Source of the DNA: Nitrospinaceae bacterium | GTDB taxonomy: Bacteria; Nitrospinota_A; UBA7883; JAJDBK01 | DNA: 64,000 nt | Direction: 5' to 3' | Assembly: GCA_029261405.1 (NCBI GenBank) | Contig: JAJDBK010000024.1 | Span: forward strand, 1 to 64,000 | Shown here: positions 1 through 64,000 of the stretch, piece by piece | Position numbering within the stretch: the first letter of the stretch is position 1 | Layout of the letters: every line of letters begins with the position of its first letter | Translations under genes and position numbers: made by a program | Notes under the pieces: model-generated | What the model was told of the DNA's origin: nothing | Database searches by the model: none | Seen by the model: the letters and a program-made list of their open reading frames with translations, nothing else

Positions 1-47
1 CTCGTTTACGGTTTACACGCGTCGCTAAAATCGATGCTCTTCAAGGG

Positions 48-141
48 TGGCCGATTTGGACTGAAATGCCCGGCCGGTTTGAAGTGAAATCAGTGGCCGG
101 TTTACTTTGAAATCAGTGGCCGATTTGAAGTGAAATACGCA
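48..141. repeat. IS21-like element end with four tandem imperfect repeats
   Basis: Four imperfect direct repeats with a 22-23 bp period start near 48, 72, 94 and 117. Each reads roughly TGGCCGRTTTgaagTGAAAT. The block ends in TACGCA at 141, so read inward from that side it begins TGCGTATTTCACTTCAAA, the TG...CA type of terminus. IS21-family elements have multiple repeated transposase-binding sites at their ends and TG/CA termini, which is why this looks like such an end. No transposase gene lies inside the window; the first 47 bases could be the 3' tail of one, but I cannot confirm that. The family assignment is inference. Confidence 0.55.
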
Positions 142-241
142 TTCAATCCTCTTATTGGTATAATCACCTGCGCTGTAAAGCACGAAGTTAAATAGAATAT
201 GGCTGATAATGTCTTCTCCGTTGAAAGGAGGTTCCTTTCTT

Positions 242-1189
242 GTGGTCGAAGAACATTCAATTAATAACACGGCTGAAATGTATAAAAAGAGATTTCTTGT
301 ACCAGTCCGAAAAATTCCACTAATGGCAAAATGGGGAATAGATGAGGTCTTCAAGATACTCCTCAACAGGCCAGGAATTTTCCTCAGTGATGCTGTTGGC
401 CGCACCGGCCCACTTTTGGTTGCTTATGAACTTGATACTGAAGGTGGATTGACCGAGCTTCTTCCTGAAGACTGGAGGAGATTTGCCTGCTTCAGAGCAA
501 GAACGGAGGATGTGTACCAAAATCAGGAGCCGAATGATGGGCGGGAAAAGCAATTTGAAGACCTCTATCACGGAGAATGCTTGCAAAAGATACCGCCGAA
601 CCTATTTGTATGGTCGGATGATTTGATGAGCGCACATAGTGTCTATTTTTCTGAAGAGAATATGAGCATAATTAATGAAGAACCTGGAGATCGTTCTCTG
701 CGATGGGGTCCTCCACTTTGTGAAGACACGGAGTTGATAGGGGAATCCTATGCACTGATCGGAAAAGAGTACATGGTCGAATCTGTTACGACTGAGAACG
801 AGAATCCATTTCTACGAATGACTGATTTAAAATGGAAAGATATTACAATCACTATTTTCACAGATGGTATCTCGGTAGTAGCGCGAGATGAGTCATTTGA
901 ATTCGATCTTGCTTCCCTGGGGTTGGAGAGAAAAAAAGGAGTTGAACCAAAAATACTTTGGAGATTTTTTCGAAAGTTGGGAGAAAAGGGCCACTTAAAG
1001 AAATCATCCAATCCAAGCGAATGGGCGAGGGGACGGAAAATGGTCAGCAATCTCCGAAAAGTATTATTCTCTTTGACCAGCATAAGTAAAGAAGATCCTT
1101 TCTTCCGTAGACGCCCAAGTAAAACATGGGAACCAGCTTTTCAACTGCGTTATTCGGATGACCCTTTACCCATTTCCTTGAAGAACTAG
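242..1189 (+). CDS. Hypothetical protein, 315 aa, no family recognised
   Basis: I do not recognise this protein. The start is a GTG at 242, because a strong Shine-Dalgarno AAAGGAGG (224-231) sits 10 bases upstream; an ATG at 209 in the same frame lies before that site and is less likely. The product is soluble-looking, with no signal peptide or membrane segment, and is fairly acidic and tryptophan-rich in its first half (a WRRFACFRAR stretch and a WSDDLMSAH stretch). The C-terminal third is basic (RKKGVEPK, KKSSNPSEWARGRK). It stands alone between an IS21-like end and the regulatory region of the integrative element. It could be cargo of that element or an older resident gene. The downstream gap contains a weak hairpin. 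Confidence 0.6.
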   Translation: MVEEHSINNTAEMYKKRFLVPVRKIPLMAKWGIDEVFKILLNRPGIFLSDAVGRTGPLLVAYELDTEGGLTELLPEDWRRFACFRARTEDVYQNQEPNDGREKQFEDLYHGECLQKIPPNLFVWSDDLMSAHSVYFSEENMSIINEEPGDRSLRWGPPLCEDTELIGESYALIGKEYMVESVTTENENPFLRMTDLKWKDITITIFTDGISVVARDESFEFDLASLGLERKKGVEPKILWRFFRKLGEKGHLKKSSNPSEWARGRKMVSNLRKVLFSLTSISKEDPFFRRRPSKTWEPAFQLRYSDDPLPISLKN

Positions 1190-1420
1190 ACTCCCCTTTT
1201 CATCTCATCTTCATTCCCTGGGGTGCGTCTACATCCCCAGTGTACAGGTAACCACACCTGCCAAAACCTGATCAGCATGGATATTGGTCGCCAAGCTAAT
1301 GTACTCTATGTCAAGTTCAATCCTGATTATCGTATCTTGCTGTATATAAAGGGATAAACTGTAAATACGGACTTCACTTTACCTGAAATGTCCTAATAAA
1401 GGTAGTTGGCAAGGCGCCCA
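1190..1420. other. Intergenic region with a weak hairpin
   Basis: No credible gene is present. A short inverted repeat CTGGGG...CCCCAG (1218-1240, 11-base loop) lies 28 bases after the stop of the preceding gene. It could act as a weak terminator but has no T-tract. A second small repeat, CAGGT...ACCTG, lies near 1245-1260. The stretch CCAAAACCTGATCA (1261-1274) resembles CCAAGAACCTGAATCA (7061-7076) in the broken tRNA-Leu, apart from two single-base gaps. That could be a trace of an attachment site or coincidence. Confidence 0.35.
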
Positions 1421-1560
1421 TATCGTGAAATTTCACAATACCCGATTGTGAAAAAATAAAATTCACAATAATAATTTCTCCATTCATAACAAGCACATAC
1501 AGCCCATCAAGACATGGATACGTACTTTTATTGTGAAATATTACAGATAGAGATTGTGAG
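1421..1560. promoter_or_regulatory. Cluster of TTGTGAA inverted-repeat sites upstream of the HTH gene
   Basis: Four related sites lie within 140 bp just upstream of the HTH gene. Site A contains the perfect 12-bp palindrome GTGAAATTTCAC (1425-1436). Site B is ATTGTGAA (1445-1452) and TTCACAAT (1462-1469), a perfect 8-bp inverted repeat around an A/T-only 9-base spacer. Site C is TTGTGAAATATTACA (1531-1545), a partial palindrome. Site D is GATTGTGAG (1552-1560). The shared core is TTGTGAAATTTCACAA. The arrangement suits an operator for the adjacent HTH protein, an excisionase-binding region, or an origin element. Half-site spacing differs from the TGTGA-N6-TCACA of CRP. Confidence 0.55.
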
Positions 1561-1601
1561 AGCTACATGAAGCAAACAATCGAAGAATGGAGTAACCAGA
1601 A

Positions 1602-1832
1602 ATGGCTAAGGAAAGTACAGCGAAAGATGACAACCTCTTGAAAGAAGATTCCGCTGCGAGGATCCTCGGAGTAAAAGTCAAAACAATGCAGAAATGGCGA
1701 TGGACCGGTAGTGGACCAAAGTTCGTAAAAATATCTGGTAGGTGTGTTCGCTACCGCCGAATGGACATTGATGAATGGGTGGACAGTCACCTGATATCAA
1801 GTGCCGAGGATATAGAGAAGGGGGATGCGTAA
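1602..1832 (+). CDS. Excisionase/AlpA-type helix-turn-helix DNA-binding protein
   Basis: This 76-aa protein fits the small HTH_17/excisionase fold. After a charged leader, residues about 12-60 carry the pattern LLKEDSAARILGVKVKTMQKWR, then a wing with GPKFVKISGRCVRYRRMDIDEW. The ending 'VRYRRMDIDEWVDS' is characteristic of AlpA/Xis-like proteins, in which the helix-turn-helix reads DNA and the wing contacts the minor groove. Such proteins switch on or direct excision of integrative elements, or activate their replication genes. It sits directly downstream of the TTGTGAA site cluster, which is a natural target. Its stop codon overlaps the next ATG by one base (TAATG), so it is the first gene of the element's operon. 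Confidence 0.75.
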   Translation: MAKESTAKDDNLLKEDSAARILGVKVKTMQKWRWTGSGPKFVKISGRCVRYRRMDIDEWVDSHLISSAEDIEKGDA

Positions 1833-1984
1833 TGAAAAACGAAGGGCACTTCAAACCAGGTGTAGCGGACATTGATGCACGGGGAAAGTTCATACGATTC
1901 AAGTGTAGACGAACCCTGGATATTGAGCATTTGAAGACGCCTCGGCAGACCCTGGAACGGACCATAGGGTCATCGAGGTCTTAA
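1832..1984 (+). CDS. Small basic protein of 50 aa, function unknown
   Basis: The ATG at 1832 overlaps the stop of the HTH gene (TAATG), and its own TAA overlaps the ATG of the primase-helicase at 1984 in the same way. Translational coupling at both ends argues that it is really translated. GGGGG at 1820-1824 can serve as ribosome-binding site. The product is rich in Lys and Arg (for example FIRFKCRRTLDIEHLKTPRQ) and has a single cysteine. No family is recognised. It might be a regulator, a replication accessory, or simply a coupling peptide that sets primase translation. Confidence 0.5.
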   Translation: MKNEGHFKPGVADIDARGKFIRFKCRRTLDIEHLKTPRQTLERTIGSSRS

Positions 1985-4791
1985 TGAACACCCATCCTCA
2001 ACAAAAACTGAATGCAGACCAAGTCCGGAACGCCGCCCAAGGGCAATGGCATAACATCCTTGTCAGCTTAGGGGCGGATCCTTCATCCTTGGATGGAAAA
2101 CACCACCCCTGTCCGGCTTGCGGCGGCTCGGACCGGTTCCGTTTCGACAACCAGAACGGAAACGGGTCATATTTCTGCAACCAATGTGGGGCCGGTGACG
2201 GTTTCTCCCTGGCCGGAAAACTTCTGGGTTTGTGTCCCAAACGGGATTTCCGAGACATCCTGGCGCAGGTGGAAGAACTGGTTGGGGGGGCTGAAACGCC
2301 ACACAATCAGCAACGCCCCCCAAAATCTACCATCACGAAAACCGAGTCCTGGGAGCCGATCACCCCTGTTCCAGATGATGCTCCAGAGCCTTCGGCCCAT
2401 TACAAGATGGGAACTCCCTCTCAGGTATGGGTCTACAGAGATGCCCTGAATCGCATTCTATGCTATGTCTGCCGGTTCGACCTGCCGGAAGGCGGAAAAC
2501 AAATTCTCCCTCTAACCTTCTGTCTTGGGTCGGACGGAAAACGGGAATGGAGGTGGAAGGGACTTCAAACCCCTCGACCACTCTACAACCTGGACAAGCT
2601 CGCCTCAAATCCCGAAGCCGGAGTAATCTTTACCGAAGGGGAGAAGGCAGCTGAGGCGGCGGCAATACTCTTCCCGGACTTTGTGGCGACAACCTCCTTG
2701 AACGGTGCCAAATCGGCAGGTAAGTCGGACTTCTCTGCCTTGGAGGGGAGGGATGTCACAATTTGGCCGGACCACGATGCTGAAGGACAGCTCTTCGCGG
2801 AAGCGGTTCTGCTGGAATTGCAGAAGGTTGGAGTAGCATCGGTCCAGATACTGCGAGTTCCGTTTACACACCATCCTCGGATGAATAACGATGGTAAACC
2901 AGAATTGGAAGCCGGTTTCGTCGCCCCGGAGAAGTGGGACGCGGCAGATGCCCTGGCCGATGGATGGACGCCTGGACATATAAATCTGTTAAGAAGTGAC
3001 TCATCATTCTTAATGCCCTCCCCTGAAGATTGGAAAGATACAACCCTGAAAATGGACCCCCAGCAGGAACAAGTGAAATCCAAGTCGAATGCGAACCAGA
3101 CCGAGAGCCATTTTAAAGTGAAAACAACTGGTGTCTGGTATGAATCCCCGGCAAAAGATCCAGATGACGACCCGCCCGCACCGGTGTGGATCTGTTCCCG
3201 TCTGGAAATTACGGCCCGCACCAGAGACGACCGCCAGGGAAATCATGGCAGGCTCCTCGAATTTGATGATCCCGACGACCACCATCATGCCTGGGCCATG
3301 CCTCTGGATATTTTGGCCGGTGACGGAACTGAATGCCGAAGGGAACTACTCAGCATGGGGCTGGAGATTACTCCGAATCGCAAGGCGCGTGAGTACTTGT
3401 CCGCATACATTCAAGCTTCCCAACCAGAGGCGGTGGCTCGTTGTGTGGACCGGACCGGTTGGAACAAAAGCGCGTTTGTTCTCCCTGATGAAACCATTGG
3501 TGAGAGTAAGGAACGGGTGCTGTTGCAAACCGTCGTAGCGAATCATCACGGCTTTGAGGTGGCCGGTAAACCAGCCGATTGGCAACGGGATATCGGTATG
3601 AAGTGTGCGGGTAACTCTCGACTTGTGTTTGCCGTAAGCTGTGCGTTCACGCCCCCTCTGCTCCATTGGGTGGGGGAAGAATCAGGTGGATTCAATTTTA
3701 CTGGGCAGAGCTCAACGGGCAAAACAACAGCGTTAACGGTAGCGGTTTCAGTGTGGGGAGGGCCGGAACGGATGCAACGGTGGCGGGCTACGTCCAATGG
3801 GCTGGAGGCGGTGGCCCTGAACCACAATGACACTCTCTTGTGTTTGGATGAGCTGGCACAGGTTGACCCTCGGGAAGCTGGAGAAATCGCCTATATGCTG
3901 GCAAACGGAACCGGTAAAGCCCGTTCTAAAAGGGATGGCACGGCCAAGAAAAAGGCGGTTTGGCGGATATTCTTTCTCAGCGCTGGTGAGATCGGGCTGA
4001 ATGAACATATGCGTCAAGCGGGTAAGCGGGCCAGAGCCGGTCAAGAGGTGAGGCTTGTAGATATTCCAGCGGATGCAGGAGCCGGACATGGACTGTTTGA
4101 AAACCTGCATGACCATTCTGGTGGGGCGGATTTCTCCCGGGCGCTGAATACGGCGGCCCGCTCCTTCTACGGAACACCTGCCCGGGAGTTCATCAAGCGA
4201 TTGGTTTCTAATTTGAATGGGGCGGTTTCTGACATCGATGCATTCCGCAAAGAGTTTCTGGCCGAGAACCTCCCCGCCAAGGCTGATGGACAGGCTCATA
4301 GGGTAGCTGGTCGGTTCGCGCTGGTAGCCGCTGCCGGGGAGCTGGCAACGGCTATGGGAATTACCGGATGGGAACCGGGGGAATCCATCAAGGCGGCCCG
4401 TACCTGTCTGAATGACTGGATAAAGGACCGGGGCGGGATTGGTCCCCGGGAGAGTGAAGCGGCCCTGGCCCAGGTCAGATTATTCTTTGAACAGCATGGG
4501 GAGAGCCGGTTTTCCAAAAAGATCGGAGTTGACGACCGACCCACTATAAATCGAGCAGGTTTTTCCAACAATGACGGAGACCACACCGAGTATTGGGTTT
4601 TACCCGAAGTGTTTCAGACTGAAATATGCGGAGGAATTGATTCCAAGTTTGTGGCCCGTTTGCTGGTGGAGCGGGGATGGATTGTTCCGGAGAAGAATGG
4701 TAAAACCGTTTCGTCACATCGTTTGCCGGGTATGGGATCAAAGCGTTGTTACCATTTCCTGGGTGAAATTATGGACGGAGACACGCCATGA
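1984..4791 (+). CDS. Primase-helicase: zinc finger, TOPRIM and DUF927-like ATPase domains
   Basis: This 935-aa protein is the replication protein of the element. The N-terminus has a primase-type zinc-binding motif with Cys43, Cys46, Cys65 and Cys68 (CPAC...FCNQC). Residues about 213-285 form a TOPRIM-like domain (VIFTEGEKAAEAAA, then WPDHDAEG supplying acidic metal ligands). Residues about 390-720 match the DUF927 superfamily-III-like helicase domain. Walker A is GQSSTGKTT at 574-582 (Lys580), followed by a LLCLDELAQ Walker B. The combination primes and unwinds DNA at an origin, as the alpha protein of phage P4 does. It starts at the TAATG overlap with the 50-aa gene, and its last four bases overlap the next ATG. 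The region 2340-3170 between TOPRIM and ATPase is linker-like. No frameshift is visible, so the replicon may be functional. Confidence 0.85.
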   Translation: MNTHPQQKLNADQVRNAAQGQWHNILVSLGADPSSLDGKHHPCPACGGSDRFRFDNQNGNGSYFCNQCGAGDGFSLAGKLLGLCPKRDFRDILAQVEELVGGAETPHNQQRPPKSTITKTESWEPITPVPDDAPEPSAHYKMGTPSQVWVYRDALNRILCYVCRFDLPEGGKQILPLTFCLGSDGKREWRWKGLQTPRPLYNLDKLASNPEAGVIFTEGEKAAEAAAILFPDFVATTSLNGAKSAGKSDFSALEGRDVTIWPDHDAEGQLFAEAVLLELQKVGVASVQILRVPFTHHPRMNNDGKPELEAGFVAPEKWDAADALADGWTPGHINLLRSDSSFLMPSPEDWKDTTLKMDPQQEQVKSKSNANQTESHFKVKTTGVWYESPAKDPDDDPPAPVWICSRLEITARTRDDRQGNHGRLLEFDDPDDHHHAWAMPLDILAGDGTECRRELLSMGLEITPNRKAREYLSAYIQASQPEAVARCVDRTGWNKSAFVLPDETIGESKERVLLQTVVANHHGFEVAGKPADWQRDIGMKCAGNSRLVFAVSCAFTPPLLHWVGEESGGFNFTGQSSTGKTTALTVAVSVWGGPERMQRWRATSNGLEAVALNHNDTLLCLDELAQVDPREAGEIAYMLANGTGKARSKRDGTAKKKAVWRIFFLSAGEIGLNEHMRQAGKRARAGQEVRLVDIPADAGAGHGLFENLHDHSGGADFSRALNTAARSFYGTPAREFIKRLVSNLNGAVSDIDAFRKEFLAENLPAKADGQAHRVAGRFALVAAAGELATAMGITGWEPGESIKAARTCLNDWIKDRGGIGPRESEAALAQVRLFFEQHGESRFSKKIGVDDRPTINRAGFSNNDGDHTEYWVLPEVFQTEICGGIDSKFVARLLVERGWIVPEKNGKTVSSHRLPGMGSKRCYHFLGEIMDGDTP

Positions 4792-5660
4792 GATTGGATC
4801 ACTTTGATGCGTGGATTCCGGGACCATCTGAATTCGACATCCAGCTATCCGATAAAGATGAGTTTGTAAAGCCATCTCAGGTAAATGGGGCGGAAACAGC
4901 TTCGGTTTCTTACCGGGATAAACATAAAACTGAAACAGCAATTGGGAGTGAAAGTGATTCATCTATAAAAAACGGGGTAACGAGGGTAACAAGGGTAACA
5001 AATTCTGCAAAACCCAATAACGACGCGGGTTTCACGGGTGTACCGCCTGTTACCCAAAATGAAATCGGGAAGGGTAACGTGGGTAACACTACATCGCCAC
5101 TAACCGCCAGCGTTACCCACGTTACCCAAGAGGAAAACAGCATGGGTAACACAAATGATTCATGTAAGCCACATAAAGACAACGAATTACAAGAAGCGTT
5201 ACCCTTGTCACCCTTGTTACCCAGAAAAACGGGTAACACTGACTTGCACCAGAAATTTCAACTTTCAGTTTCAGGATTGGAACATCCTTTGCCGGTCGCG
5301 GAAGATCAGCGGACCAGTGTTCTTACAGCTTTGGATACGTTGTTTAGGGAACATGGTCCTCATCTGAAAGCCAATGGCTGGAACCGGGACAACTTGCTTC
5401 ATGGACTCGACCCGACCACTGCGACAGCCATACCGCTTCTTCTGGTGGATGGAGTCACGTTGATCAATGTGGAGTGGAGCCACTTGGAATTCGATACCAG
5501 AGCAGGAAGCTTGATCGTGGTTCGTCCAGGGTTGTGGCTCGTTGGTGAAGATGCTGAGGATTGGAAGGAGATATTCGAAGAGCGGGCCGCCATCAGGGAA
5601 TACGATGGAGGCCAGAGCCGGGTAGAAGCGGAAATGGCCGCTCTTAAGGAGATGGTGTAG
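4788..5660 (+). CDS. Unknown 290-aa protein with iteron-bearing linker, coupled to primase
   Basis: It starts at an ATG that overlaps the primase-helicase stop (ATGA), so it is translated with it. Residues about 60-155 are low complexity with recurring Val-Thr, Gly-Asn and Leu-Pro pairs (VTRVTRVTN, GNVGNTT, VTHVTQ, LPLSPLLPR). These result from the GGGTAAC/GTTACCC DNA array rather than from a conserved peptide. The C-terminal half (about 165-290) looks globular and mixed alpha/beta (LDTLFREHGPHLKANGW, AIPLLLVDGVTLINVEW, LWLVGEDAEDWKEIF). No family is recognised. Position next to the primase suggests a replication accessory or origin-binding partner. The linker may exist mainly to host a DNA site without breaking the reading frame. 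Confidence 0.6.
   Translation: MRLDHFDAWIPGPSEFDIQLSDKDEFVKPSQVNGAETASVSYRDKHKTETAIGSESDSSIKNGVTRVTRVTNSAKPNNDAGFTGVPPVTQNEIGKGNVGNTTSPLTASVTHVTQEENSMGNTNDSCKPHKDNELQEALPLSPLLPRKTGNTDLHQKFQLSVSGLEHPLPVAEDQRTSVLTALDTLFREHGPHLKANGWNRDNLLHGLDPTTATAIPLLLVDGVTLINVEWSHLEFDTRAGSLIVVRPGLWLVGEDAEDWKEIFEERAAIREYDGGQSRVEAEMAALKEMV
4975..5237. repeat. GGGTAAC/GTTACCC heptamer array, candidate iterons
   Basis: Twelve exact copies occur in 263 bp. Plus orientation starts are 4975, 4984, 4993, 5072, 5081, 5144 and 5231. Minus orientation (GTTACCC) starts are 5049, 5112, 5121, 5198 and 5216. A one-mismatch copy GTCACCC lies at 5207. Neighbouring copies are repeatedly spaced exactly 9 bp. The copies are read in different codon phases (Val-Thr, Gly-Asn, reverse Val-Thr, reverse Leu-Pro), so the conserved item is DNA, not peptide. 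P4-type satellites replicate from iterons bound by their primase-helicase; by analogy this array is a candidate origin or copy-control region. That role is inference. Confidence 0.8.
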
Positions 5661-5774
5661 AGAAGCTCTTTACACGCAAATAACCCCATGTTGACCACCA
5701 CCACCTCACAACCGATAATGGAAGCGTTCCTTATGGAACTGCGCCAGGGTTGCGAGTCAAGGAGGTGGAGAGGG

Positions 5775-7037
5775 ATGATTGTTTTTTTACAACCAGCAAG
5801 AGGCCACGACAAATGTCGGGTAAAAGTGGCTGGTGGTGGATTATGTGGAAACCCGATGAGGAGGGAGATGGCTTTCGTCTGTCCGCTTCACGGGAAAGGG
5901 CCGGATCGAATGGTTCTGACTTTTAAAGGGCAGGACGTTGCTGATTTAACAGGGAAAAACAAATATGACCTGAGATACGACAACGATAATATCCCGATAT
6001 CGTATGAGAAGGCCAAGTACCTGTTAAAGAAGATACAGGAAGAACAGAGTCGTGGCACGTTTAACATTCGCCATTATGTGGAGAAGAACCGAGACCAGCT
6101 TCGATTTAGATTTTATGTTGAATCATATTTCCATCATCTTCAAGCCAGAGCGGATCGGGATGAATTCTCGGCCCCAAATTTGGAACTACAGAGGGCGCAA
6201 GCCTCCCGCCATTTGTCATTTTTCGATGATTACGACGTTAGAGAGATCAATAGAGGGCTGATAACCAGGTGGTTTGACAGCCATGAAGCGTCTGCCAAAA
6301 CGAAAAACAAGACAATGGTCTTGCTTCGGACCATCCTTAATTGGGCCTACGACAACGAGGATATCAACGAGAAACCACGCCGTATGCCATTCGCTTCCAT
6401 CCCAAGTGAAAACCCCATGGCTCTCACGCGAGACCAGCAGGAATTGATAATCCGGTGCGCGAAAGAGAAGCACAAAATTATTCTCTCATTCGGGATGGAG
6501 ACGATGCACCGCCCTTCTGTTATCCGCGCCCTGAAAGTGAAAGATATCGACTGGAGTCGGGGCGTTTACACAACCTGTAGACGATGGCAAGGAGACAAGG
6601 TGGTGCCGGGGTTAAAGACCAAGCGGAAATCAGCAGAATATCCGATCCGCCCGGAGTTGCGAATTCTTTTCACGGAAGCTCTGAAAGATAGATTGATTGG
6701 CCCGGAGACTTTCGTTTTCGAGAACCAGAGGGCAAAAGGAAAGTGGAAACCCTACACCCGACAAGCTCTGTCATTCGCTTTTACTTTTGCCAGGGACGAG
6801 GCTGGGCTTAAAGGAGGGATAACTCTCTACTCATTTATTCGACATAGTGGAGCCTCCCAAATGGCGGACGTTGGAGTCCCTGGAGACATGATAGCGGAGG
6901 TCATGGACAACACGGCTCCTGTTGTAAGAAAACATTACAGATCAGTGACCGCAGAATCAATGGCGAAAGTGTTCGATTTTGCAAAGAGGTCGCAAAAGGT
7001 CGCAAAACGAAAGGACAGCGAACAAAGTGGCATGTAA
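5775..7037 (+). CDS. Tyrosine recombinase (integrase) of the element
   Basis: A phage-type site-specific recombinase of 420 aa. I place the start at ATG 5775 because AAGGAGG (5759-5765) lies 9 bases upstream; the same frame is open from an ATG at 5688 with no ribosome-binding site. Catalytic features in this numbering are Arg246 (MHRPSVIRALKVKDID), a lysine-bearing GLKTKRKSAEYPI strand, Arg356-His357 (YSFIRHSGAS) and the nucleophile Tyr388 (VRKHYRS). The usual first His of the HxxR box is Ser here, and the second His/Trp position falls in MDNTAP. The N-terminus has Cys14, Cys24, Cys36 and His39 (FVCPLH), a possible small zinc-binding module. Residues about 90-200 form the core-binding (SAM-like) domain. 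It lies at the element edge next to a broken tRNA-Leu, as integrases usually do. Confidence 0.85.
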   Translation: MIVFLQPARGHDKCRVKVAGGGLCGNPMRREMAFVCPLHGKGPDRMVLTFKGQDVADLTGKNKYDLRYDNDNIPISYEKAKYLLKKIQEEQSRGTFNIRHYVEKNRDQLRFRFYVESYFHHLQARADRDEFSAPNLELQRAQASRHLSFFDDYDVREINRGLITRWFDSHEASAKTKNKTMVLLRTILNWAYDNEDINEKPRRMPFASIPSENPMALTRDQQELIIRCAKEKHKIILSFGMETMHRPSVIRALKVKDIDWSRGVYTTCRRWQGDKVVPGLKTKRKSAEYPIRPELRILFTEALKDRLIGPETFVFENQRAKGKWKPYTRQALSFAFTFARDEAGLKGGITLYSFIRHSGASQMADVGVPGDMIAEVMDNTAPVVRKHYRSVTAESMAKVFDFAKRSQKVAKRKDSEQSGM

Positions 7038-7054
7038 AATCAATGACTTAGACG

Positions 7055-7105
7055 AAACACCCAAGAACCTGAATCATGCACGTCTACCAATTCCGTCACT
7101 TCGGC
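7055..7105 (-). pseudogene. 5' half of a tRNA-Leu (anticodon CAG), 3' half missing
   Basis: On the minus strand the sequence from 7105 downward begins GCCGAAG (acceptor 5' strand, 7105-7099), then TG, a D-arm ACGGAATTGGTAGACGTGC, then an anticodon arm with loop TTCAGGT. The CAG anticodon is complementary to plus 7069-7071. Four of five anticodon-stem pairs form, with one T-T mismatch. After the start of the variable arm the similarity stops: there is no T-arm (GGTTCGA) and no CTTCGGC to close the acceptor. The integrase stop codon is only 18 bases away. This is the usual picture of integration into a tRNA gene, but the retained piece is the 5' half, which is less common. Confidence 0.75.
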
Positions 7106-7123
7106 ATCAACTAAGCGACGTTT

Positions 7124-7129
7124 ATTATA
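7124..7129 (-). promoter_or_regulatory. -10 element of the disrupted tRNA-Leu
   Basis: Read on the minus strand this is a perfect TATAAT, ending 18 bases before the tRNA 5' end and followed by a GTCGC discriminator-like stretch. No good -35 hexamer is seen at 16-18 bases. It should still fire leftward, through the tRNA stub and into the 3' end of the integrase gene in antisense. Confidence 0.5.
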
Positions 7130-7162
7130 GCTGGAAATGTCCGTAAAGAAACATTTAATCAC

Positions 7163-8005
7163 TCATTTTTTCAGAACCTTTGAACCGGCTATGCTCTCCC
7201 CCATCTTTATCGCCTGACGATTATTTTTTACCTCGTGGGTTCTTATTATCGACGCGCCCCTGAGAGCCGATATCGCCGATACCGCCAGCGTTCCCGCTTC
7301 CCTCTCTTCCACCGGCAGATCAAGTGCCAAACCGATGAATGATTTTCTTGAAGCGCCGATCATCACCGGGTATCCGAGTTTTCCAAAGCTCTCTATTCCA
7401 TCTATTATTTGCAGGTTATGCCTGTATGTTTTTCCAAATCCAATACCCGGATCGAGGATAATCTTCGTCACTCCCGCCCTTTTGCAATCCCTTATTCTAA
7501 CGCGGAAAAACTGGACGATATCCTTCACCACATCTTTATAAACGGGTCTTTTGGGCATGGCGCCAGGTTTCCCTTTCATGTGCATTATCACTACAGGGAC
7601 ACCGGTTTCAGAGGCTATTTCGAGCATTTCAGGGTTGGTCAGGCCGGTGATGTCGTTCAACACGGCGGCGCCTGCTGAGATGGCCGCTCTGGCAACTTTC
7701 GGTTTATAAGTGTCAATCGATACGGGAATTTTGGGGAAACTTTTGACAATCTCCCGAATTACCGGGATAACCCTCGCCGATTCCTCCTCCTCCGCAACCG
7801 CACTGGCTCCGGGTCGGGTCGATTCACCGCCTATATCGATGATGTCGGCTCCGTCCCGAACCAGCTCCCCTGCCCTTTTCATGGCGTTCGATTTTTTCAG
7901 GAACCGGCCCCCATCAGAGAAGGAGTCGGGGGTCACGTTGAGAATCCCCATCACAAGCGTACGCTTGAACGAAAAGCGGTACCGCCCGTATCGGTAGGGG
8001 TTCAT
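7163..8005 (-). CDS. folP: Dihydropteroate synthase
   Basis: It joins 6-hydroxymethyl-dihydropterin pyrophosphate with p-aminobenzoate in folate synthesis, in the cytoplasm. The 280-aa length is normal. Signature 1 is MGILNVTPDSFSDGG (residues 19-33), signature 2 is DIGGESTRPG (57-66), followed by NDITG near 118 for pterin binding and a GASRKSFIG loop near 217-225 for substrate. It starts 17 bases after the infB stop and is probably co-transcribed with the hemB-queH-rimP-nusA-infB operon. In many relatives folP instead pairs with ftsH and glmM. It is the last gene before the tRNA stub, so the mobile element marks the operon end. Confidence 0.95.
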   Translation of the reverse strand: MNPYRYGRYRFSFKRTLVMGILNVTPDSFSDGGRFLKKSNAMKRAGELVRDGADIIDIGGESTRPGASAVAEEEESARVIPVIREIVKSFPKIPVSIDTYKPKVARAAISAGAAVLNDITGLTNPEMLEIASETGVPVVIMHMKGKPGAMPKRPVYKDVVKDIVQFFRVRIRDCKRAGVTKIILDPGIGFGKTYRHNLQIIDGIESFGKLGYPVMIGASRKSFIGLALDLPVEEREAGTLAVSAISALRGASIIRTHEVKNNRQAIKMGESIAGSKVLKK

Positions 8006-8022
8006 GAATTATCCGGGCTGGA

Positions 8023-10518
8023 TCAGGTTATTTTCCGGGCCACTTCCTCAATTTCGTATGTCTCTATAACATCGTTATTTTTCATATCGTTATAGTTTTC
8101 AAAACCGATACCGCATTCGTAGCCGGACATAACCTCTTTGGCGTCATCCTTGAACCTTTTGAGGGAGTGAATCTTACTCTCGTGAACCACCACCTGGTCC
8201 CTGACGAGTCTCGCTAAACTGTTACGGGTTATTTTTCCGCTCGTAATCATACAACCTGCGATCGATCCTACTCTGGTGATATGGAACGTCTGGCGGACTT
8301 CCGCCCTGCCTGTGACATTCTCCTTGAATGTCGGTTTGAGCATTCCCTCCAAAGCCAACTTGATGTCGTCGATGGCGTTGTAAATAACGCTGTACAGTTT
8401 TACATCGACCTCTTCCTCTTCAGCCAAAGCTCTGGCTTTTTCCGTTGGTCGCACATTAAAACCGATAACAATAGCGTCCGATGCCGCCGCCAGGGAGATA
8501 TCAGTCTCCGTGATACCACCGACCGCGCCATGCAACGCCCGGATCCTTACTTCTTCCCTGGAAATATCCTCCAGGGCTTTCGTTACAGCTTCGATAGAAC
8601 CTTGCACGTCCGCCTTGATGATAATGTTAAGCTCTTTTATCTCGCCATTGGTTATCTGCGCATGGAGATTTTCCAGTTTGACATGCCCTTTGGACTGGGC
8701 CGTAAGACCGTCAAGGCGTTGCTGGTCCTGCTTGTTGGTAGCCGCCTGATTGGCTTTTCGCTCGCTCTCCATTCCAATAAAGTTGTCACCTGCGTTCGGT
8801 ACTCCCGAAAATCCGAGTACCTCCACAGGCACAGCTGGCCCGGCTTCAGTTATCCGTTTCCCCTGATCGTTGAGCAGGGCGCGGACTTTTCCTGAAAAAC
8901 CGCCCGCTACAAAAGGATCGCCGATTTTCAGCGTGCCCTTGAGCACAAGGACAGTGGCTACAGGACCGCGACCCTTGTCGAGTTTCGACTCGATTATCGT
9001 ACCGAAAGCTCGCCTGTTCGGGTTCGCTTTCAGTTCGAGGATTTCAGATTGCAGGATGATCAACTCGAGAAGGTTGTCTATTCCGACATTGTTTTTCGCC
9101 GAAACTTCGCTATAGATCGTGCTTCCCCCCCACTCTTCCGGAACCAGTTCATGCGCCGTAAGCTCCTGCTTGATTTTCTCAGGATTGGCGCCCGGTTTAT
9201 CCATTTTGTTTACGGCGACAAGGACAGGCACACCAGCGGCCTTGGCATGGTGTATGGCCTCCACTGTTTGCGGCATCACGCCGTCATCGGCCGCTACAAC
9301 CAGTACAACAATGTCGGTAACAGCGGCGCCTCTGGATCGCATGGTGGTAAAGGCTTCGTGGCCAGGTGTGTCGAGAAATACTATCGCTCCGCTTTTGAGT
9401 TTCACCTTGTAAGCGCCGATACGCTGGGTGATTCCTCCCGCTTCGCTCTCCGTTACCCGGGATTTTCTGATCGTATCGAGCAACGATGTTTTTCCGTGAT
9501 CAACATGACCCATAATGGTGACGACAGGAGGACGTGGCTTCAGGAGGTTTGCGGAGTCTTCCGCCTCTTCGATCTCTGCGGCGATCTCCGCTTCCTCCGG
9601 GATTTTAATCTCGTAACCCATCTGGATGGCCATCTCTTTTGCCACATCGATATCTATGGTCTGGTTAAGGTTGGCCATGACCCCGCGCGTCATAAGTTTT
9701 TTGATGATCTCGTTGACACTCAGGCCAAGCTTCTCGGCGAACTCCTTAACGGTAGTGGCTTCGTCCAGAATAATTCTTTTCGACTCAGCCTCACGCTTGG
9801 ACCTCTCTTCATCTTCGATGAGTCTTTGCAACTCTCTTTCTTCCTCTCTTTGCTTTCTCTTTAATTCCCTAGCTTCCCTGATCCTGGCCGATTCCTTCTC
9901 CTGCTTCAGTTTTTCGTCTTTGCGGACCTGCTCTTTTTCTTTTCTCCTCTTGCGGGCAATCTCTCGTTCCTTTTGCGCTTCTTTCTCTTCTGCCTGCTTT
10001 AGGCGTTCCGCTTCCTTGCGCTTTCTCTCCTGCTCGGTTTTCCGTCTGGTCTCGTCCTCTCCACGCTTGTGTACTTCTCCGGCTCGGAGCATGGTCAACG
10101 ACTCTTCAGCCTCTTTTCTTTTCTGTCTTACACTATCCAGGTGGTTTGTGGCCTTCTTCTGTAAAGTGTCATCTCTCCCCGTTGCATGTACCTTTGTTTC
10201 AGCCGGTTTTATCGGCGCCGGAGCAACGTGAGATTTTCGGGAAGGTTCTTGCTCCGATGTGGATGCGATATTTTTAACGGTTTTCTCCGGGGTTGGTTTA
10301 TCTGTTTTGGGGACAGCGGGTTTTGACTTTGCCGCTTTCGGTTTTTTTGTTTCAAGCCCCATCAGTTTAGCCTGCCTGCGTAGTCTGTCGGCAAGCATAT
10401 TGTCAATGGAACTTGAGTGACTCTTGACCGGATAGCCCATCTGGGTTGCGATTTCGATCAGTTTTTTACTCGGAACCCTCAGTTCCTTGGACAACTCGTA
10501 GACGCGGACACCTGTCAA
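8023..10518 (-). CDS. infB: Translation initiation factor IF-2
   Basis: A GTPase that brings initiator tRNA to the 30S subunit. The start is a TTG at 10518 with GGGAG seven bases upstream. Domain order over 831 aa: an IF2_N module (1-55, [21 protein letters not shown]), a long Lys/Glu/Arg-rich linker (about 60-250, partly coiled coil), a second IF2_N module (about 255-310), then the G domain with P-loop GHVDHGKTS from residue 337, [20 protein letters not shown] and SAK motifs. The C-terminal domains that bind fMet-tRNA end in EEVARKIT. The usual followers rbfA and truB are not downstream; folP is. No ylxR homologue lies between nusA and infB, only a 132-bp gap without a gene. Confidence 0.97.
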
Positions 10519-10650
10519 AAGCTTTCTCCCTGCCGTTAATCCTAAGTTTGCAATTCCAGCAATACGGTTAAAAAACCTTTATCATATCACCTGAAAATGC
10601 CAATTCATACATGTTAGTTGATACCATTCGGGAATAATTGAAGAAAAAGG

Positions 10651-11730
10651 CTATCGCCCCCTCTCCCCACCCCTGCGACTTTCGAATTTGGCAATGTTTT
10701 CATCGTACTCTTTGGCGCTCATCACGTTTATTTCAAATCCGGTAACTTGCGCCGCAAGCCGAACGTTGACCCCTCTTTTGCCGATAGCCGGTGAGACCTG
10801 ATCTTCCGGCAGGATGACATCGGCGATCTTCTGGTACTTTCGTATAACGGGTTTTACATTCTTCGCCGGAACAAGGGCGGAGGCTATAATCACCGCTGGA
10901 TCGTCGCTCCAGGGGAATATGTCGATCTTCTCCCCGGCAAGTTCTTTAACAACAGGCTGGATTCTGCTTCCACGGATTCCTACACACGCTCCAACCGGGT
11001 CGATATCCTCTTTCTTCGATTTGACCAACACCTTTGCCCTGCCCGAAGAGTCCCTGGCCACTGCCACAATCTCCACAATACCGTCGAGCACTTCAGGACT
11101 TTCTTTCGATATGAGGGCTTTGAGCAGATTCGGATGTACTCGTGAAACCTTCACTACCGGCCTGTTACGATCCATCTCCACATCAGCGATGACAAGTTTC
11201 ACGTCTTTGCCCCTTGTGAAACGGTCATGTTCAAGCTGTTCACTCTCAGGCAATATACCATCGAGATCATCGAGACTGAACATGAATCCGCCTTCCACTC
11301 TTTTCACAAACCGACCGATAATAACCTCGCCTTTACGATCAGTATATTGTTGAAAGAGATGGAGAAGTTCCAGTTCGCGTCCTTTTTTATGGATCATTCT
11401 CCTTACAGACTGGGCGGCGATCCGGCCAAGATCGTGCAAAATCACAGGTTCGAGAAGCTTTGAACCGATTTCGGCGTTTTCGTCACGCTCTCTGGCGTCC
11501 TCAAGGTTAAGCTCAATGGCGGTATCCTCAACCTGCTCGACCACATCATAATACTCGAACAGTTCAAACTCCCCGGTATCGCGAAGAAACCGGGCTTCGA
11601 TGTTTACTTTTCCGAGCCGTTTGCTTGCGGCAATAGCTACCGCCTCTTCGATGATCTTGACCAGATCTTCAAGTTCGATTCGTTTCTCGTCCGCCACCAT
11701 TTTCAGGGCGTTGTGAAGGTCTGATGACAT
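10651..11730 (-). CDS. nusA: Transcription termination/antitermination factor NusA
   Basis: It binds RNA polymerase and nascent RNA to modulate pausing, termination and antitermination. The 359 aa contain the N-terminal RNAP-binding domain (1-125, LEDLVKIIEEAVAIAASKRLG), an S1 domain (about 130-200, GEVIIGRFVKRVEGGFMFSLDDLDGILP), then KH1 and KH2 (about 205-345, GACVGIRGSRIQPVVKELAGEKIDIFPW and ISPAIGKRGVNVRLAAQVTGFEINV). The protein stops straight after KH2 with a short basic tail, so the acidic C-terminal repeats of E. coli NusA are absent, as in many bacteria. ATG lies one base after the rimP stop, so the two are coupled. Confidence 0.96.
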   Translation of the reverse strand: MSSDLHNALKMVADEKRIELEDLVKIIEEAVAIAASKRLGKVNIEARFLRDTGEFELFEYYDVVEQVEDTAIELNLEDARERDENAEIGSKLLEPVILHDLGRIAAQSVRRMIHKKGRELELLHLFQQYTDRKGEVIIGRFVKRVEGGFMFSLDDLDGILPESEQLEHDRFTRGKDVKLVIADVEMDRNRPVVKVSRVHPNLLKALISKESPEVLDGIVEIVAVARDSSGRAKVLVKSKKEDIDPVGACVGIRGSRIQPVVKELAGEKIDIFPWSDDPAVIIASALVPAKNVKPVIRKYQKIADVILPEDQVSPAIGKRGVNVRLAAQVTGFEINVMSAKEYDENIAKFESRRGGERGR

Positions 11731-11731
11731 A

Positions 11732-12193
11732 TTAGAAGTCCAGTTTGAGATTGGCTTTGGTTATCGAGTTTAACTCTATTTCTTTTGGTTCACTACTCTG
11801 TTCTGTCAGGATCGATATCGAATGTTCTCCTGTCGATATTATCTCTCCGCAAGAATCCCTGATCTTTCCCGACTCATCCCTGAAGGTGAGTTGAACCTGC
11901 CTCCCAAGCGCCCATTTGAAGTGAGCCGGTTTTTTCAGTTGTCTCGTGAGGCCAGGTGAGGAGACTTCCAGTTTGTATGAGCCTGATACCAGGTCGGCTG
12001 TATCCAACCCCAAACTTAATTGGCGGGAGACTTTGGCGCAGTCGTTTACCGTGACTCCACCTTCCTTATCAATATATACACGGACCACTTTTCCTCCAAC
12101 CCCACCCATGATTTCCACATCGAACAGTTCGCAACCTTCAGCCATTGCGGCAGGCTCGGCCAATTCGCCTATTTTTCTCAAAAGATCAGACAT
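11732..12193 (-). CDS. rimP: Ribosome maturation factor RimP
   Basis: A 153-aa protein for assembly of the 30S subunit, typically first in the rimP-nusA-infB operon as here. Visible family signatures are GCELFDVEIMGGVGGKVVRVYID (N-terminal domain) and YKLEVSSPGLTRQLKKPAHF (the SSPGL-R-L motif, about 78-95), then a C-terminal SH3-like barrel. It follows queH by 18 bases on the same strand and abuts nusA. Confidence 0.95.
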   Translation of the reverse strand: MSDLLRKIGELAEPAAMAEGCELFDVEIMGGVGGKVVRVYIDKEGGVTVNDCAKVSRQLSLGLDTADLVSGSYKLEVSSPGLTRQLKKPAHFKWALGRQVQLTFRDESGKIRDSCGEIISTGEHSISILTEQSSEPKEIELNSITKANLKLDF

Positions 12194-12211
12194 CTCTTTT
12201 AGTTTGTCCCT

Positions 12212-12763
12212 TCATTGTACGGCTACCTTCTCTCTCCTGCTGAAGACACATCCGCAATAGTCCTGGCGGTAAAGTCCAAGCTCTCTTCCAATCCGGGTTG
12301 TAATCTTGAAACCCTCTTTTTTCTTCCAGTTAGCTACGAGAAATTTTGTACCGTGGCGTATTGCATTCTCTTGCCCGATCCTGTTTATCGCAACGGCGTC
12401 CTTATGGGGAGATACCGTCAGGACTGTCCCATACAGATCAAACCCGCCATCAAACGCCACGTCGGCGCATTGTCCAAGGCGCATGTCGAAGCAGAGTTCG
12501 CACCGCGACCCTCTCTCCGGCTCCTCCTCATGACCCGCTACTTTTTCAAACCAGCCTTCAGGGTTGTAGTCTCCCACCAGAAAAGGAACGTTGATCTTCT
12601 CCGCCCAGTCGGAAAACTCTTCAAGTCGTTTCTTGTATTCTGTTTCAGGATGAATATTAGGATTGTAAAAATAAAGAGTTATGTCGTACTCCTCAAGTAA
12701 TGTCTCAACAACGTAAGGGGAACAGGGAGCGCAACATACATGCAACAGGATCGAAGGTTTCAT
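12212..12763 (-). CDS. queH: Epoxyqueuosine reductase QueH
   Basis: It catalyses the last step of queuosine synthesis in tRNA, reduction of epoxyqueuosine, as the non-cobalamin alternative to QueG. The 183-aa length fits the family (DUF208). The N-terminal metal-binding motif is HVCCAPC (residues 8-14, Cys10, Cys11, Cys14). Further conserved cysteines occur in RCELCFDMRL and YRQDYCGC. The ATG follows the hemB stop immediately (TAGATG). Its presence predicts that the organism modifies tRNA with queuosine. Confidence 0.93.
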   Translation of the reverse strand: MKPSILLHVCCAPCSPYVVETLLEEYDITLYFYNPNIHPETEYKKRLEEFSDWAEKINVPFLVGDYNPEGWFEKVAGHEEEPERGSRCELCFDMRLGQCADVAFDGGFDLYGTVLTVSPHKDAVAINRIGQENAIRHGTKFLVANWKKKEGFKITTRIGRELGLYRQDYCGCVFSRREKVAVQ

Positions 12764-13741
12764 CTATTGATCGTTCAGGATCCTGGCCGCGTCCTTCGCA
12801 AAATAGGTCAGAATCATATCCGCTCCCGCCCTGTGAATCGAGAGAAGAGACTCCATCATAACCCTGTCGAGATCAAGCCACCCTCTATCCGCGGCGGCTA
12901 CAAGCATGGAAAACTCTCCCGATACGTTATATGCGGCCAGAGGCATATTGAACTTGTCTTTCACGGTCCTGATAATGTCGAGATATGGAAGAGCCGGTTT
13001 GACCATTACGATATCGGCGTTTTCAGTAATATCCTGGGCAACCTCCCGAATCGCCTCTTCGGAGTTGGCCGGATCCATCTGATACGAGGATCGGTCTCCG
13101 AACTGGGGTGTCGAATCGCACGCTTCCCGGAACGGACCATAAAACCCGGAAGCGTATTTTGCGGCGTATGACATGATCGATACATCGGGAAACTTGCTAC
13201 TGTCCAGGGCCACTCTGACAGCCCCTATCCGCCCATCCATCATGTCTGACGGCGCCACAATATCAGCCCCGGCCTGAGCGTGGGTGATTGCCATGGCGCC
13301 TAAAAGCGCAAGCGTCGGGTCGTTCAAAACTTTGCCGTTTTTAACAAGTCCGCAATGGCCGTGGGTAGTATATTCGTCTATGCAGACATCCGTTATCACC
13401 ACAAGGTTCGGTGTTGCGTTTTTTATCTCCCTGATAGCCCTTTGCACAACACCGTCCGGGTTGTACGCTTCACTCCCCTTCTCGTCTTTCGTCTCCGGGA
13501 TACCGAAAAGCACAACAGCCGGAATTCCAAGCGATTCGATCTCCCTGGCCTCGTCAGCCAATTTATCGACAGAGAACCGGTAGTTACCCGGCATGGAGGA
13601 TATCTCCTCTTTTACGTCACTACCATAAGTTACGAACAATGGATAGATGAGCATGTCGGGGGATAACCTGTTCTCCCGAACCATCCTGCGGATGTTCGCC
13701 GACGCTCGCATCCTCCTGCCGCGATATGCGGGAAACTGCAT
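12764..13741 (-). CDS. hemB: Delta-aminolevulinic acid dehydratase (porphobilinogen synthase)
   Basis: It condenses two 5-aminolevulinate molecules to porphobilinogen in tetrapyrrole synthesis. I start at 13741 (MQFPAYRGRRMRAS), with GGAG ten bases upstream, giving the usual 325 aa; an in-frame upstream start at 13813 adds an unlikely 24 residues. The Schiff-base region MVKPALPYLDII and the FYGPFREACDS segment are intact. The metal-ligand loop reads DVCIDEYTTHGHCG, i.e. Cys-Asp-Cys. Zinc enzymes normally have three cysteines (DVCLCEYTSHGHCG) and magnesium-type enzymes none. It heads the operon with queH. Confidence 0.95.
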   Translation of the reverse strand: MQFPAYRGRRMRASANIRRMVRENRLSPDMLIYPLFVTYGSDVKEEISSMPGNYRFSVDKLADEAREIESLGIPAVVLFGIPETKDEKGSEAYNPDGVVQRAIREIKNATPNLVVITDVCIDEYTTHGHCGLVKNGKVLNDPTLALLGAMAITHAQAGADIVAPSDMMDGRIGAVRVALDSSKFPDVSIMSYAAKYASGFYGPFREACDSTPQFGDRSSYQMDPANSEEAIREVAQDITENADIVMVKPALPYLDIIRTVKDKFNMPLAAYNVSGEFSMLVAAADRGWLDLDRVMMESLLSIHRAGADMILTYFAKDAARILNDQ

Positions 13742-13952
13742 TTTATAAAATCTCCAATAAATAAATGTGACCAGAGCCAGTGGCGCGACCATAGCTGTAT
13801 CACAAATTCTCACAAATTATCCGGGTCCGGTCGATTCTATCACGAATGATGCGGGCCACTATTATCTATTAACCGGAACAACAAAATGCGGATTTCCCGA
13901 AATTGTGAAACCGGTGTAAAATGAAGGCAATCAAAATAGCTGGAATCAGATA

Positions 13953-16250
13953 ATGAAAGATAATTCACGATCAGTTTCGTTCTCTTTGTCCTTTGCCCTT
14001 TTATTTCTGGCGCTGACTCTCCTTTTATCCACAGGAGTTTCATACGCCCAGGCTGGACAACGTCCGGCAATGAGAGGGAAAAACCCCGCCACCAGTTACA
14101 GCGGATTATTATCGATGGCCCAATCGGATGGATCGGTACGGGTTATCGTCAAACTGGCGGGAAGCTTCGAAAAGGACGCCAACCTATCCAAAAAGAGGGC
14201 GACAGCCCAGAGAAACCAGATTGCCGAGAAGCAGGATGCGTTACAAAAAGCCCTGGCGGGAAAACAGGTTTCCCATGTTAAAAAGTTTAAACATATCCCG
14301 TTCATAGCGATGAGGGTCGATGCGAATGGACTGGCGGCATTGCAGGCCAACCCGAACGTCGAGTCGGTAGAGGAGGACGTATACCGTTTCCCTTCCCTGG
14401 CCAGTAGTATTCCTGTCATAGGGGCGGATACAGCCTGGGCCTCCGGTTATACCGGAACCGGCTGGACCGTAGCTATACTCGATACAGGTGTGGACAGCTC
14501 TCACACGTTTCTGACCGGCAAGGTTGTCGCCGAAGCCTGCTACTCCTCTACGGACGCCCGTAGTAGCGTCACTACAGTCTGCCCCAACGGTCAGAGTTCA
14601 CAAACCGGGACCGGCGCAGGCGCCAACTGCGCTTCTGGCACCTACGGTTGTGATCACGGCACCCACGTCGCCGGAATAGCCACTGGTAAAGGCACATCGT
14701 TTAGCGGTGTGGCTAAAGAGGCCAATGTTATCGCCTTACAGGTCTTCTCCTCCATGTCGAGCGTCATAGATTGTGGTGGCGTGGCTTACAGCCCGTGCGC
14801 TGTAGCATACGACTCCGATATCATTCTGGCCCTTGAATATGTCTATTCGCTCCGCAACACATACAACATCGCTTCGGTGAACATGAGTTTGGGTGGTGGA
14901 AGTTACACCACATACTGCGATACGAGTTCGATGAAACCGGCTATCGACAACCTCAAAGCCGTTGGGATAGCCACGGCTGTAGCCTCCGGCAACGACTATT
15001 CATCAACCACCATCTCATCACCAGCGTGCATTTCGAGCGCCGTAAGCGTCGGCGCCACAACCGACGCGGACGCTGTAGCCACCTATTCAAACAGCGCGAG
15101 CATCCTCACTTTGCTGGCCCCAGGGTCCGCAATTAAGTCATCTGTTCCTGGTGGGACTTACCAATCGTGGAACGGCACATCAATGGCCACACCTCATGTG
15201 GCCGGAACTTGGGCGGTATTAAAACAGGCAAGCTCCACAGGCACAGTCGATACACTTCTGTCTACACTTCAAACCACGGGAAAATCAATTACCGATACAA
15301 GAAACAGCGTTGTCGTTTCAAGGATCGATGTCAACGCCGCAGTTACATCACTGGCAGGAGGGGGCGGGGGCGGGGGAACCACCAATCCCGGCTACAACAC
15401 AGTATGGTTCATGAACAGCGCCACATATACCGAATCGTCTCTCCCGGCTGTGGCTGGAACCAACTGGAATGTCGTCGGTGTCGGAGATTTTTCCGGTGAC
15501 GGCAAGGATGATATCTTCTGGCATTCGACCGCCGGGAATACCGGAATCTGGTATATGAACGGCACAAGCTACACCATACAGGCCATGCCGGACATCTCCA
15601 CAGACTGGAGCGTCATCTCCACAGGCGACTTCGACGGTGACGGGGACGCTGATCTGCTCTGGCATCACAATACCATGGAACTTAACGGTATCTGGCTTAT
15701 GGCTGGAACCAGCTATACAACCTCCGCCATGCCAAGTACCGGGTCTATTTGGGAGATCGTCGGAACTGGTGACCTCGACGGGTCGGGCGCCGACGACCTG
15801 ATCTGGCATAATACAAGCTCCGATACTTACGGTATCTGGTGGATGAACGGTACCAGCTATACCACAGAAGCCTTTACCGGCCCAGGCACAGGATGGTCTT
15901 TAGCGGGCATGGGTGACTTTAACGCCGACGGCAAAAGCGATATCCTCTGGAGATCAACCTCAGGCGCTAACACCGTCTGGACAATGAACGGCTCCGCCTC
16001 CACTGCTGGAACCCTTACGACGGTCGCCACAACAGCGTCACCAGACGGTTTCGGTGATTTCAACAAGGACGGCATAACAGATATTCTGTGGCGGACATCA
16101 ACCACCGGCGCCAACACCTTATGGTTCATGACCGCCGCCACCGCATACACAACATCAACCCTCACCAGTCAGGGAACAACCTGGATACTCGCAGGAACAG
16201 GAGATTTCGACGGCGACGGAATTACAGACCTACTATGGAGGGAGCCTTAA
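13953..16250 (+). CDS. Secreted subtilisin-like serine protease with C-terminal VCBS/FG-GAP-like repeats
   Basis: A 765-aa exported endopeptidase. A signal peptide (about 1-33, hydrophobic FALLFLALTLLLSTGVSYAQA) is followed by an inhibitor_I9-like propeptide (about 50-145) and an S8 catalytic domain. The triad is Asp177 (ILDTGVD), His235 (HGTHVAG) and Ser410 (GTSMATP). A seven-glycine linker near 470 leads to a C-terminal module with six copies of a GDFxGDGxxDLLW motif. Each copy is a calcium-loop-like element of a propeller blade, separated by blades rich in WYMNGTSYT. The chain ends right after the sixth motif (LLWREP). The repeats probably bind polymer or cell surface. It stands alone, divergent from hemB. 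Confidence 0.92.
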   Translation: MKDNSRSVSFSLSFALLFLALTLLLSTGVSYAQAGQRPAMRGKNPATSYSGLLSMAQSDGSVRVIVKLAGSFEKDANLSKKRATAQRNQIAEKQDALQKALAGKQVSHVKKFKHIPFIAMRVDANGLAALQANPNVESVEEDVYRFPSLASSIPVIGADTAWASGYTGTGWTVAILDTGVDSSHTFLTGKVVAEACYSSTDARSSVTTVCPNGQSSQTGTGAGANCASGTYGCDHGTHVAGIATGKGTSFSGVAKEANVIALQVFSSMSSVIDCGGVAYSPCAVAYDSDIILALEYVYSLRNTYNIASVNMSLGGGSYTTYCDTSSMKPAIDNLKAVGIATAVASGNDYSSTTISSPACISSAVSVGATTDADAVATYSNSASILTLLAPGSAIKSSVPGGTYQSWNGTSMATPHVAGTWAVLKQASSTGTVDTLLSTLQTTGKSITDTRNSVVVSRIDVNAAVTSLAGGGGGGGTTNPGYNTVWFMNSATYTESSLPAVAGTNWNVVGVGDFSGDGKDDIFWHSTAGNTGIWYMNGTSYTIQAMPDISTDWSVISTGDFDGDGDADLLWHHNTMELNGIWLMAGTSYTTSAMPSTGSIWEIVGTGDLDGSGADDLIWHNTSSDTYGIWWMNGTSYTTEAFTGPGTGWSLAGMGDFNADGKSDILWRSTSGANTVWTMNGSASTAGTLTTVATTASPDGFGDFNKDGITDILWRTSTTGANTLWFMTAATAYTTSTLTSQGTTWILAGTGDFDGDGITDLLWREP

Positions 16251-16598
16251 GGTGGGTGGGCATGCCATGACCGCTGTACGTGGTGGCGTATGGCCTCGTT
16301 CCGTGAAGGACGTTTCGCGCCTTTCCGACGGTCTTTGGCAGGTTAAGTTTTAATTCTTCCCCTATGATACATATACATAATCGTTAGTTATGCAATTCAG
16401 TGGCGGGTATAGGTATCCGAGCTTCAAAATATTTCTAATACTTAGCTCGATAACTTGTTGCATAGCGGCATCATTGTACTGGCATACGAATCTTTCCGCT
16501 GGCGGTGAATAGATTACAGTAAACTTATACTGTTACTACACTATGAATTACCGATCCAACCAAACGGTTGATGATTATCAGGGGAAACAGGGGATATT
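16251..16598. other. Intergenic region, no gene seen
   Basis: About 350 bases between the protease and a convergent unknown gene. It is A/T-rich from about 16350. I see no tRNA, no convincing ORF and no repeat family here. Confidence 0.4.
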
Positions 16599-16635
16599 CC
16601 GCCCTCTTTGTAACTGATTGTCACAGGGAGGGCGG
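16599..16635. terminator. Possible hairpin terminator between convergent genes
   Basis: CCGCCCTC (16599-16606) and GAGGGCGG (16628-16635) form a perfect 8-bp stem with a 21-base loop that can pair further (TGT/ACA). It lies just past the stop of the minus-strand gene at 16642. There is no clear T-tract on either strand, so it may act by structure only. Confidence 0.4.
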
Positions 16636-16641
16636 CCCGGT

Positions 16642-17535
16642 TCAAGCCGTTAGATCGACCGATTGTTTGGTCTTCGTGGAGTCGAATCCCACCTTGTCGC
16701 TCGAAGACGATCCACTAACTCCAGCGGCGGCGCCTTTCGTAAAGGTATCCACCATCTTGACCTGCTGGTCGTCAAACGACTCCTTGACGCTCTTCTTGTC
16801 AGGTCCGGTATTCCCTGAGCCTTCCGGTCCGAGCATATCGACATCGGCGCTCTTCGTCTCGTCCACCGGGTCTGAAGTCTCGCCGAACACAGGTACCTCT
16901 TCAGGTTTCTGTTCCGGGGTGACGGCTGTCCCTGTCAGGAGAAACTTGTCATACTCATCGTGGACCTTGGCCATGTTCGCCTGAAAGGCAACCTGATTGG
17001 TCACAGAAACATACTTGGTGGCCGCGAAATCGTACGGTTCACGGGAGAATCCGATTCTTGGCCGTCCATAAGAGTCGTACTGCTGACTGAAATGGACCTC
17101 TTTGTGGTTTACCTGCCGACCTTCCTCCTGGGTTGCAATCACCTCGGTCTGTTTATTCGGGTCGGACACGACCTCCATGCTCACACTGCCGCCAACCATT
17201 TGACCACTATAAGCCGCACTGCTGAAACGCGCGGTCAGGCCGTTGACACCAAAGTTGCCCTGGGAGATATTCTCACCCTTTCCACCAGCGACCTTGGAGC
17301 CGGGGAGAGGAGCGTATTCCGATTTGCCGCTACCCGGAAGAGGCGCTCCACCCGGCTTGCTCCCCATGACATGAAAATCGGACTGCAGTTTGAAATCCAC
17401 ACGTTTGTGTGGTTTTGGGATAAAGATCGCCCCTTCAGCTATAGACGTGCTGACTCTGTGGGAGCGTGACGCCACACCGAGACGTTTTGCGCCTCCGCCA
17501 GTTCCAAAAGTGGAGCTAGGTAATCCTAAACTCAT
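16642..17535 (-). CDS. Hypothetical low-complexity protein, 297 aa
   Basis: I do not recognise this protein. The start is well supported: GGAGG lies seven bases before the ATG. It has no signal peptide or membrane segment. The composition is unusual: rich in Gly, Ser, Lys, Asp and Pro, with disordered-looking runs (SKPGGAPLPGSGKSEYAPLPG; SGSSSSDKVGFDSTKTKQS). One more ordered block (about 110-205) contains KEVHFSQQYDSYGRPRIGF and ATKYVSVTNQVAFQANMAKVHDEYDKFLL, the latter likely helical. It could be a flagellar- or secretion-associated protein by its style, but nothing proves that. It is monocistronic, between the protease and hflC. Confidence 0.6.
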   Translation of the reverse strand: MSLGLPSSTFGTGGGAKRLGVASRSHRVSTSIAEGAIFIPKPHKRVDFKLQSDFHVMGSKPGGAPLPGSGKSEYAPLPGSKVAGGKGENISQGNFGVNGLTARFSSAAYSGQMVGGSVSMEVVSDPNKQTEVIATQEEGRQVNHKEVHFSQQYDSYGRPRIGFSREPYDFAATKYVSVTNQVAFQANMAKVHDEYDKFLLTGTAVTPEQKPEEVPVFGETSDPVDETKSADVDMLGPEGSGNTGPDKKSVKESFDDQQVKMVDTFTKGAAAGVSGSSSSDKVGFDSTKTKQSVDLTA

Positions 17536-17689
17536 GATAAAACCTCCAACATCCTTGTTATCGCCATCTCTCAGCTTCTGTTCAGCTAGAAGAGCATCCG
17601 TCTGTTCATTACCGGATGAATAAGGCCAGCGTTCCCTGCTGGTCTGATTACTTAACGGAGGGAAAGTTGAAAATCTTTAGAGAATTACC

Positions 17690-17727
17690 AAAAAAAAAGG
17701 CTCATGGGGATAGCCACCCCATGAGCC
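17690..17727 (-). terminator. Rho-independent terminator of hflKC
   Basis: GGCTCATGGGG (17699-17709) and CCCCATGAGCC (17717-17727) form a perfect 11-bp stem with a 7-base loop. On the minus strand it is followed by nine T residues (plus-strand A-run 17690-17698). It begins 14 bases after the hflC stop. Confidence 0.93.
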
Positions 17728-17740
17728 TCTGTAAACAGTA

Positions 17741-18598
17741 CTATTTCAGATACTTGAGAAACGGCGTATCCTTAGAGATGACCAGTGTGGCCTTCGATTT
17801 CATGGCTATTCCGTACGCTTCCAGGGAGCGGACAAACTCGTAAAACTCCGGGTCCTCGTTATAAGCTTCGGCGGTGATTCTGGTAGCCTCACCATCCGCT
17901 TCACCCCGGATCCTTTTCTCCTGCATTTCCGCTTCGGAGAGTATTATCGCCTTCTCTCTGGCGGTATTGGCCCTGATCTTCTGGGCCTCCTCACTTCCTT
18001 CGGAGCGCCACTGCTTGGCTATACGTTTACGCTCTTCACTCATTCTGCGGAAGACCGCCACCTGGTTTTCGGGAGGCAGGTCGGCCCGTTTAATCCTGAC
18101 ATCGACGATATCTATCCCCATGTCGAGTTCATTCACCTTGGCATTGGAACGTTCCGTAACAAGCTTCATCAGGGAAACACGATGGGTAGTAACGATCTCT
18201 GACAGGTCGTGACCACCGAAATCCTGGCGCAACTCGGAATAGATTATGTCCCGGAGCCTGTCTTTGGCCACTTTTTCTGTTCTGGCCCGTGTAAAGAAAA
18301 GTTCAGGATCACTTATTCGCCACTTGGCAAAGTTGTCAACTACCAGAGTCCTTTTATCTTTTGTGACAATCTCCGTAGCCGGGATATCGTGGTCGAGGAG
18401 CCGCTTGTCGTAGAGGATCACGTCCTGAACAAACGGTTTTTTCATATTGAGTCCAGGTTCCACAATGGTTCTGACGAACTTTCCGAACTCCGTAATAACA
18501 GCTTGTTCGTTTTCATACGTAATGAACAGAGCGTCTTGCGCAATAACCAGCAGAACGACAATAAAAACCGGAATCAAGGCCTTAACACCTGGTTTCAT
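17741..18598 (-). CDS. hflC: HflC, SPFH/prohibitin membrane protein
   Basis: Partner of HflK in the inner-membrane complex that restrains the FtsH protease. The 285 aa begin with one transmembrane segment (about 6-25, ALIPVFIVVLLVIAQDALF) and continue with an SPFH/band-7 domain (EQAVITEFGKFVRTIVEPGLNMKKPF...DKRLLDHDIPATEIVTKDKRTLVVDNFAKWRI). A helical region rich in Ala/Glu follows (SEEAQKIRANTAREKAIILSEAE). The ATG is two bases after the hflK stop. The operon ends at a strong terminator. Confidence 0.95.
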   Translation of the reverse strand: MKPGVKALIPVFIVVLLVIAQDALFITYENEQAVITEFGKFVRTIVEPGLNMKKPFVQDVILYDKRLLDHDIPATEIVTKDKRTLVVDNFAKWRISDPELFFTRARTEKVAKDRLRDIIYSELRQDFGGHDLSEIVTTHRVSLMKLVTERSNAKVNELDMGIDIVDVRIKRADLPPENQVAVFRRMSEERKRIAKQWRSEGSEEAQKIRANTAREKAIILSEAEMQEKRIRGEADGEATRITAEAYNEDPEFYEFVRSLEAYGIAMKSKATLVISKDTPFLKYLK

Positions 18599-18600
18599 CT

Positions 18601-19653
18601 TCAGTTACTCCCCTTGATTTCGATTTTGGCGTCACCTTTTAGTGGAAGAAACGGCAATACGCCGCCTGCTATTTTCGGGTCCATAACCACTTTTTCAACA
18701 TCGGCTAACACACCCTGCATCATTTCCAGATAGAGACGTGTTCTGGTGATTTCAGGCGCCTTGGCGTACTCTTTAAGTCTCGCCTTGAATCCGAGAGCGT
18801 CACCTGATGATCGGTTGACAACCTCAGCCCGGTACGCTTCGGCCCCTGCGATAATAGCGGCGGCCTGACCACGGGTCTCAGGTATGACTGAGTTATAAAA
18901 ACCTTCCGCCTCACGGATAAGGCGGTTCTTGTCCTCTTCAGCGTTGTTTACATCCCGGAACGATTCCCGAACCGCCTGGGGCGGGTGAACGTCCTGCAAC
19001 TGAACAAGGCTGATAGTAAGCCCTGCGCCGTAACGGTCGAGAATCTCCTGCATCAGGGTGTGGACCTGATCCTGCACCTTGCTCTTCCCTACGGTCAGGA
19101 TGCTATCGATCTCTGTTGTGCCAACCACTTCCCGCAAGGCCGCCTCGGCAACATTCTTGACTGTTTCATACAGCCCCCGATCACTCAGTTTTCTGAAGCG
19201 ATCCGACACTCCGAAAAGAAACTGGGATGGATCCTTGATCTGGTACTGAACAGACATCTGGATATCGATCATGTTGGCGCCCTCGGTAAGCATCAGTGAC
19301 TCTTTACGCAAGGTGTTGGCCGATATCTGACCGGAATCGGTGCGAAACCCGATTTCCACCCGCTTTATCTCCTCAAGGCGGACTTTTATCACCCTGCCTA
19401 TAGGCCCCGGGGCGTTCCAGTGGAGGCCAGGGCCGGTAGTTTTGGTGTGGACTCCGAAAAGCATGACCACAGCTCTTTCCTGGAGTTCCACCCTGTAAAG
19501 CCCGGTAAGGAGCCACAGGACAGCCATCACTCCCACCACTCCGGCAATATGGGCCGACTTAAAAGGTGGCAGTACAAATTTATTCAGGTCGATTTCGGGT
19601 AGCTTGTCGAAACCTCCAGACCCACGGGGTCCTCTTCTGTCATCCCAACTCAT
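18601..19653 (-). CDS. hflK: HflK, SPFH/prohibitin membrane protein
   Basis: A 350-aa protein with a short charged N-terminus (GPRGSGGFDKLPEI), one membrane anchor (about 36-56, AGVVGVMAVLWLLTGLYRV) and an SPFH domain (LQERAVVMLFGVHTKTTGPGLHW onward, through VVGTTEIDSILTVGKSKVQDQV). A C-terminal coiled region (EEDKNRLIREAEGFYNSVIPETRGQAAAIIAGAEAYRAEVVNR) completes it. The Gly-rich N-terminus of E. coli HflK is much shortened. TAGGAG precedes the ATG. hflK comes first and hflC second, as in the usual operon. Confidence 0.95.
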   Translation of the reverse strand: MSWDDRRGPRGSGGFDKLPEIDLNKFVLPPFKSAHIAGVVGVMAVLWLLTGLYRVELQERAVVMLFGVHTKTTGPGLHWNAPGPIGRVIKVRLEEIKRVEIGFRTDSGQISANTLRKESLMLTEGANMIDIQMSVQYQIKDPSQFLFGVSDRFRKLSDRGLYETVKNVAEAALREVVGTTEIDSILTVGKSKVQDQVHTLMQEILDRYGAGLTISLVQLQDVHPPQAVRESFRDVNNAEEDKNRLIREAEGFYNSVIPETRGQAAAIIAGAEAYRAEVVNRSSGDALGFKARLKEYAKAPEITRTRLYLEMMQGVLADVEKVVMDPKIAGGVLPFLPLKGDAKIEIKGSN

Positions 19654-19848
19654 ATTTCTCCTAGCCCGTACTATTCATACAGCTTCTATTTCGTTCTGGT
19701 ATCAGCTTTCTTGCGAACATTCATCCGTTGTCCATAATGAATCATCGGGGATGGCGGATGAAGCTAGGTAGTATAGACGAGTAGCCATCCACAGTCAATT
19801 GACAGCCTCTTCCAACATGAAATGGGAGCTTTTTGATCTGGGGGGGCT

Positions 19849-21354
19849 TTAGCGAAACCCGCCGAAAAGTGATCCCATTAAGCCTCGCACCAGCTTACGA
19901 CCTACCTGTGAACCGACAGCGCGGGCGGCGCTTTTAACAAAGGCTGAAGCGGCTGTCTCTCTCTTTCGGCCCCGTTTTACAGGGCGCGAACGCTCACTCG
20001 AAGCTTTAGCCGATCTTTTTTTCGACTCAGATCTCTTTTGCTCCTCCTCTTCTTGCGCCTCAATATCTTCCGCTCTCTTTTTCAGCAACTCATAAGCCGA
20101 CTCGCGGTCGATACCAGTTTCATACTTCGCTTTCAACGGTGATCGTTCGATATATTCTTTCCGCTCTCCCGGCCTGACCGGCCCCATGAGAGACTCAGGC
20201 GGCCTTATCATTACCCGCTCAACAGGTGTGGGGCTACCCTTCCCGTCGAGAACAGAGATGAGAGCCTCACCAATACCAAGCTCGGTAACCGCTTTTTCGG
20301 TATCGACTTTAGGGTTCTGCCTGAAAGTCTGGGCGACAGCCCGTACCACTTTCCTGTCTTTCGGTGTGAAAGCGCGCAGACCATGTTGAACCCTCGCTCC
20401 AAGCTGGCCCAGAATATCCTCCGGAACATCGAGCGGGCTTTGGCTTACAAAATAGATTCCCACACCTTTGGAACGGATCAGCCTGACGACCTGTTCAACT
20501 TTATCGACAAGCGCCTTGGGCGCCCCGTCAAATAGCATATGCGCTTCATCAAAGAAAAAGACCATCTTCGGTTTATCAGCGTCACCGACTTCAGGGAGAG
20601 TTTCGTAAAGCTCCGAGAGTAACCAGAGGAGAAAAATCGCGTACAACCGGGGAGATTTCGTTATCAGTTTTGTCACATCAAGAACGCTTATGACTCCCGA
20701 ACCTGAAAAATCGGTAATCATCAGATCGCTTATATTAAGCCCCGGTTCACCGAAAAAATTCGTAGCGCCCTGTTCTTCCAGGGTCAGAAGTTTGCGCTGG
20801 ATGGCGCCTACGCTCACCGATGAGATATTTCCGTATTCGCCTTTAAGTTCATTACGGCTATCGACCATAAAGGTGAGCATGGAGCGAAGATCCTTCAGGT
20901 CAAGGAGCATCATTCCGTTGTCGTCGGCTATCCTGAAAGCGGCATAGAGTACACCCGACTGGGTATCGTTTAACTCCAGCAGGTTTGAGAGCAATAATGG
21001 CCCCACCTCGGAAATGGTAGTGCGGACCGGCAGACCCTTCTTTCCGAAAACATCCCAGAAAACCACAGGACACCCGGCCACGGTGTAGTCATCAATACCG
21101 ATCAGGGACAGCCGTTCATCTATCTTCTTGTGAGGTTTCCCCGGTTTTGCAAGGCCGGAGAGATCCCCTTTGATATCGGCGAGAAACACAGGAACCCCCG
21201 CTTTGGAAAACCCTTCCGCCATGATCTGAAGGGTTACGGTCTTTCCTGTTCCTGTCGCCCCGGCGATCATTCCGTGGCGGTTGGCCATTTTCATCGCCAG
21301 AGAAACTTTTACGTCGCCATCACCCCCCAGCAGAAGATCAGATGAAGTGTCCAT
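19849..21354 (-). CDS. HerA-like P-loop ATPase, DUF853 family
   Basis: A 501-aa protein of the YjgR/DUF853 family, related to the HerA-FtsK translocases. I start at ATG 21354, which overlaps the previous stop by one base (TGATG). A TTG three bases earlier is possible. Walker A is GATGTGKT (32-39); Walker B is [11 protein letters not shown] near 270, followed by an arginine-containing [24 protein letters not shown] sensor region. The C-terminal 100 residues are Lys/Glu/Arg-rich and end in a glycine-rich tail ([18 protein letters not shown]). The biological role of the family is not established. Coupling to the DUF4332-like gene suggests they work together on nucleic acid. Confidence 0.85.
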
Positions 21355-21761
21355 CAATATTTTATGGCCGGGTCCAGGTTTTTCGCCTGCTCAATCCAAC
21401 CTGTCACGCTCGCCTCTCCCGGGCAGATACGAGTATAATTCTTCTCGTCGTTTACCTCTCTCATCTTCGTTGCAAGGTTGTCGGGTCTTCGTCTCTTAAG
21501 CTCCTTTACGGAGTCTACTCCCGCCCCTTCCAGAAGTTCCGCGTACTGGCTGGCGACACCCTTTATGCGAAACAGGTCCGCCATGTTGACACACCGCATG
21601 ATTATCGATGGACTGACGCCGGTCTCTTTTGCAAGAGCGTTTCGACCTTTTCTTGTACCGCCTTTTTCCAACAGCGCTTTTGCGGAACCGCATCCAACAT
21701 TGCGAAGTTTGTCGCCGTATACTTTGCCAATCCCCTCAATCGCCTCTATCGACTTAGCCAT
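21354..21761 (-). CDS. DUF4332-like helix-hairpin-helix protein
   Basis: A 135-aa protein. I start at [12 protein letters not shown] (21761), preceded by a G-rich site, rather than at 21782. Two helix-hairpin-helix-like repeats are visible: [30 protein letters not shown] (4-33) and [34 protein letters not shown] (about 62-95). This organisation is typical of DUF4332 proteins, which are predicted to bind DNA without sequence preference. Its stop overlaps the start of the HerA-like ATPase (TGATG). Confidence 0.75.
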
Positions 21762-21883
21762 CTTGATCCCCCCGGATAACATTTACAGATAAACAACTAA
21801 CCAAAGCTAAAACCGCATGCCCTACCCCAAGCATGGAGAATCATTCTAACAACGGAAAGTCATAGTTTCAAGCAAATGGCGAA

Positions 21884-23143
21884 TCACGCCAGCGCCGAGA
21901 GTTCGTCCGCTACCCTTGAAGCCAGTTCAATGTCTGGAGAAGCCAACGAATCGTTGAGGTCTTTCGATCTTATGAAGTACTCCCTGGCCTCCTTGATGGC
22001 GCCGTTGTCTTTGTAGGCTCTTGCGATATTGAAATGAACCGCTGCGTTTTTCGGATCGATATTAAGGGCCGATTTGTAGGTTTCGATCGATTGGCTCAAA
22101 AGGCCCTTCTTCCGGAACTCTATACCGGCTCGGTTGTATCTGGCAATAAACTCTATCACTTCGTCCAGCCCCAGCGAACCTTGCTTTCTTCTAAGCGATA
22201 CCGCTTCGTTGATAAACTTCGTCGCAAGGCGCGCCTCCCCTTTGGCAAGTAGTACGTTGGCTACCTCCTCACTGATTTCCGGATCGATCCGGATCGCGCT
22301 TTCAAAGGCCATTTCAGCCTTCTTTTCCTGTTTAAGCTCAATATGAACCTCACCGATCAATACCTTTCTGCTGGCCATGTTCGGGCTTATATTGTCCGCC
22401 CACTCCAGTGTTTTTAACGCCTCTATGTAGTTCATGTTCCCGATCTGGAACTCCGCCAACGAACTTAGAGCCTTCAGGTAGCGTGGATTGAGGGTCACAG
22501 CCTCCGCAAAATGCTCCGCCGCCTTTACCTTGTCCCCCTTTCCCTGGTACGAAAGCCCGAGCAGTCTTTTGGCGCCTGCGCTTGATGGTTTTCTCTTTAA
22601 CACCGACTGTAGCGTAACGATGGCGTTATCGTAATCGGCGTTGTCTATCATTGACTCAGCCATGTTCATCAGCTTCATGTAAGGTGGCGGGTTCAAAATG
22701 TTCCTTATCTTCTCTCCGAGGTCTTTTTCCGAAAACGGTTTAATCATGTATCCGTTCACCCCCTCCTCGCTCGCCTGCAGTATCTGACTCTCCTCCGTTT
22801 CCCCGCTCACCATCAGGACAGGCAGAAACTTGGTCAACGGATCGTTTCTAAGCGACTGGACTACCTTTATGCCGGGTACTTGCGACAGGTTCCAGTCAAG
22901 AAGAATAATTCCTATATCAGCTTTGAACTCATGAATTATTGAGAGCGCTCTTTTGCCATCCTCAGCTTCAATAATGCGCTCAGGATCGACTCCGAGTCGG
23001 GATATGAATGTTCTTTGCATCTTGCGAACGTTTCGCTGGTCATCGGCGTGTACAACTTTCCTGTTACCCAACAACTCGTTTATCCTGATTCCGCCCGGGG
23101 CATGTTCTCTGGCGTTCCCGCCAACCCTGAGCCAATCAACCAT
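21884..23143 (-). CDS. Response regulator with receiver domain and TPR repeats
   Basis: A 419-aa protein with a short N-terminal extension. The receiver domain (about 27-150) has an acidic pair Asp34/Asp35, phosphoacceptor Asp83 (LLDWNLS), a VSGETEES switch region and a conserved Lys in MIKPF. Residues about 160-400 hold several tetratricopeptide repeats (AKRLLGLSYQGKGDKVKAAEHFAEAVTLNP; AVHFNIARAYKDNGAIKEAREYF). There is no DNA-binding domain, so the output is protein-protein interaction. GGAG precedes the ATG by seven bases. No kinase gene is adjacent. Confidence 0.9.
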   Translation of the reverse strand: MVDWLRVGGNAREHAPGGIRINELLGNRKVVHADDQRNVRKMQRTFISRLGVDPERIIEAEDGKRALSIIHEFKADIGIILLDWNLSQVPGIKVVQSLRNDPLTKFLPVLMVSGETEESQILQASEEGVNGYMIKPFSEKDLGEKIRNILNPPPYMKLMNMAESMIDNADYDNAIVTLQSVLKRKPSSAGAKRLLGLSYQGKGDKVKAAEHFAEAVTLNPRYLKALSSLAEFQIGNMNYIEALKTLEWADNISPNMASRKVLIGEVHIELKQEKKAEMAFESAIRIDPEISEEVANVLLAKGEARLATKFINEAVSLRRKQGSLGLDEVIEFIARYNRAGIEFRKKGLLSQSIETYKSALNIDPKNAAVHFNIARAYKDNGAIKEAREYFIRSKDLNDSLASPDIELASRVADELSALA

Positions 23144-23213
23144 TAACGATCTCCAGGTTATTTGAACAAGAAGAGATTCAAACCAGATATCCTATCATCC
23201 CGCCACTATCGTA

Positions 23214-23513
23214 CTACTCGCTTATATGTACGGCAAACGCCACCAACTCGGAGGTGGCCCGAATTCCCCTCGATTCCCCCTTCTCTACAAATACCATCTC
23301 ACCGGCGCAAACTTCCTTCTCTTCACTATCGAAGGTCATTACCGCACTACCTTTTATTATGTAAAAGACACCCGTTCCGCTTGGATGAGGAGGTATCTCC
23401 TGCCCGGCTTTCATACAGATCAGGGGGACCTTGTACGATTGGGTGAATTTGAGTACCTGCGGCATGAACATATCGTTGAACTTGAGTTTTTCCCCGATAT
23501 TTATCTTTTCCAT
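23214..23513 (-). CDS. Small cupin-domain protein
   Basis: A 99-aa single-domain cupin. Motif 1 is weakened: GQEIPPHPSGTGVFYIIKGSAVMTF keeps one His but replaces the usual second with Ser/Thr. Motif 2 is GEMVFVEKGESRGIRA, also lacking the usual His. Metal binding is therefore uncertain. GGAG lies ten bases before the ATG. It is divergent from the TonB-dependent receptor, with a 314-base gap. Confidence 0.75.
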   Translation of the reverse strand: MEKINIGEKLKFNDMFMPQVLKFTQSYKVPLICMKAGQEIPPHPSGTGVFYIIKGSAVMTFDSEEKEVCAGEMVFVEKGESRGIRATSELVAFAVHISE

Positions 23514-23827
23514 TGTATGATGGCTCCATTGAATTTTTGTATTGTCAAGAAGTCAGGGACGTTCACCAGAAGATATACGCCCCGCCAATTCAGTATATTT
23601 CCCGCAGGTCTCAGCCAAGCGGCGGACCATCCTCCCGCACCCCTTCCATTTCGTCAACGCAAATCAGCTTGCTTCGGAGAAGTTTTGAGCTTGCAATCGG
23701 CCTGAAAACTGGACTAACATTATCTCAATCCAGCTGTAGGGTAAGCTCGCAGGGCTGGATGGTCGGGAAGGCTGAGCGCCATATTTGCTATCTGTGGGGG
23801 CAGGGCAAGACAAGGGAATTTTTTATA
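23514..23827. other. Long divergent leader between cupin and TonB receptor genes
   Basis: The gap is open in the receptor's reading frame, but its translation does not look like protein, so I treat it as a 314-base leader. ATCCAGC (23728-23734) and GCTGGAT (23754-23760) form a perfect 7-bp hairpin. The 7-mer AGCTTGC occurs twice, near 23667 and 23688. On the minus strand, fragments GGGGTGC (23643-23637) and GGCTGAGA (23616-23609) resemble the 5' half of a thiamine-pyrophosphate riboswitch, but the 3' half is absent. A structured regulatory RNA is possible; I assign no class. Confidence 0.35.
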
Positions 23828-25810
23828 TTGAAAACGCTGGTCGTCTACGTTACTCAAAGCCATAACAAGCGTTATTTGTTGTTAATTTTTCTTCTGTCGC
23901 TCCCGTTTCTTTTTTCACGTCCATCTTACGGAAACCAGTTGACCATCGCGGCGGCAGACCTTACCAGCCTCTCCCTTGAGGAGTTGATGAATATCCAGGT
24001 CTACTCCTCCTCCAAGCGGCTGGAGCCTGCCTACCAAACCCCCTCGGCGGTAACGGTTTTGCAAGGGGATGATTTGCGCCGTATGGGAATAAACTCGATT
24101 CCCGAAGCGCTAAGACTGGTACCCGGAATGGAGGTGGCTCAGTTCTCGTCCCATCAGTGGGCCGTCACATCCAGGGGATTCAACGGCAGATTCGCCGACA
24201 AACTGCTTGTTCTGGTAGATGGTCGGTCGGTCTACACCCCTTTGACCGCAGGCGTACAATGGAGCAGGCAGGATACGACAATTGAGGATATCGACCGGAT
24301 CGAAATAATCCGTGGACCGGGTGGGTCTGTTTGGGGCGCCAACGCTGTCAACGGTGTTGTCAACATCATAACGAAGAGCGCGGACAAAACAGAGGGGCTC
24401 CTGGCCTACGCCGGTGGAGGTGAAGGTGAAAAAGGGTTTGGAGGAATTCGTTACGGCGCCAAAGTCGGCGAAAACTCCTACATGCGCGGTTTTGTGCGTT
24501 ATCGTGAAACTGACGGTTTAGTTGATGTCGATGGCGAGAGGCTAAACGACAACTGGGATTCAGTGCGTGGAGGATTTCGTTTCGACGCATACCCGGCAGA
24601 AGGGCGGAGTATAGTCTTCCTTGGGGAATCCTACAAAAACAAACCCTCCCTTACAAACGAAGGCAGGTCTGGCCGGTATGACGAGTCGGCGGACACTAAC
24701 GGAGGGCATCTGCTGGCTCGAATCTTCACCACGCTTGACGATGGTTCCGATCTTGAAATCCAGGCCTATTTCGACCGGACGGAGCGAATAGAGAATGACG
24801 GATCGAACGCAAGCAAGATTATTGAGACCGCCGACATTGACCTCACACATCATTTCGCCGCCGGGAAAGATAACCAGATTTCATGGGGACTCGGTTACCG
24901 TAATATCCATTTCAACAACGTTACAAGCGGGTCCACATACTACGTCGATCCAGCGAAAAGGGATAACCTTTTCAGCGCGTTCATTCAGAACCGCATCACG
25001 CTTATGGATAACTCCCTCTTCCTCACCATCGGAACCAAGGTTGAGTTAAACGACTACACAGGTTTCGAGTTTCAGCCGAGCGCAAGAATCCTCTATTCAC
25101 CCGACCCGAAAACCGCTTTGTGGGGAGCTGTGACCAGAACGGTCAGAACCCCTACCCGCGCCGATAACGACCTTGGAATCACCACGAGTTATTTTGAATT
25201 ACACCCATCACCCGATCTGGCTTCGGAAAAAACCGTCTCTTACGAAGCCGGATACCGTAGCTGGATTGGTGAAAACGTTATGGCTGATATCGCCTTTCAT
25301 TATAACGTCTACGACGAGTTAAGGACAGAAGAGAATATAGATGAGAACGGGCTTGGTATCTATTTTCAGGGAAACGAGATGTCTGGTTCCTCTTACGGCG
25401 CAGAACTCTCCGTTACGGCTGACGTTACCAAAGGTTGGAGGATTCGGGCCGGTTACACCATCTTCAGGATAGACCTAAAAACATCAGAAACATCGGTCGA
25501 TACAGACTCGGAGGGTTATTATGAAAACAGCTCTCCGGCAAATAAGCTCTTCCTGACATCTTACATCGACCTGCCCTGGAATATGGAGGCGGACCTGTTC
25601 GTTTCTTATGTCGATTCCCTCAAATTTAGTGAGATACCATCTTATACAAAAATGGACGCCAGACTCGGATGGAACCCCGGGCCGGATTGGGAATTCAGCC
25701 TCATTGGAAAAAACCTGACTGACGAACGACACCCCGAATATGAGGCAAGCTACCAACTGGCCGAAGAGATGGTTCGCTCTTTCTGGGTCAAGGCCGTTTA
25801 CAGGCGCTGA
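23828..25810 (+). CDS. TonB-dependent outer-membrane receptor
   Basis: A 660-aa outer-membrane transporter that takes up a bound nutrient using TonB energy. I choose TTG 23828 as start: AAGGGA lies ten bases upstream and the protein then begins with a signal peptide (KRYLLLIFLLSLPFLFSRPSYG). The plug domain follows (about 50-170: SLEELMNIQVYSSSKRLEPAYQTPSAVTVL, RRMGINSIPEALRLVPGMEV, VLVDGRSVYTPL, IDRIEIIRGPGGSVWGANAVNGVVNIITK). The rest is a 22-strand-type barrel ending in a terminal aromatic strand (VRSFWVKAVYRR). The leading SLEELMNIQV segment is common in ligand-uncertain receptors. The substrate is unknown; no siderophore or cobalamin gene is nearby. Confidence 0.9.
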   Translation: MKTLVVYVTQSHNKRYLLLIFLLSLPFLFSRPSYGNQLTIAAADLTSLSLEELMNIQVYSSSKRLEPAYQTPSAVTVLQGDDLRRMGINSIPEALRLVPGMEVAQFSSHQWAVTSRGFNGRFADKLLVLVDGRSVYTPLTAGVQWSRQDTTIEDIDRIEIIRGPGGSVWGANAVNGVVNIITKSADKTEGLLAYAGGGEGEKGFGGIRYGAKVGENSYMRGFVRYRETDGLVDVDGERLNDNWDSVRGGFRFDAYPAEGRSIVFLGESYKNKPSLTNEGRSGRYDESADTNGGHLLARIFTTLDDGSDLEIQAYFDRTERIENDGSNASKIIETADIDLTHHFAAGKDNQISWGLGYRNIHFNNVTSGSTYYVDPAKRDNLFSAFIQNRITLMDNSLFLTIGTKVELNDYTGFEFQPSARILYSPDPKTALWGAVTRTVRTPTRADNDLGITTSYFELHPSPDLASEKTVSYEAGYRSWIGENVMADIAFHYNVYDELRTEENIDENGLGIYFQGNEMSGSSYGAELSVTADVTKGWRIRAGYTIFRIDLKTSETSVDTDSEGYYENSSPANKLFLTSYIDLPWNMEADLFVSYVDSLKFSEIPSYTKMDARLGWNPGPDWEFSLIGKNLTDERHPEYEASYQLAEEMVRSFWVKAVYRR

Positions 25811-25819
25811 CCAGTACCA

Positions 25820-25849
25820 TTGCCAAAGGTTTGCATAAGAACCTATAAT
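25820..25849 (+). promoter_or_regulatory. Sigma70-type promoter for the kinase-glycan operon
   Basis: TTGCCA (25820-25825) and a perfect TATAAT (25844-25849) are separated by 18 bases. The predicted start would lie near 25857, about 65 bases before the kinase ATG. Confidence 0.6.
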
Positions 25850-25922
25850 ACGTGTCGGTCTTTTTTCCGATGTTATGGTATGGCAAAATGTATTGGCATG
25901 ATTCAATTGTGAGATACGTGCA

Positions 25923-27242
25923 ATGAAGTTGTTTGGACGGATCCGTTTATGTGGTCGTTATCTCGTCCAGGAGGTAATCGGCAAAGGTAGCATGGGAGTC
26001 GTCTACAAAGCCTACGACGAGGATCTTAGACGATTTGTGGCCATCAAGACCATCGAATCGCGCTTTATCGACGAAACCTTCAATAAAACCGTCGGTGACC
26101 TTCACTCCGAAGCGCGAATAACGGCCCAGCTGTCACACCCGTGTATTACCGCGATCTACGACATTGGCACGCACGAAGATGTCGAATTCTTCGTCATGGA
26201 GTACCTGGAGGGGGACACCCTCGAAAATATAATAAAAAGCGGCGCCCAATATTCCCTGCTAGATAAACTCAACATCCTCTCTTCATTGTCCAAAGTTGTC
26301 CATTACGCTCATCAGAGAGGTGTAATTCATCGTGATATCAAGCCTGAAAACATCATGATTCTTTCCGATGGTCAATTGAAAATAATGGATTTCGGGATCG
26401 CCCAGTTAAGAGGCGAAGAATCGACAAGATACGTTGTAGGCACACCGATATACATGTCGCCGGAACAGCTTCTCAACGAAGAGTTGGACCTGAAAACAGA
26501 CATCTACAGTATCGGGGTTGTGGCGTACTATTTCCTGACAGGCTCTTTTCCTTTCGACGGGAAGGATTTCAGGGAGCTACTCGACGCCGTTTTCACCTCC
26601 ACTCCTGATTCGGTGAGAACCTTCTCCACCACCCTTCCGGTAGAGCTTGACACCATTCTGTTAAAGGCTCTGGAGAAAAAACCGGAGCTAAGGCACATCA
26701 ACGCCGGGAGGCTGGGTGATGAGTTCCAGTTACTTGTGGCCAAGATTGAAGATACGGATACGTCAACCCTGCGTCAGGCCCATGAATACTCTGATACCCT
26801 CCGCAAGTTACGTGACAAATACGTTTTCTTCTCCGATTTTAACGATGACGAAATAGTCGAGATCTTCAAGCTTGCCTCCATAGAGATGTATTCGGCCGGT
26901 AACGTGATTTTCAGAGAAGGCGCAGTCGGAAACAAACTCTACATTGTACAGAAAGGAAGAGTCCACATCCTCAAGGGTGACCCGGAAGGGAGTAGCGTGG
27001 AGGTGGTCGCTCTAAAGCAGGGGGATTGTTTTGGGGAGATGGCTATCATCGACTCTGCGCCCCGTTCAGCCAGCGCCATTTCGATAGGCGAATCCACACT
27101 ACTGGGGATCAACGAAGCGCTATTACGAACCCTGCAACCGCAACTTTGCATGAAACTGTATCGGAATATCGCCTCCGTTATAGCCGATAATCTCCGCACC
27201 ATGACAGACCAGTTCTACCAGGTAAAACCTGGCGGTAAATGA
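25923..27242 (+). CDS. Ser/Thr protein kinase with C-terminal cyclic-nucleotide-binding domain
   Basis: A 439-aa cytoplasmic Hanks-type kinase. The glycine loop is GKGSMG (20-25), the ATP lysine Lys42 (VAIK), the catalytic loop HRDIKPEN from His136 (Asp138) and the metal motif DFG from Asp156; the activation segment is short (GTPIYMSPEQLL). Residues about 300-425 form a cNMP-binding fold. Its phosphate-binding cassette FGEMAIIDSAPRSA contains Glu372 and Arg381, the residues that normally hold the cyclic nucleotide. There is no transmembrane segment. It is the first gene of a run with three sugar-related genes (next start 10 bases after its stop), so it may tune glycan synthesis in response to cAMP or cGMP. 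Confidence 0.92.
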   Translation: MKLFGRIRLCGRYLVQEVIGKGSMGVVYKAYDEDLRRFVAIKTIESRFIDETFNKTVGDLHSEARITAQLSHPCITAIYDIGTHEDVEFFVMEYLEGDTLENIIKSGAQYSLLDKLNILSSLSKVVHYAHQRGVIHRDIKPENIMILSDGQLKIMDFGIAQLRGEESTRYVVGTPIYMSPEQLLNEELDLKTDIYSIGVVAYYFLTGSFPFDGKDFRELLDAVFTSTPDSVRTFSTTLPVELDTILLKALEKKPELRHINAGRLGDEFQLLVAKIEDTDTSTLRQAHEYSDTLRKLRDKYVFFSDFNDDEIVEIFKLASIEMYSAGNVIFREGAVGNKLYIVQKGRVHILKGDPEGSSVEVVALKQGDCFGEMAIIDSAPRSASAISIGESTLLGINEALLRTLQPQLCMKLYRNIASVIADNLRTMTDQFYQVKPGGK

Positions 27243-27252
27243 TATAGCGTTG

Positions 27253-28374
27253 ATGAACGTTCTTTTCGGAACAAATTTCACAGTCGGGCAGACCGGTCAT
27301 TTCGCCTATATTGCGTTACAGCGCATGGGGGTTAACGTCATACCATTCACCGCCACCGAATCCGCGCCGGAAGGTTGGCTTGTAACACCCCCTGATGTGG
27401 ACATGGTGGAATTGGTCGAAAGCCTCGACACACCTGCGCCAGATTGCCTGTTTATGGTGGAAAGCTCCACGGGAAAACCTTTCCTGCCGCGACGGATTGA
27501 AGAGTTGAAAATCCCCACCGCATACTGGCTTTACGACAACTATCTGAATTTCAGGTGGAACAAGGAGGTGGCGGCTCTCTTCGATTATGTCTTTTTCGCG
27601 CAGGAATACAGGGTAAATCAGGCTCATAAATATGGCCGGAAAAACGTGAGCTGGCTCCCCTTCGCCGCCGACGAGGTTTTCCATCGCAATTTTCATGTAG
27701 ACCGTGATATCGATATCGGTTATCTCGGATCGATTACCGACCAGAAAAAGAAATATTTCGCCGACCTTGAAAAAAACGGACTGAAAGTAATCACTAACGA
27801 CCGCTACCTCTCTTACGATGAGATCGGTCAGTTCAACAGCCGATGCAAACTCGTCTACAATATCCTTGCACGCAGGGATATGAACATTCGCACCTTCGAA
27901 GCCTCTTATGCTGGCGCGCTGGTGGTGAACCAGTCGTGGATCGATGAGGGTTGCGCGAAAATTTTTACGGATGGGCAGAGCATGGCGTTCCATTCGTTTA
28001 CCGATGCCGCCGATGTCTGCAAAAAACTGCTTGCCAACAACCCTTTACGTGAGCGGATGGCCGCCAATGCGGAGAAGATCGTGGCGTCGGGTCAAACATA
28101 CCGTCACCGCATGGAGAAGGTTCTAAAAGTCCTTGAGCGGGGCGTAACGGAGGAGCGGATCCAGCGGTCGAAAAGTTATACTGTCCCCGTAGCCACAGCT
28201 CTTACCTGCCTGAACAGGGATTTTAAATGGTATGATCGGGGGCTTGAAAACCTGCGAGTAGCCTTCTCCCGTTCATTTATTAAAACAACTTTATATCTTC
28301 TCAGCTACGCCTGGTGGAGAATTTGGGAAAAAATGGAAAAGATCGTCTGGTCCTTCGGTAAGGCGCCGGTATGA
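27253..28374 (+). CDS. CgeB-like glycosyltransferase
   Basis: A 373-aa GT-B-type enzyme. The ATG at 27253 is chosen over a TTG three bases earlier. The N-terminal half has a Rossmann-like pattern ([26 protein letters not shown]) and a [14 protein letters not shown] segment. The C-terminal half has [48 protein letters not shown] and a [20 protein letters not shown] tail, typical of CgeB/Glyco_trans_1_2 proteins. The [11 protein letters not shown] segment is the usual nucleotide-sugar-binding region. The acceptor is unknown. It overlaps the next gene by four bases (ATGA). Confidence 0.8.
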
Positions 28375-29438
28375 GTGTGGCCCTGGTTACAGGCTCCTGT
28401 GGCCTGATTGGTTCGGAGAGTGTCCGGTACCTGGCAAAGCTCGGATTTGTCGTCGTCGGTATCGACAACGACATGAGAAAATTCTTTTTCGGTGAAGACG
28501 CATCGACCAACTGGGTCCGCCACGAGTTAAAACAGATAGATGAATACGAGCACCACTCCATCGATATCCGGGACAAGCGCGATGTGGAGAGGGTTTTTGC
28601 GGAGTACGGTTCCGATATCAATCTTGTCATCCACACGGCGGCCCAACCTTCCCACGACTGGGCGGCCAGTGACGTTATTACTGATTTCACCATTAACGCC
28701 AACGGCACGCTGAACCTGCTGGAGGCTACCCGCAAAAACTGTCCCGACGCGGTTTTTATTTTCACCTCCACCAACAAAGTGTATGGAGACCTGCCAAATG
28801 ATCTGCCGCTAAACGAGCTTGAAACCAGATGGGAAATCGACACTTCGCACCCTTATCACGAGCGGGGTATCGATGAGAGCATGAGTATCGACCAGTCGAA
28901 ACACTCCCTGTTCGGAGCGTCAAAAGCCGCCGCCGATCTACTGACCCAGGAGTATGGAAGATATTTCGGCATGAAAACCGGTACGTTTCGTGGGGGCTGT
29001 CTCACAGGACCGGCCCATTCCGGGGCCAAACTACACGGTTTTTTATCCTACCTTGTAAAAGTGATCCTGACAGGGGAGGAATACACCATATTCGGGTACA
29101 AGGGAAAACAGGTGCGGGACAATATCCATAGCGGAGATCTGGTCCGGGCCTTCCACCGTTTTTACGAAGATCCGGGAGTCGGCGAGGTCTACAACATTGG
29201 TGGTGGCAGATACAGCAACGTCTCGGTTCTGGAGGCCATAAACCTCGCTGAAGAAATTACGGGGAAAAAAGCTCGGTTTACTGTGTCAGAAGAGAACAGA
29301 AGCGGCGATCATATCTGGTATATAAGCGACATATCAAAATTTATGAACCGGTACGCAGGCTGGGGCATAACCCATGACATCACCGATATCATCACAGCCA
29401 TCGCAGAAGAGACAGAGAGAAGACTCTCCGCCCGCTAA
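28371..29438 (+). CDS. NAD-dependent epimerase/dehydratase, CDP-paratose 2-epimerase-like
   Basis: A 355-aa extended SDR acting on nucleotide sugars. The NAD-binding motif [10 protein letters not shown] lies at 7-16. The stretch [43 protein letters not shown] is typical of the CDP-paratose 2-epimerase-like branch, where the catalytic Tyr-xxx-Lys reads Phe-xxx-Lys in this alignment. The C-terminal part has [16 protein letters not shown] and YNIGGG. No CDP-sugar synthesis genes are adjacent, so the exact substrate is open. ATG overlaps the CgeB-like stop; the next gene starts three bases after its stop. Confidence 0.85.
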
Positions 29439-29441
29439 CAT

Positions 29442-30491
29442 ATGAAAATTGATTCGGGCTCGGTAGACAAAATCCTGGTAATCCGTTTGCGGTCGATAGG
29501 CGACATTATCCTCGCAAACCCTACGCTTAACGCTCTGCGCGAAAAGTTTCCACGGGCCACAATCGATTTTCTGGTGGACGACATTTTCGAGGATGTTCTG
29601 CGCGGCAACCCGAATATCGATAATGTAATAAGCAATCTGAAAAATTTCGATGGCATGAAGATCGGGCGGGACTTTGCTTTAATCAGGTCGATCCGTGAAC
29701 GTGGTTACGATATGGTTGTGGACCTTCAGGGTGGACCGAGGGGCGCTCTTCTGACACTGCTCTCCGGCGCCAGGATCAGGGTAGGTCATCCTTTCAGGCT
29801 TCGTAACCGACTCGCTTATAACGTATACGGCGCTCATCCCGAAATAACGGACCACTCGTGGAAGGTTCAGTTCCTGACCATTACAGGTCTCGGAATTGAT
29901 GTTCCTGGAAACCCGGTTTTTTTCCTGGATGTATCGGATAAGAAAAAGGAGCCTGTCAAAAAACGGCTGGAAAAAGCGGGATTTTCCTTCGACCGCCCCC
30001 TCTTCCTTCTCCATCCTGGCGCCAGAATAAAAGAGAAGAAACTTCCGCCGGAAAAAATGGGGATTATCGCCCGGTTTCTCGTGGACGAAAAAAACTGCGC
30101 GGTTATCCTGGCCGGAAACGAAAGCGACTCGAAGGATATCGAAAGGATTCGCAAGGCTTCCGGGTACGCCCTCCCCTACTTCACCGACCTTGACCTTGGC
30201 GAATTGATAGCGCTTGTAGATTTAGCCGACTGCCTGATCTGCAACGACTCAGGCCCGATGCATATAGCCGGCGCCCTCGACATTCCGACAGTGGCGATGT
30301 TTGGTCCGTCCGACCCACAGCTATGGGCGCCTATCGGAGGTAGAAAGATCACACTAACCCCCACACCGATGGAGTGTATGCCTTGCGATCAGAAGAACTG
30401 CCCTTACCTCAACGATTTTTGTATGACCCGTCTATCAGTGAACGAAGTCAAGCGGGCCATCAACAGGCTGTCCACGAATTTTCATAACTGA
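29442..30491 (+). CDS. Glycosyltransferase family 9 (heptosyltransferase-like)
   Basis: A 349-aa GT-B enzyme of the ADP-heptose:LPS heptosyltransferase family. N-terminal pattern: KILVIRLRSIGDIILANPTLNALREKFPRATIDFLV. C-terminal pattern: RPLFLLHPGARIKEKKLPPEKMGIIARFL, then CLICNDSGPMHIAGALDIPTVAMFGPSDPQLWAPIG, the canonical DSGPMHIA donor-binding region. The C-terminus has a CMPCDQKNCPYLNDFC cysteine cluster found in many GT9 enzymes. It suggests the operon builds a lipopolysaccharide core or another surface glycan. Confidence 0.92.
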   Translation: MKIDSGSVDKILVIRLRSIGDIILANPTLNALREKFPRATIDFLVDDIFEDVLRGNPNIDNVISNLKNFDGMKIGRDFALIRSIRERGYDMVVDLQGGPRGALLTLLSGARIRVGHPFRLRNRLAYNVYGAHPEITDHSWKVQFLTITGLGIDVPGNPVFFLDVSDKKKEPVKKRLEKAGFSFDRPLFLLHPGARIKEKKLPPEKMGIIARFLVDEKNCAVILAGNESDSKDIERIRKASGYALPYFTDLDLGELIALVDLADCLICNDSGPMHIAGALDIPTVAMFGPSDPQLWAPIGGRKITLTPTPMECMPCDQKNCPYLNDFCMTRLSVNEVKRAINRLSTNFHN

Positions 30492-30617
30492 CTTCCGGTC
30501 TTTAAAAAGGCTTGATTGGACAGCTTGTCACCACTAGAATGGTTCTTTCGTCCATTTGGTTACTTCTTATGGACAGGCACGAAGAAGAGTAATTGACTAA
30601 TATTTCAGGATGGCGCA

Positions 30618-31868
30618 GTGGCTCTGGATTCCAGGATCGTAATTACCGGTATCGGGTTGACAGCGCCTAACGGCGACTCCCTTTCAGAATTCCGGAACTC
30701 CCTTTTAAACGGTATATCGGGTGTCGAAACCATAGAGACCCGGTACATGAATACCGTCCCGGCGGGTGTCTGCCATTTCGACCAGTATAAATACCAGAAC
30801 AAAAAGCAGGTAAGAAGAGGCACCAGAGCCGGTTCCATATCGATTTACTGCGCAAACGAAGCAATTACGGACGCTGGATTGGATCTGGATGTACCGGGCA
30901 GGGACAGGGTCGGTGTTTTCCTCGGTATCACGGAACACGGCACTGTCGAAACCGAGAACGAAGTCTACAACCTCGGTCAGTACGGGAATGATGTAAAATT
31001 CTGGACCCATCACCACAATCCGAGGACGGTAGCGAACAATCCGGCTGGTGAAGTCACCCTCAATATGAAAATTTCGGGTCCCCACCTATGCATAGGCGCC
31101 GCCTGCGCCGCCGGAAACCTTGGCCTGATATACGGCGCACAGATGTTGCGATTGGGAGAGATCGACGTTGCGCTGGCGGGGGGGGTCTCCGAGAGTATCC
31201 ACTCCTTCGGTATATTCGCAAGTTTCAAAAGCCAGGGCGCATTGGCCGTCAATGAAGACCCGGCAAAGGCGAGCAGGCCGTTTGACAAGGACCGAAACGG
31301 TATAGTCGTCGCCGAAGGGGGATGTGTTTATATACTCGAACGGCTGGAAGACGCTCTGGCAAGGGACGCTAAAATCTACGGAGAGATAGCAGGTTACGCC
31401 TACAACTCGGATGCGTCCGATTTTGTTCTTCCGAATCCGACCCGACAAGCGCAATGTATACGGCTCGCCTTGAAGAGAGCCGGAATGGCGCCCTCCGACA
31501 TCGACATCGTAAACACCCACGGCACAGGGACAAAACAGGGTGACGAATTCGAGTGTCAGGCCATTAATGAAATATTCAATGGATCGGAAACTTCTTATAT
31601 AAACAATACGAAAAGTTATATAGGTCACGCCATGGGCGCCGCCGGAGCGTTGGAGCTTGCAGGGAATATCCCTTCATTTACAGATAGTTATGTGCATCCT
31701 ACGATCAACATCGACAACATCGACCCGGAATGCGAACTTAAAAACCTTGTAATTGGAACACCAAAAAAACTGGACCATGTGGATACGATTCTTAACAATT
31801 CGTTCGGAATGCTTGGTATAAACTCCGTAATAATCGTAAAACGATATAAAGGTTCCCTTGAAACTTAG
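30618..31868 (+). CDS. Beta-ketoacyl-ACP synthase II-like condensing enzyme
   Basis: A 416-aa thiolase-fold enzyme that extends acyl-ACP with malonyl-ACP. The triad is intact: Cys163 (GAACAAGN), His301 (NTHGTGT) and His337 (YIGHAMGAAGALE), at spacing typical of FabF. The start is GTG 30618. The N-terminus RIVITGIGLTAPNGDSLSEFRNSLLNG is typical of FabF. It is the first gene of a cassette with a dedicated ACP, two CrtI-like FAD enzymes and a FabG-like reductase. It is therefore more likely a specialised synthase than the housekeeping fabF, which normally sits with fabD, fabG and acpP. Confidence 0.92.
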   Translation: MALDSRIVITGIGLTAPNGDSLSEFRNSLLNGISGVETIETRYMNTVPAGVCHFDQYKYQNKKQVRRGTRAGSISIYCANEAITDAGLDLDVPGRDRVGVFLGITEHGTVETENEVYNLGQYGNDVKFWTHHHNPRTVANNPAGEVTLNMKISGPHLCIGAACAAGNLGLIYGAQMLRLGEIDVALAGGVSESIHSFGIFASFKSQGALAVNEDPAKASRPFDKDRNGIVVAEGGCVYILERLEDALARDAKIYGEIAGYAYNSDASDFVLPNPTRQAQCIRLALKRAGMAPSDIDIVNTHGTGTKQGDEFECQAINEIFNGSETSYINNTKSYIGHAMGAAGALELAGNIPSFTDSYVHPTINIDNIDPECELKNLVIGTPKKLDHVDTILNNSFGMLGINSVIIVKRYKGSLET

Positions 31869-31928
31869 AACGGTTTACGCCATAATGCCGAATTCTGGTT
31901 TTTAGGTGCAAATTCAGGGAATGATAGA

Positions 31929-32180
31929 ATGACAAAAGAGGATATTAGTCAGGCGGTAATCGACATCATCCAGGAGATTCTTCCGGATGAGGATATGGGT
32001 GGGCTTGACCAGGAAAAGCCACTGCGCGACCAGCTTGAACTCGATTCCATGGACTTTCTCGATATAGTTATGGAGCTACGCAAGCGTTATAGCGTCGAGG
32101 TTCCCGAGAAGGACTACATGGAGCTTAACACATTGCAAAGCACCGTCCAATATCTCCAACCGAAAATGGAGAGCCTCTAG
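31929..32180 (+). CDS. Acyl carrier protein
   Basis: An 83-aa carrier. The phosphopantetheine site is Ser40 in LELDSMDFLDIV (a variant DSM instead of DSL). The predicted helices and acidic surface fit the family. GGGAATGATAGA precedes the ATG. It follows the KAS gene by 60 bases and probably carries the growing chain of this cassette. The sequence differs enough from an essential AcpP (PEKDYMELNTLQSTVQYLQ at the end) to look specialised. Confidence 0.92.
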   Translation: MTKEDISQAVIDIIQEILPDEDMGGLDQEKPLRDQLELDSMDFLDIVMELRKRYSVEVPEKDYMELNTLQSTVQYLQPKMESL

Positions 32181-32198
32181 CTCCTTCATGGCGGCGGT

Positions 32199-33584
32199 TT
32201 GACCTACGATACAGTCATAATCGGCGCTGGCATGTCCGGCCTCGCAGCCGGAATCAGGCTGGCGCATTTCGATAGCCGGGTTCTTATCGTTGAAAAACAT
32301 TTTCGCGAAGGCGGTTTGAACTCGTACTACACAGCTGGGGGCTACCCCCTCGACACCGGCCTTCACGCCATGACCAACTACGCCCCCAATGGTCCCAAAT
32401 CGGCGCCGCTCAAAAAACTGTTGAGGTCCCTGCGGCTGAGGTTGTCAGACTTTGACCTCACCCCTCAAACTACCAGCAAAATTGTTTTTCCTTTCGCAAC
32501 ACTCACCTTCAGTAACGATCTTGACCTTCTCAAACAGGAGGTTACCCAGAATTTCCCCAACCAGGCGGATAACTTCGTAAAACTGATAAAGGTGGTAAAC
32601 GAGTACGATTTCGGCGATCTTGCAAGCGGAAGAAAAAGCGCTCGCAAGATCGTATCTGAAATCATTACCGATCCTGACCTGCTGGAAATGATTCTCCTCC
32701 CGGTTCTATATTACGGGTCGGCGGAAGAGGACGACATCGATTTCTGGCAGTTTTGTATAATGTTTCAAAGCCTCTTCCTGGAAGGACTCGCCCGACCGCC
32801 CGGAGGTGTGCGGGTAATATTGTCCACGCTATTAAAGAGACTCGAAGATGCGGGCGGAGAGCTTCGGTTTGGCGCCCAGGTTACCCGGATTGAAGAGACC
32901 GACGGAAAAGTCACGGCTGTCATACTTAAAGATGGCGAGCGGATTGAATGCGGATCGGTACTCTCTTCGGCGGGACGGATCGAAACAACAGAATTGACCG
33001 ATACCAAACCCCCTGACGATTCAGCCAGAGCGGGACAGCTTTCGTTTGTGGAATCGATTAACATTCTCGACAGACCGGCGAAGGAGCTGGGTGAGGATTC
33101 GACCCTGATCTTCTATTGTAATTCGGAAAAAATCAGGTACCGCAAGCCGGAGGAGCCGGTTGACCTCGATAGCGGAGTCATCTGTTTTCCTGGAAACTTC
33201 GATTATACGGATTCTTATAATGGTCCGGAAATGGTGCGGGTCACCCACATGGCCGATTACGACTACTGGTTCGGAATCGAAGGCTTACAATATATGAAAG
33301 CCAAAGCCGACTGGCGACTCCGGTCCCTCGAAACCATCGCTAATGTCACTTCCGATTTCAGGGATCATATAAAATTCAGCGACATATTTACGCCCGACAC
33401 TGTGAGAAGATACACTGGTCACATAAACGGCGCCGTCTACGGATCGCCGGACAAGCTGAAGCGAGGAGTTACGAACCTCCGGAAATTATATATCTGCGGG
33501 TCGGATCAAGGTTATCTGGGTATAGTTGGCGCCATGTTAAGCGGAGTTATCATGGCCAACGTAATCATGAAAGAGAAAGACTGA
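32199..33584 (+). CDS. FAD-dependent oxidoreductase, phytoene desaturase (CrtI)-like, copy 1
   Basis: A 461-aa flavoprotein with an N-terminal dinucleotide-binding motif [17 protein letters not shown] (GxGxxG at 9-14) and a FAD loop ending [28 protein letters not shown] central [32 protein letters not shown] segment is typical of the CrtI/CrtISO superfamily. The C-terminal [24 protein letters not shown] helix is the usual FAD-binding end. The start is a TTG, 19 bases after the ACP stop. No carotenoid genes (crtB, crtE, crtY) are near, so a lipid-chain desaturase or isomerase role is more likely. Confidence 0.88.
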
Positions 33585-33588
33585 GGCA

Positions 33589-34995
<1,407 letters not shown>

Positions 34996-35014
34996 TTATT
35001 TACAAGGATGTGTG

Positions 35015-35749
35015 ATGAGCGATTTTTCTGATCAGGTTGTGGTGGTAACCGGCGGTACACGAGGAATTGGCAGGGCCGTATCGGAGTCCTTCCTGTTAAG
35101 TGGCGCGAAGGTTGTGGCGGTTTACGGTGGAAACGATACAGCGGCCAGAAGTTTCGCCAACGAGATGAATACAGAAAAGCTCGAGACAGTCAAACTCAAT
35201 GTCTCCGACTACAATGCCGTCGAAACTTTTTTTGGAGATATTACGGAAAAGTATGGACGGCTCGACATACTGGTAAATAACGCAGGTATCAGGCGCGACT
35301 CCGTGGTGGGAATGATGAGCTTTGATAGCTGGAGTTCCGTAATAGATACAAACCTTACCGGAACCTTTAGCATGTCGAAACAGGCGGTCCTGATGATGAT
35401 GAAGAAACGGTACGGAAGAATCATAAATATCACAAGCCCCATTGGTGTATTCGGCTTTGCGGGACAGGCGAATTACTCCGCCAGCAAAGCGGGTCAGGTG
35501 GCTTTCACCAGATCACTGAGTAAAGAGGTGGCCTCCCGGAAAATCACCGTCAACTGCGTCTCCCCAGGATTTATCGACACAGAGTTTATCGGCGATCTGT
35601 CGGATGAGCAGAGAGAGGCGTACCGGAAGATGGTCCCGGTAAAAAGGCTGGGTAAATCTGACGAAGTGGCAAGGTGTGTTCTTTTCCTGGCCGAGGAGGG
35701 GTCCTCCTACATCAACGGCGCCACCCTGGAAATCACCGGCGGGCTTTAG
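35015..35749 (+). CDS. SDR, 3-oxoacyl-ACP reductase (FabG-like)
   Basis: A 244-aa short-chain dehydrogenase that would reduce the beta-keto group made by the adjacent condensing enzyme. The start is ATG 35015, with AAGGA upstream; an in-frame ATG at 34973 lies inside the previous gene. The NADP motif is TGGTRGIG (12-19), then NNAGIRRDSVVGMM, a Ser in ITSPIGVFGFAGQ, and Tyr154/Lys158 (NYSASK). The C-terminus EITGGL is typical. Its TAG stop overlaps the left arm of the 111-bp fold-back element by two bases. It ends the cassette. Confidence 0.93.
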   Translation: MSDFSDQVVVVTGGTRGIGRAVSESFLLSGAKVVAVYGGNDTAARSFANEMNTEKLETVKLNVSDYNAVETFFGDITEKYGRLDILVNNAGIRRDSVVGMMSFDSWSSVIDTNLTGTFSMSKQAVLMMMKKRYGRIINITSPIGVFGFAGQANYSASKAGQVAFTRSLSKEVASRKITVNCVSPGFIDTEFIGDLSDEQREAYRKMVPVKRLGKSDEVARCVLFLAEEGSSYINGATLEITGGL

Positions 35750-35858
35750 GAGTCTGTCGGACTTAGGTGTTCGTCCGCGAGTAGTGCGACTACCCAGGAT
35801 GGCTCGGTCGCACCACTATGTCGCTGTGGCCGCGCCCCCCTAAGTCCGACAGACTCCT
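35748..35858. repeat. 111-bp fold-back element (MITE-like) with 20-bp perfect terminal inverted repeats
   Basis: AGGAGTCTGTCGGACTTAGG (35748-35767) is repeated in perfect inverse complement at 35839-35858. Inside, AGTAGTGCGAC (near 35780-35790) and GTCGCACCACT (near 35808-35818) pair with one mismatch, so the whole unit can fold on itself. It begins at the second base of the fabG-like TAG. The size and symmetry fit a non-autonomous mobile element, or a very long hairpin terminating the cassette. No target duplication is obvious. Confidence 0.65.
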
Positions 35859-35972
35859 GGACACACTTTTCGCTCTCCTTGCGCAACCGGCGGGTATAAC
35901 CATATCGCAACAGTCGATGATCCTGTAGAATAACAAGCGTAACACTATTCCTATTCGGGGTTGACTGGGAAA

Positions 35973-38459
35973 ATGGTTCACGCTTCTGTTGTTCTAGATA
36001 TTGTAAGCGTTGTCGTCACCCTCCTGCTCGTTTCGGCCGCTGTGCTGGCAGGTTCCAAACGTTTCAACTTTCCTTTCACCGTGGCCCTTACACTGCTAGG
36101 CATCTGGATCGCCTGGTTATCGGGCTACTATCCGGCCATATCGACACTGACTCCCGGAACTGACACCCTTCCCGATATCATCATGTTTGTTTTTCTTCCG
36201 GCGCTGGTTTTCCAATCCGCATACGAACTCGACACAAAACTCCTGCGGGACGACCTCTCCTCCGTGTTGGGTCTTGCTGTACCCGGTCTGTTGGTTTCCA
36301 CGCTAATCATCGGCCTGATAGTTCATACGGTAACCCCTATAGGATTCCCCGAATCACTCCTGCTCGGCGCGATTTTGAGCGCCACCGACCCTGTGGCTGT
36401 TGTGGCGCTTTTTAAAAACCTCGGAGCCTCTCGGAGGTTAACGGTTTTAGTGGAGGGTGAGAGCCTCTTCAACGACGCCACGGCCATAGTGTTATCGAAG
36501 ATCCTTATCATCATGGTGGCCGCCGAAGGTGTTTCATCGTATACGGTCCTGGATGGAGCCTTCGACTTCTTCACGGTCTTTACCGGCGGCCTGTTATTCG
36601 GAGCGATCCTCGGTCTTCTCGCGGCGGAAATCCTGGGCATGGTCCGTTCCGATCCGAATATCGAAATCACGATCGCCACTACGTTAGCTTACCTGTCGTT
36701 CCTTATCGCCGAAACGCTCCTGCATGTCAGCGGTGTCATGGCGACGGTGGCGGCAGGATTGGTAATGGGAAGCCGTGGCCGTATGAAAATATCGCCATCG
36801 GTACGACATTATCTGGAGAGTTTCCTCGAATATATGACCTTCATGGCTACTGCGCTACTCTTCTTGTTCGTGGGGTTACAGATCAAACTTTCGGCGCTGG
36901 CTGAGGTCTGGTACCAGCTTTTATGGGTCATTGTGGCCATGCTTGTATCGAGAGCGCTGGTGGTTTACGGACTTGTTCCGTTGGTGCAACGTTATTCCCA
37001 TTCGGAGCCTGTCAGCCTTCCTTACAGGACCGTCATATTCTGGGGCGGACTGCGTGGAGCTATCGCTCTTGCCATCGTGATGAGTCTGCCGCCGTTAGAG
37101 CAACTGGAAAACTTTGTAACCCTCGTTACCGGGGCGGTCCTTTTTACACTGCTCGCGCAGGGTCTGACCATGGACCGACTGGTACGAATGCTTCAACTCG
37201 ATCACCCTCCCCTTTCAGACCGGTTCGCGTATATGGAAGGGCGGCTTGCCTCCAAACAAAGAGCCCTTGACCGTTCCCCCGAACTGATGGAGGGAGGATT
37301 GTTCTCCGGCCAGATAGCTCAAAGGCTCAAGGAGAGTTATACGAATGAAATCGACCGGATAAAAACTGCGATAAGAGAGTTGCGCCGGTCGGAGCTCGAC
37401 TACGAAAAAGAGAGAATATTACTAACGCTTCTGGCGTTTTCGGAAGAGAAGGCCATATACATAGAGATGCTCAACAAGGGACATTTGAGTGAGAAGGCGT
37501 TCCATGAATTATCTATTTCGCTCGACCTTCAGATCGACGCTCTACGACATCAGACCGACTATAAAATCCCGAACTACCATCACCTGAAGAGACGCCGACT
37601 CGAAAAATGGTTCATTACAGCTCTTGATAAAGTCCCGATTTTATCGGTGGTAGGAGATCGTTTTCATATGGGCAGGATAGCCCAGGATTATGAAGTCGCC
37701 TGGGGCAGGTACCAGGGGGGTAGTCGCGTTCTTAAAGAGCTTGAAACATTTACCCGCCACGAATCGCTCTCCGAAAAGGTTGTGGAGGATGTCAGCGCAA
37801 TGTACGTAAAATGGAGAGAGACCGCGCGTGATCACCTCGATAACGACGCCGAACAGCTCCCAGAATTCGTCAACGCCATACAGGAACGACTCGGTAACCG
37901 GCTGATGCGAATCGCCGAAGTGGAGGCCATCGAAGAACAACGAAACCACGGCGCTATACCAGAATCGGTGGCCGAAGAGATCCTCACAACCATTGCCCTC
38001 GACATGATAGCCCTCAAAGGGATGGAGAGATCCAAACTTAAATTCGAACCGACGGAACTGCTCCAGAAAATTCCCTTCCTGTCGGGGTTGTCGAAAAACG
38101 CATTCTCCGCCATAGCCGGTGGAATCAAGTCGCGGGTATTCGCAAAAAAAGAGGTCATCATCCAGCAAGGGGAGAAGGGGGACGCTCTCTTTTTTATAAC
38201 AAGAGGGGTCGTTCGGGTCTCTGTAAGTAATGAAGATGGGGAACGCGACCTCGCTACCCTGATGGCGGGCGATTTTTTCGGGGAGATGGCCCTGCTACAC
38301 TCAGCTCCCAGAGCCGCCACGGTAAGAGCTGTTACCGCCTGCTCCCTGTTCGAGCTAAATCGAAAAGTTCTTTTCTCCCTGATGCACACCTACCCCGTCA
38401 TCAGAACCGCACTGGAGAATGCGGACCGGAAACGGCGGGAGGAGACGGAGCGGGAGTGA
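35973..38459 (+). CDS. CPA1-family Na+/H+ antiporter with C-terminal cyclic-nucleotide-binding domain
   Basis: An 828-aa inner-membrane protein. ATG 35973 is preferred; a TTG 12 bases earlier is in frame. Residues 1-400 carry about 12 transmembrane segments of the NhaP/SOD22 type, with the ion-binding ATDPVAVVALF motif (about 138-148), EGESLFNDATAIVL and WGGLRGAIALAIVMSLP. A long cytoplasmic helical region (about 410-690) follows. The last 130 residues are a cNMP-binding domain (FLSGLSKNAFSAIAGGIKSRVFAKKEVIIQQGEKGDALFFITRG) with the intact cassette FGEMALLHSAPRAATV. Gating of ion exchange by cyclic nucleotide is the likely logic. Confidence 0.93.
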   Translation: MVHASVVLDIVSVVVTLLLVSAAVLAGSKRFNFPFTVALTLLGIWIAWLSGYYPAISTLTPGTDTLPDIIMFVFLPALVFQSAYELDTKLLRDDLSSVLGLAVPGLLVSTLIIGLIVHTVTPIGFPESLLLGAILSATDPVAVVALFKNLGASRRLTVLVEGESLFNDATAIVLSKILIIMVAAEGVSSYTVLDGAFDFFTVFTGGLLFGAILGLLAAEILGMVRSDPNIEITIATTLAYLSFLIAETLLHVSGVMATVAAGLVMGSRGRMKISPSVRHYLESFLEYMTFMATALLFLFVGLQIKLSALAEVWYQLLWVIVAMLVSRALVVYGLVPLVQRYSHSEPVSLPYRTVIFWGGLRGAIALAIVMSLPPLEQLENFVTLVTGAVLFTLLAQGLTMDRLVRMLQLDHPPLSDRFAYMEGRLASKQRALDRSPELMEGGLFSGQIAQRLKESYTNEIDRIKTAIRELRRSELDYEKERILLTLLAFSEEKAIYIEMLNKGHLSEKAFHELSISLDLQIDALRHQTDYKIPNYHHLKRRRLEKWFITALDKVPILSVVGDRFHMGRIAQDYEVAWGRYQGGSRVLKELETFTRHESLSEKVVEDVSAMYVKWRETARDHLDNDAEQLPEFVNAIQERLGNRLMRIAEVEAIEEQRNHGAIPESVAEEILTTIALDMIALKGMERSKLKFEPTELLQKIPFLSGLSKNAFSAIAGGIKSRVFAKKEVIIQQGEKGDALFFITRGVVRVSVSNEDGERDLATLMAGDFFGEMALLHSAPRAATVRAVTACSLFELNRKVLFSLMHTYPVIRTALENADRKRREETERE

Positions 38460-38597
38460 TTTACCCACCGATGGAAAAGACCATGTTGCGTCACAAGTCT
38501 CACAAGTTCGTGTCTGGAATCATCGTATACGCTATACTCATCTCCGTACTTTGTCTGTAATTATTGCGAAATCACCCGATTTTATATCCTCTGTATT

Positions 38598-40280
38598 ATG
38601 GACCTTTTGATGAGCGATCTTGTTGAGAAAAGGAAGTCTGCTCTCGGAGCGGACCTCCTTGCCGGTATTACTGTTGCTATCGTAGCCCTTCCGCTCGCCA
38701 TGGCGTTTGCCATAGCCTCCGGTCTGCAACCACACCACGGTTTGTTCACGGCCATTGTCGCAGGATTTTTGATCTCCGCATTTGGCGGTAGCCGTTGCCA
38801 GATTGGGGGGCCGACCGGCGCCTTTGTGGTAATCGTATATGGCATCGTGAGCGAACATGGATATGAAGGGCTCGTCATCGCAACGATTATGGCCGGAGTA
38901 ATTCTTCTCGCATTGGGGATGTTCAAGTTTGGGACCCTCATCCAATACATTCCTTACCCGGTAACTACAGGTTTTACATCTGGCATTGCCCTGCTAATCT
39001 TCAGCGGCCAGATCAAAGATATGCTCGGACTTGATATCAACAATCTCCCTCCAGAATTCATATCCCAGGCTGTTATCTACATACGAAGTGGAGGAGATAT
39101 CGACGGCGCCACTCTTCTCCTTGGATTTTGCTGTGTCACCGGCCTGCTGGCGCAGAGGAGAGTCTTTCCGACTATACCGATACCGGCGCCATTCCTGATC
39201 GTCGTTGTATCGTCGGTGATTGTCTATATTTTCGACATACAGGTGGCGACCATCGGAACCCGGTTCGGAACGATTCCAGACACCTTGCCAATGCCGTCAC
39301 TCCCGACAATTAATGGAGATTTGCTCAAGGAGCTTTTCCCTTCCGCCATGACCATTGCTCTTCTGGGCGCCATTGAATCTCTGATGAGCGCGGTTGTCGC
39401 CGATGGTATGACGGGAGACAGGCATGAGCCAAACCGGGAACTGACCGCGCAGGGTCTGGCCAATATCATTTCCCCCCTGTTTGGCGGTATGCCCGCTACC
39501 GGCGCCATTGCCCGTACCGCTACCAATATAAAGGCGGGAGCGCGAACGTCGAGCGCAGGAATGATTCACGCCATTATCCTGGCGATGTTCATGTATTTTT
39601 TCGCCGGACTGATCGTGCACATACCAATGGTTGCGCTCGCTTCTGTGTTGATCGTGGTTGCGCTGAATATGGCTGATATTCGCGAGTTTATGCGTCTGCT
39701 CAAAGCTCCGCGAAGCGATGCGTTGGTATTGGTGGCAACCTTCCTGTTGACCGTCCTGATCGACCTGAGTGTCGCCGTACAGACCGGTGTCGCCCTGTCT
39801 GGCCTCTTGTTCATTCGCAGGATGTCCGAGGTGACGGAGCTATCCGTAGTGGACCACCGGCTTGCCGAGGTTTTGCATGGTAACGGACCACAGGCGGGAA
39901 TGGGCGTATCCGGCGATGTAGCCGATCTTTCCTCCCACAGCATCGTGACGTACGAAATCAATGGTCCATTCTTTTTCGGGGTTGCGGACCGTATGGTCTC
40001 TTCCCTGCATTCAATTGGTGACCGCCCAGGGGTTCTGATTCTTCGGCTTCGCTACGTTCCAATTATCGATGCGACCGGCATGCACGCTCTGGAGAAAATT
40101 CATGAAGAGTGCAAGAGAAACGGTACAACCCTTGTCTTGTCGGGGGTCGCGCCCAGACTCCATGACGTTCTATCGCACTACGGCTTTTGTAAAGAGATCG
40201 GTGAGGAAAATGTTACTTCCAGGATAGAAAACGCCACCGCAAGAGCTATACAGATATGTAACGAACAAACGAATGGATAA
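38598..40280 (+). CDS. SulP/SLC26-family anion transporter with STAS domain
   Basis: A 560-aa membrane transporter for sulfate, bicarbonate or another anion. Residues about 15-410 hold 12-14 transmembrane segments, with typical ADLLAGITVAIVALPLAMAFAIASGLQPHHGLFTAIVAGF and GSRCQIGGPTGAFVVIVYGI (TM1 and TM3 with the anion-binding half-helix). The GATARTATNIKAGARTS-like segment reads TGAIARTATNIKAGARTSSAGMIHA. The C-terminal STAS domain (about 435-555) has the DATGMHALEKIHEECKRNGTTLVLSGV motif. The substrate cannot be told from sequence; no carbonic anhydrase or sulfate-assimilation gene is adjacent. Confidence 0.93.
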   Translation: MDLLMSDLVEKRKSALGADLLAGITVAIVALPLAMAFAIASGLQPHHGLFTAIVAGFLISAFGGSRCQIGGPTGAFVVIVYGIVSEHGYEGLVIATIMAGVILLALGMFKFGTLIQYIPYPVTTGFTSGIALLIFSGQIKDMLGLDINNLPPEFISQAVIYIRSGGDIDGATLLLGFCCVTGLLAQRRVFPTIPIPAPFLIVVVSSVIVYIFDIQVATIGTRFGTIPDTLPMPSLPTINGDLLKELFPSAMTIALLGAIESLMSAVVADGMTGDRHEPNRELTAQGLANIISPLFGGMPATGAIARTATNIKAGARTSSAGMIHAIILAMFMYFFAGLIVHIPMVALASVLIVVALNMADIREFMRLLKAPRSDALVLVATFLLTVLIDLSVAVQTGVALSGLLFIRRMSEVTELSVVDHRLAEVLHGNGPQAGMGVSGDVADLSSHSIVTYEINGPFFFGVADRMVSSLHSIGDRPGVLILRLRYVPIIDATGMHALEKIHEECKRNGTTLVLSGVAPRLHDVLSHYGFCKEIGEENVTSRIENATARAIQICNEQTNG

Positions 40281-40481
40281 TACGTTACTGTCCAAGCCTT
40301 TCCCCTCTCCCGGCTCGCTTTCCCTTGACAAAATGGAGTCAGCGTCTCAATGACCAAACTCATTTTTATGCCTAATTTTAATAACGATACATTTCACAGA
40401 TAAAACGGACTATTGTCGAAGCGGATTACCTGGTTTGTGTGGTAAGTTAATTACATACAACTATTTAAGGAGTGTTGACCG

Positions 40482-41867
40482 ATGCGGTTAAACCTTATTG
40501 CCCATATAGACAGGATTTTTGCTAAAGGGTTGATTACCTTTGGTCTTCTCATAGCTGGCATTTTACATAGCGGCTTGGCCGAGGCGACAGTCAACCACAC
40601 ACTGACTCCACCATCCAGCACATCTGTGTTGCAGGGAGGTGAGCTGACACCTATTACATCTTATATTACAAATAGTTCCAGCGCTTCTGTATCCATCACC
40701 ATAATAAGGTACATCACTCACGATACAGCGGGTATCGAAGCTACACTGGGAACGGAAACAGTTACGGTCGCCGCCAACGGGTCTACCACCATTACCTCCA
40801 CCCTTACCTGCCCGGCGAGCCTCAGTCTGGGTACCCACAATTACCTGGTGGAAGGCGCTGACGCTACAACCGGCGAAAGGCTTTTTTCACAGGCTTTTAC
40901 GTTTGAAGTGGTCGATGTTCTGCCGACAATCGACCCGGTTACCCATATCCTTCTGGCGCCCTCCAGCGGACTCGTTGAGGCCGGTGGTACATGGGGACCG
41001 ATCTCCGCAACCACAACCAACAATACATCCGCCCCAATATCGATCACCGTTTCGAGATACATAACGGATATGTCGATGAACATTGAAGTGACCCAGGGTT
41101 CCGGCACGATGGTCATAGGACCAAACGAAACCATTGCGATGGATGTGAACATGTCGGTCCCCTCATCCCTGAGCGTTGGGCTCCACTACCATCTGGTGGA
41201 AGGATACAACACCAAGACAGGCGAAGCGCTCTTTACCAATATTCTCCTTCTTGAGGTGGTAAGCACAGCGACGCTCGCCTACCCTGCCGGTATGACGGTG
41301 TTATATGAGGATACAGGCTCCTATTCACTAGGCGCCAACAATTATCTCGACCTGACAGCCTATTGGAACATGGGTTATCAGGTGACCTGGGTTCGGTTCG
41401 AGATTACGGGTGTAAGTTACACATCAATTCCTGACAGGGAGTGGTTCTGGGTCATGCTCAAATCGAACCATTCAGGATATAACGCTGTGGAAACCGGAGC
41501 GCTCTCCTGGTACAGTGACTCCTACGCCGACACCCTCGTCACTCAAGTGTGGGACGCGTCAAACAACCTCGTGGAGTATGGTCACGAGAACCGACCACAG
41601 TTCTACTGGGATGCGAACAACACCTATACGGTCACAGTTTTTAACGCTTACGATGACGGCGCCGGATGGTTCCTGCCCGGAGCCAATATCCATATGGATG
41701 TCATAAACTTCGCCAGCGGAGCGGTGCATGGTGTGTTCAACAACTATATGCCAAACGCGATATCGTCCGTGAACTATTTCGGAATCGGGAACGGCGTCAT
41801 ATCAGGTTATCCGGGAGTTTCGAGCATGACGATAAAGAACATCATTATCGCTGGTGGCAACCTCTGA
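40482..41867 (+). CDS. Secreted protein with two tandem ~105-aa beta-sandwich-like repeats
   Basis: A 461-aa exported protein of unknown function. AAGGAG lies ten bases before the ATG. A signal peptide (about 1-36, GLITFGLLIAGILHSGLAEA) is followed by two similar repeats, about 39-145 and 155-262. Each begins with a Pro-Ser-rich strand and a GG turn, contains ISI(T)xxRYIT and a threonine-rich strand, and ends in LSLGTHNYLVEG / LSVGLHYHLVEG then GERLF / GEALF and FEVV / LEVV. The rest (265-461) is a different domain rich in Tyr, Trp and Asn, ending in VSSMTIKNIIIAGGNL. It may be a surface or matrix protein. A terminator-like hairpin follows. Confidence 0.7.
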   Translation: MRLNLIAHIDRIFAKGLITFGLLIAGILHSGLAEATVNHTLTPPSSTSVLQGGELTPITSYITNSSSASVSITIIRYITHDTAGIEATLGTETVTVAANGSTTITSTLTCPASLSLGTHNYLVEGADATTGERLFSQAFTFEVVDVLPTIDPVTHILLAPSSGLVEAGGTWGPISATTTNNTSAPISITVSRYITDMSMNIEVTQGSGTMVIGPNETIAMDVNMSVPSSLSVGLHYHLVEGYNTKTGEALFTNILLLEVVSTATLAYPAGMTVLYEDTGSYSLGANNYLDLTAYWNMGYQVTWVRFEITGVSYTSIPDREWFWVMLKSNHSGYNAVETGALSWYSDSYADTLVTQVWDASNNLVEYGHENRPQFYWDANNTYTVTVFNAYDDGAGWFLPGANIHMDVINFASGAVHGVFNNYMPNAISSVNYFGIGNGVISGYPGVSSMTIKNIIIAGGNL

Positions 41868-41886
41868 TTGTCACCAAAGAATGAAT

Positions 41887-41924
41887 CCGGCGCCCCTTAG
41901 AAGATTATCTTTTCGGGGCGCTGG
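41887..41924 (+). terminator. Hairpin terminator after the secreted repeat protein
   Basis: CCGGCGCCCC (41887-41896) pairs with GGGGCGCTGG (41915-41924), with one G-T pair and an 18-base loop. The T-tract is weak (ATTTCG). Confidence 0.55.
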
Positions 41925-42268
41925 ATTTCGCTCACTTCAATGGGCCATCCCGCCTTGTGATGGATTATGTGGAGTGGACGCTGTTTCAGATAAACTTTCC
42001 CAGTCTATAATCCTGCGTAGGCAAGGGGATCGCCCGTGTAGCCGAAGGCGCCGATCCGAAGGGCGCGGTCACGTACATGGCCGTTACCCGTGCCGTATGC
42101 GTCCGTTTCCTTCCACGCCTACACCAATCAGGAATAAGTTCATATCAGCCTGGGAAATATTGACGTATCGACCGTATCCGTCATCGAAATGAAACGATTG
42201 GAAGTCATTTAAATACTCAATTCAAGGCAATTTACGTATTATAATTGTGGTGGAGGTTTAGTGAAAAA
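41925..42268. other. Intergenic region, no gene seen
   Basis: About 340 bases. It is G/C-rich in its first part (42000-42110) and A/T-rich near the kinase start. Short open frames occur on the plus strand but lack ribosome-binding sites and family resemblance. GGAGG near 42252 serves the next gene. Confidence 0.4.
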
Positions 42269-44476
42269 ATGGGGACTAAAAGTTTCGGTCAGTATCTGGT
42301 TGAAAATGGTCTGATATCTGAAGAGGATCATAAGGTAGCTCTCGATATCCAGAACAAGAACCGTCTTCTCGGCGAAATAGCCATTGAGTTGAACTATATC
42401 AGTCGCGATGATCTGCCTATGATAATGGAGTTCATCGAAAAAAATAACAACATCCAGTTCGGCGAAGCGGCGGTCTCCATTGGCCTTATAAACGCCAACC
42501 AACTCCGTTATTTGCTCGATATCAGAACCAGACGTAAAATAAAAATCGGGGACATCCTTGTGGAGAAGGGGTTTATCGAGAAAGATACCCTGCGCAAGGC
42601 TGTGATGGAGTTCCATCATCAGAAAAAAAAGCTCGAAAAGGTTCTTGTAGTCGAAACCAGTCCTACTGTATCCAGAATTCTGGAAAATATGCTGAAAAAA
42701 TATGGATACACAGTATTCAAAGTAGCTACAGGCGAAGAAGCCAAGGCGATTATACCTGAAGTGCGACCAGACATAGTCATGACCGGCGGTATCCTGGATG
42801 ACATGACAGGTCTAGGTCTCTGTTATAACGTCATAGCCGATCCCAGACTTTCGGGGCTTGATTTCGTTCTTCTCTCCTCCAACGACTCAAAGGAATATAT
42901 CGAACAGGCTTTTGAAATCGGCGTTACTCATTTTCTAAAGATACCGCTGACCGAAGACGAACTTATCAACGTCGTCTACCAGGTTGAACGAGAGAGGGCT
43001 GAAAAACGACCGGAGACCATCCTGACCATCGACGATAACAAAGGACCCCGCATGGTCATATACAAGGAGCTGACCCGAGCGGGCTTCAATGTTTTCCTCG
43101 CTGAGAACGGCAGGGACGGGGTCATGCAGGCGAAAAAGATAAAACCGGATATTATTACAATGGACCTTGAAATGCCGATAATGGACGGCTTCGAGGCCTG
43201 CCGCGCATTGAGGGAGAGTCCCGACACAGCCGATATACCGGTAATTATAATCTCCTCCCACGACAACGCAAAAACAAGGGAAATGGGTTTTGAGGTAGGC
43301 GCGATGGAGTTTTTCGTCAAGCCTTTCAAGGTCGGGCGGTTGGCCGAATATGTCAACATGCTCCTTGAAACGCGAAAGATCGAAAAAAACGAGTCGATTC
43401 TCGTAGCCGAAGACAGCCCTATCACCCGGAGTATATTTAAACAGATTTTCCAGAAAAACGGATACAAGGTCTATGTCGTCAAAAATGGCGAAGAGGCGCT
43501 TAAAGCTCTTCCTTCGATTAAACCGGACCTCGTTATCACCGATTGTTACATGCCGGTCAAGGATGGGTTTGAATTCACCATGGAGATGAAACGCAATGAA
43601 GAGTTTCGGCATATACCGGTCATCATGGTAACAGCGGCGGGAAGCCGTGAGGATGCGCTTAAAGGATTGGCCGCCGGAGCGAACGACTATATTCTTAAAC
43701 CGTTCGACGAAGCGGAGCTTGTCGCCAGGGCGGGAGCGCACCTTGCCAATAAAAAACTGTTCGACGAAATGGAGCGTGAAAAGAAAAAGCTCGAAGAGAT
43801 GAACAGGTTAAAAAACCAGTTCCTCGGCATTGCGGCCCACGACCTGAGAAATCCCATCAGTTCCATTGAAGGGTTCGCCACTTACCTTATGGATAAGAAT
43901 TATGAAGGGGATAGGGAAATGATAGCCTCTGTCATCAAGGAGGCCGCTGGTGGCGCGTTAAATCTGCTGAACAATCTGCTCGACATCTCCACCATCGAAG
44001 AAGGAACGGTTCAGCTCAATCTGGAGCAGGTCGACATATCCGGGTTGATCAGGGAAAGAATAGTGATCTTCGAGATTATCGCCAACAAAAAAGAGATTGC
44101 GATTAACTTCGAGCGCTCCTCTCCCACTGAGATCGAATGTGACAGGCTAAAGGTCACTCAGGCCATCGATAACCTGCTAAGTAACGCAATCAAATTCTCA
44201 ATGCCGAAAAAAAACATTACCGTAGCGGTAAAAGATAATTCTCATATGGTCAAGGTTGATGTCGCTGATGAAGGTCTGGGCATTCCTGAAGATGAGATGG
44301 AGGAGCTTTTTAGAGGCGGACACACGGTAAGCGTCCGTCCAACCGCAGGTGAGGTATCAACAGGCTACGGGCTTCTGATCACATCAAAAATAATCAAGGC
44401 GCATGGAGGGAAAATAAGCGCAACAAGCAAACAGGGTGAAGGTTCAACTTTTTCCTTCACTCTGCCTAAAGAGTAA
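42269..44476 (+). CDS. Hybrid histidine kinase with MshEN-like N-terminus and three receiver domains
   Basis: A 735-aa soluble signalling protein; the start ATG 42269 follows GGAGG. Residues about 1-112 hold two MshEN/T2SSE_N-like repeats (FGQYLVENGLISEEDHKVALDIQ; IGDILVEKGFIEKDTLRKAV), a module that in some families binds c-di-GMP. REC1 (about 125-240) is degenerate: Thr172 replaces the phosphoacceptor Asp and the acidic pair reads Glu-Thr. REC2 has Asp299 (TMDLEMPIMDG) and REC3 has Asp425 (TDCYMPVKDG); both keep a C-terminal Lys. The kinase core has His524 (AAHDLRNP), an N box (DNLLSNAIKF), DEGLGIP and GYGLLI. No membrane segment is present. The gene stands alone. Confidence 0.92.
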   Translation: MGTKSFGQYLVENGLISEEDHKVALDIQNKNRLLGEIAIELNYISRDDLPMIMEFIEKNNNIQFGEAAVSIGLINANQLRYLLDIRTRRKIKIGDILVEKGFIEKDTLRKAVMEFHHQKKKLEKVLVVETSPTVSRILENMLKKYGYTVFKVATGEEAKAIIPEVRPDIVMTGGILDDMTGLGLCYNVIADPRLSGLDFVLLSSNDSKEYIEQAFEIGVTHFLKIPLTEDELINVVYQVERERAEKRPETILTIDDNKGPRMVIYKELTRAGFNVFLAENGRDGVMQAKKIKPDIITMDLEMPIMDGFEACRALRESPDTADIPVIIISSHDNAKTREMGFEVGAMEFFVKPFKVGRLAEYVNMLLETRKIEKNESILVAEDSPITRSIFKQIFQKNGYKVYVVKNGEEALKALPSIKPDLVITDCYMPVKDGFEFTMEMKRNEEFRHIPVIMVTAAGSREDALKGLAAGANDYILKPFDEAELVARAGAHLANKKLFDEMEREKKKLEEMNRLKNQFLGIAAHDLRNPISSIEGFATYLMDKNYEGDREMIASVIKEAAGGALNLLNNLLDISTIEEGTVQLNLEQVDISGLIRERIVIFEIIANKKEIAINFERSSPTEIECDRLKVTQAIDNLLSNAIKFSMPKKNITVAVKDNSHMVKVDVADEGLGIPEDEMEELFRGGHTVSVRPTAGEVSTGYGLLITSKIIKAHGGKISATSKQGEGSTFSFTLPKE

Positions 44477-44673
44477 CAAACAACCTGCCCGGCACGACAA
44501 AAAGAACATTTCCCTTTCAGCTATAGTCGCGCACTTTAAACTTATACTATTATATTACAATCAGTTGAACCGATTACTTAATCTTACTAGTTAGCTAAGG
44601 GTCGATTACCCTTTAATTATATGCACATTTATGTAAAGTAGGACAAAAACGCCCATAAGTTACGTTAATTATC

Positions 44674-44701
44674 TTGACATCATCATTGAAATAGTTAAAC
44701 T
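44674..44701 (+). promoter_or_regulatory. Possible sigma70 promoter for the XRE regulator
   Basis: A perfect TTGACA (44674-44679) is followed after 16 bases by TAAACT (44696-44701). It lies about 70 bases before the GTG start. The surrounding 44477-44768 stretch is A/T-rich and holds no gene; GGGT...ACCC near 44598-44612 is a small inverted repeat upstream. Confidence 0.4.
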
Positions 44702-44768
44702 TATATCTGTGGTTAAAACTGGTGGTCAGTAATTTTCTATTTCGTTCCGTAACACAAAAGGATCCTGT

Positions 44769-44993
44769 GTGAGCGCAGACAACAAGATGAAAGCCCCCAA
44801 CCGGGTAAAAGAGTTTCGGGAAAACCTGATGATGTCGAAGGCTGAGTTGGCCAGAAAAGCCGGAATTTCTGTTCAGACTCTCAACAGAATCGAACGGGGG
44901 GAGGTTTGCAGAGTCGATACCCAGCGCAAGATCCTGGAGGCGCTGAGTCTGAAAGTCGAAGACAAATCGAAGATATTCGACAGCATAGCCTGA
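44769..44993 (+). CDS. Small XRE-family HTH regulator
   Basis: A 74-aa protein made of one Cro/C1-type helix-turn-helix: VKEFRENLMMSKAELARKAGISVQTLNRIERGEVCRVDTQRKILEALSL (about 12-62). The recognition helix is SVQTLNRIE. The GTG start at 44769 has AAGGA upstream; ATG 44787 is an alternative. There is no toxin partner or second gene beside it. Confidence 0.85.
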   Translation: MSADNKMKAPNRVKEFRENLMMSKAELARKAGISVQTLNRIERGEVCRVDTQRKILEALSLKVEDKSKIFDSIA

Positions 44994-45074
44994 CATAAAA
45001 TTCTTTTGATCTGTATTCCGTAAATTCCTCTCCCCCTCCCCCGCTCCACTCGTAAAGAAGTCTGGAGATAACCG

Positions 45075-45803
45075 CTATTCGAACGCCGAGTGCATCTCCA
45101 GATGTTTGATTATCAATTCGACCATTTCATCCGGAGTATGTTTAGCGTTGTTGAATATCAGATGATACATGGAAGGATCATCGGCGTTAAGGCCGGTGAA
45201 GTCGGAGATAAATCTGTCCCGCGCGTTCTGGTTTGACAGCAGGAGCGACTCCGCTTCGGTTTTGTTTATCCCGTGAAGAGTAGAAATCCTGTTCAGTCGC
45301 CATGTGAATGACGCTGATACCCGAAAATGGAGTCCGAGAAACTTTTTGGGATCGAGTCTGTGAGTAACGATCTGGGAACCGGCTCCTAAAATAACGCAGT
45401 TGCCTTTGTCAGCCAGGTTAAGTATCAGTGTTCGCATCCGGCTGTAGACCTTGGTAGACTCTGACTGAAGATAGCTCGGTACGAGAGCGTCTACAAACCA
45501 GTCTTTGAAAGACCATCGCTCTTTGGCAACGTTCTCGACCATGCTAGCGTCGATATCGGGACTTGCGGCCATCTCCTCAAGCATTTTGCGCGTAAAAAGA
45601 GACCAGGAGGAACCGGAGCGCTCGTTGATCCTCTTCTGTAACGCTGTAGCCACATCGTAACCTTCGCAACCGAAATCGCGGGAGATTGTCACGAACAAGG
45701 TCCGTTTGGTTTTATCTTTTTTCCGTTCCTGTTCTCTTTTGGCTACCCAATCCCGGTAGAAAGTAAGATCCAGGACCGCTTCGTTAACGTGAGTCGATTT
45801 CAT
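45075..45803 (-). CDS. Cytidylate-kinase-like family protein
   Basis: A 242-aa protein of the cytidylate_kin2-like family. The N-terminal strand and loop TLFVTISRDFGCEGYDVATALQKRI stand where a nucleotide kinase has its P-loop (usually SREYGSGG); here the loop is FGCEGY without a canonical GxGK. Later segments include CVILGAGSQIVTHR and FLGLHFRVSASFTWRLNRISTLHGINKTEAESLL, which resemble the lid region with Arg residues. Members are often found without known substrate. Enzymatic activity as a CMP kinase is doubtful. Confidence 0.75.
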   Translation of the reverse strand: MKSTHVNEAVLDLTFYRDWVAKREQERKKDKTKRTLFVTISRDFGCEGYDVATALQKRINERSGSSWSLFTRKMLEEMAASPDIDASMVENVAKERWSFKDWFVDALVPSYLQSESTKVYSRMRTLILNLADKGNCVILGAGSQIVTHRLDPKKFLGLHFRVSASFTWRLNRISTLHGINKTEAESLLLSNQNARDRFISDFTGLNADDPSMYHLIFNNAKHTPDEMVELIIKHLEMHSAFE

Positions 45804-45908
45804 CTACCTTGTAATCCTCCAGCATTCATGTAATCAGGCAAAGAGCAATTCTACAGGCTCGCCGCATAAAATGAAACGCAAAAAAATATCTACTACACAG
45901 TTACGTCA

Positions 45909-48900
45909 TCATTCCGCCATAAGTTCCCAGTCAAGTTCGTAACGCCGCATCTGGCCACCTGCGCCACCTGTCACAAGAAACCTTGCATCCCGCGTCATCG
46001 ACATGTCGTGAAAAGACTCTTTTGAACCCTTGAATGAGTAGACGGCCCTCCCCTCCTCCACGCTTAATATCCGTATAGTGTTATCGAAACTTCCTGAAAC
46101 GATGAATCGTCCGTCAGGTGTGACCGCGATTGACAATACCCAGTCGGTACCGCAATCGAAAACCTTGACGCAATCTCCGGTCTCAAGGTTCCAGAGTCGA
46201 ACCGTAGAGTCGAAACCGCCTGTTACGGCATAACATCCGTCCGGGGTTATGGCGATGGTTCTGACGCACCCGTCATGCCCCGTAAACTCCCTGATCTTCT
46301 CGTCGGTCTCAAGGTTCCAGGAATATATTATTCCGGCCCAATCGGCTGATATCGCAATATTTTCTACCCGACTGATAGCGATGGCTGTTATTTCATTTTC
46401 ATGCCCGTTTAAGACCGCTACTACTTCAGCCAGCTTTACATCCCACAGTTTGATCGCATGATCCGCTGTGGAATAGATTACAATCCGACCATCGTTTGAA
46501 AGTATGGCGCTCTGGGCAAAGGAACCTATGGTTTGCATTGGCTCTCCGGTAAATGGCTCCCACAGTTTCAGCTCCCCACCTTTTTCACCGGTCAGAACCA
46601 TCTCCCCTTCACCGGAAATCGAGGTAACCGTAGCGCCCCCGCCACCGTAAACGGTTTCGCCCCGCCCGAGGCTCAGGTTCCACAAACTACAATTAGAATC
46701 CCCTACGACTACAAACTCACCATCCTTATGAATTGCGAGCGAGTGGATATCAGAACCGGTATTGAAGGCTTGTACCAGTCTTTGTGATCTAAAGGATTTT
46801 ATCGGGAGCAGTTCCATCAACCCGGCTTTCATGGCCATCGCGTCAGGATCGCGCTCAAACCCGGTAACCTCCAGCGCGTCCATAAGGTGTGTATACGATT
46901 GCTCCGGTCGGTTCTCGCCGTAGGTTGTGAAAGCCTGGTCCATACTCTCTTCGAACCGCTTCCGAAAACGCTCCGCCTGATCGTGGTTGAGGGCTTTGTT
47001 CACTTGCGGAAAACGTTCCGACGCCACTAGGTAGGTCCGCTCCACACGATATACGTTTATGGCCGAATCGAGCCCACCTGTTACGAGTATCGGATTCTTT
47101 GCCGCCATACGAGCCGACTCCACCGACTTTGAGTGGTCATGCAAGGTTCGAAGACAGATACCTGTATCGGCTTCCCATATACGAACGGTACCGTCCGCCC
47201 CGGCTGTAACAAGCAGTAAGGTGGCGTCGTTTATATCGACCGACCTGACCGACGACTCATGACCCGCAAACTTCCGGATCCCATCCCCACTTTTCGGGTT
47301 CCATTCCGCAGTAACGCCATCCGCGCCGACGGAGAAGAGAGAGGAGCCGTCACGGTTTGGCCTCAGATCGTTTACCGAACCTGCGTGAGCCTCGATTGTT
47401 TGAAGAAGAACCCCATCTTCAAGGCTCCACACACGGATCACTCCAGACCCGTCTCCTGAGACCGCTCTCTTTCCACCCGGAAGGATCGCCACCGATGTTA
47501 CATCAGAGCTATGCCCCTCGAAAACACCGATTCTGGCGCCTGTTTTCGCGTTCCAGTGAAAACATCTCCTGTCGGCGCCACCGGAGAAGAGTGATAGCCC
47601 GTCCGGGGCAAAAACCAGACCGAGAACCATCTCTTCATGCTCTTTAAAAACAGAGAGACATTTAAAACTTTTTGTCTCCCACACGCGGACAACCGTGTCC
47701 CACCCTGCGGAGGCTATCATCGCGCCGTCAGGGGAGATGGCTATCGCCACAACACTCCACTCCCCTACCGCCACCGATCTTTTGACGGAGAAATCCTCAA
47801 GGTTCCAGATGGTCAGGACACCGTCCATACCACCGGTTACAGCGAAACGACCATTGGCGGATATCTCAAGGGCTCCTGTCCCTTTTCCATTGCCGGGCAA
47901 AGAACCTTCGAACCTGACCCTCGGAAAAATCAATTCTTTATTCTTGTACCTTGTCTCTCCATAAGCCAGGAGAAACCTGTCTGAAAGCAGGCTGTCTTCG
48001 ACAGAGGCGAGTTCGATAGCCTTTACATACGCACCCTTTGCGTCGGAATAGCGTTCCTGAGCCATATAAGCGTCACCCAGACTGGTTATCGCCTGCAGAT
48101 AGTAGGAATTGTCCGGATTCTCCAGGATAATCTCCTCAAGGCTCCTCTCCGCCTCTTCCGGGGCCATCCTTTCCAGATGGAAATAGCCCAGGTAGACAAG
48201 GGCCCGTTTGTGAATCCTGCAAAGGTTTTCGAGCCTTTCGACGACGATATCGTCCGTTATAACACCCTCTTCCCACTCGAAAACGGTTTTGTTGTATACA
48301 GACTCCGGGTGGTGTGGATCGAGGGTCAGAGCCTCGTTCCATTTTGCGAGGGCTTTTCTATTTTCACCGATCTCGTAGAGTGAGACCGCCATGTTGTTCG
48401 TACTGTCGGCGCGTAACTGACCGGCTTCAGGCGTCTTCCTTTTCGAATCCTCTCCTGTGACCTCCTTGAAGATCAAAGTCAGTTTTTCCCGCACCTCATA
48501 GACCGTCTGTGGCCTCTCTTCACACTTTTTTTTCAGGCAATGAAGGATCAGATTAACGAGTGATTCCGGGATATCGTTGTAATGATCCCTCGGGTCGGGA
48601 GCGTCCAGCGTTTTATGCCACTTGATGATCTGCAAAGGGCTGTCGGAGTGGGACCCGTCGTCGAACGGTCTTTGACCACAGCACATCTCGTACAACACAA
48701 CTCCCAACGAGTAGATATCTGTCCGCTCGTCAAGGGCGGCCCCGTGGGTCCACTGCTCCGGTGATCCATATTCCGGTGTGCCCGACATCGTATCGCTAAT
48801 CGTGCGGGAGCTTTCACTCTCCCATTCGCCGGCGTTGCACAACTGGTCAATAAGAACGCGGCTTCCGCTATATCTGGCTAATCCGAAATCGGTGAGGCAG

Positions 48901-49358
48901 AGGCGACCGTCCTTGCTTACGAGCATATTCGCAGGTTTTATGTCACGGTGCGTCAATCCCCTGAAGTGGGCGTGCGCCAGACCATCACACACCTGCATGG
49001 CAAGGTCGATTATCATCTCCCAGTCACCCGGCTGGACCATGCCTGACCTGATCCACTCCTTGAGGCTTCCGCTCGGCATCAGATCGAGAAAGAGAGCGGG
49101 CCTGCCTTTAAGGTCGCAGACAAACCAGAGTTGAACTATATTCGGATGCAGGCCGAGATCTATCCATGCTTGAGCTTCGTTGATGAAACGTTTCATCTCC
49201 CTGTCGTTTGACACCAGATCAGCCTTGATATCCTTCACCGCCAGATCGAGATTCCACTGGCGATGATGCACCCGATATACTGTGGCCGCCCCACCCGCCC
49301 CGATCTCGTCAATGACTTCGTATTTGCTATTTATGACTTCGCCAGGTTTCAAGCTCAC
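45909..49358 (-). CDS. Giant Ser/Thr kinase with TPR and two WD40 arrays
   Basis: A 1149-aa protein without membrane segments. The kinase domain (about 10-290) has GAGGAATVY, the ATP lysine in LAVKDIK, HRDIKPANM from His137 (Asp139), DFGLARY and a GTPEYGSPEQW activation end. Residues about 320-460 carry TPRs (ALAKWNEALTLDPHHPESVYNKTV; SLGDAYMAQERYSDAKGAYVKAIELA). WD40 repeats cover about 490-780 (seven, e.g. VVAIAISPDGAMIASAGWDTVVRVWETKS). After a helical linker a second set covers about 880-1149 (ITAIAISRVENIAISADWAGIIYSWNLETD). Two propellers are likely. Such kinases are typical of bacteria with complex development or signalling. It starts 70 bases after the cysteine desulfurase stop. Confidence 0.92.
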   Translation of the reverse strand: MSLKPGEVINSKYEVIDEIGAGGAATVYRVHHRQWNLDLAVKDIKADLVSNDREMKRFINEAQAWIDLGLHPNIVQLWFVCDLKGRPALFLDLMPSGSLKEWIRSGMVQPGDWEMIIDLAMQVCDGLAHAHFRGLTHRDIKPANMLVSKDGRLCLTDFGLARYSGSRVLIDQLCNAGEWESESSRTISDTMSGTPEYGSPEQWTHGAALDERTDIYSLGVVLYEMCCGQRPFDDGSHSDSPLQIIKWHKTLDAPDPRDHYNDIPESLVNLILHCLKKKCEERPQTVYEVREKLTLIFKEVTGEDSKRKTPEAGQLRADSTNNMAVSLYEIGENRKALAKWNEALTLDPHHPESVYNKTVFEWEEGVITDDIVVERLENLCRIHKRALVYLGYFHLERMAPEEAERSLEEIILENPDNSYYLQAITSLGDAYMAQERYSDAKGAYVKAIELASVEDSLLSDRFLLAYGETRYKNKELIFPRVRFEGSLPGNGKGTGALEISANGRFAVTGGMDGVLTIWNLEDFSVKRSVAVGEWSVVAIAISPDGAMIASAGWDTVVRVWETKSFKCLSVFKEHEEMVLGLVFAPDGLSLFSGGADRRCFHWNAKTGARIGVFEGHSSDVTSVAILPGGKRAVSGDGSGVIRVWSLEDGVLLQTIEAHAGSVNDLRPNRDGSSLFSVGADGVTAEWNPKSGDGIRKFAGHESSVRSVDINDATLLLVTAGADGTVRIWEADTGICLRTLHDHSKSVESARMAAKNPILVTGGLDSAINVYRVERTYLVASERFPQVNKALNHDQAERFRKRFEESMDQAFTTYGENRPEQSYTHLMDALEVTGFERDPDAMAMKAGLMELLPIKSFRSQRLVQAFNTGSDIHSLAIHKDGEFVVVGDSNCSLWNLSLGRGETVYGGGGATVTSISGEGEMVLTGEKGGELKLWEPFTGEPMQTIGSFAQSAILSNDGRIVIYSTADHAIKLWDVKLAEVVAVLNGHENEITAIAISRVENIAISADWAGIIYSWNLETDEKIREFTGHDGCVRTIAITPDGCYAVTGGFDSTVRLWNLETGDCVKVFDCGTDWVLSIAVTPDGRFIVSGSFDNTIRILSVEEGRAVYSFKGSKESFHDMSMTRDARFLVTGGAGGQMRRYELDWELMAE

Positions 49359-49428
49359 TTATTTTCACCTAATGATAAGGATCGCCATCCCGATTAATTT
49401 ATCGTGAATCACTCACGAATTATCCAGG

Positions 49429-50655
49429 TTAATGAAGGTTGGCTCCCCTTTCAGCCTCTTCCAGGGAGATCGGTTTCCCCTCTTCCATATCCCACAATGG
49501 AGAGATATTGCGCACCATATCAATTATTCGCGGCAGGTGAGCCATTATGTAGTCGTTATCCTCCATCGTATTTGCGTGTCCCAAAGAAAAACGGAGGCTA
49601 CCATGAATTATCTCGTGGGGAATTCCCATTGCCATCAGCACATGGGATGGGTCGAGCGAGCCTGAGCTACAAGCCGAGCCTGTGGATATGGCAATGCCCA
49701 CCATGTCAAGATTAATGAGTAGAGCCTCCCCTTCGACACACTCAAAGCTGATATTAAGTGATCCGGGGAGCCTTTTTTCGCGACTACCATTCACACGCAC
49801 ATGCGGAATCATAGCTATTATTCTACTTTCAAGGTCGTCCCGTAACTTACTGATCTTTTTTGTGTTTTCTTCCATGCTCGCAAGGCCGAGCTGGACAGCC
49901 TTCGCCAACCCGGCTATCCCGGCGGCATTCTCCGTACCTGCGCGTTTGCCCCACTCGTGGTGGCCGCCGTGAGACAATGGATCGAGTTTTGTTCCTTTCC
50001 GAACGTAAAGAACTCCAACACCTTTCGGGCCGTTTATCTTGTGAGCGGAGACCGAAAGCATATCGACTCCAAGGTCATCGACGTTTACAGGAATTTTCAT
50101 AAAGCTCTGTACAGCGTCGGTATGGATAGCCGCCCCTTTTTCCTTTACAAGTTCAGCGATCTCTTTCACCGGCTGAATGGAGCCGACCTCGTTGTTGGCG
50201 TGCATTACCGATACGAGAATTGTATTGCGCCTCAACGCTTCGGCCACATTTTCCGGGTGAATCAGAGCGGCGGGATCTACATCGACATGTGTAACATCAA
50301 AACCGTTTTTCGACAGATATTTCATCGGCTCCAAAACGGCGGGATGTTCGATAGTTGAGGTAATCAGATGGCCTCCCCTTCTCTCATTCTTTCCCCAGGC
50401 GTAACCTTTGATGGCAATGTTATCAGCCTCAGTGCCGCCGGATGTAAACAGTATCTCGGAGGGGGAGGCTCCCAGCGCCTCGGCTACAATCTCCCTGGCC
50501 TCAAGAATCCGCGCTTTCACCTCCCTGCCGAAATGGTGGCCGGAGGAGGGGTTTCCGTACATGCCTTTAAGGAAGGGTAACATGGCATCAAGAACCTCCG
50601 GGCGCAGAGGTGTAGTGGCGCTGTTGTCGATATAGACTCTTCTTAATTCATTCAA
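49429..50655 (-). CDS. Cysteine desulfurase (NifS/IscS family)
   Basis: A 408-aa PLP enzyme that takes sulfur from cysteine for Fe-S clusters or tRNA thiolation. The start is TTG 50655 with GGAG ten bases upstream (an ATG four bases inside is out of frame). Visible motifs: RVYIDNSATTPLRPEVLDAM, the PLP lysine in SVSAHKINGPKGVG and the persulfide Cys329 in STGSACSSGSLDPSHVL. The SSGS context matches the IscS/NifS type. It lies 33 bases after the PP-loop thiolase-like gene, so it probably feeds sulfur to that enzyme. Confidence 0.93.
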   Translation of the reverse strand: MNELRRVYIDNSATTPLRPEVLDAMLPFLKGMYGNPSSGHHFGREVKARILEAREIVAEALGASPSEILFTSGGTEADNIAIKGYAWGKNERRGGHLITSTIEHPAVLEPMKYLSKNGFDVTHVDVDPAALIHPENVAEALRRNTILVSVMHANNEVGSIQPVKEIAELVKEKGAAIHTDAVQSFMKIPVNVDDLGVDMLSVSAHKINGPKGVGVLYVRKGTKLDPLSHGGHHEWGKRAGTENAAGIAGLAKAVQLGLASMEENTKKISKLRDDLESRIIAMIPHVRVNGSREKRLPGSLNISFECVEGEALLINLDMVGIAISTGSACSSGSLDPSHVLMAMGIPHEIIHGSLRFSLGHANTMEDNDYIMAHLPRIIDMVRNISPLWDMEEGKPISLEEAERGANLH

Positions 50656-50688
50656 CTTGTCAGTTCTCCATGATCTTTCGCTGGTCGA

Positions 50689-51717
50689 TTAAATCCTGAT
50701 TCTGTCCAACAGCTCCTCATTGGCTGGCTCTGAATCGACGCTCCACGATTCATCTTCATTTTTCTTGTGATATTTTATTTTTATTGGGTCGCCGTTACTC
50801 TTTTCAGAATAACGCGCGGTCACAGAGCCGGCAAGGTCGCGTGACTCGCCGCTTAAAACACCCCTGAAAATGGCCAGTGGCCCCTTGACATCCATCGGAT
50901 AGAAGAGAAAATCTTTAGCTCCGGCCATTTTTTCCAGTTGTTCATTCTCATCGTGATTCCTGCCCACGATCAGTTTGCTCTCTTCTGATAACCTGAAATG
51001 ACGACCAACGCGCAACAACCTGGCGTCCTTCACACCGGGTGATTCGTCGTAATCGATCAGATCGCGGATTCGTCCGGCAAAATGCTGGTCGGTTAAGAGG
51101 CATCCACCCGACGAGCAGAGGTTTTCGGTCATCCCGAATTCATCCTTGGCGATTCTTATCTGCTCTTTTCTGGAACGTCCGTGAATTTCAAGCATCTTTT
51201 CCCTGTCGATTATCCCATTTTTCTCCGGGATGGTAGGCTCCAGGAGTTTGGCGGAGAGAGGACGCACCACCAGCCCCTCAAGACCGGCCTGCTTCTCTAT
51301 CATCCGCATTCTGTCTCTCTTCTGGGACATCGGCCTCTGACCCGACACCTCCCCCGTGAAGATAAACTCGGCCCCCTCCTCTATCATGATCTCCTTTGCT
51401 CTTTTGAAAACCATGATCCTGCAATCTATACAAGGATTCATGCCACTGCCGTATCCAAATTGAGGGCTTCGTAACATGTCGAGGTAGTCTGTCCCCATAA
51501 ACTCCACACGAACCCGGATACCAAGCTCATCACCGAGCCGTTTCGCCTCATTTTTGCACCCATGTGATTTTGTTGTGCAGGTGCAAAAGGGGCTGGAGAA
51601 ATTCAGGGCCACGATATCGAAGCCGAGTTTTTGCATTATTCTGGTGGCGAGGGTAGAGTCGAGTCCACCCGATAATAGCCCAATAACCTTCACTGCAGGT
51701 CTCTTTTCGTCACTCAT
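50689..51717 (-). CDS. PP-loop ATP pyrophosphatase, MnmA/ThiI-like tRNA thiolase
   Basis: A 342-aa enzyme of the adenine-nucleotide alpha-hydrolase superfamily. The PP-loop is GLLSGGLDSTLATRIM (13-28). Cysteines fall in three groups: FCTCTTKSHGC (near 45), MNPCIDCRIMVFKRAKEI (near 95) and LCSSGGCLLTDQHF (near 205). The CxxC in NPCIDC is where MnmA/ThiI-type enzymes keep a catalytic or cluster-binding cysteine. Genes of this type next to a cysteine desulfurase are generally annotated as tRNA 2-thiouridine or 4-thiouridine synthase relatives. The C-terminal third lacks the usual MnmA barrel, so the exact base modified is uncertain. Confidence 0.8.
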   Translation of the reverse strand: MSDEKRPAVKVIGLLSGGLDSTLATRIMQKLGFDIVALNFSSPFCTCTTKSHGCKNEAKRLGDELGIRVRVEFMGTDYLDMLRSPQFGYGSGMNPCIDCRIMVFKRAKEIMIEEGAEFIFTGEVSGQRPMSQKRDRMRMIEKQAGLEGLVVRPLSAKLLEPTIPEKNGIIDREKMLEIHGRSRKEQIRIAKDEFGMTENLCSSGGCLLTDQHFAGRIRDLIDYDESPGVKDARLLRVGRHFRLSEESKLIVGRNHDENEQLEKMAGAKDFLFYPMDVKGPLAIFRGVLSGESRDLAGSVTARYSEKSNGDPIKIKYHKKNEDESWSVDSEPANEELLDRIRI

Positions 51718-51719
51718 CT

Positions 51720-52703
51720 TTAATTAAGTCTCTCAATATAAGCGTGGGATCGAAGATTTTCTATCCAGGTGTTTCTCTTTCTTTCAAAATCCTCTTTTGC
51801 AAGTTTATCCCTGATTTTATCGGCCAGTTGCTCGAAAGGAATCGGTTCCGGCTCTTCAATATCGGTAACTTTTATCAGGTGAAGACCATATATGGTTTCC
51901 ACCGGTCCACCAACTTCACCCTTTCGCAGGGAGAATGTCAACTTCTCGAATTCGGGAATCATTTTGCCACGGCCAAACCATCCCAGGTCTCCACCATCCT
52001 TGGCCGCTCCGTCCTGAGAATATTCTTTTGCCATCCCGGCGAAATCGGCGCCACCCCTGATTTTTTCCATTATTCCAATGATACGTCTTTGGGCTTCTTC
52101 AAAATAATCGGGATCCTTCTCCCGGGACGCAAGCAGAACAATGTGACTTGCCCGGACTTTTCCCGGTTTAAAGAATTTGTTTTTGTTTTTGTTAAAAGCG
52201 CTCTTGACTTCCTCGTCCGAGACCTCCGGTTTTGGAACTTCCATACTGGTAACACGTTGTATAAGCATCTGATCTCTCATCTTCTCCCGATACTGCTCTA
52301 TTTCCATACCCTGCTCTTTTAGCGTGCCTTCCAGGATTTCCATCGTTATCTTGTTGGAGGTAATAACATTCTCGATCGATTTGTCGATTTCGCTCTCTTC
52401 AATCCTCAGTTCTTTTTCCCTGGCGTGTTTTAATATGACCTTCTCATCGATCATGGAGTTGATAGCCTCTTTTTCTGTGACATCCGCCTGGTTACCCCTT
52501 CCCTTGAAGCTCGATAACATGGCAATTCGCTCCTGTAGATCCGACAGGAGAATAATCTCTCCGTTCACATTCGCAAGAATCCTGTCTACTATCTCAGCTT
52601 TCGCCTGCGAACCCGTCAAAACCAGAATCAGGAGGGCGATGGCTCCTGTAAAATTTCGGGATACACGATTACGCTCTCCTTTTTCTTCAGGGATATTATC
52701 CAA
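51720..52703 (-). CDS. SurA-like periplasmic peptidyl-prolyl isomerase/chaperone
   Basis: A 327-aa exported chaperone for outer-membrane proteins. The start is TTG 52703 with AGAGGAG eight bases upstream; this makes a 76-base overlap with the preceding gene in another frame. A long n-region (MDNIPEEKGERNRVSRNF) and hydrophobic core (GAIALLILVLTGSQAKA) form the signal peptide. SurA N-domain helices (about 36-165) are followed by one parvulin domain (about 178-280, ASHIVLLASREKDPDYFEEAQRR, GAAKDGGDLGWFGRGKMIPEFEKLTF, IYGLHLIKV) and a short C-terminal helix. It ends two bases before the PP-loop gene. Confidence 0.88.
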   Translation of the reverse strand: MDNIPEEKGERNRVSRNFTGAIALLILVLTGSQAKAEIVDRILANVNGEIILLSDLQERIAMLSSFKGRGNQADVTEKEAINSMIDEKVILKHAREKELRIEESEIDKSIENVITSNKITMEILEGTLKEQGMEIEQYREKMRDQMLIQRVTSMEVPKPEVSDEEVKSAFNKNKNKFFKPGKVRASHIVLLASREKDPDYFEEAQRRIIGIMEKIRGGADFAGMAKEYSQDGAAKDGGDLGWFGRGKMIPEFEKLTFSLRKGEVGGPVETIYGLHLIKVTDIEEPEPIPFEQLADKIRDKLAKEDFERKRNTWIENLRSHAYIERLN

Positions 52704-53614
52704 CTTGTAAACTCCTCTTCTCTTCGTTGAGTTATAAGAATCTCTTTAATTCTCTCCCTCGCCTCCGAAAAAGTCATGGCGCGGGGGTCCTCTTTTTTTA
52801 TTACCTTAAACAGATGGAATCCGTAGATCGATTTTATCACTCTGGAGATTTCACCCTCATCCAACCTGAATACCGCGTTTTCAAATTCCGGCGGCATCTG
52901 TCCCCTGGAAAAGAAACCCAAGTCGCCTCCAGCCACCGCATCCGGGCTTTGGGAGACTTTCTTCGCCATTGCGGAAAAATCACCTTTTTTTATCAGCTTT
53001 TCGCGGACCTGCTCTGCTGTGGTTTCATCATTGACCATTATTTGCAAAGCACGCACCCTGGCCGACCACCTGAAATCTGAAGCGTTCTCATCAAAATATT
53101 TTTTTATTTCCTCGTCGCTTAAACTTACGACCGAATCCATATGACGCACCGTAAGCTTTCGCACCTTGATGGTTCGGGACAGGTACTTCTTCCATTCACC
53201 AAAGCTCATGTTGTTTTCGGCCAGGATCATGCCAAGATTTTCCTTGTCGTACTCTCCTAAAAGAACCCGGATCTCGTTGTCGAGTTCATCGTTGGAGACT
53301 GTTATGCCCTGACGGTTCGCCTCCCGTTCCAGAACCACATTCTCGACCACGCGAACCAGCAAGGCTTTTCTGAGTCGGGCAAGCCCCTCCTTCGGCTCTA
53401 CCTTGGCCATCTTGAGAACCGTCTGGTACAGGGCGATCTCTTTCTCAAGCTCCCCAAGGGTTATATCCTGATCGCCAACGCTACCTACAACCTGATCCAT
53501 CCTGCTCTCGACAGAAACCTTGTCGTCAGGTACCTGGCATGACGAGAGAAAAACAAGACACAACAGGAGCGTCATCTGTACAAAGGTAGTTTTTAAGGTT
53601 CCAGAATGCGCCAC
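52628..53614 (-). CDS. Parvulin-type peptidyl-prolyl isomerase lipoprotein
   Basis: A 328-aa lipoprotein. The signal peptide (LLLCLVFLSS) ends in a lipobox LSSC with the lipidated Cys26. N-terminal SurA-like helices (TLGELEKEIALYQTVLKMAKVEPKEGLARLRKALLVRVVENVVLEREANRQGI) precede a parvulin domain (about 195-285: VRALQIMVNDETTAEQVREKLIKKGDFSAMAKKVS, AVAGGDLGFFSRGQMPPEFENAVFRL, IYGFHLFKV). It is a paralogue of the SurA-like protein that follows it with overlapping ends. Membrane anchoring probably sets where it meets client proteins. Confidence 0.88.
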   Translation of the reverse strand: MAHSGTLKTTFVQMTLLLCLVFLSSCQVPDDKVSVESRMDQVVGSVGDQDITLGELEKEIALYQTVLKMAKVEPKEGLARLRKALLVRVVENVVLEREANRQGITVSNDELDNEIRVLLGEYDKENLGMILAENNMSFGEWKKYLSRTIKVRKLTVRHMDSVVSLSDEEIKKYFDENASDFRWSARVRALQIMVNDETTAEQVREKLIKKGDFSAMAKKVSQSPDAVAGGDLGFFSRGQMPPEFENAVFRLDEGEISRVIKSIYGFHLFKVIKKEDPRAMTFSEARERIKEILITQRREEEFTSWIISLKKKESVIVYPEILQEPSPS

Positions 53615-53668
53615 TGCTTACAACTCGATTATGTAGTTTTCAAAACCAAGCATTGTACCACCCGCGCA

Positions 53669-53765
53669 GTTTGAGCGCCTTATTCAATACGCGCTGGCAG
53701 GTGCGTGGCGCACGGCCATTACGCTTACGCGCTGTTTGAGCGCCTCATTCAATACGCGCTGGTAG
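53669..53765. repeat. Two 32-bp near-identical direct repeats, 65-bp period, plus GGGGGC hairpin
   Basis: A 32-base unit beginning GTTTGAGCGCCT and ending CGCGCTGGYAG occurs at 53669-53700 and 53734-53765 with two mismatches. The 33-base interval contains the palindrome GTGCGTGGCGCAC. Directly after, GGGGGC (53767-53772) and GCCCCC (53776-53781) form a tight hairpin. The block fills the gap between mfd and the lipoprotein gene (53615-53850), which holds no gene. It resembles a REP-like or recombination-derived repeat; the hairpin may end mfd transcription. Confidence 0.6.
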
Positions 53766-53850
53766 CGGGGGCTATGCCCCCTTCCATCGGGTTTATATGG
53801 GCGATTAAGAAGTGGATGAGACACCGCCATAACGTTCACCGTCTCCGGCT

Positions 53851-56800
53851 CTATTGCGCTTTGCTTACAAGTTCGAGAAAACTGTGAATATAAGTAAACC
53901 TGGCTCTCCACCCCGATCCGGTAACCTCTGTCTCCAGACTGTTGGGAGGTGAGAACCTGACTTGTATCCCTTTCTTGTACGCCAGAGTCACGAGAAGGTC
54001 GGGTCTGAGTTTTGTTTTGGAGCTGAATTTCAACGACAACACGTTTCGGAGCATATCGACTTTTTCAACCCGGAGTGTTTTGCACAACAGCTTTATTTTC
54101 AGGGAAACAAGCAGTTTACTGGTATCTTCGGGGGGCGGTCCGAACCTGTCGATCATTTCCGATTCCACATCAAGAAGTTCGCTCTCCGTCTGGGCGCCAT
54201 GAAGCCTGTTGTAAAAATCCATCCTGAAATTAACACCCGGCACATACTCTTTTGCAATCCTGCCGTTGATAACAAGGTTCATCTGAACGTCGAACCGCTC
54301 AGAGGTCGGTTCACCTTTCAGTTCTTTAATGGCGTCCTCCATCATCTCGCAGTAGGTTTCAAACCCGATAGCGTCGATGTTGCCCGACTGCTCCGGCCCC
54401 AGCAGGTTCCCCGCTCCACGGATCTCCATATCCCTGGCCGCCAGTTTGAATCCAGCGCCAAGCTCGGCGAGTTCCTCCATCGCCTTAAGCCGTTTTTTCG
54501 CCTGCTCGGTAACGCCGCCACTATCAGGAACAAGGTAATAACAGTACGCCCTGTGCCGATCCCGACCCACTCGCCCTCGCAGCTGGTATAGTTGTGATAA
54601 CCCGAAATGGTCGGCCCGATTGATTATCATGGTGTTGGCTGATGATATATCAAGCCCCGACTCCACTATGGTTGTGCAGACCAGAATGTCGTATTTTTTC
54701 CCGATAAAATCGAGCATGACCTGTTCTAGCTCTTTTTCATGCATCTGCCCGTGGGCAACCGCCACTTTTGCCATGGGAGCGATTGTCATTATAAATTTGG
54801 CCATGCTATGGATCGAACGGACCTTGTTGTGAACAAAGTAGATCTGCCCTCCCCTGTCCATCTCTCTGAAGATCGCTTCACGAATCACTTTGGCGGAAAA
54901 TTTCGAGATGAAGTTACGGATGGAAAGACGGTCTACTGGAGGTGTTTCCATGACCGAAAGTTCCCGAATTCCAACCATCGAGGAGTGCAATGTTCGCGGA
55001 ATCGGTGTCGCCGTCAACGTCAGGACATGAGCGTTTGACGACATGCTACGAAGGCGCTCCTTACTCTTGACTCCGAACCTCTGCTCTTCATCGATAACGA
55101 CAAGCCCCAGATTTTTAAAACCGATATCTTTTTGTAACAAGCGATGAGTGCCGATCAGGATATCGACCTCGCCGTTGATGGTCCGCTCTACGATTTCCAG
55201 GGCCTGTTTTTTTGTGAGGAAACGGCTAAGAGCTTTTACGGTTACAGGAAACGCAGAGAACCGTTCGGTAAACGTCCGGTAGTGTTGCTGGGCCAACAAT
55301 GTTGTCGGGACCAGCACTGCAACCTGTTTTCCATCGTAGACTGCTTTAAAAGCCGCCCTCATAGCAACCTCCGTCTTCCCATATCCGACATCACCGCAGA
55401 CAAGACGGTCCATCGGTTTGGAAAGCTCCATGTCGGAAGTGATTTCACGAATGGTTGTCAACTGGTCTTCGGTCTCGTCGAATTCAAATGTATCGGCAAA
55501 CTCCCTGTGGTAATTGTTATCGGGGCTTAAAGCGGGGGCTACGCTTATTTTTCTTGTGGCGTAAAGTTTTAACAACCGCTGGGCCATATCCATGATCCCT
55601 TTTTTTACGCGGCTTCTGGTCTTGCTGAAGGTTGCGCCACCCATCTTGTCGAGCTGAGGCGTACCACCGCCGCTCACAAATTTTCGTATGAGGTTTATCG
55701 AGCTTATCGGAAGGAAAAGGGTCTGCCGCCCAGCATATTCAAGTTCCAGATATTCGTCGGTATTATTCCCTACCGTCATCTCCTTAATTCCTACGAACCT
55801 GCCTACTCCGTGCAACGAATGAGTGACGTAATCCCCTTGCGAAAGATCCTCTACGCCAACGCCGAAAGCCTTTCGGCCCGATCTTGTCCTCCGTTTTATC
55901 TTCCTTACCTTGCCGAAAACCTCGTCGTCGGTCGTTATCATCCACTTGCCGAAAGGGTATACAAAACCTTGTGGCAGTTCTCCTACCGTGACGAAGACCG
56001 CTCCAACCGAAGATGTAAACTCTTTATCAAGCAGATCACCGATTCGTTCCGTGACACTTTTTAACCGGGTTAACGCAATGTCGTTCTCATTAAAAAGCGA
56101 TGTCAAACGTTGAGCCGCCCCATCGGTTCTGACTACCACCGTCACATGAAATCCGGTCTCAAGTTTTTTTCTGATATCGGAAAAGAAATCGCTGACATTT
56201 CCCCTGAATTTTTGTGGATCGCCGGTTGAAACCACCATGGCGTTATCATGCTCGTCGTCCGAAATTCCAAGTTCTGAAAGGCGTAAAATCTCCCGGAGCC
56301 TGACCATACCCCCATCGCCTGTAAGCTCATCGGCGGTCAAGAAAAGATCGGCGGGTTTTGCGACAGGTTCGTTACGTCCCAAAGCCTCCCGCTCCCCTTC
56401 AGTCACCAGAGAGTAGAAGAAATCGGTATGTTTTTCCATCTCCTCAGGCTCTTCCACAACAAACCTGGCTGAAGGGGGGAGATAATCGAACAGTGAGGCT
56501 GTGTCGGGAAAAAAGAGGGGTAATAATCGTTCCATTCCGGCGAAAAACAGACCGTTTTCAAGCGCGTCGGCTGTTCGCCCGACTTTATCTTCCACAACAC
56601 CGGTTTTATCAACCAACTCGCTGAACCTTGCCAGGAGCGAAGGGCGATCAATCCCTTCGTAAAAAACCTCACGGAACGGATAGACCGTCGCGCTATTTAT
56701 CTTTTCCATCGACCGCTGGGTGTCCTGATCGTAGATCCTGATCGACTCCACTTCGTCTCCGAACAGCTCAATCCTTACCGGCCTGGCAAGCTCACCCGTA

Positions 56801-57372
56801 TAAATATCAACAATTCCACCCCGGACGGAAAACTCACCCCTCTCCTCCACCAGATTTACCCTGTTATATCCATAATTCAGAAGGTGCTCCGTTAACAGTT
56901 CCATATCGAACGAATCCCCCTGGTCTATCTTCAGGATTCCCTGTTTCAGGATGTCAGGTGGAACACTCTTCCTCGCCAGAGCTTCGATAGTGGTCACCAG
57001 AACAAAATCACCGGGTCGTTCCATCAGTTTTGACAATGTATAGAGACGACCACCAGAGACCTCCGGGTGGGGGGACATCTTTTCGTACGGTAGTATTTCC
57101 CATGGCGGAAAATACAATAACCGACCATCATCCTTATGTTCGGGAAGGTATAACGACAAAGCTTCGCAAAGCTCTTCAGCGCGACCCGCTTTATCCACCA
57201 GTACTACTACAGGATTCCCGGTCCTCAAGGCGTAAATAGCCGTCATCATCGCCCTGGCGCTTTTTGTCAGACCTGTTACGCAAACAGGTTTATCGGAAGT
57301 AGCAGGCTCTTCCGATAAAACCGTGGCGATTTTTTCAATTGCCGAGCGGAATCCGGTGGTGTCTGGAGTCAC
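53851..57372 (-). CDS. mfd: Transcription-repair coupling factor Mfd
   Basis: An 1173-aa translocase that removes stalled RNA polymerase and recruits UvrA. The N-terminal UvrB-homology region (about 1-340) is followed by an RNAP-interaction domain (about 510-580, SQGDYVTHSLHGVGRFVGIKEM...YLELEYAGRQTLFLPISSINLIRKF). The helicase motor starts at Walker A GDVGYGKT (660-667), with a VIDEEQRFGVKSKERLR box, LTATPIPRTLH, and motif VI QLRGRVGRDRHRAYCYYLVP. The C-terminal TRCF domain (about 1020-1150) is present. All key motifs are intact. Confidence 0.97.
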   Translation of the reverse strand: MTPDTTGFRSAIEKIATVLSEEPATSDKPVCVTGLTKSARAMMTAIYALRTGNPVVVLVDKAGRAEELCEALSLYLPEHKDDGRLLYFPPWEILPYEKMSPHPEVSGGRLYTLSKLMERPGDFVLVTTIEALARKSVPPDILKQGILKIDQGDSFDMELLTEHLLNYGYNRVNLVEERGEFSVRGGIVDIYTGELARPVRIELFGDEVESIRIYDQDTQRSMEKINSATVYPFREVFYEGIDRPSLLARFSELVDKTGVVEDKVGRTADALENGLFFAGMERLLPLFFPDTASLFDYLPPSARFVVEEPEEMEKHTDFFYSLVTEGEREALGRNEPVAKPADLFLTADELTGDGGMVRLREILRLSELGISDDEHDNAMVVSTGDPQKFRGNVSDFFSDIRKKLETGFHVTVVVRTDGAAQRLTSLFNENDIALTRLKSVTERIGDLLDKEFTSSVGAVFVTVGELPQGFVYPFGKWMITTDDEVFGKVRKIKRRTRSGRKAFGVGVEDLSQGDYVTHSLHGVGRFVGIKEMTVGNNTDEYLELEYAGRQTLFLPISSINLIRKFVSGGGTPQLDKMGGATFSKTRSRVKKGIMDMAQRLLKLYATRKISVAPALSPDNNYHREFADTFEFDETEDQLTTIREITSDMELSKPMDRLVCGDVGYGKTEVAMRAAFKAVYDGKQVAVLVPTTLLAQQHYRTFTERFSAFPVTVKALSRFLTKKQALEIVERTINGEVDILIGTHRLLQKDIGFKNLGLVVIDEEQRFGVKSKERLRSMSSNAHVLTLTATPIPRTLHSSMVGIRELSVMETPPVDRLSIRNFISKFSAKVIREAIFREMDRGGQIYFVHNKVRSIHSMAKFIMTIAPMAKVAVAHGQMHEKELEQVMLDFIGKKYDILVCTTIVESGLDISSANTMIINRADHFGLSQLYQLRGRVGRDRHRAYCYYLVPDSGGVTEQAKKRLKAMEELAELGAGFKLAARDMEIRGAGNLLGPEQSGNIDAIGFETYCEMMEDAIKELKGEPTSERFDVQMNLVINGRIAKEYVPGVNFRMDFYNRLHGAQTESELLDVESEMIDRFGPPPEDTSKLLVSLKIKLLCKTLRVEKVDMLRNVLSLKFSSKTKLRPDLLVTLAYKKGIQVRFSPPNSLETEVTGSGWRARFTYIHSFLELVSKAQ

Positions 57373-57440
57373 TTTACAGGAGATAAGGGTTACAGCGGTT
57401 CATACCGCACGATTCTAGAAATAGAGGAGTGTCACTTGGC

Positions 57441-58397
57441 TTATTCAGGTTCGAGGCAGAGTTTATCCAGAGTATGAATCAGATCTTGTATCTTGAGCTT
57501 GTTGGCCCATGAGTCGGCTCCAACACTTCTACATTTTGCTATCATCTGATCGTTTATCAGGGAGGAAAATATTATCACCGGCATCTGCGTCAGGTTCAAA
57601 TCAGACTTGATTTTCTTGCAGACCGTCAAACCATCCATCTTCGGCATTTCGATATCGGTTACGACTGCGCTTAAGAAGTCCATCACGTTTCTATTCTCCT
57701 TTTTCGCTTTCTCAACCAACGATTCCACCAACCTGTAGGCGTCTTCACCATTGTCGAAAACAGTGATTTTAGTGTAGCCAACTTCATCGGTAATTCGTTT
57801 CACGCTGGAGCGAACTATCGGCGAGTCCTCCGCCAGGATGATATGGACGTGTTCCCGCTCGTGGTGCCGTTTGGGAATATTCATGGCGTGTTCAGGATCG
57901 TCATCCTCGCTATAAATCAGTTTGGTAGCGGGATAGATATCGGTGATTATATGTTCGAGGTCGATAAGAAGGATGTTTTTCTTGTCTATGGTGATCGAAG
58001 AGGTAACGCTTGGGCTGAACTGGCTTATAAATGGCGATAAAGGCTCGATACTATCCCAGGAACATCTGTGAATCTGGTTTACACCGTCTACCAGAAAACC
58101 GTTTATTAGATCGTTAAACTCGCAAACCAGTACGACTTTCTGGTGGTTGGAAGTCGATTCCTCCTCGACCCCCATATGCTTTTTCAGGTCTATGAGAGGC
58201 AATGTGGCGTCCCTGAGGATAAACATACCCATTACTGAATGGAAAGCGTCTGGCACTGCGGAGATTGATGCGGGGTTGTATGTTATTATCTCCCTTATTT
58301 TGGCCACGTTTACGCCAAAACTCTGATCTCCAAGAAGGAACTCGATGAACTCGACTTCGTTGGTGCCACTCTCCAGCAGTATTTCTCGCCTTGCCAT
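57441..58397 (-). CDS. cheV: Chemotaxis protein CheV (CheW domain plus receiver)
   Basis: A 318-aa coupling protein linking chemoreceptors and CheA. ATG 58397 is chosen over a TTG three bases earlier. The CheW-like domain (about 10-165) has VEFIEFLLGDQSFGVNVAKIREII and VLVCEFNDLINGFLVDGVNQIHRCSWDSIEPL. The receiver domain (about 185-318) has VHIILAEDSPIVRSSVKRI, phosphoacceptor Asp248 (TDIEMPKMDGLTVC) and VGADSWANKLKIQDL, where the usual Lys follows an Asn. It is monocistronic; no other che gene lies in the window. Confidence 0.93.
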   Translation of the reverse strand: MARREILLESGTNEVEFIEFLLGDQSFGVNVAKIREIITYNPASISAVPDAFHSVMGMFILRDATLPLIDLKKHMGVEEESTSNHQKVVLVCEFNDLINGFLVDGVNQIHRCSWDSIEPLSPFISQFSPSVTSSITIDKKNILLIDLEHIITDIYPATKLIYSEDDDPEHAMNIPKRHHEREHVHIILAEDSPIVRSSVKRITDEVGYTKITVFDNGEDAYRLVESLVEKAKKENRNVMDFLSAVVTDIEMPKMDGLTVCKKIKSDLNLTQMPVIIFSSLINDQMIAKCRSVGADSWANKLKIQDLIHTLDKLCLEPE

Positions 58398-58509
58398 CAA
58401 CTTATTACCAATAAATCATTGAATACTCTAATATATTGCGTTTCAAGTGGTTCCACAACGAAATAATTCAATTACATTTCATTTTATAGTTGTTGGTTTT
58501 GTGACAGAT

Positions 58510-59487
58510 ATGACAGGTATAAACATTGGCGGTGTCAGGCTGAGGTCCAGAGCGGTTATGGCGCCTGTGGCCGGACTGACCGACCAGCCTTTCCGTCGTA
58601 TTGCCATGGAATATGGCGCCGGTCTTACCGTAACGGAGCTGTTATCGGCCAACGCCCTAGTCCGCGACTCAAAAAGAACTTTCGAAATGTTGCCCTCTAA
58701 AGACGAACCACGACCTGTGGCGGTCCAGCTTTTCGGTAGCGACCCTGCGGTTATGGGAGAAGCCGCCAGAATCGTTGAAGAGTTGAATTGTTGCGATATG
58801 ATCGATTTAAACTTCGGCTGTCCCGTAAAAAAAGTAGTGAAGACGGGGGCGGGCGCCGCCATCCTCAAGGATCCTCAAATTGCCTGTAATGTAGTCTCTT
58901 CCGTCGTATCGGCGGTAAAGATACCTGTGACGGTAAAAATAAGGATCGGGTGGGATAAAACCTGTATTAACGCCGTTACCATTGCCAAAACAGTGGCCGA
59001 CGCAGGTGTTGTAGCTATCGCGGTCCACGGCAGAACAGCAAGCCAGGGATACACGGGTAAAGCGGACTGGAGCGTCATATCCGATGTGGCTCGCGCGGTA
59101 CAGATCCCAGTAATCGGTAACGGAGACATAAAAACCCCCGAAGAGGCGTTAGAAAGACTTGAAACGGCGGGGGTTGCGATGATTATGATCGGTAGAGGGG
59201 CTATCGGCGCTCCCTGGATATTTGACCGTTTTAACAAGCTATTATCGCAAGGCTCCTGCAAAAAGCCCGATTCCTACGAAATCGCCGGTGTTATACTGCG
59301 CCACATCCGATTGATGAAGGAACTTTATGGAGAGAAAAGAACGGTCTCCAGGTTTCGAACGCATATCGGTTATTATACAAAAGGATTGCCGGGAGCAAGT
59401 CGTTTGCGAAGTGAAATGAACCGTTGCGAGACGATAGTGGAGATCGACCGGCTCGTTACAGATTATTTTGGGAAAAGTACGGAATAA
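58510..59487 (+). CDS. dus: tRNA-dihydrouridine synthase (DusB-like)
   Basis: A 325-aa FMN enzyme reducing uridines in the tRNA D-loop. I start at ATG 58510 (MTGINIGGVRLRSRAVMAPVAGLTDQPFRRIA); GTG 58501 is also possible. The proton-donor Cys104 is in LNFGCPVKKVVKTGAGAAIL. FMN-binding segments are VKIRIGWD, VAIAVHGRTASQGYTGKADW, VIGNGDIKTPEEAL and MIGRGAIGAPWIF. It opens a plus-strand operon; the next gene starts two bases after its stop. Confidence 0.94.
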   Translation: MTGINIGGVRLRSRAVMAPVAGLTDQPFRRIAMEYGAGLTVTELLSANALVRDSKRTFEMLPSKDEPRPVAVQLFGSDPAVMGEAARIVEELNCCDMIDLNFGCPVKKVVKTGAGAAILKDPQIACNVVSSVVSAVKIPVTVKIRIGWDKTCINAVTIAKTVADAGVVAIAVHGRTASQGYTGKADWSVISDVARAVQIPVIGNGDIKTPEEALERLETAGVAMIMIGRGAIGAPWIFDRFNKLLSQGSCKKPDSYEIAGVILRHIRLMKELYGEKRTVSRFRTHIGYYTKGLPGASRLRSEMNRCETIVEIDRLVTDYFGKSTE

Positions 59488-59489
59488 AA

Positions 59490-60857
59490 ATGAACAGAAC
59501 AATTTTCAGGGAATACGATATCCGGGGTGTCGTCACAACCGAGCTTACACCCGATCTGGTGGAAAACCTTGGGCGAGCTTACGGGACAACTATAAAGAGG
59601 GCTGGTGGATCGAAGGTTACCATCGGCTACGATGCGAGGCTCTCCTCTCCAGCGCTCTTCGCCTCACTCGCAAAGGGAGTCAACGCAACCGGAATTGACG
59701 TTATCGATATAGGTCTCGCACCTACCCCCCTTCTCTATTTTTCGGTTTACCATTTGGAAACGGATGGTGGTGTGATGATTACAGGTTCCCATAATCCGCC
59801 GGAGTTTAACGGATTCAAACTTAATTCGGGAAGCTCCTCCATCTATGGGAACGGGATAAAAGAACTTGCGGACCTGATGGAAAACTCCGATTTTGAAACC
59901 GGCGCAGGATCAATCAGCAGTCAGGACGTGATTGAACCTTACATAGATATGGTGAAATCGAAGGTTAAGCTCAAAGGAAAGAAAAAAATAGTCATCGACG
60001 CTGGTAACGGCTGTGGCGGTATTTTCGCTCCGAGACTTTTACGGGAGCTTGGCGCGGAGGTGGTGGAACTCTATTGCGATGTTGATGGAACTTTCCCGAA
60101 CCACCATCCAGACCCGACCGTTCCGGCTAACCTTGTCGACCTTATCGCAGAGGTCAAGCGTGTTGGCGCAGACGCCGGTTTCGCGTATGACGGTGACGCA
60201 GACAGGATCGGCGTAGTGGCCGAGGATGGTTATATTCTCTACGGCGACGAGATTCTCATGGTTTTCGCCCGCGACATCCTGAAAAGAAAACCGGGGGCGG
60301 GAATTGTTTTCGACGTGAAATGCTCCCAGAACCTTGTGGACGATATTTTAGAGAAAGGTGGGAAACCGTTATTAAACGCCACCGGTCATTCACTCATCAA
60401 AGCTCGTCTGGTTGAAGAGAAAGCTGAGCTTGCAGGTGAGATGAGCGCCCATATATTCATCAAGGACGACTACTACGGTTTCGATGACGCTCTTTTTGCT
60501 ACAGCCAGGTTCGTAAAGATCATGGACGACTCCGAAAAGAAGGTTTCCGAATTCCTGGCCGACACTCCCAAGGTCTACAACACCCCTGAAATCAGGGTCG
60601 ATTGTCCCGATGAGATCAAGTTTGACCTTATTGAACAACTCACCGCAACGTTCAAGGAGAGTTACGATGTATTAGACCTCGACGGCGCCAGAGTGAACTT
60701 CGGCGATGGTTGGGGACTTGTGCGGGCTTCTAATACACAGCCGGTCCTGGTGCTACGGTTCGAGGCGCAAAGCGAAGAGCGACTCGGTGAGATAAAGAGC
60801 CTTTTCCATGACACGCTCATAGCCTTTCCCGCCCTGAAGAGCCTTGAGCGGTTCTGA
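59490..60857 (+). CDS. Phosphomannomutase/phosphoglucomutase (ManB/AlgC type)
   Basis: A 455-aa enzyme interconverting hexose 1- and 6-phosphates for sugar-nucleotide and cell-surface synthesis. The start ATG 59490 gives MNRTIFREYDIRGVV, the usual N-terminus of the AlgC branch. The phosphoserine is Ser100 (MITGSHNPPEFNGFKLN), the metal loop YDGDADRIGVV with Asp234, Asp236 and Asp238, the sugar loop GEMSAHIFIKD and the phosphate loop VRASNTQPVLVLRFEA. The GEMSxH loop is typical of dual phosphomannomutase/phosphoglucomutase rather than GlmM. It may supply precursors to the surface-glycan genes. Confidence 0.93.
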   Translation: MNRTIFREYDIRGVVTTELTPDLVENLGRAYGTTIKRAGGSKVTIGYDARLSSPALFASLAKGVNATGIDVIDIGLAPTPLLYFSVYHLETDGGVMITGSHNPPEFNGFKLNSGSSSIYGNGIKELADLMENSDFETGAGSISSQDVIEPYIDMVKSKVKLKGKKKIVIDAGNGCGGIFAPRLLRELGAEVVELYCDVDGTFPNHHPDPTVPANLVDLIAEVKRVGADAGFAYDGDADRIGVVAEDGYILYGDEILMVFARDILKRKPGAGIVFDVKCSQNLVDDILEKGGKPLLNATGHSLIKARLVEEKAELAGEMSAHIFIKDDYYGFDDALFATARFVKIMDDSEKKVSEFLADTPKVYNTPEIRVDCPDEIKFDLIEQLTATFKESYDVLDLDGARVNFGDGWGLVRASNTQPVLVLRFEAQSEERLGEIKSLFHDTLIAFPALKSLERF

Positions 60858-60881
60858 ACCTGACTATCGCGTAAAGAGGCG

Positions 60882-62747
60882 ATGTTAAGACCCAGAGCCG
60901 AATCGGAACTCTATTTCAAACGGCTAAAGAAGAAGATCATCATATTCTCGTCCATCATGTTGGCCGGTTTCGCCATAATAAGCCTCCGGTTGTGGCAGTT
61001 GCAGGTAGTGGAACATACCGCTCTCGCCCACAAGGCGGAGAACAACCGTCTGCGAGAAGTGACGCTGGATGGACTGCGCGGTGCAATCCTCGACCGGCAC
61101 GGCGCGCCTCTCGTCAATAACCGCCCCTCATTTGACCTGGCGCTTATTCCGGAGGATATAAAAGAGCTGGATCCTGTGCTATCGATTCTGTCGGAAAAGT
61201 TCGACCTCGACCCGATAGAAATGAAGACGAAAATCAGGAGTTCAAAACCGTTTTTGCCTGTAACACTGAAAAGAGATATATCCCGGGCCGGAGTTGCCTT
61301 TGTGGAAGAGCGAAGGATCGACCTCCCGGGAGTGTTCATGCAGGTAAAACCTATCCGTAACTATATTTATAACAATATCGCCGCTCATTTTCTCGGATAT
61401 ATCGGCGCCATCTCCCCGAACCAATACTACAAGGCGCCCAAAAACATCTATTCCCGAAACGACTTTCTTGGAAAGTCGGGCGCCGAAAAGGTATACGAAG
61501 CCTCTCTGCGTGGAAGAAAAGGGAGCAAGGTTGTGGAGGTGGACGCCGCCGGTCGGGAATTGAACTTACTGAAACTCAACCCTCCGAAAAGTGGCAAGGA
61601 TATACGCCTGACTATAGATCTGGATACCCAGAAAGCGGCGGAGGAGGCGTTTAAGGGGCATATGGGGGCCGCCATCGCCATTGACCCGAATAATGGCGAT
61701 ATTCTGGCGTATGTGTCGAAGCCCTCTTACAATCCGAATGAGTTCGCATTCGGTATCAAGCAGGCTGACTGGGATAACCTGACTGAAAACGAGTTTCACC
61801 CTCTCCAGGACAGGGGCGCTCAGGGACAATACCCGCCCGGATCAGTCTATAAACTGATCGTCGCAATGGCGGCCCTGGAAGAAGGTATTATCGACGAAAA
61901 TACAACACACTTCTGCCCCGGACACTTCACCCTGGGGAACAGAACCTACCGTTGCTGGAAAAAAGGGGGGCACGGAAATGTCAATGTTCACTCCGCCATA
62001 GTTCAATCATGCGACGTTTTTTTCTACAAAACCGGGCTACAACTCGGTATCGACAAAATCGCGGAATACGCAGGCAGGTTCGGCCTCGGAAAACCCACAG
62101 GTATTAAACTTGGAAGGGAAATGAAAGGGCTTATTCCAACCAGGGCGTGGAAGAAACGTGCAAAAAAAGAGGCCTGGATCACGGGTGAAACAGTCTCATG
62201 CTCCATCGGTCAGGGATATGTTCTTACGACCCCGGCCCAACTGGCGCGTATGGTAGCCGCTTTTGCCAACGGCGGTAGTCTGATAACACCAAAGATATTG
62301 ATGAACATAGACTCGACGAGGAAACCAGAGAAAGCGGACAGTAAAAAAACCCTTATTTCGTCAAAAACGATATCGATTATAAAAAACGCCATGCGCGGAG
62401 TGGTATATGAACCTCACGGAACGGCATGGCGACTCAAATCGGCAAACAAAGGTTATCAGTACGCGGGAAAAACCGGCACAGCCCAGGTTATCAGGATGAA
62501 ACAGAACGAAGACTGGGATCACGAAAAAACCAGGATTAAATTCAGGGACCACTCCCTGTTTGTCGCATTCGCGCCGTTTGACGATCCGAAAATAGCCGTA
62601 GCAATCATAGGGGAACACGCCGGGCATGGCGGGGAGGTGGCCGCCCCCATAGCCCACGTTATAATGGACACTTATATAGCGGGTCTTATGAAAAGAGACG
62701 CGGCAAAAATCACCGAAGCCACCAGCCAGGTTGAAAATGGCTATTAA
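60882..62747 (+). CDS. mrdA: Penicillin-binding protein 2 (MrdA)
   Basis: A 621-aa class B transpeptidase for cell elongation. One N-terminal anchor (about 18-40, KIIIFSSIMLAGFAIISLRLWQLQV) precedes the PBP dimerisation domain (RLREVTLDGLRGAILDRHGAPL...FLGKSGAEKVYE). The catalytic domain has Ser321-x-x-Lys324 (PPGSVYKLIVAM), SCD at 376-378 (VQSCDVFF) and KTGT from Lys530 (AGKTGTAQV). rodA follows and overlaps its end by 11 bases, the normal partnership with a SEDS glycosyltransferase. It implies a rod-like elongation mode. Confidence 0.96.
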   Translation: MLRPRAESELYFKRLKKKIIIFSSIMLAGFAIISLRLWQLQVVEHTALAHKAENNRLREVTLDGLRGAILDRHGAPLVNNRPSFDLALIPEDIKELDPVLSILSEKFDLDPIEMKTKIRSSKPFLPVTLKRDISRAGVAFVEERRIDLPGVFMQVKPIRNYIYNNIAAHFLGYIGAISPNQYYKAPKNIYSRNDFLGKSGAEKVYEASLRGRKGSKVVEVDAAGRELNLLKLNPPKSGKDIRLTIDLDTQKAAEEAFKGHMGAAIAIDPNNGDILAYVSKPSYNPNEFAFGIKQADWDNLTENEFHPLQDRGAQGQYPPGSVYKLIVAMAALEEGIIDENTTHFCPGHFTLGNRTYRCWKKGGHGNVNVHSAIVQSCDVFFYKTGLQLGIDKIAEYAGRFGLGKPTGIKLGREMKGLIPTRAWKKRAKKEAWITGETVSCSIGQGYVLTTPAQLARMVAAFANGGSLITPKILMNIDSTRKPEKADSKKTLISSKTISIIKNAMRGVVYEPHGTAWRLKSANKGYQYAGKTGTAQVIRMKQNEDWDHEKTRIKFRDHSLFVAFAPFDDPKIAVAIIGEHAGHGGEVAAPIAHVIMDTYIAGLMKRDAAKITEATSQVENGY

Positions 62748-63858
62748 CGGTCAATATATCGAACGAAGTCTGATAAAGAGCTTCGACTTCGCCCTTCTTG
62801 GAATAACCATCGCTCTTTGTTCCGTGGGGGTCGGCGCCATATACAGCGCGACCCTCCAGAGCGAATCGGTCTACTTGCACGAACTTTACGCGCGTCAATC
62901 GGCCTGGGTTTTCTTCTCGCTAGTGGTTATGGCGGTTGTTATCAGGGTAGATTACAGGGTCATAGAACGATTTGCGTACCTTCTCTTTTTTCTCGGAATT
63001 ATCTCTCTTGTCATGGTGGAAATCTCCGGCAAAACTGTCGGTGGTTCCCAGAGATGGCTATCGATGGGTGGTTTTAACCTCCAGCCTTCGGAGCTTGTGA
63101 AGGTGATTGTAATAATCGCCTGCGCCAGGATTCTTGACGATATGGACAAGGACGGTGGCCTGACCTTGATTGACCTGCTAAAACCGGCGATATTGATCTC
63201 CATACCGTTTATGATAGTAGCGACTCAACCAGACCTCGGTACAGCGATAATCTACTTTATCATTCTGGCGGGTATCGCATTTATTAACGGAGTCCACAGA
63301 AATACACTGGTCGGCATGGCTTCGGCCCTGGCGTTTCTGGCCCCGGTGGCCTGGTATCTGCTTAAACCTTATCAAAAGACAAGAATCCTCACCCTGCTCA
63401 ACCCGGAAGCCGACCCCATGGGACGGGGGTACCATATTATCCAGTCGAAAATAGCTGTGGGATCGGGTGGTTTATGGGGCAAGGGAATTTTTAACGGAAC
63501 CCAGAGCAAGCTTAACTTTCTGCCAGAAAAACATACAGATTTCATATTCTCCGTGGTGGCCGAAGAGGTCGGATTTTTCGGTTCAATGCTCCTCATAGCC
63601 CTTTTTTTCTTTCTGGTAATGAGAATCATCGACACCGCAATCCATTCAAAAGACAAATTCGGCTCCTTGATAGCAGGTGGTGTGGCGACCATGTTCAGTT
63701 TTAACATCATCTACAATATCGGCATGACTCTGGGACTATTTCCCATAGTCGGTGTGCCACTACCGTTCATCTCTTACGGCGGCTCTTCCCTGCTGACCAA
63801 TTTTGTCGCCATAGGTCTTGTACTTAACATCTCCATGCGCAGATTCAGCGTAAAATAA
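62737..63858 (+). CDS. rodA: Rod shape-determining SEDS glycosyltransferase RodA
   Basis: A 373-aa membrane peptidoglycan polymerase working with MrdA. ATG 62737 overlaps the mrdA end; an in-frame TTG lies six bases earlier. About ten transmembrane segments are visible. SEDS signatures: GGSQRWLSMGGFNLQPSELVKV (about 105-126), ATQPDLGTAIIYFII, GYHIIQSKIAVGSGGLWGKG, FLPEKHTDFIFSVVAEEVGFFGS and GVPLPFISYGGSSLLTNFVAIG. The catalytic Asp of the family lies in the QPDLGTA region. The downstream radical SAM gene starts 13 bases later. Confidence 0.96.
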   Translation: MAINGQYIERSLIKSFDFALLGITIALCSVGVGAIYSATLQSESVYLHELYARQSAWVFFSLVVMAVVIRVDYRVIERFAYLLFFLGIISLVMVEISGKTVGGSQRWLSMGGFNLQPSELVKVIVIIACARILDDMDKDGGLTLIDLLKPAILISIPFMIVATQPDLGTAIIYFIILAGIAFINGVHRNTLVGMASALAFLAPVAWYLLKPYQKTRILTLLNPEADPMGRGYHIIQSKIAVGSGGLWGKGIFNGTQSKLNFLPEKHTDFIFSVVAEEVGFFGSMLLIALFFFLVMRIIDTAIHSKDKFGSLIAGGVATMFSFNIIYNIGMTLGLFPIVGVPLPFISYGGSSLLTNFVAIGLVLNISMRRFSVK

Positions 63859-63871
63859 GGCTTAACATACA

Positions 63872-64000
63872 TTGGATTCCACGACTCTCGACCGCATTCT
63901 CTCATCTGTCAGAAAACCGTCCACATATATAGGTAACGAGCCGAATTCGATTAAGAAGGATTACTCCGGGATTAACGGCTCTATGGCTCTGGTATTCCCC
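63872..64000 (+). CDS. Start of a TIGR03960-type radical SAM protein (cut by window edge)
   Basis: Only 43 residues are inside the window. The start is a TTG at 63872 with AAGG about 11 bases upstream. The sequence LDRILSSVRKPSTYIGNEPNSIKKD followed by SMALVFP is like the N-terminus of the B12-binding-domain radical SAM family TIGR03960, which often follows rodA in deltaproteobacterial-type genomes. The catalytic CxxxCxxC motif would lie beyond the edge, so the assignment rests on the N-terminus and context. Confidence 0.65.
   Translation, partial: MDSTTLDRILSSVRKPSTYIGNEPNSIKKDYSGINGSMALVFP

Follow-up and report, generated by a model that had tools for sequence, protein, structure and literature searches.

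A GGGTAAC iteron array within a gene that overlaps a DUF927 primase-helicase gene, a putative replication origin of a small integrated element in Nitrospinaceae

In SaPI elements, the iterons recognised by the C-terminal domain of Rep follow directly after the rep gene (PMC7581432), and the lambda origin is placed within gene O, that is, inside a coding sequence (PMC3985674, PMC6022878). The locus described here was found in a 64,000-nucleotide stretch of the genome of a Nitrospinaceae bacterium (contig JAJDBK010000024.1, positions 1 to 64,000, called the window below). Like SaPIbov1 Rep and SCCmec Cch, which are self-loading helicases, its primase-helicase combined a DUF927 AAA+ core with a C-terminal winged helix, and short iterons lay directly 3' of it. 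Unlike in those systems, the helicase was fused to a zinc-ribbon/Toprim primase part, the array was placed inside the gene of a coupled protein, and the iteron words varied among proteobacterial relatives.

P4 also has iterons of mixed orientation with a 9-bp step (crr) just 3' of its primase-helicase gene alpha. Its type I repeat was annotated as TGTTCACC, i.e. GGTGAACA, which resembles GGGTAACA, a word of the relatives, while crr in the P4 record was outside any annotated gene, unlike the window array. None of the P4 capsid-hijacking genes sid, delta and psu was seen among the genes recognised at 1.2-7.1 kb of the window. In phage lambda the iterons are embedded in coding sequence as in the window (PMC3985674), but they are 19 bp long and belong to the initiator's own gene, whereas those of the window are 7-8 bp long and belong to the next gene. 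PICMI satellites are likewise compact, with int, alpA, a primase and small ORFs (PMC10803314); they carry a DUF3987/DUF5906 primase at fis, whereas the window had a DUF927 primase, a folP-like gene beyond the integrase and no fis site.

An initial annotation of this DNA had stated that no described system has this layout, which was too strong, since SaPI origins lie downstream of rep and the lambda origin lies in gene O; a DUF927 helicase with downstream iterons is a module type already known from SaPI and SCC elements. In the open-licence papers searched, no description was found of iterons in the linker of a gene beside a DUF927 initiator, or of co-variation between wing and iterons across Proteobacteria. 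The location in the downstream gene and the co-variation of wing and iterons appear to be new.

The element and its iteron array

The locus is a compact integrated element, in which only an alpA-like gene, a 50-aa ORF, the primase gene, the 290-aa gene and an integrase gene were recognised between 1.2 and 7.1 kb (Table 1). The chromosomal genes past the integrase were folP-like and infB-like, as read from their translations. As for att sites, the flanks 1-1750 and 7030-7300 shared no exact direct repeat of at least 10 bp, and PADLOC yielded no credible assignment to a defence system. Near the left end of the element, ATTGTGAAA-like sites (about six, on both strands) were observed, which are candidate excisionase/regulator sites or integrase arm sites. 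In addition, three 44-nt direct repeats with a 23-bp step, GTGGCCGATTTGAAGTGAAAT-like, were present at 47-136, the very start of the window.

Table 1 Features of the element (positions in the window)
Feature	Position	Strand	Remarks
Cluster of ATTGTGAAA-like sites	1422..1561	.	upstream of alpA, unrelated to the GGGTAAC array
AlpA/HTH_17-like regulator or excisionase	1602..1832	+	
50-aa ORF of unknown function	1832..1984	+	between alpA and primase
935-aa primase-helicase	1984..4791	+	zinc ribbon aa 38-74, weak Toprim, DUF927 AAA+ aa 377-657, C-terminal winged helix
Wing segment, aa 900-921	4681..4746	+	co-varies with the iteron word in relatives
ATGA overlap	4788..4791	+	primase stop / start of 290-aa gene; putative translational coupling
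290-aa ORF	4788..5660	+	array in disordered linker; N-terminus MRLDHFDAW..., middle domain, helical hairpin EERAAIREYDGGQSRVEAE
Iteron array	4975..5237	.	12 exact GGGTAAC (7 +, 5 -) and near-copy GGGTGAC; putative replication origin
A+T-rich spacer	5151..5197	.	66% A+T vs 50% for the window; from + iteron 5144 to - triplet 5198-5222
Tyrosine integrase	5688..7037	+	

The array started about 185 bp past the primase stop codon, within the next ORF, and the ATGA by which this gene had been said to be fused to the primase-helicase gene was present. All 12 exact heptamers of the initial annotation were recovered in the proposed orientations, starting at 4975, 4984, 4993, 5072, 5081, 5144 and 5231 on the plus strand and at 5049, 5112, 5121, 5198 and 5216 on the minus strand. 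The near-copy on the minus strand at 5207 gives a 13th site, which completes the minus triplet 5198/5207/5216. The recurrent 9-bp step, also claimed earlier, was seen in four groups (4975/4984/4993, 5072/5081, 5112/5121 and the minus triplet). The spacer ahead of this triplet is a candidate DNA-unwinding element.

The heptamer count was far above chance, as had been asserted: dinucleotide shuffles of the same 263 bp held 0.2 copies on average and 3 at most (n=5000) against the 12 observed, and the most repeated 7-mer of any kind reached no more than 8 copies per shuffle (n=2000). No other 7-mer was comparably clustered in the 64-kb window, and the element had no second GGGTAAC cluster. The spaced double heptamer GGGTAACNNGGGTAAC was found at the array and nowhere else in the 3.27-Mb genome.

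Arrays and array-bearing genes in relatives

Relatives were pulled by the primase alone from a three-sequence DUF927 alignment, one sequence of which (L007) had originally been found via its array, giving 80 genomic and 31 viral loci; the 87 non-redundant loci, the window included, were chosen regardless of arrays. A significant single-word array was present within 700 bp 3' of the primase in 56 of these 87 loci, compared with 1 of 84 control segments taken from within primase genes and 5 of 70 located further downstream. Within 2.5 kb 3' of the primase the number rose to 65, and the other 22 loci (about a quarter) had no clear array in the fetched flank. The array was the main repeated feature in the relatives and often flanked an A+T-rich core.

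The words of the elements included GGGGACA, GGGGGCA, GGGTACA, CGGTAACA, GGGCAACA, GGGGAACA, GGTGCTACA, GGTGGAACA, GGTGTAACA, GGTGTTACA, GTGGACA, GGGTAACA and others, mostly fitting (G)GNNN(A)ACA. The word changed at least 48 times among 61 rows on the helicase-core tree, a count in which undetermined flanking positions were scored as differences. When homologues were compared for GGGTAAC persisting while the linker varies, a check proposed earlier, the array did persist, but its word differed by element. Three contigs of a Rhodoferax UBA4127 assembly had TGGGGGCA in common, so a general avoidance of shared words by co-resident elements was rejected. At L154 (6653-6950), the primase ORF ran on in frame past the primase match, and a GTCCCCA array started in this extension, right at the 3' limit of the match. 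Two Azospirillum-type loci (L166:7060-7230 and L203:7060-7290) had a second, palindromic array GTGCGCAC, which was noncoding and located downstream of the iteron gene.

Protein searches with the 290-aa gene gave no matches in the phage and plasmid collections, but the window protein was recovered at E=1.8e-14 by a C-terminal hairpin profile from which it had been left out. In an AlphaFold model of the 290-aa protein, made from a shallow alignment of 11 sequences, pLDDT was below 50 over most of residues 14-169, the array included, and about 97 for the C-terminal hairpin. The hairpin domain was found downstream of the primase in 12 loci including the window (two being copies of one sequence), where the array usually came after a conserved N-terminal motif and before the hairpin. 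About ten relatives had their array in the linker of a homologous small gene with both ends conserved; in other relatives the array was noncoding. L102, which is from a Magnetococcales genome and was nearest to the window in the tree, encoded a 308-aa counterpart with start, linker, middle domain and end as in the window, and with CGGGGACA iterons instead. A minimal version of the array gene was carried by L178 (6692-6895), where both protein ends were kept but the linker and the array were absent. The small protein thus seems able to do without the linker.

GGGTAAC arrays were also sought by a DNA-only scan of viral contigs. Three closely spaced GGGTAAC occurred in 91 stretches, 49 of which held mixed-orientation clusters of at least five, compared with 24 stretches and 1 such cluster for the reversed-heptamer control. 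Many of these viral arrays were noncoding and flanked an A+T-rich core. Beside noncoding arrays, the three typed neighbours at L010, L019 and L024, picked since their arrays lay beside long ORFs weakly similar to the window primase, were all DUF927+HTH_56 proteins. Where typed arrays lay beside ORFs lacking such similarity, the neighbours were VapE-like, AAA_25/Toprim or of other kinds, and at L005 the ORF beside the array had no match. VapE-like (PF05272) primase-helicases, a different initiator family with the same heptamer, adjoined the arrays at L048:4602-4877, L006:3354-3432 and L047:1227-1493, while AAA_25 and Toprim_3 proteins adjoined those at L012:2905-3014 and L070:4673-4784. At L017:51-309, an ORF containing ten GGGTAAC directly preceded the gene of a phage terminase large subunit, not a primase gene.

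The initiator and its wing

The window primase matched DUF927 (PF06048) at E=2.5e-96, with HTH_56 below the cut-off by sequence. The AlphaFold model of the helicase part (559 aa, pLDDT 92) had SCCmec Cch (5dgk, TM 0.70) and SaPIbov1 Rep (8tch, TM 0.59) as its best PDB matches in Foldseek. The protein had been compared with the primase-helicase of P4-like satellites: the adjacent primase-helicase is the probable reader of the iterons, but the protein is of the DUF927 SaPIbov1-Rep/Cch kind, and P4 alpha/crr is an analogue.

Co-variation between initiator and iterons was followed with hand-aligned iteron words. A mutual-information screen gave a noisy signal, which for some iteron positions peaked in other parts of the protein, therefore the partial Mantel test was preferred. 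Corrected for helicase-core divergence, the correlation with word distance peaked at aa 900-921 (r=0.25, reached in 0 of 2000 permutations), and in the model this segment formed the wing hairpin following the last long helix of the winged domain. Among pairs with core identity above 75%, wing identity was 90% when the word was the same and 60% when it differed, compared with core identities of 91% and 85%. The iteron word apparently changes in step with a few initiator residues, the correlation being modest.

One Xanthobacter genome carried both L138 (word GGGGAACA) and L171 (word GGTGTTACA). Their primases were 95-100% identical over most of the compared C-terminal helicase half. Counted in blocks of 40 residues, identity stayed at 85-100% from near residue 160 of the segment compared until the block with the wing was reached; their wings read KPQVKTRLPNFAS and KLQSLQRLPGFAN, respectively. 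Their small proteins agreed at 12 of 13 residues of the N-terminus and at 43 of 46 of the C-terminus. L170 and L175, also with the word GGGGAACA, had the wings KPQIKTRLP and KPQVKTRLP, resembling that of L138. L166 and L203 were a second near-identical pair with changed wing and word. Gly-preceded Asn919 was accompanied by G at iteron position -2 in 9 of 9 cases, and G at -2 occurred once without this Gly-Asn pair; four independent pairs were concordant and none was against (p=0.125), too few for significance alone.

Origin, alternatives and possible roles

Taking the array, the selection on its DNA, its position 3' of the initiator in homologues and the co-variation of word and wing, the array very probably serves a small integrated DUF927 element as its replication origin, or as the part of the origin that the initiator binds, placed inside a translationally coupled gene and read by the element's own primase-helicase. 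The earlier proposal, an iteron origin with the adjacent primase-helicase as its putative reader, has strong support.

Since the array was wholly within an ORF whose ends are conserved, the repeats might be a by-product of a Val-Thr/Gly-Asn-rich linker, with the peptide under selection, but this is scarcely tenable. As had been noted, the heptamers are read as Val-Thr, Gly-Asn or Leu-Pro by phase: they fell in three frames and gave G/R-V-T, V-T-Q/H, G-N and L-P, and Val-Thr itself was spelled by two codon versions, each yielding an exact heptamer. When the 290-aa peptide was recoded synonymously with the element's own codon usage, the gene held 1.17 heptamers on average and at most 6 in 20,000 recodings, against the 12 observed. 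The same outcome was obtained for eight homologous genes, each with its own word. The clean test is that of the window, since a wrong frame was used for L204 at least and the starts of some homologues were approximate. In relatives the gene ends were kept while linker and word were altered, other arrays were noncoding, and L178 had no linker at all. Peptide-driven repetition was rejected on the recoding result, and selection on the array DNA rather than on the peptide, as first claimed, is strongly supported.

Two further readings accept the sites as DNA signals. An unlikely one is that the primase binds the array as a control locus (for copy number, incompatibility or autoregulation) while replication starts at another site of the element. 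The crr of P4 is in part such a locus, and P4 iterons occur 3' of alpha in crr and again in the distant ori1. The window element had no other GGGTAAC cluster, and in relatives the array was the main repeated feature, often around an A+T-rich core. Iteron arrays often double as incompatibility determinants, and an incompatibility or copy-control role for the array is possible. It is highly improbable that the heptamers serve the adjacent tyrosine integrase as arm-type sites, or that they are the sites at which the AlpA-like excisionase acts. Integrases do use short repeated arm sites, and the integrase gene started 450 bp downstream of the array. But an integrase was detectable in 31 relatives, usually 4-7 kb upstream of where the primase ends, and their arrays were still 3' of the primase. 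The prophage relative L173 had a phage portal gene after the array. Integrase arm sites were rejected on the gene order in the relatives. Moreover, the words co-varied with the primase wing, and the separate ATTGTGAAA cluster near alpA is a better arm/Xis candidate.

If the array is the origin, the C-terminal winged helix of the primase-helicase would bind the GGGTAAC(A) iterons in both orientations after excision. On the inverted iteron groups the initiator, probably as two oppositely loaded hexamers, would open the A+T-rich spacer, load itself and unwind the DNA, with priming by its N-terminal zinc-ribbon/Toprim part. The origin would be immediately 3' of the initiator gene, in a disordered linker which may tolerate almost any peptide and absorb the turnover of the word, and its place in a coupled downstream ORF would keep initiator and origin together in a very small element. 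Joint turnover of the word and wing residues may separate incompatible replicons, with co-resident elements not always different. It is proposed tentatively, at somewhat under even odds, that a conserved gene family with an MRDLFxxWA / MPDLSRFAxFAS start and an EERAAIxEYDGGxSRxEAE hairpin carries the origin of DUF927 elements in its linker, and that the origin word and a few wing residues change together as a readable recognition code (e.g. Asn919 with G at -2), switching replicon specificity between near-identical elements.

A group of unannotated proteins next to DUF927 primases have odd linkers rich in Val-Thr/Val-Pro, which under the origin reading would function as origin DNA, and putative origins can be placed in dozens of phages and islands of Proteobacteria. 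The pairs L138/L171 and L166/L203 are natural near-isogenic pairs, in which a few wing residues and the word differ while most of the helicase is the same, therefore initiator-iteron specificity and its evolution are directly testable.
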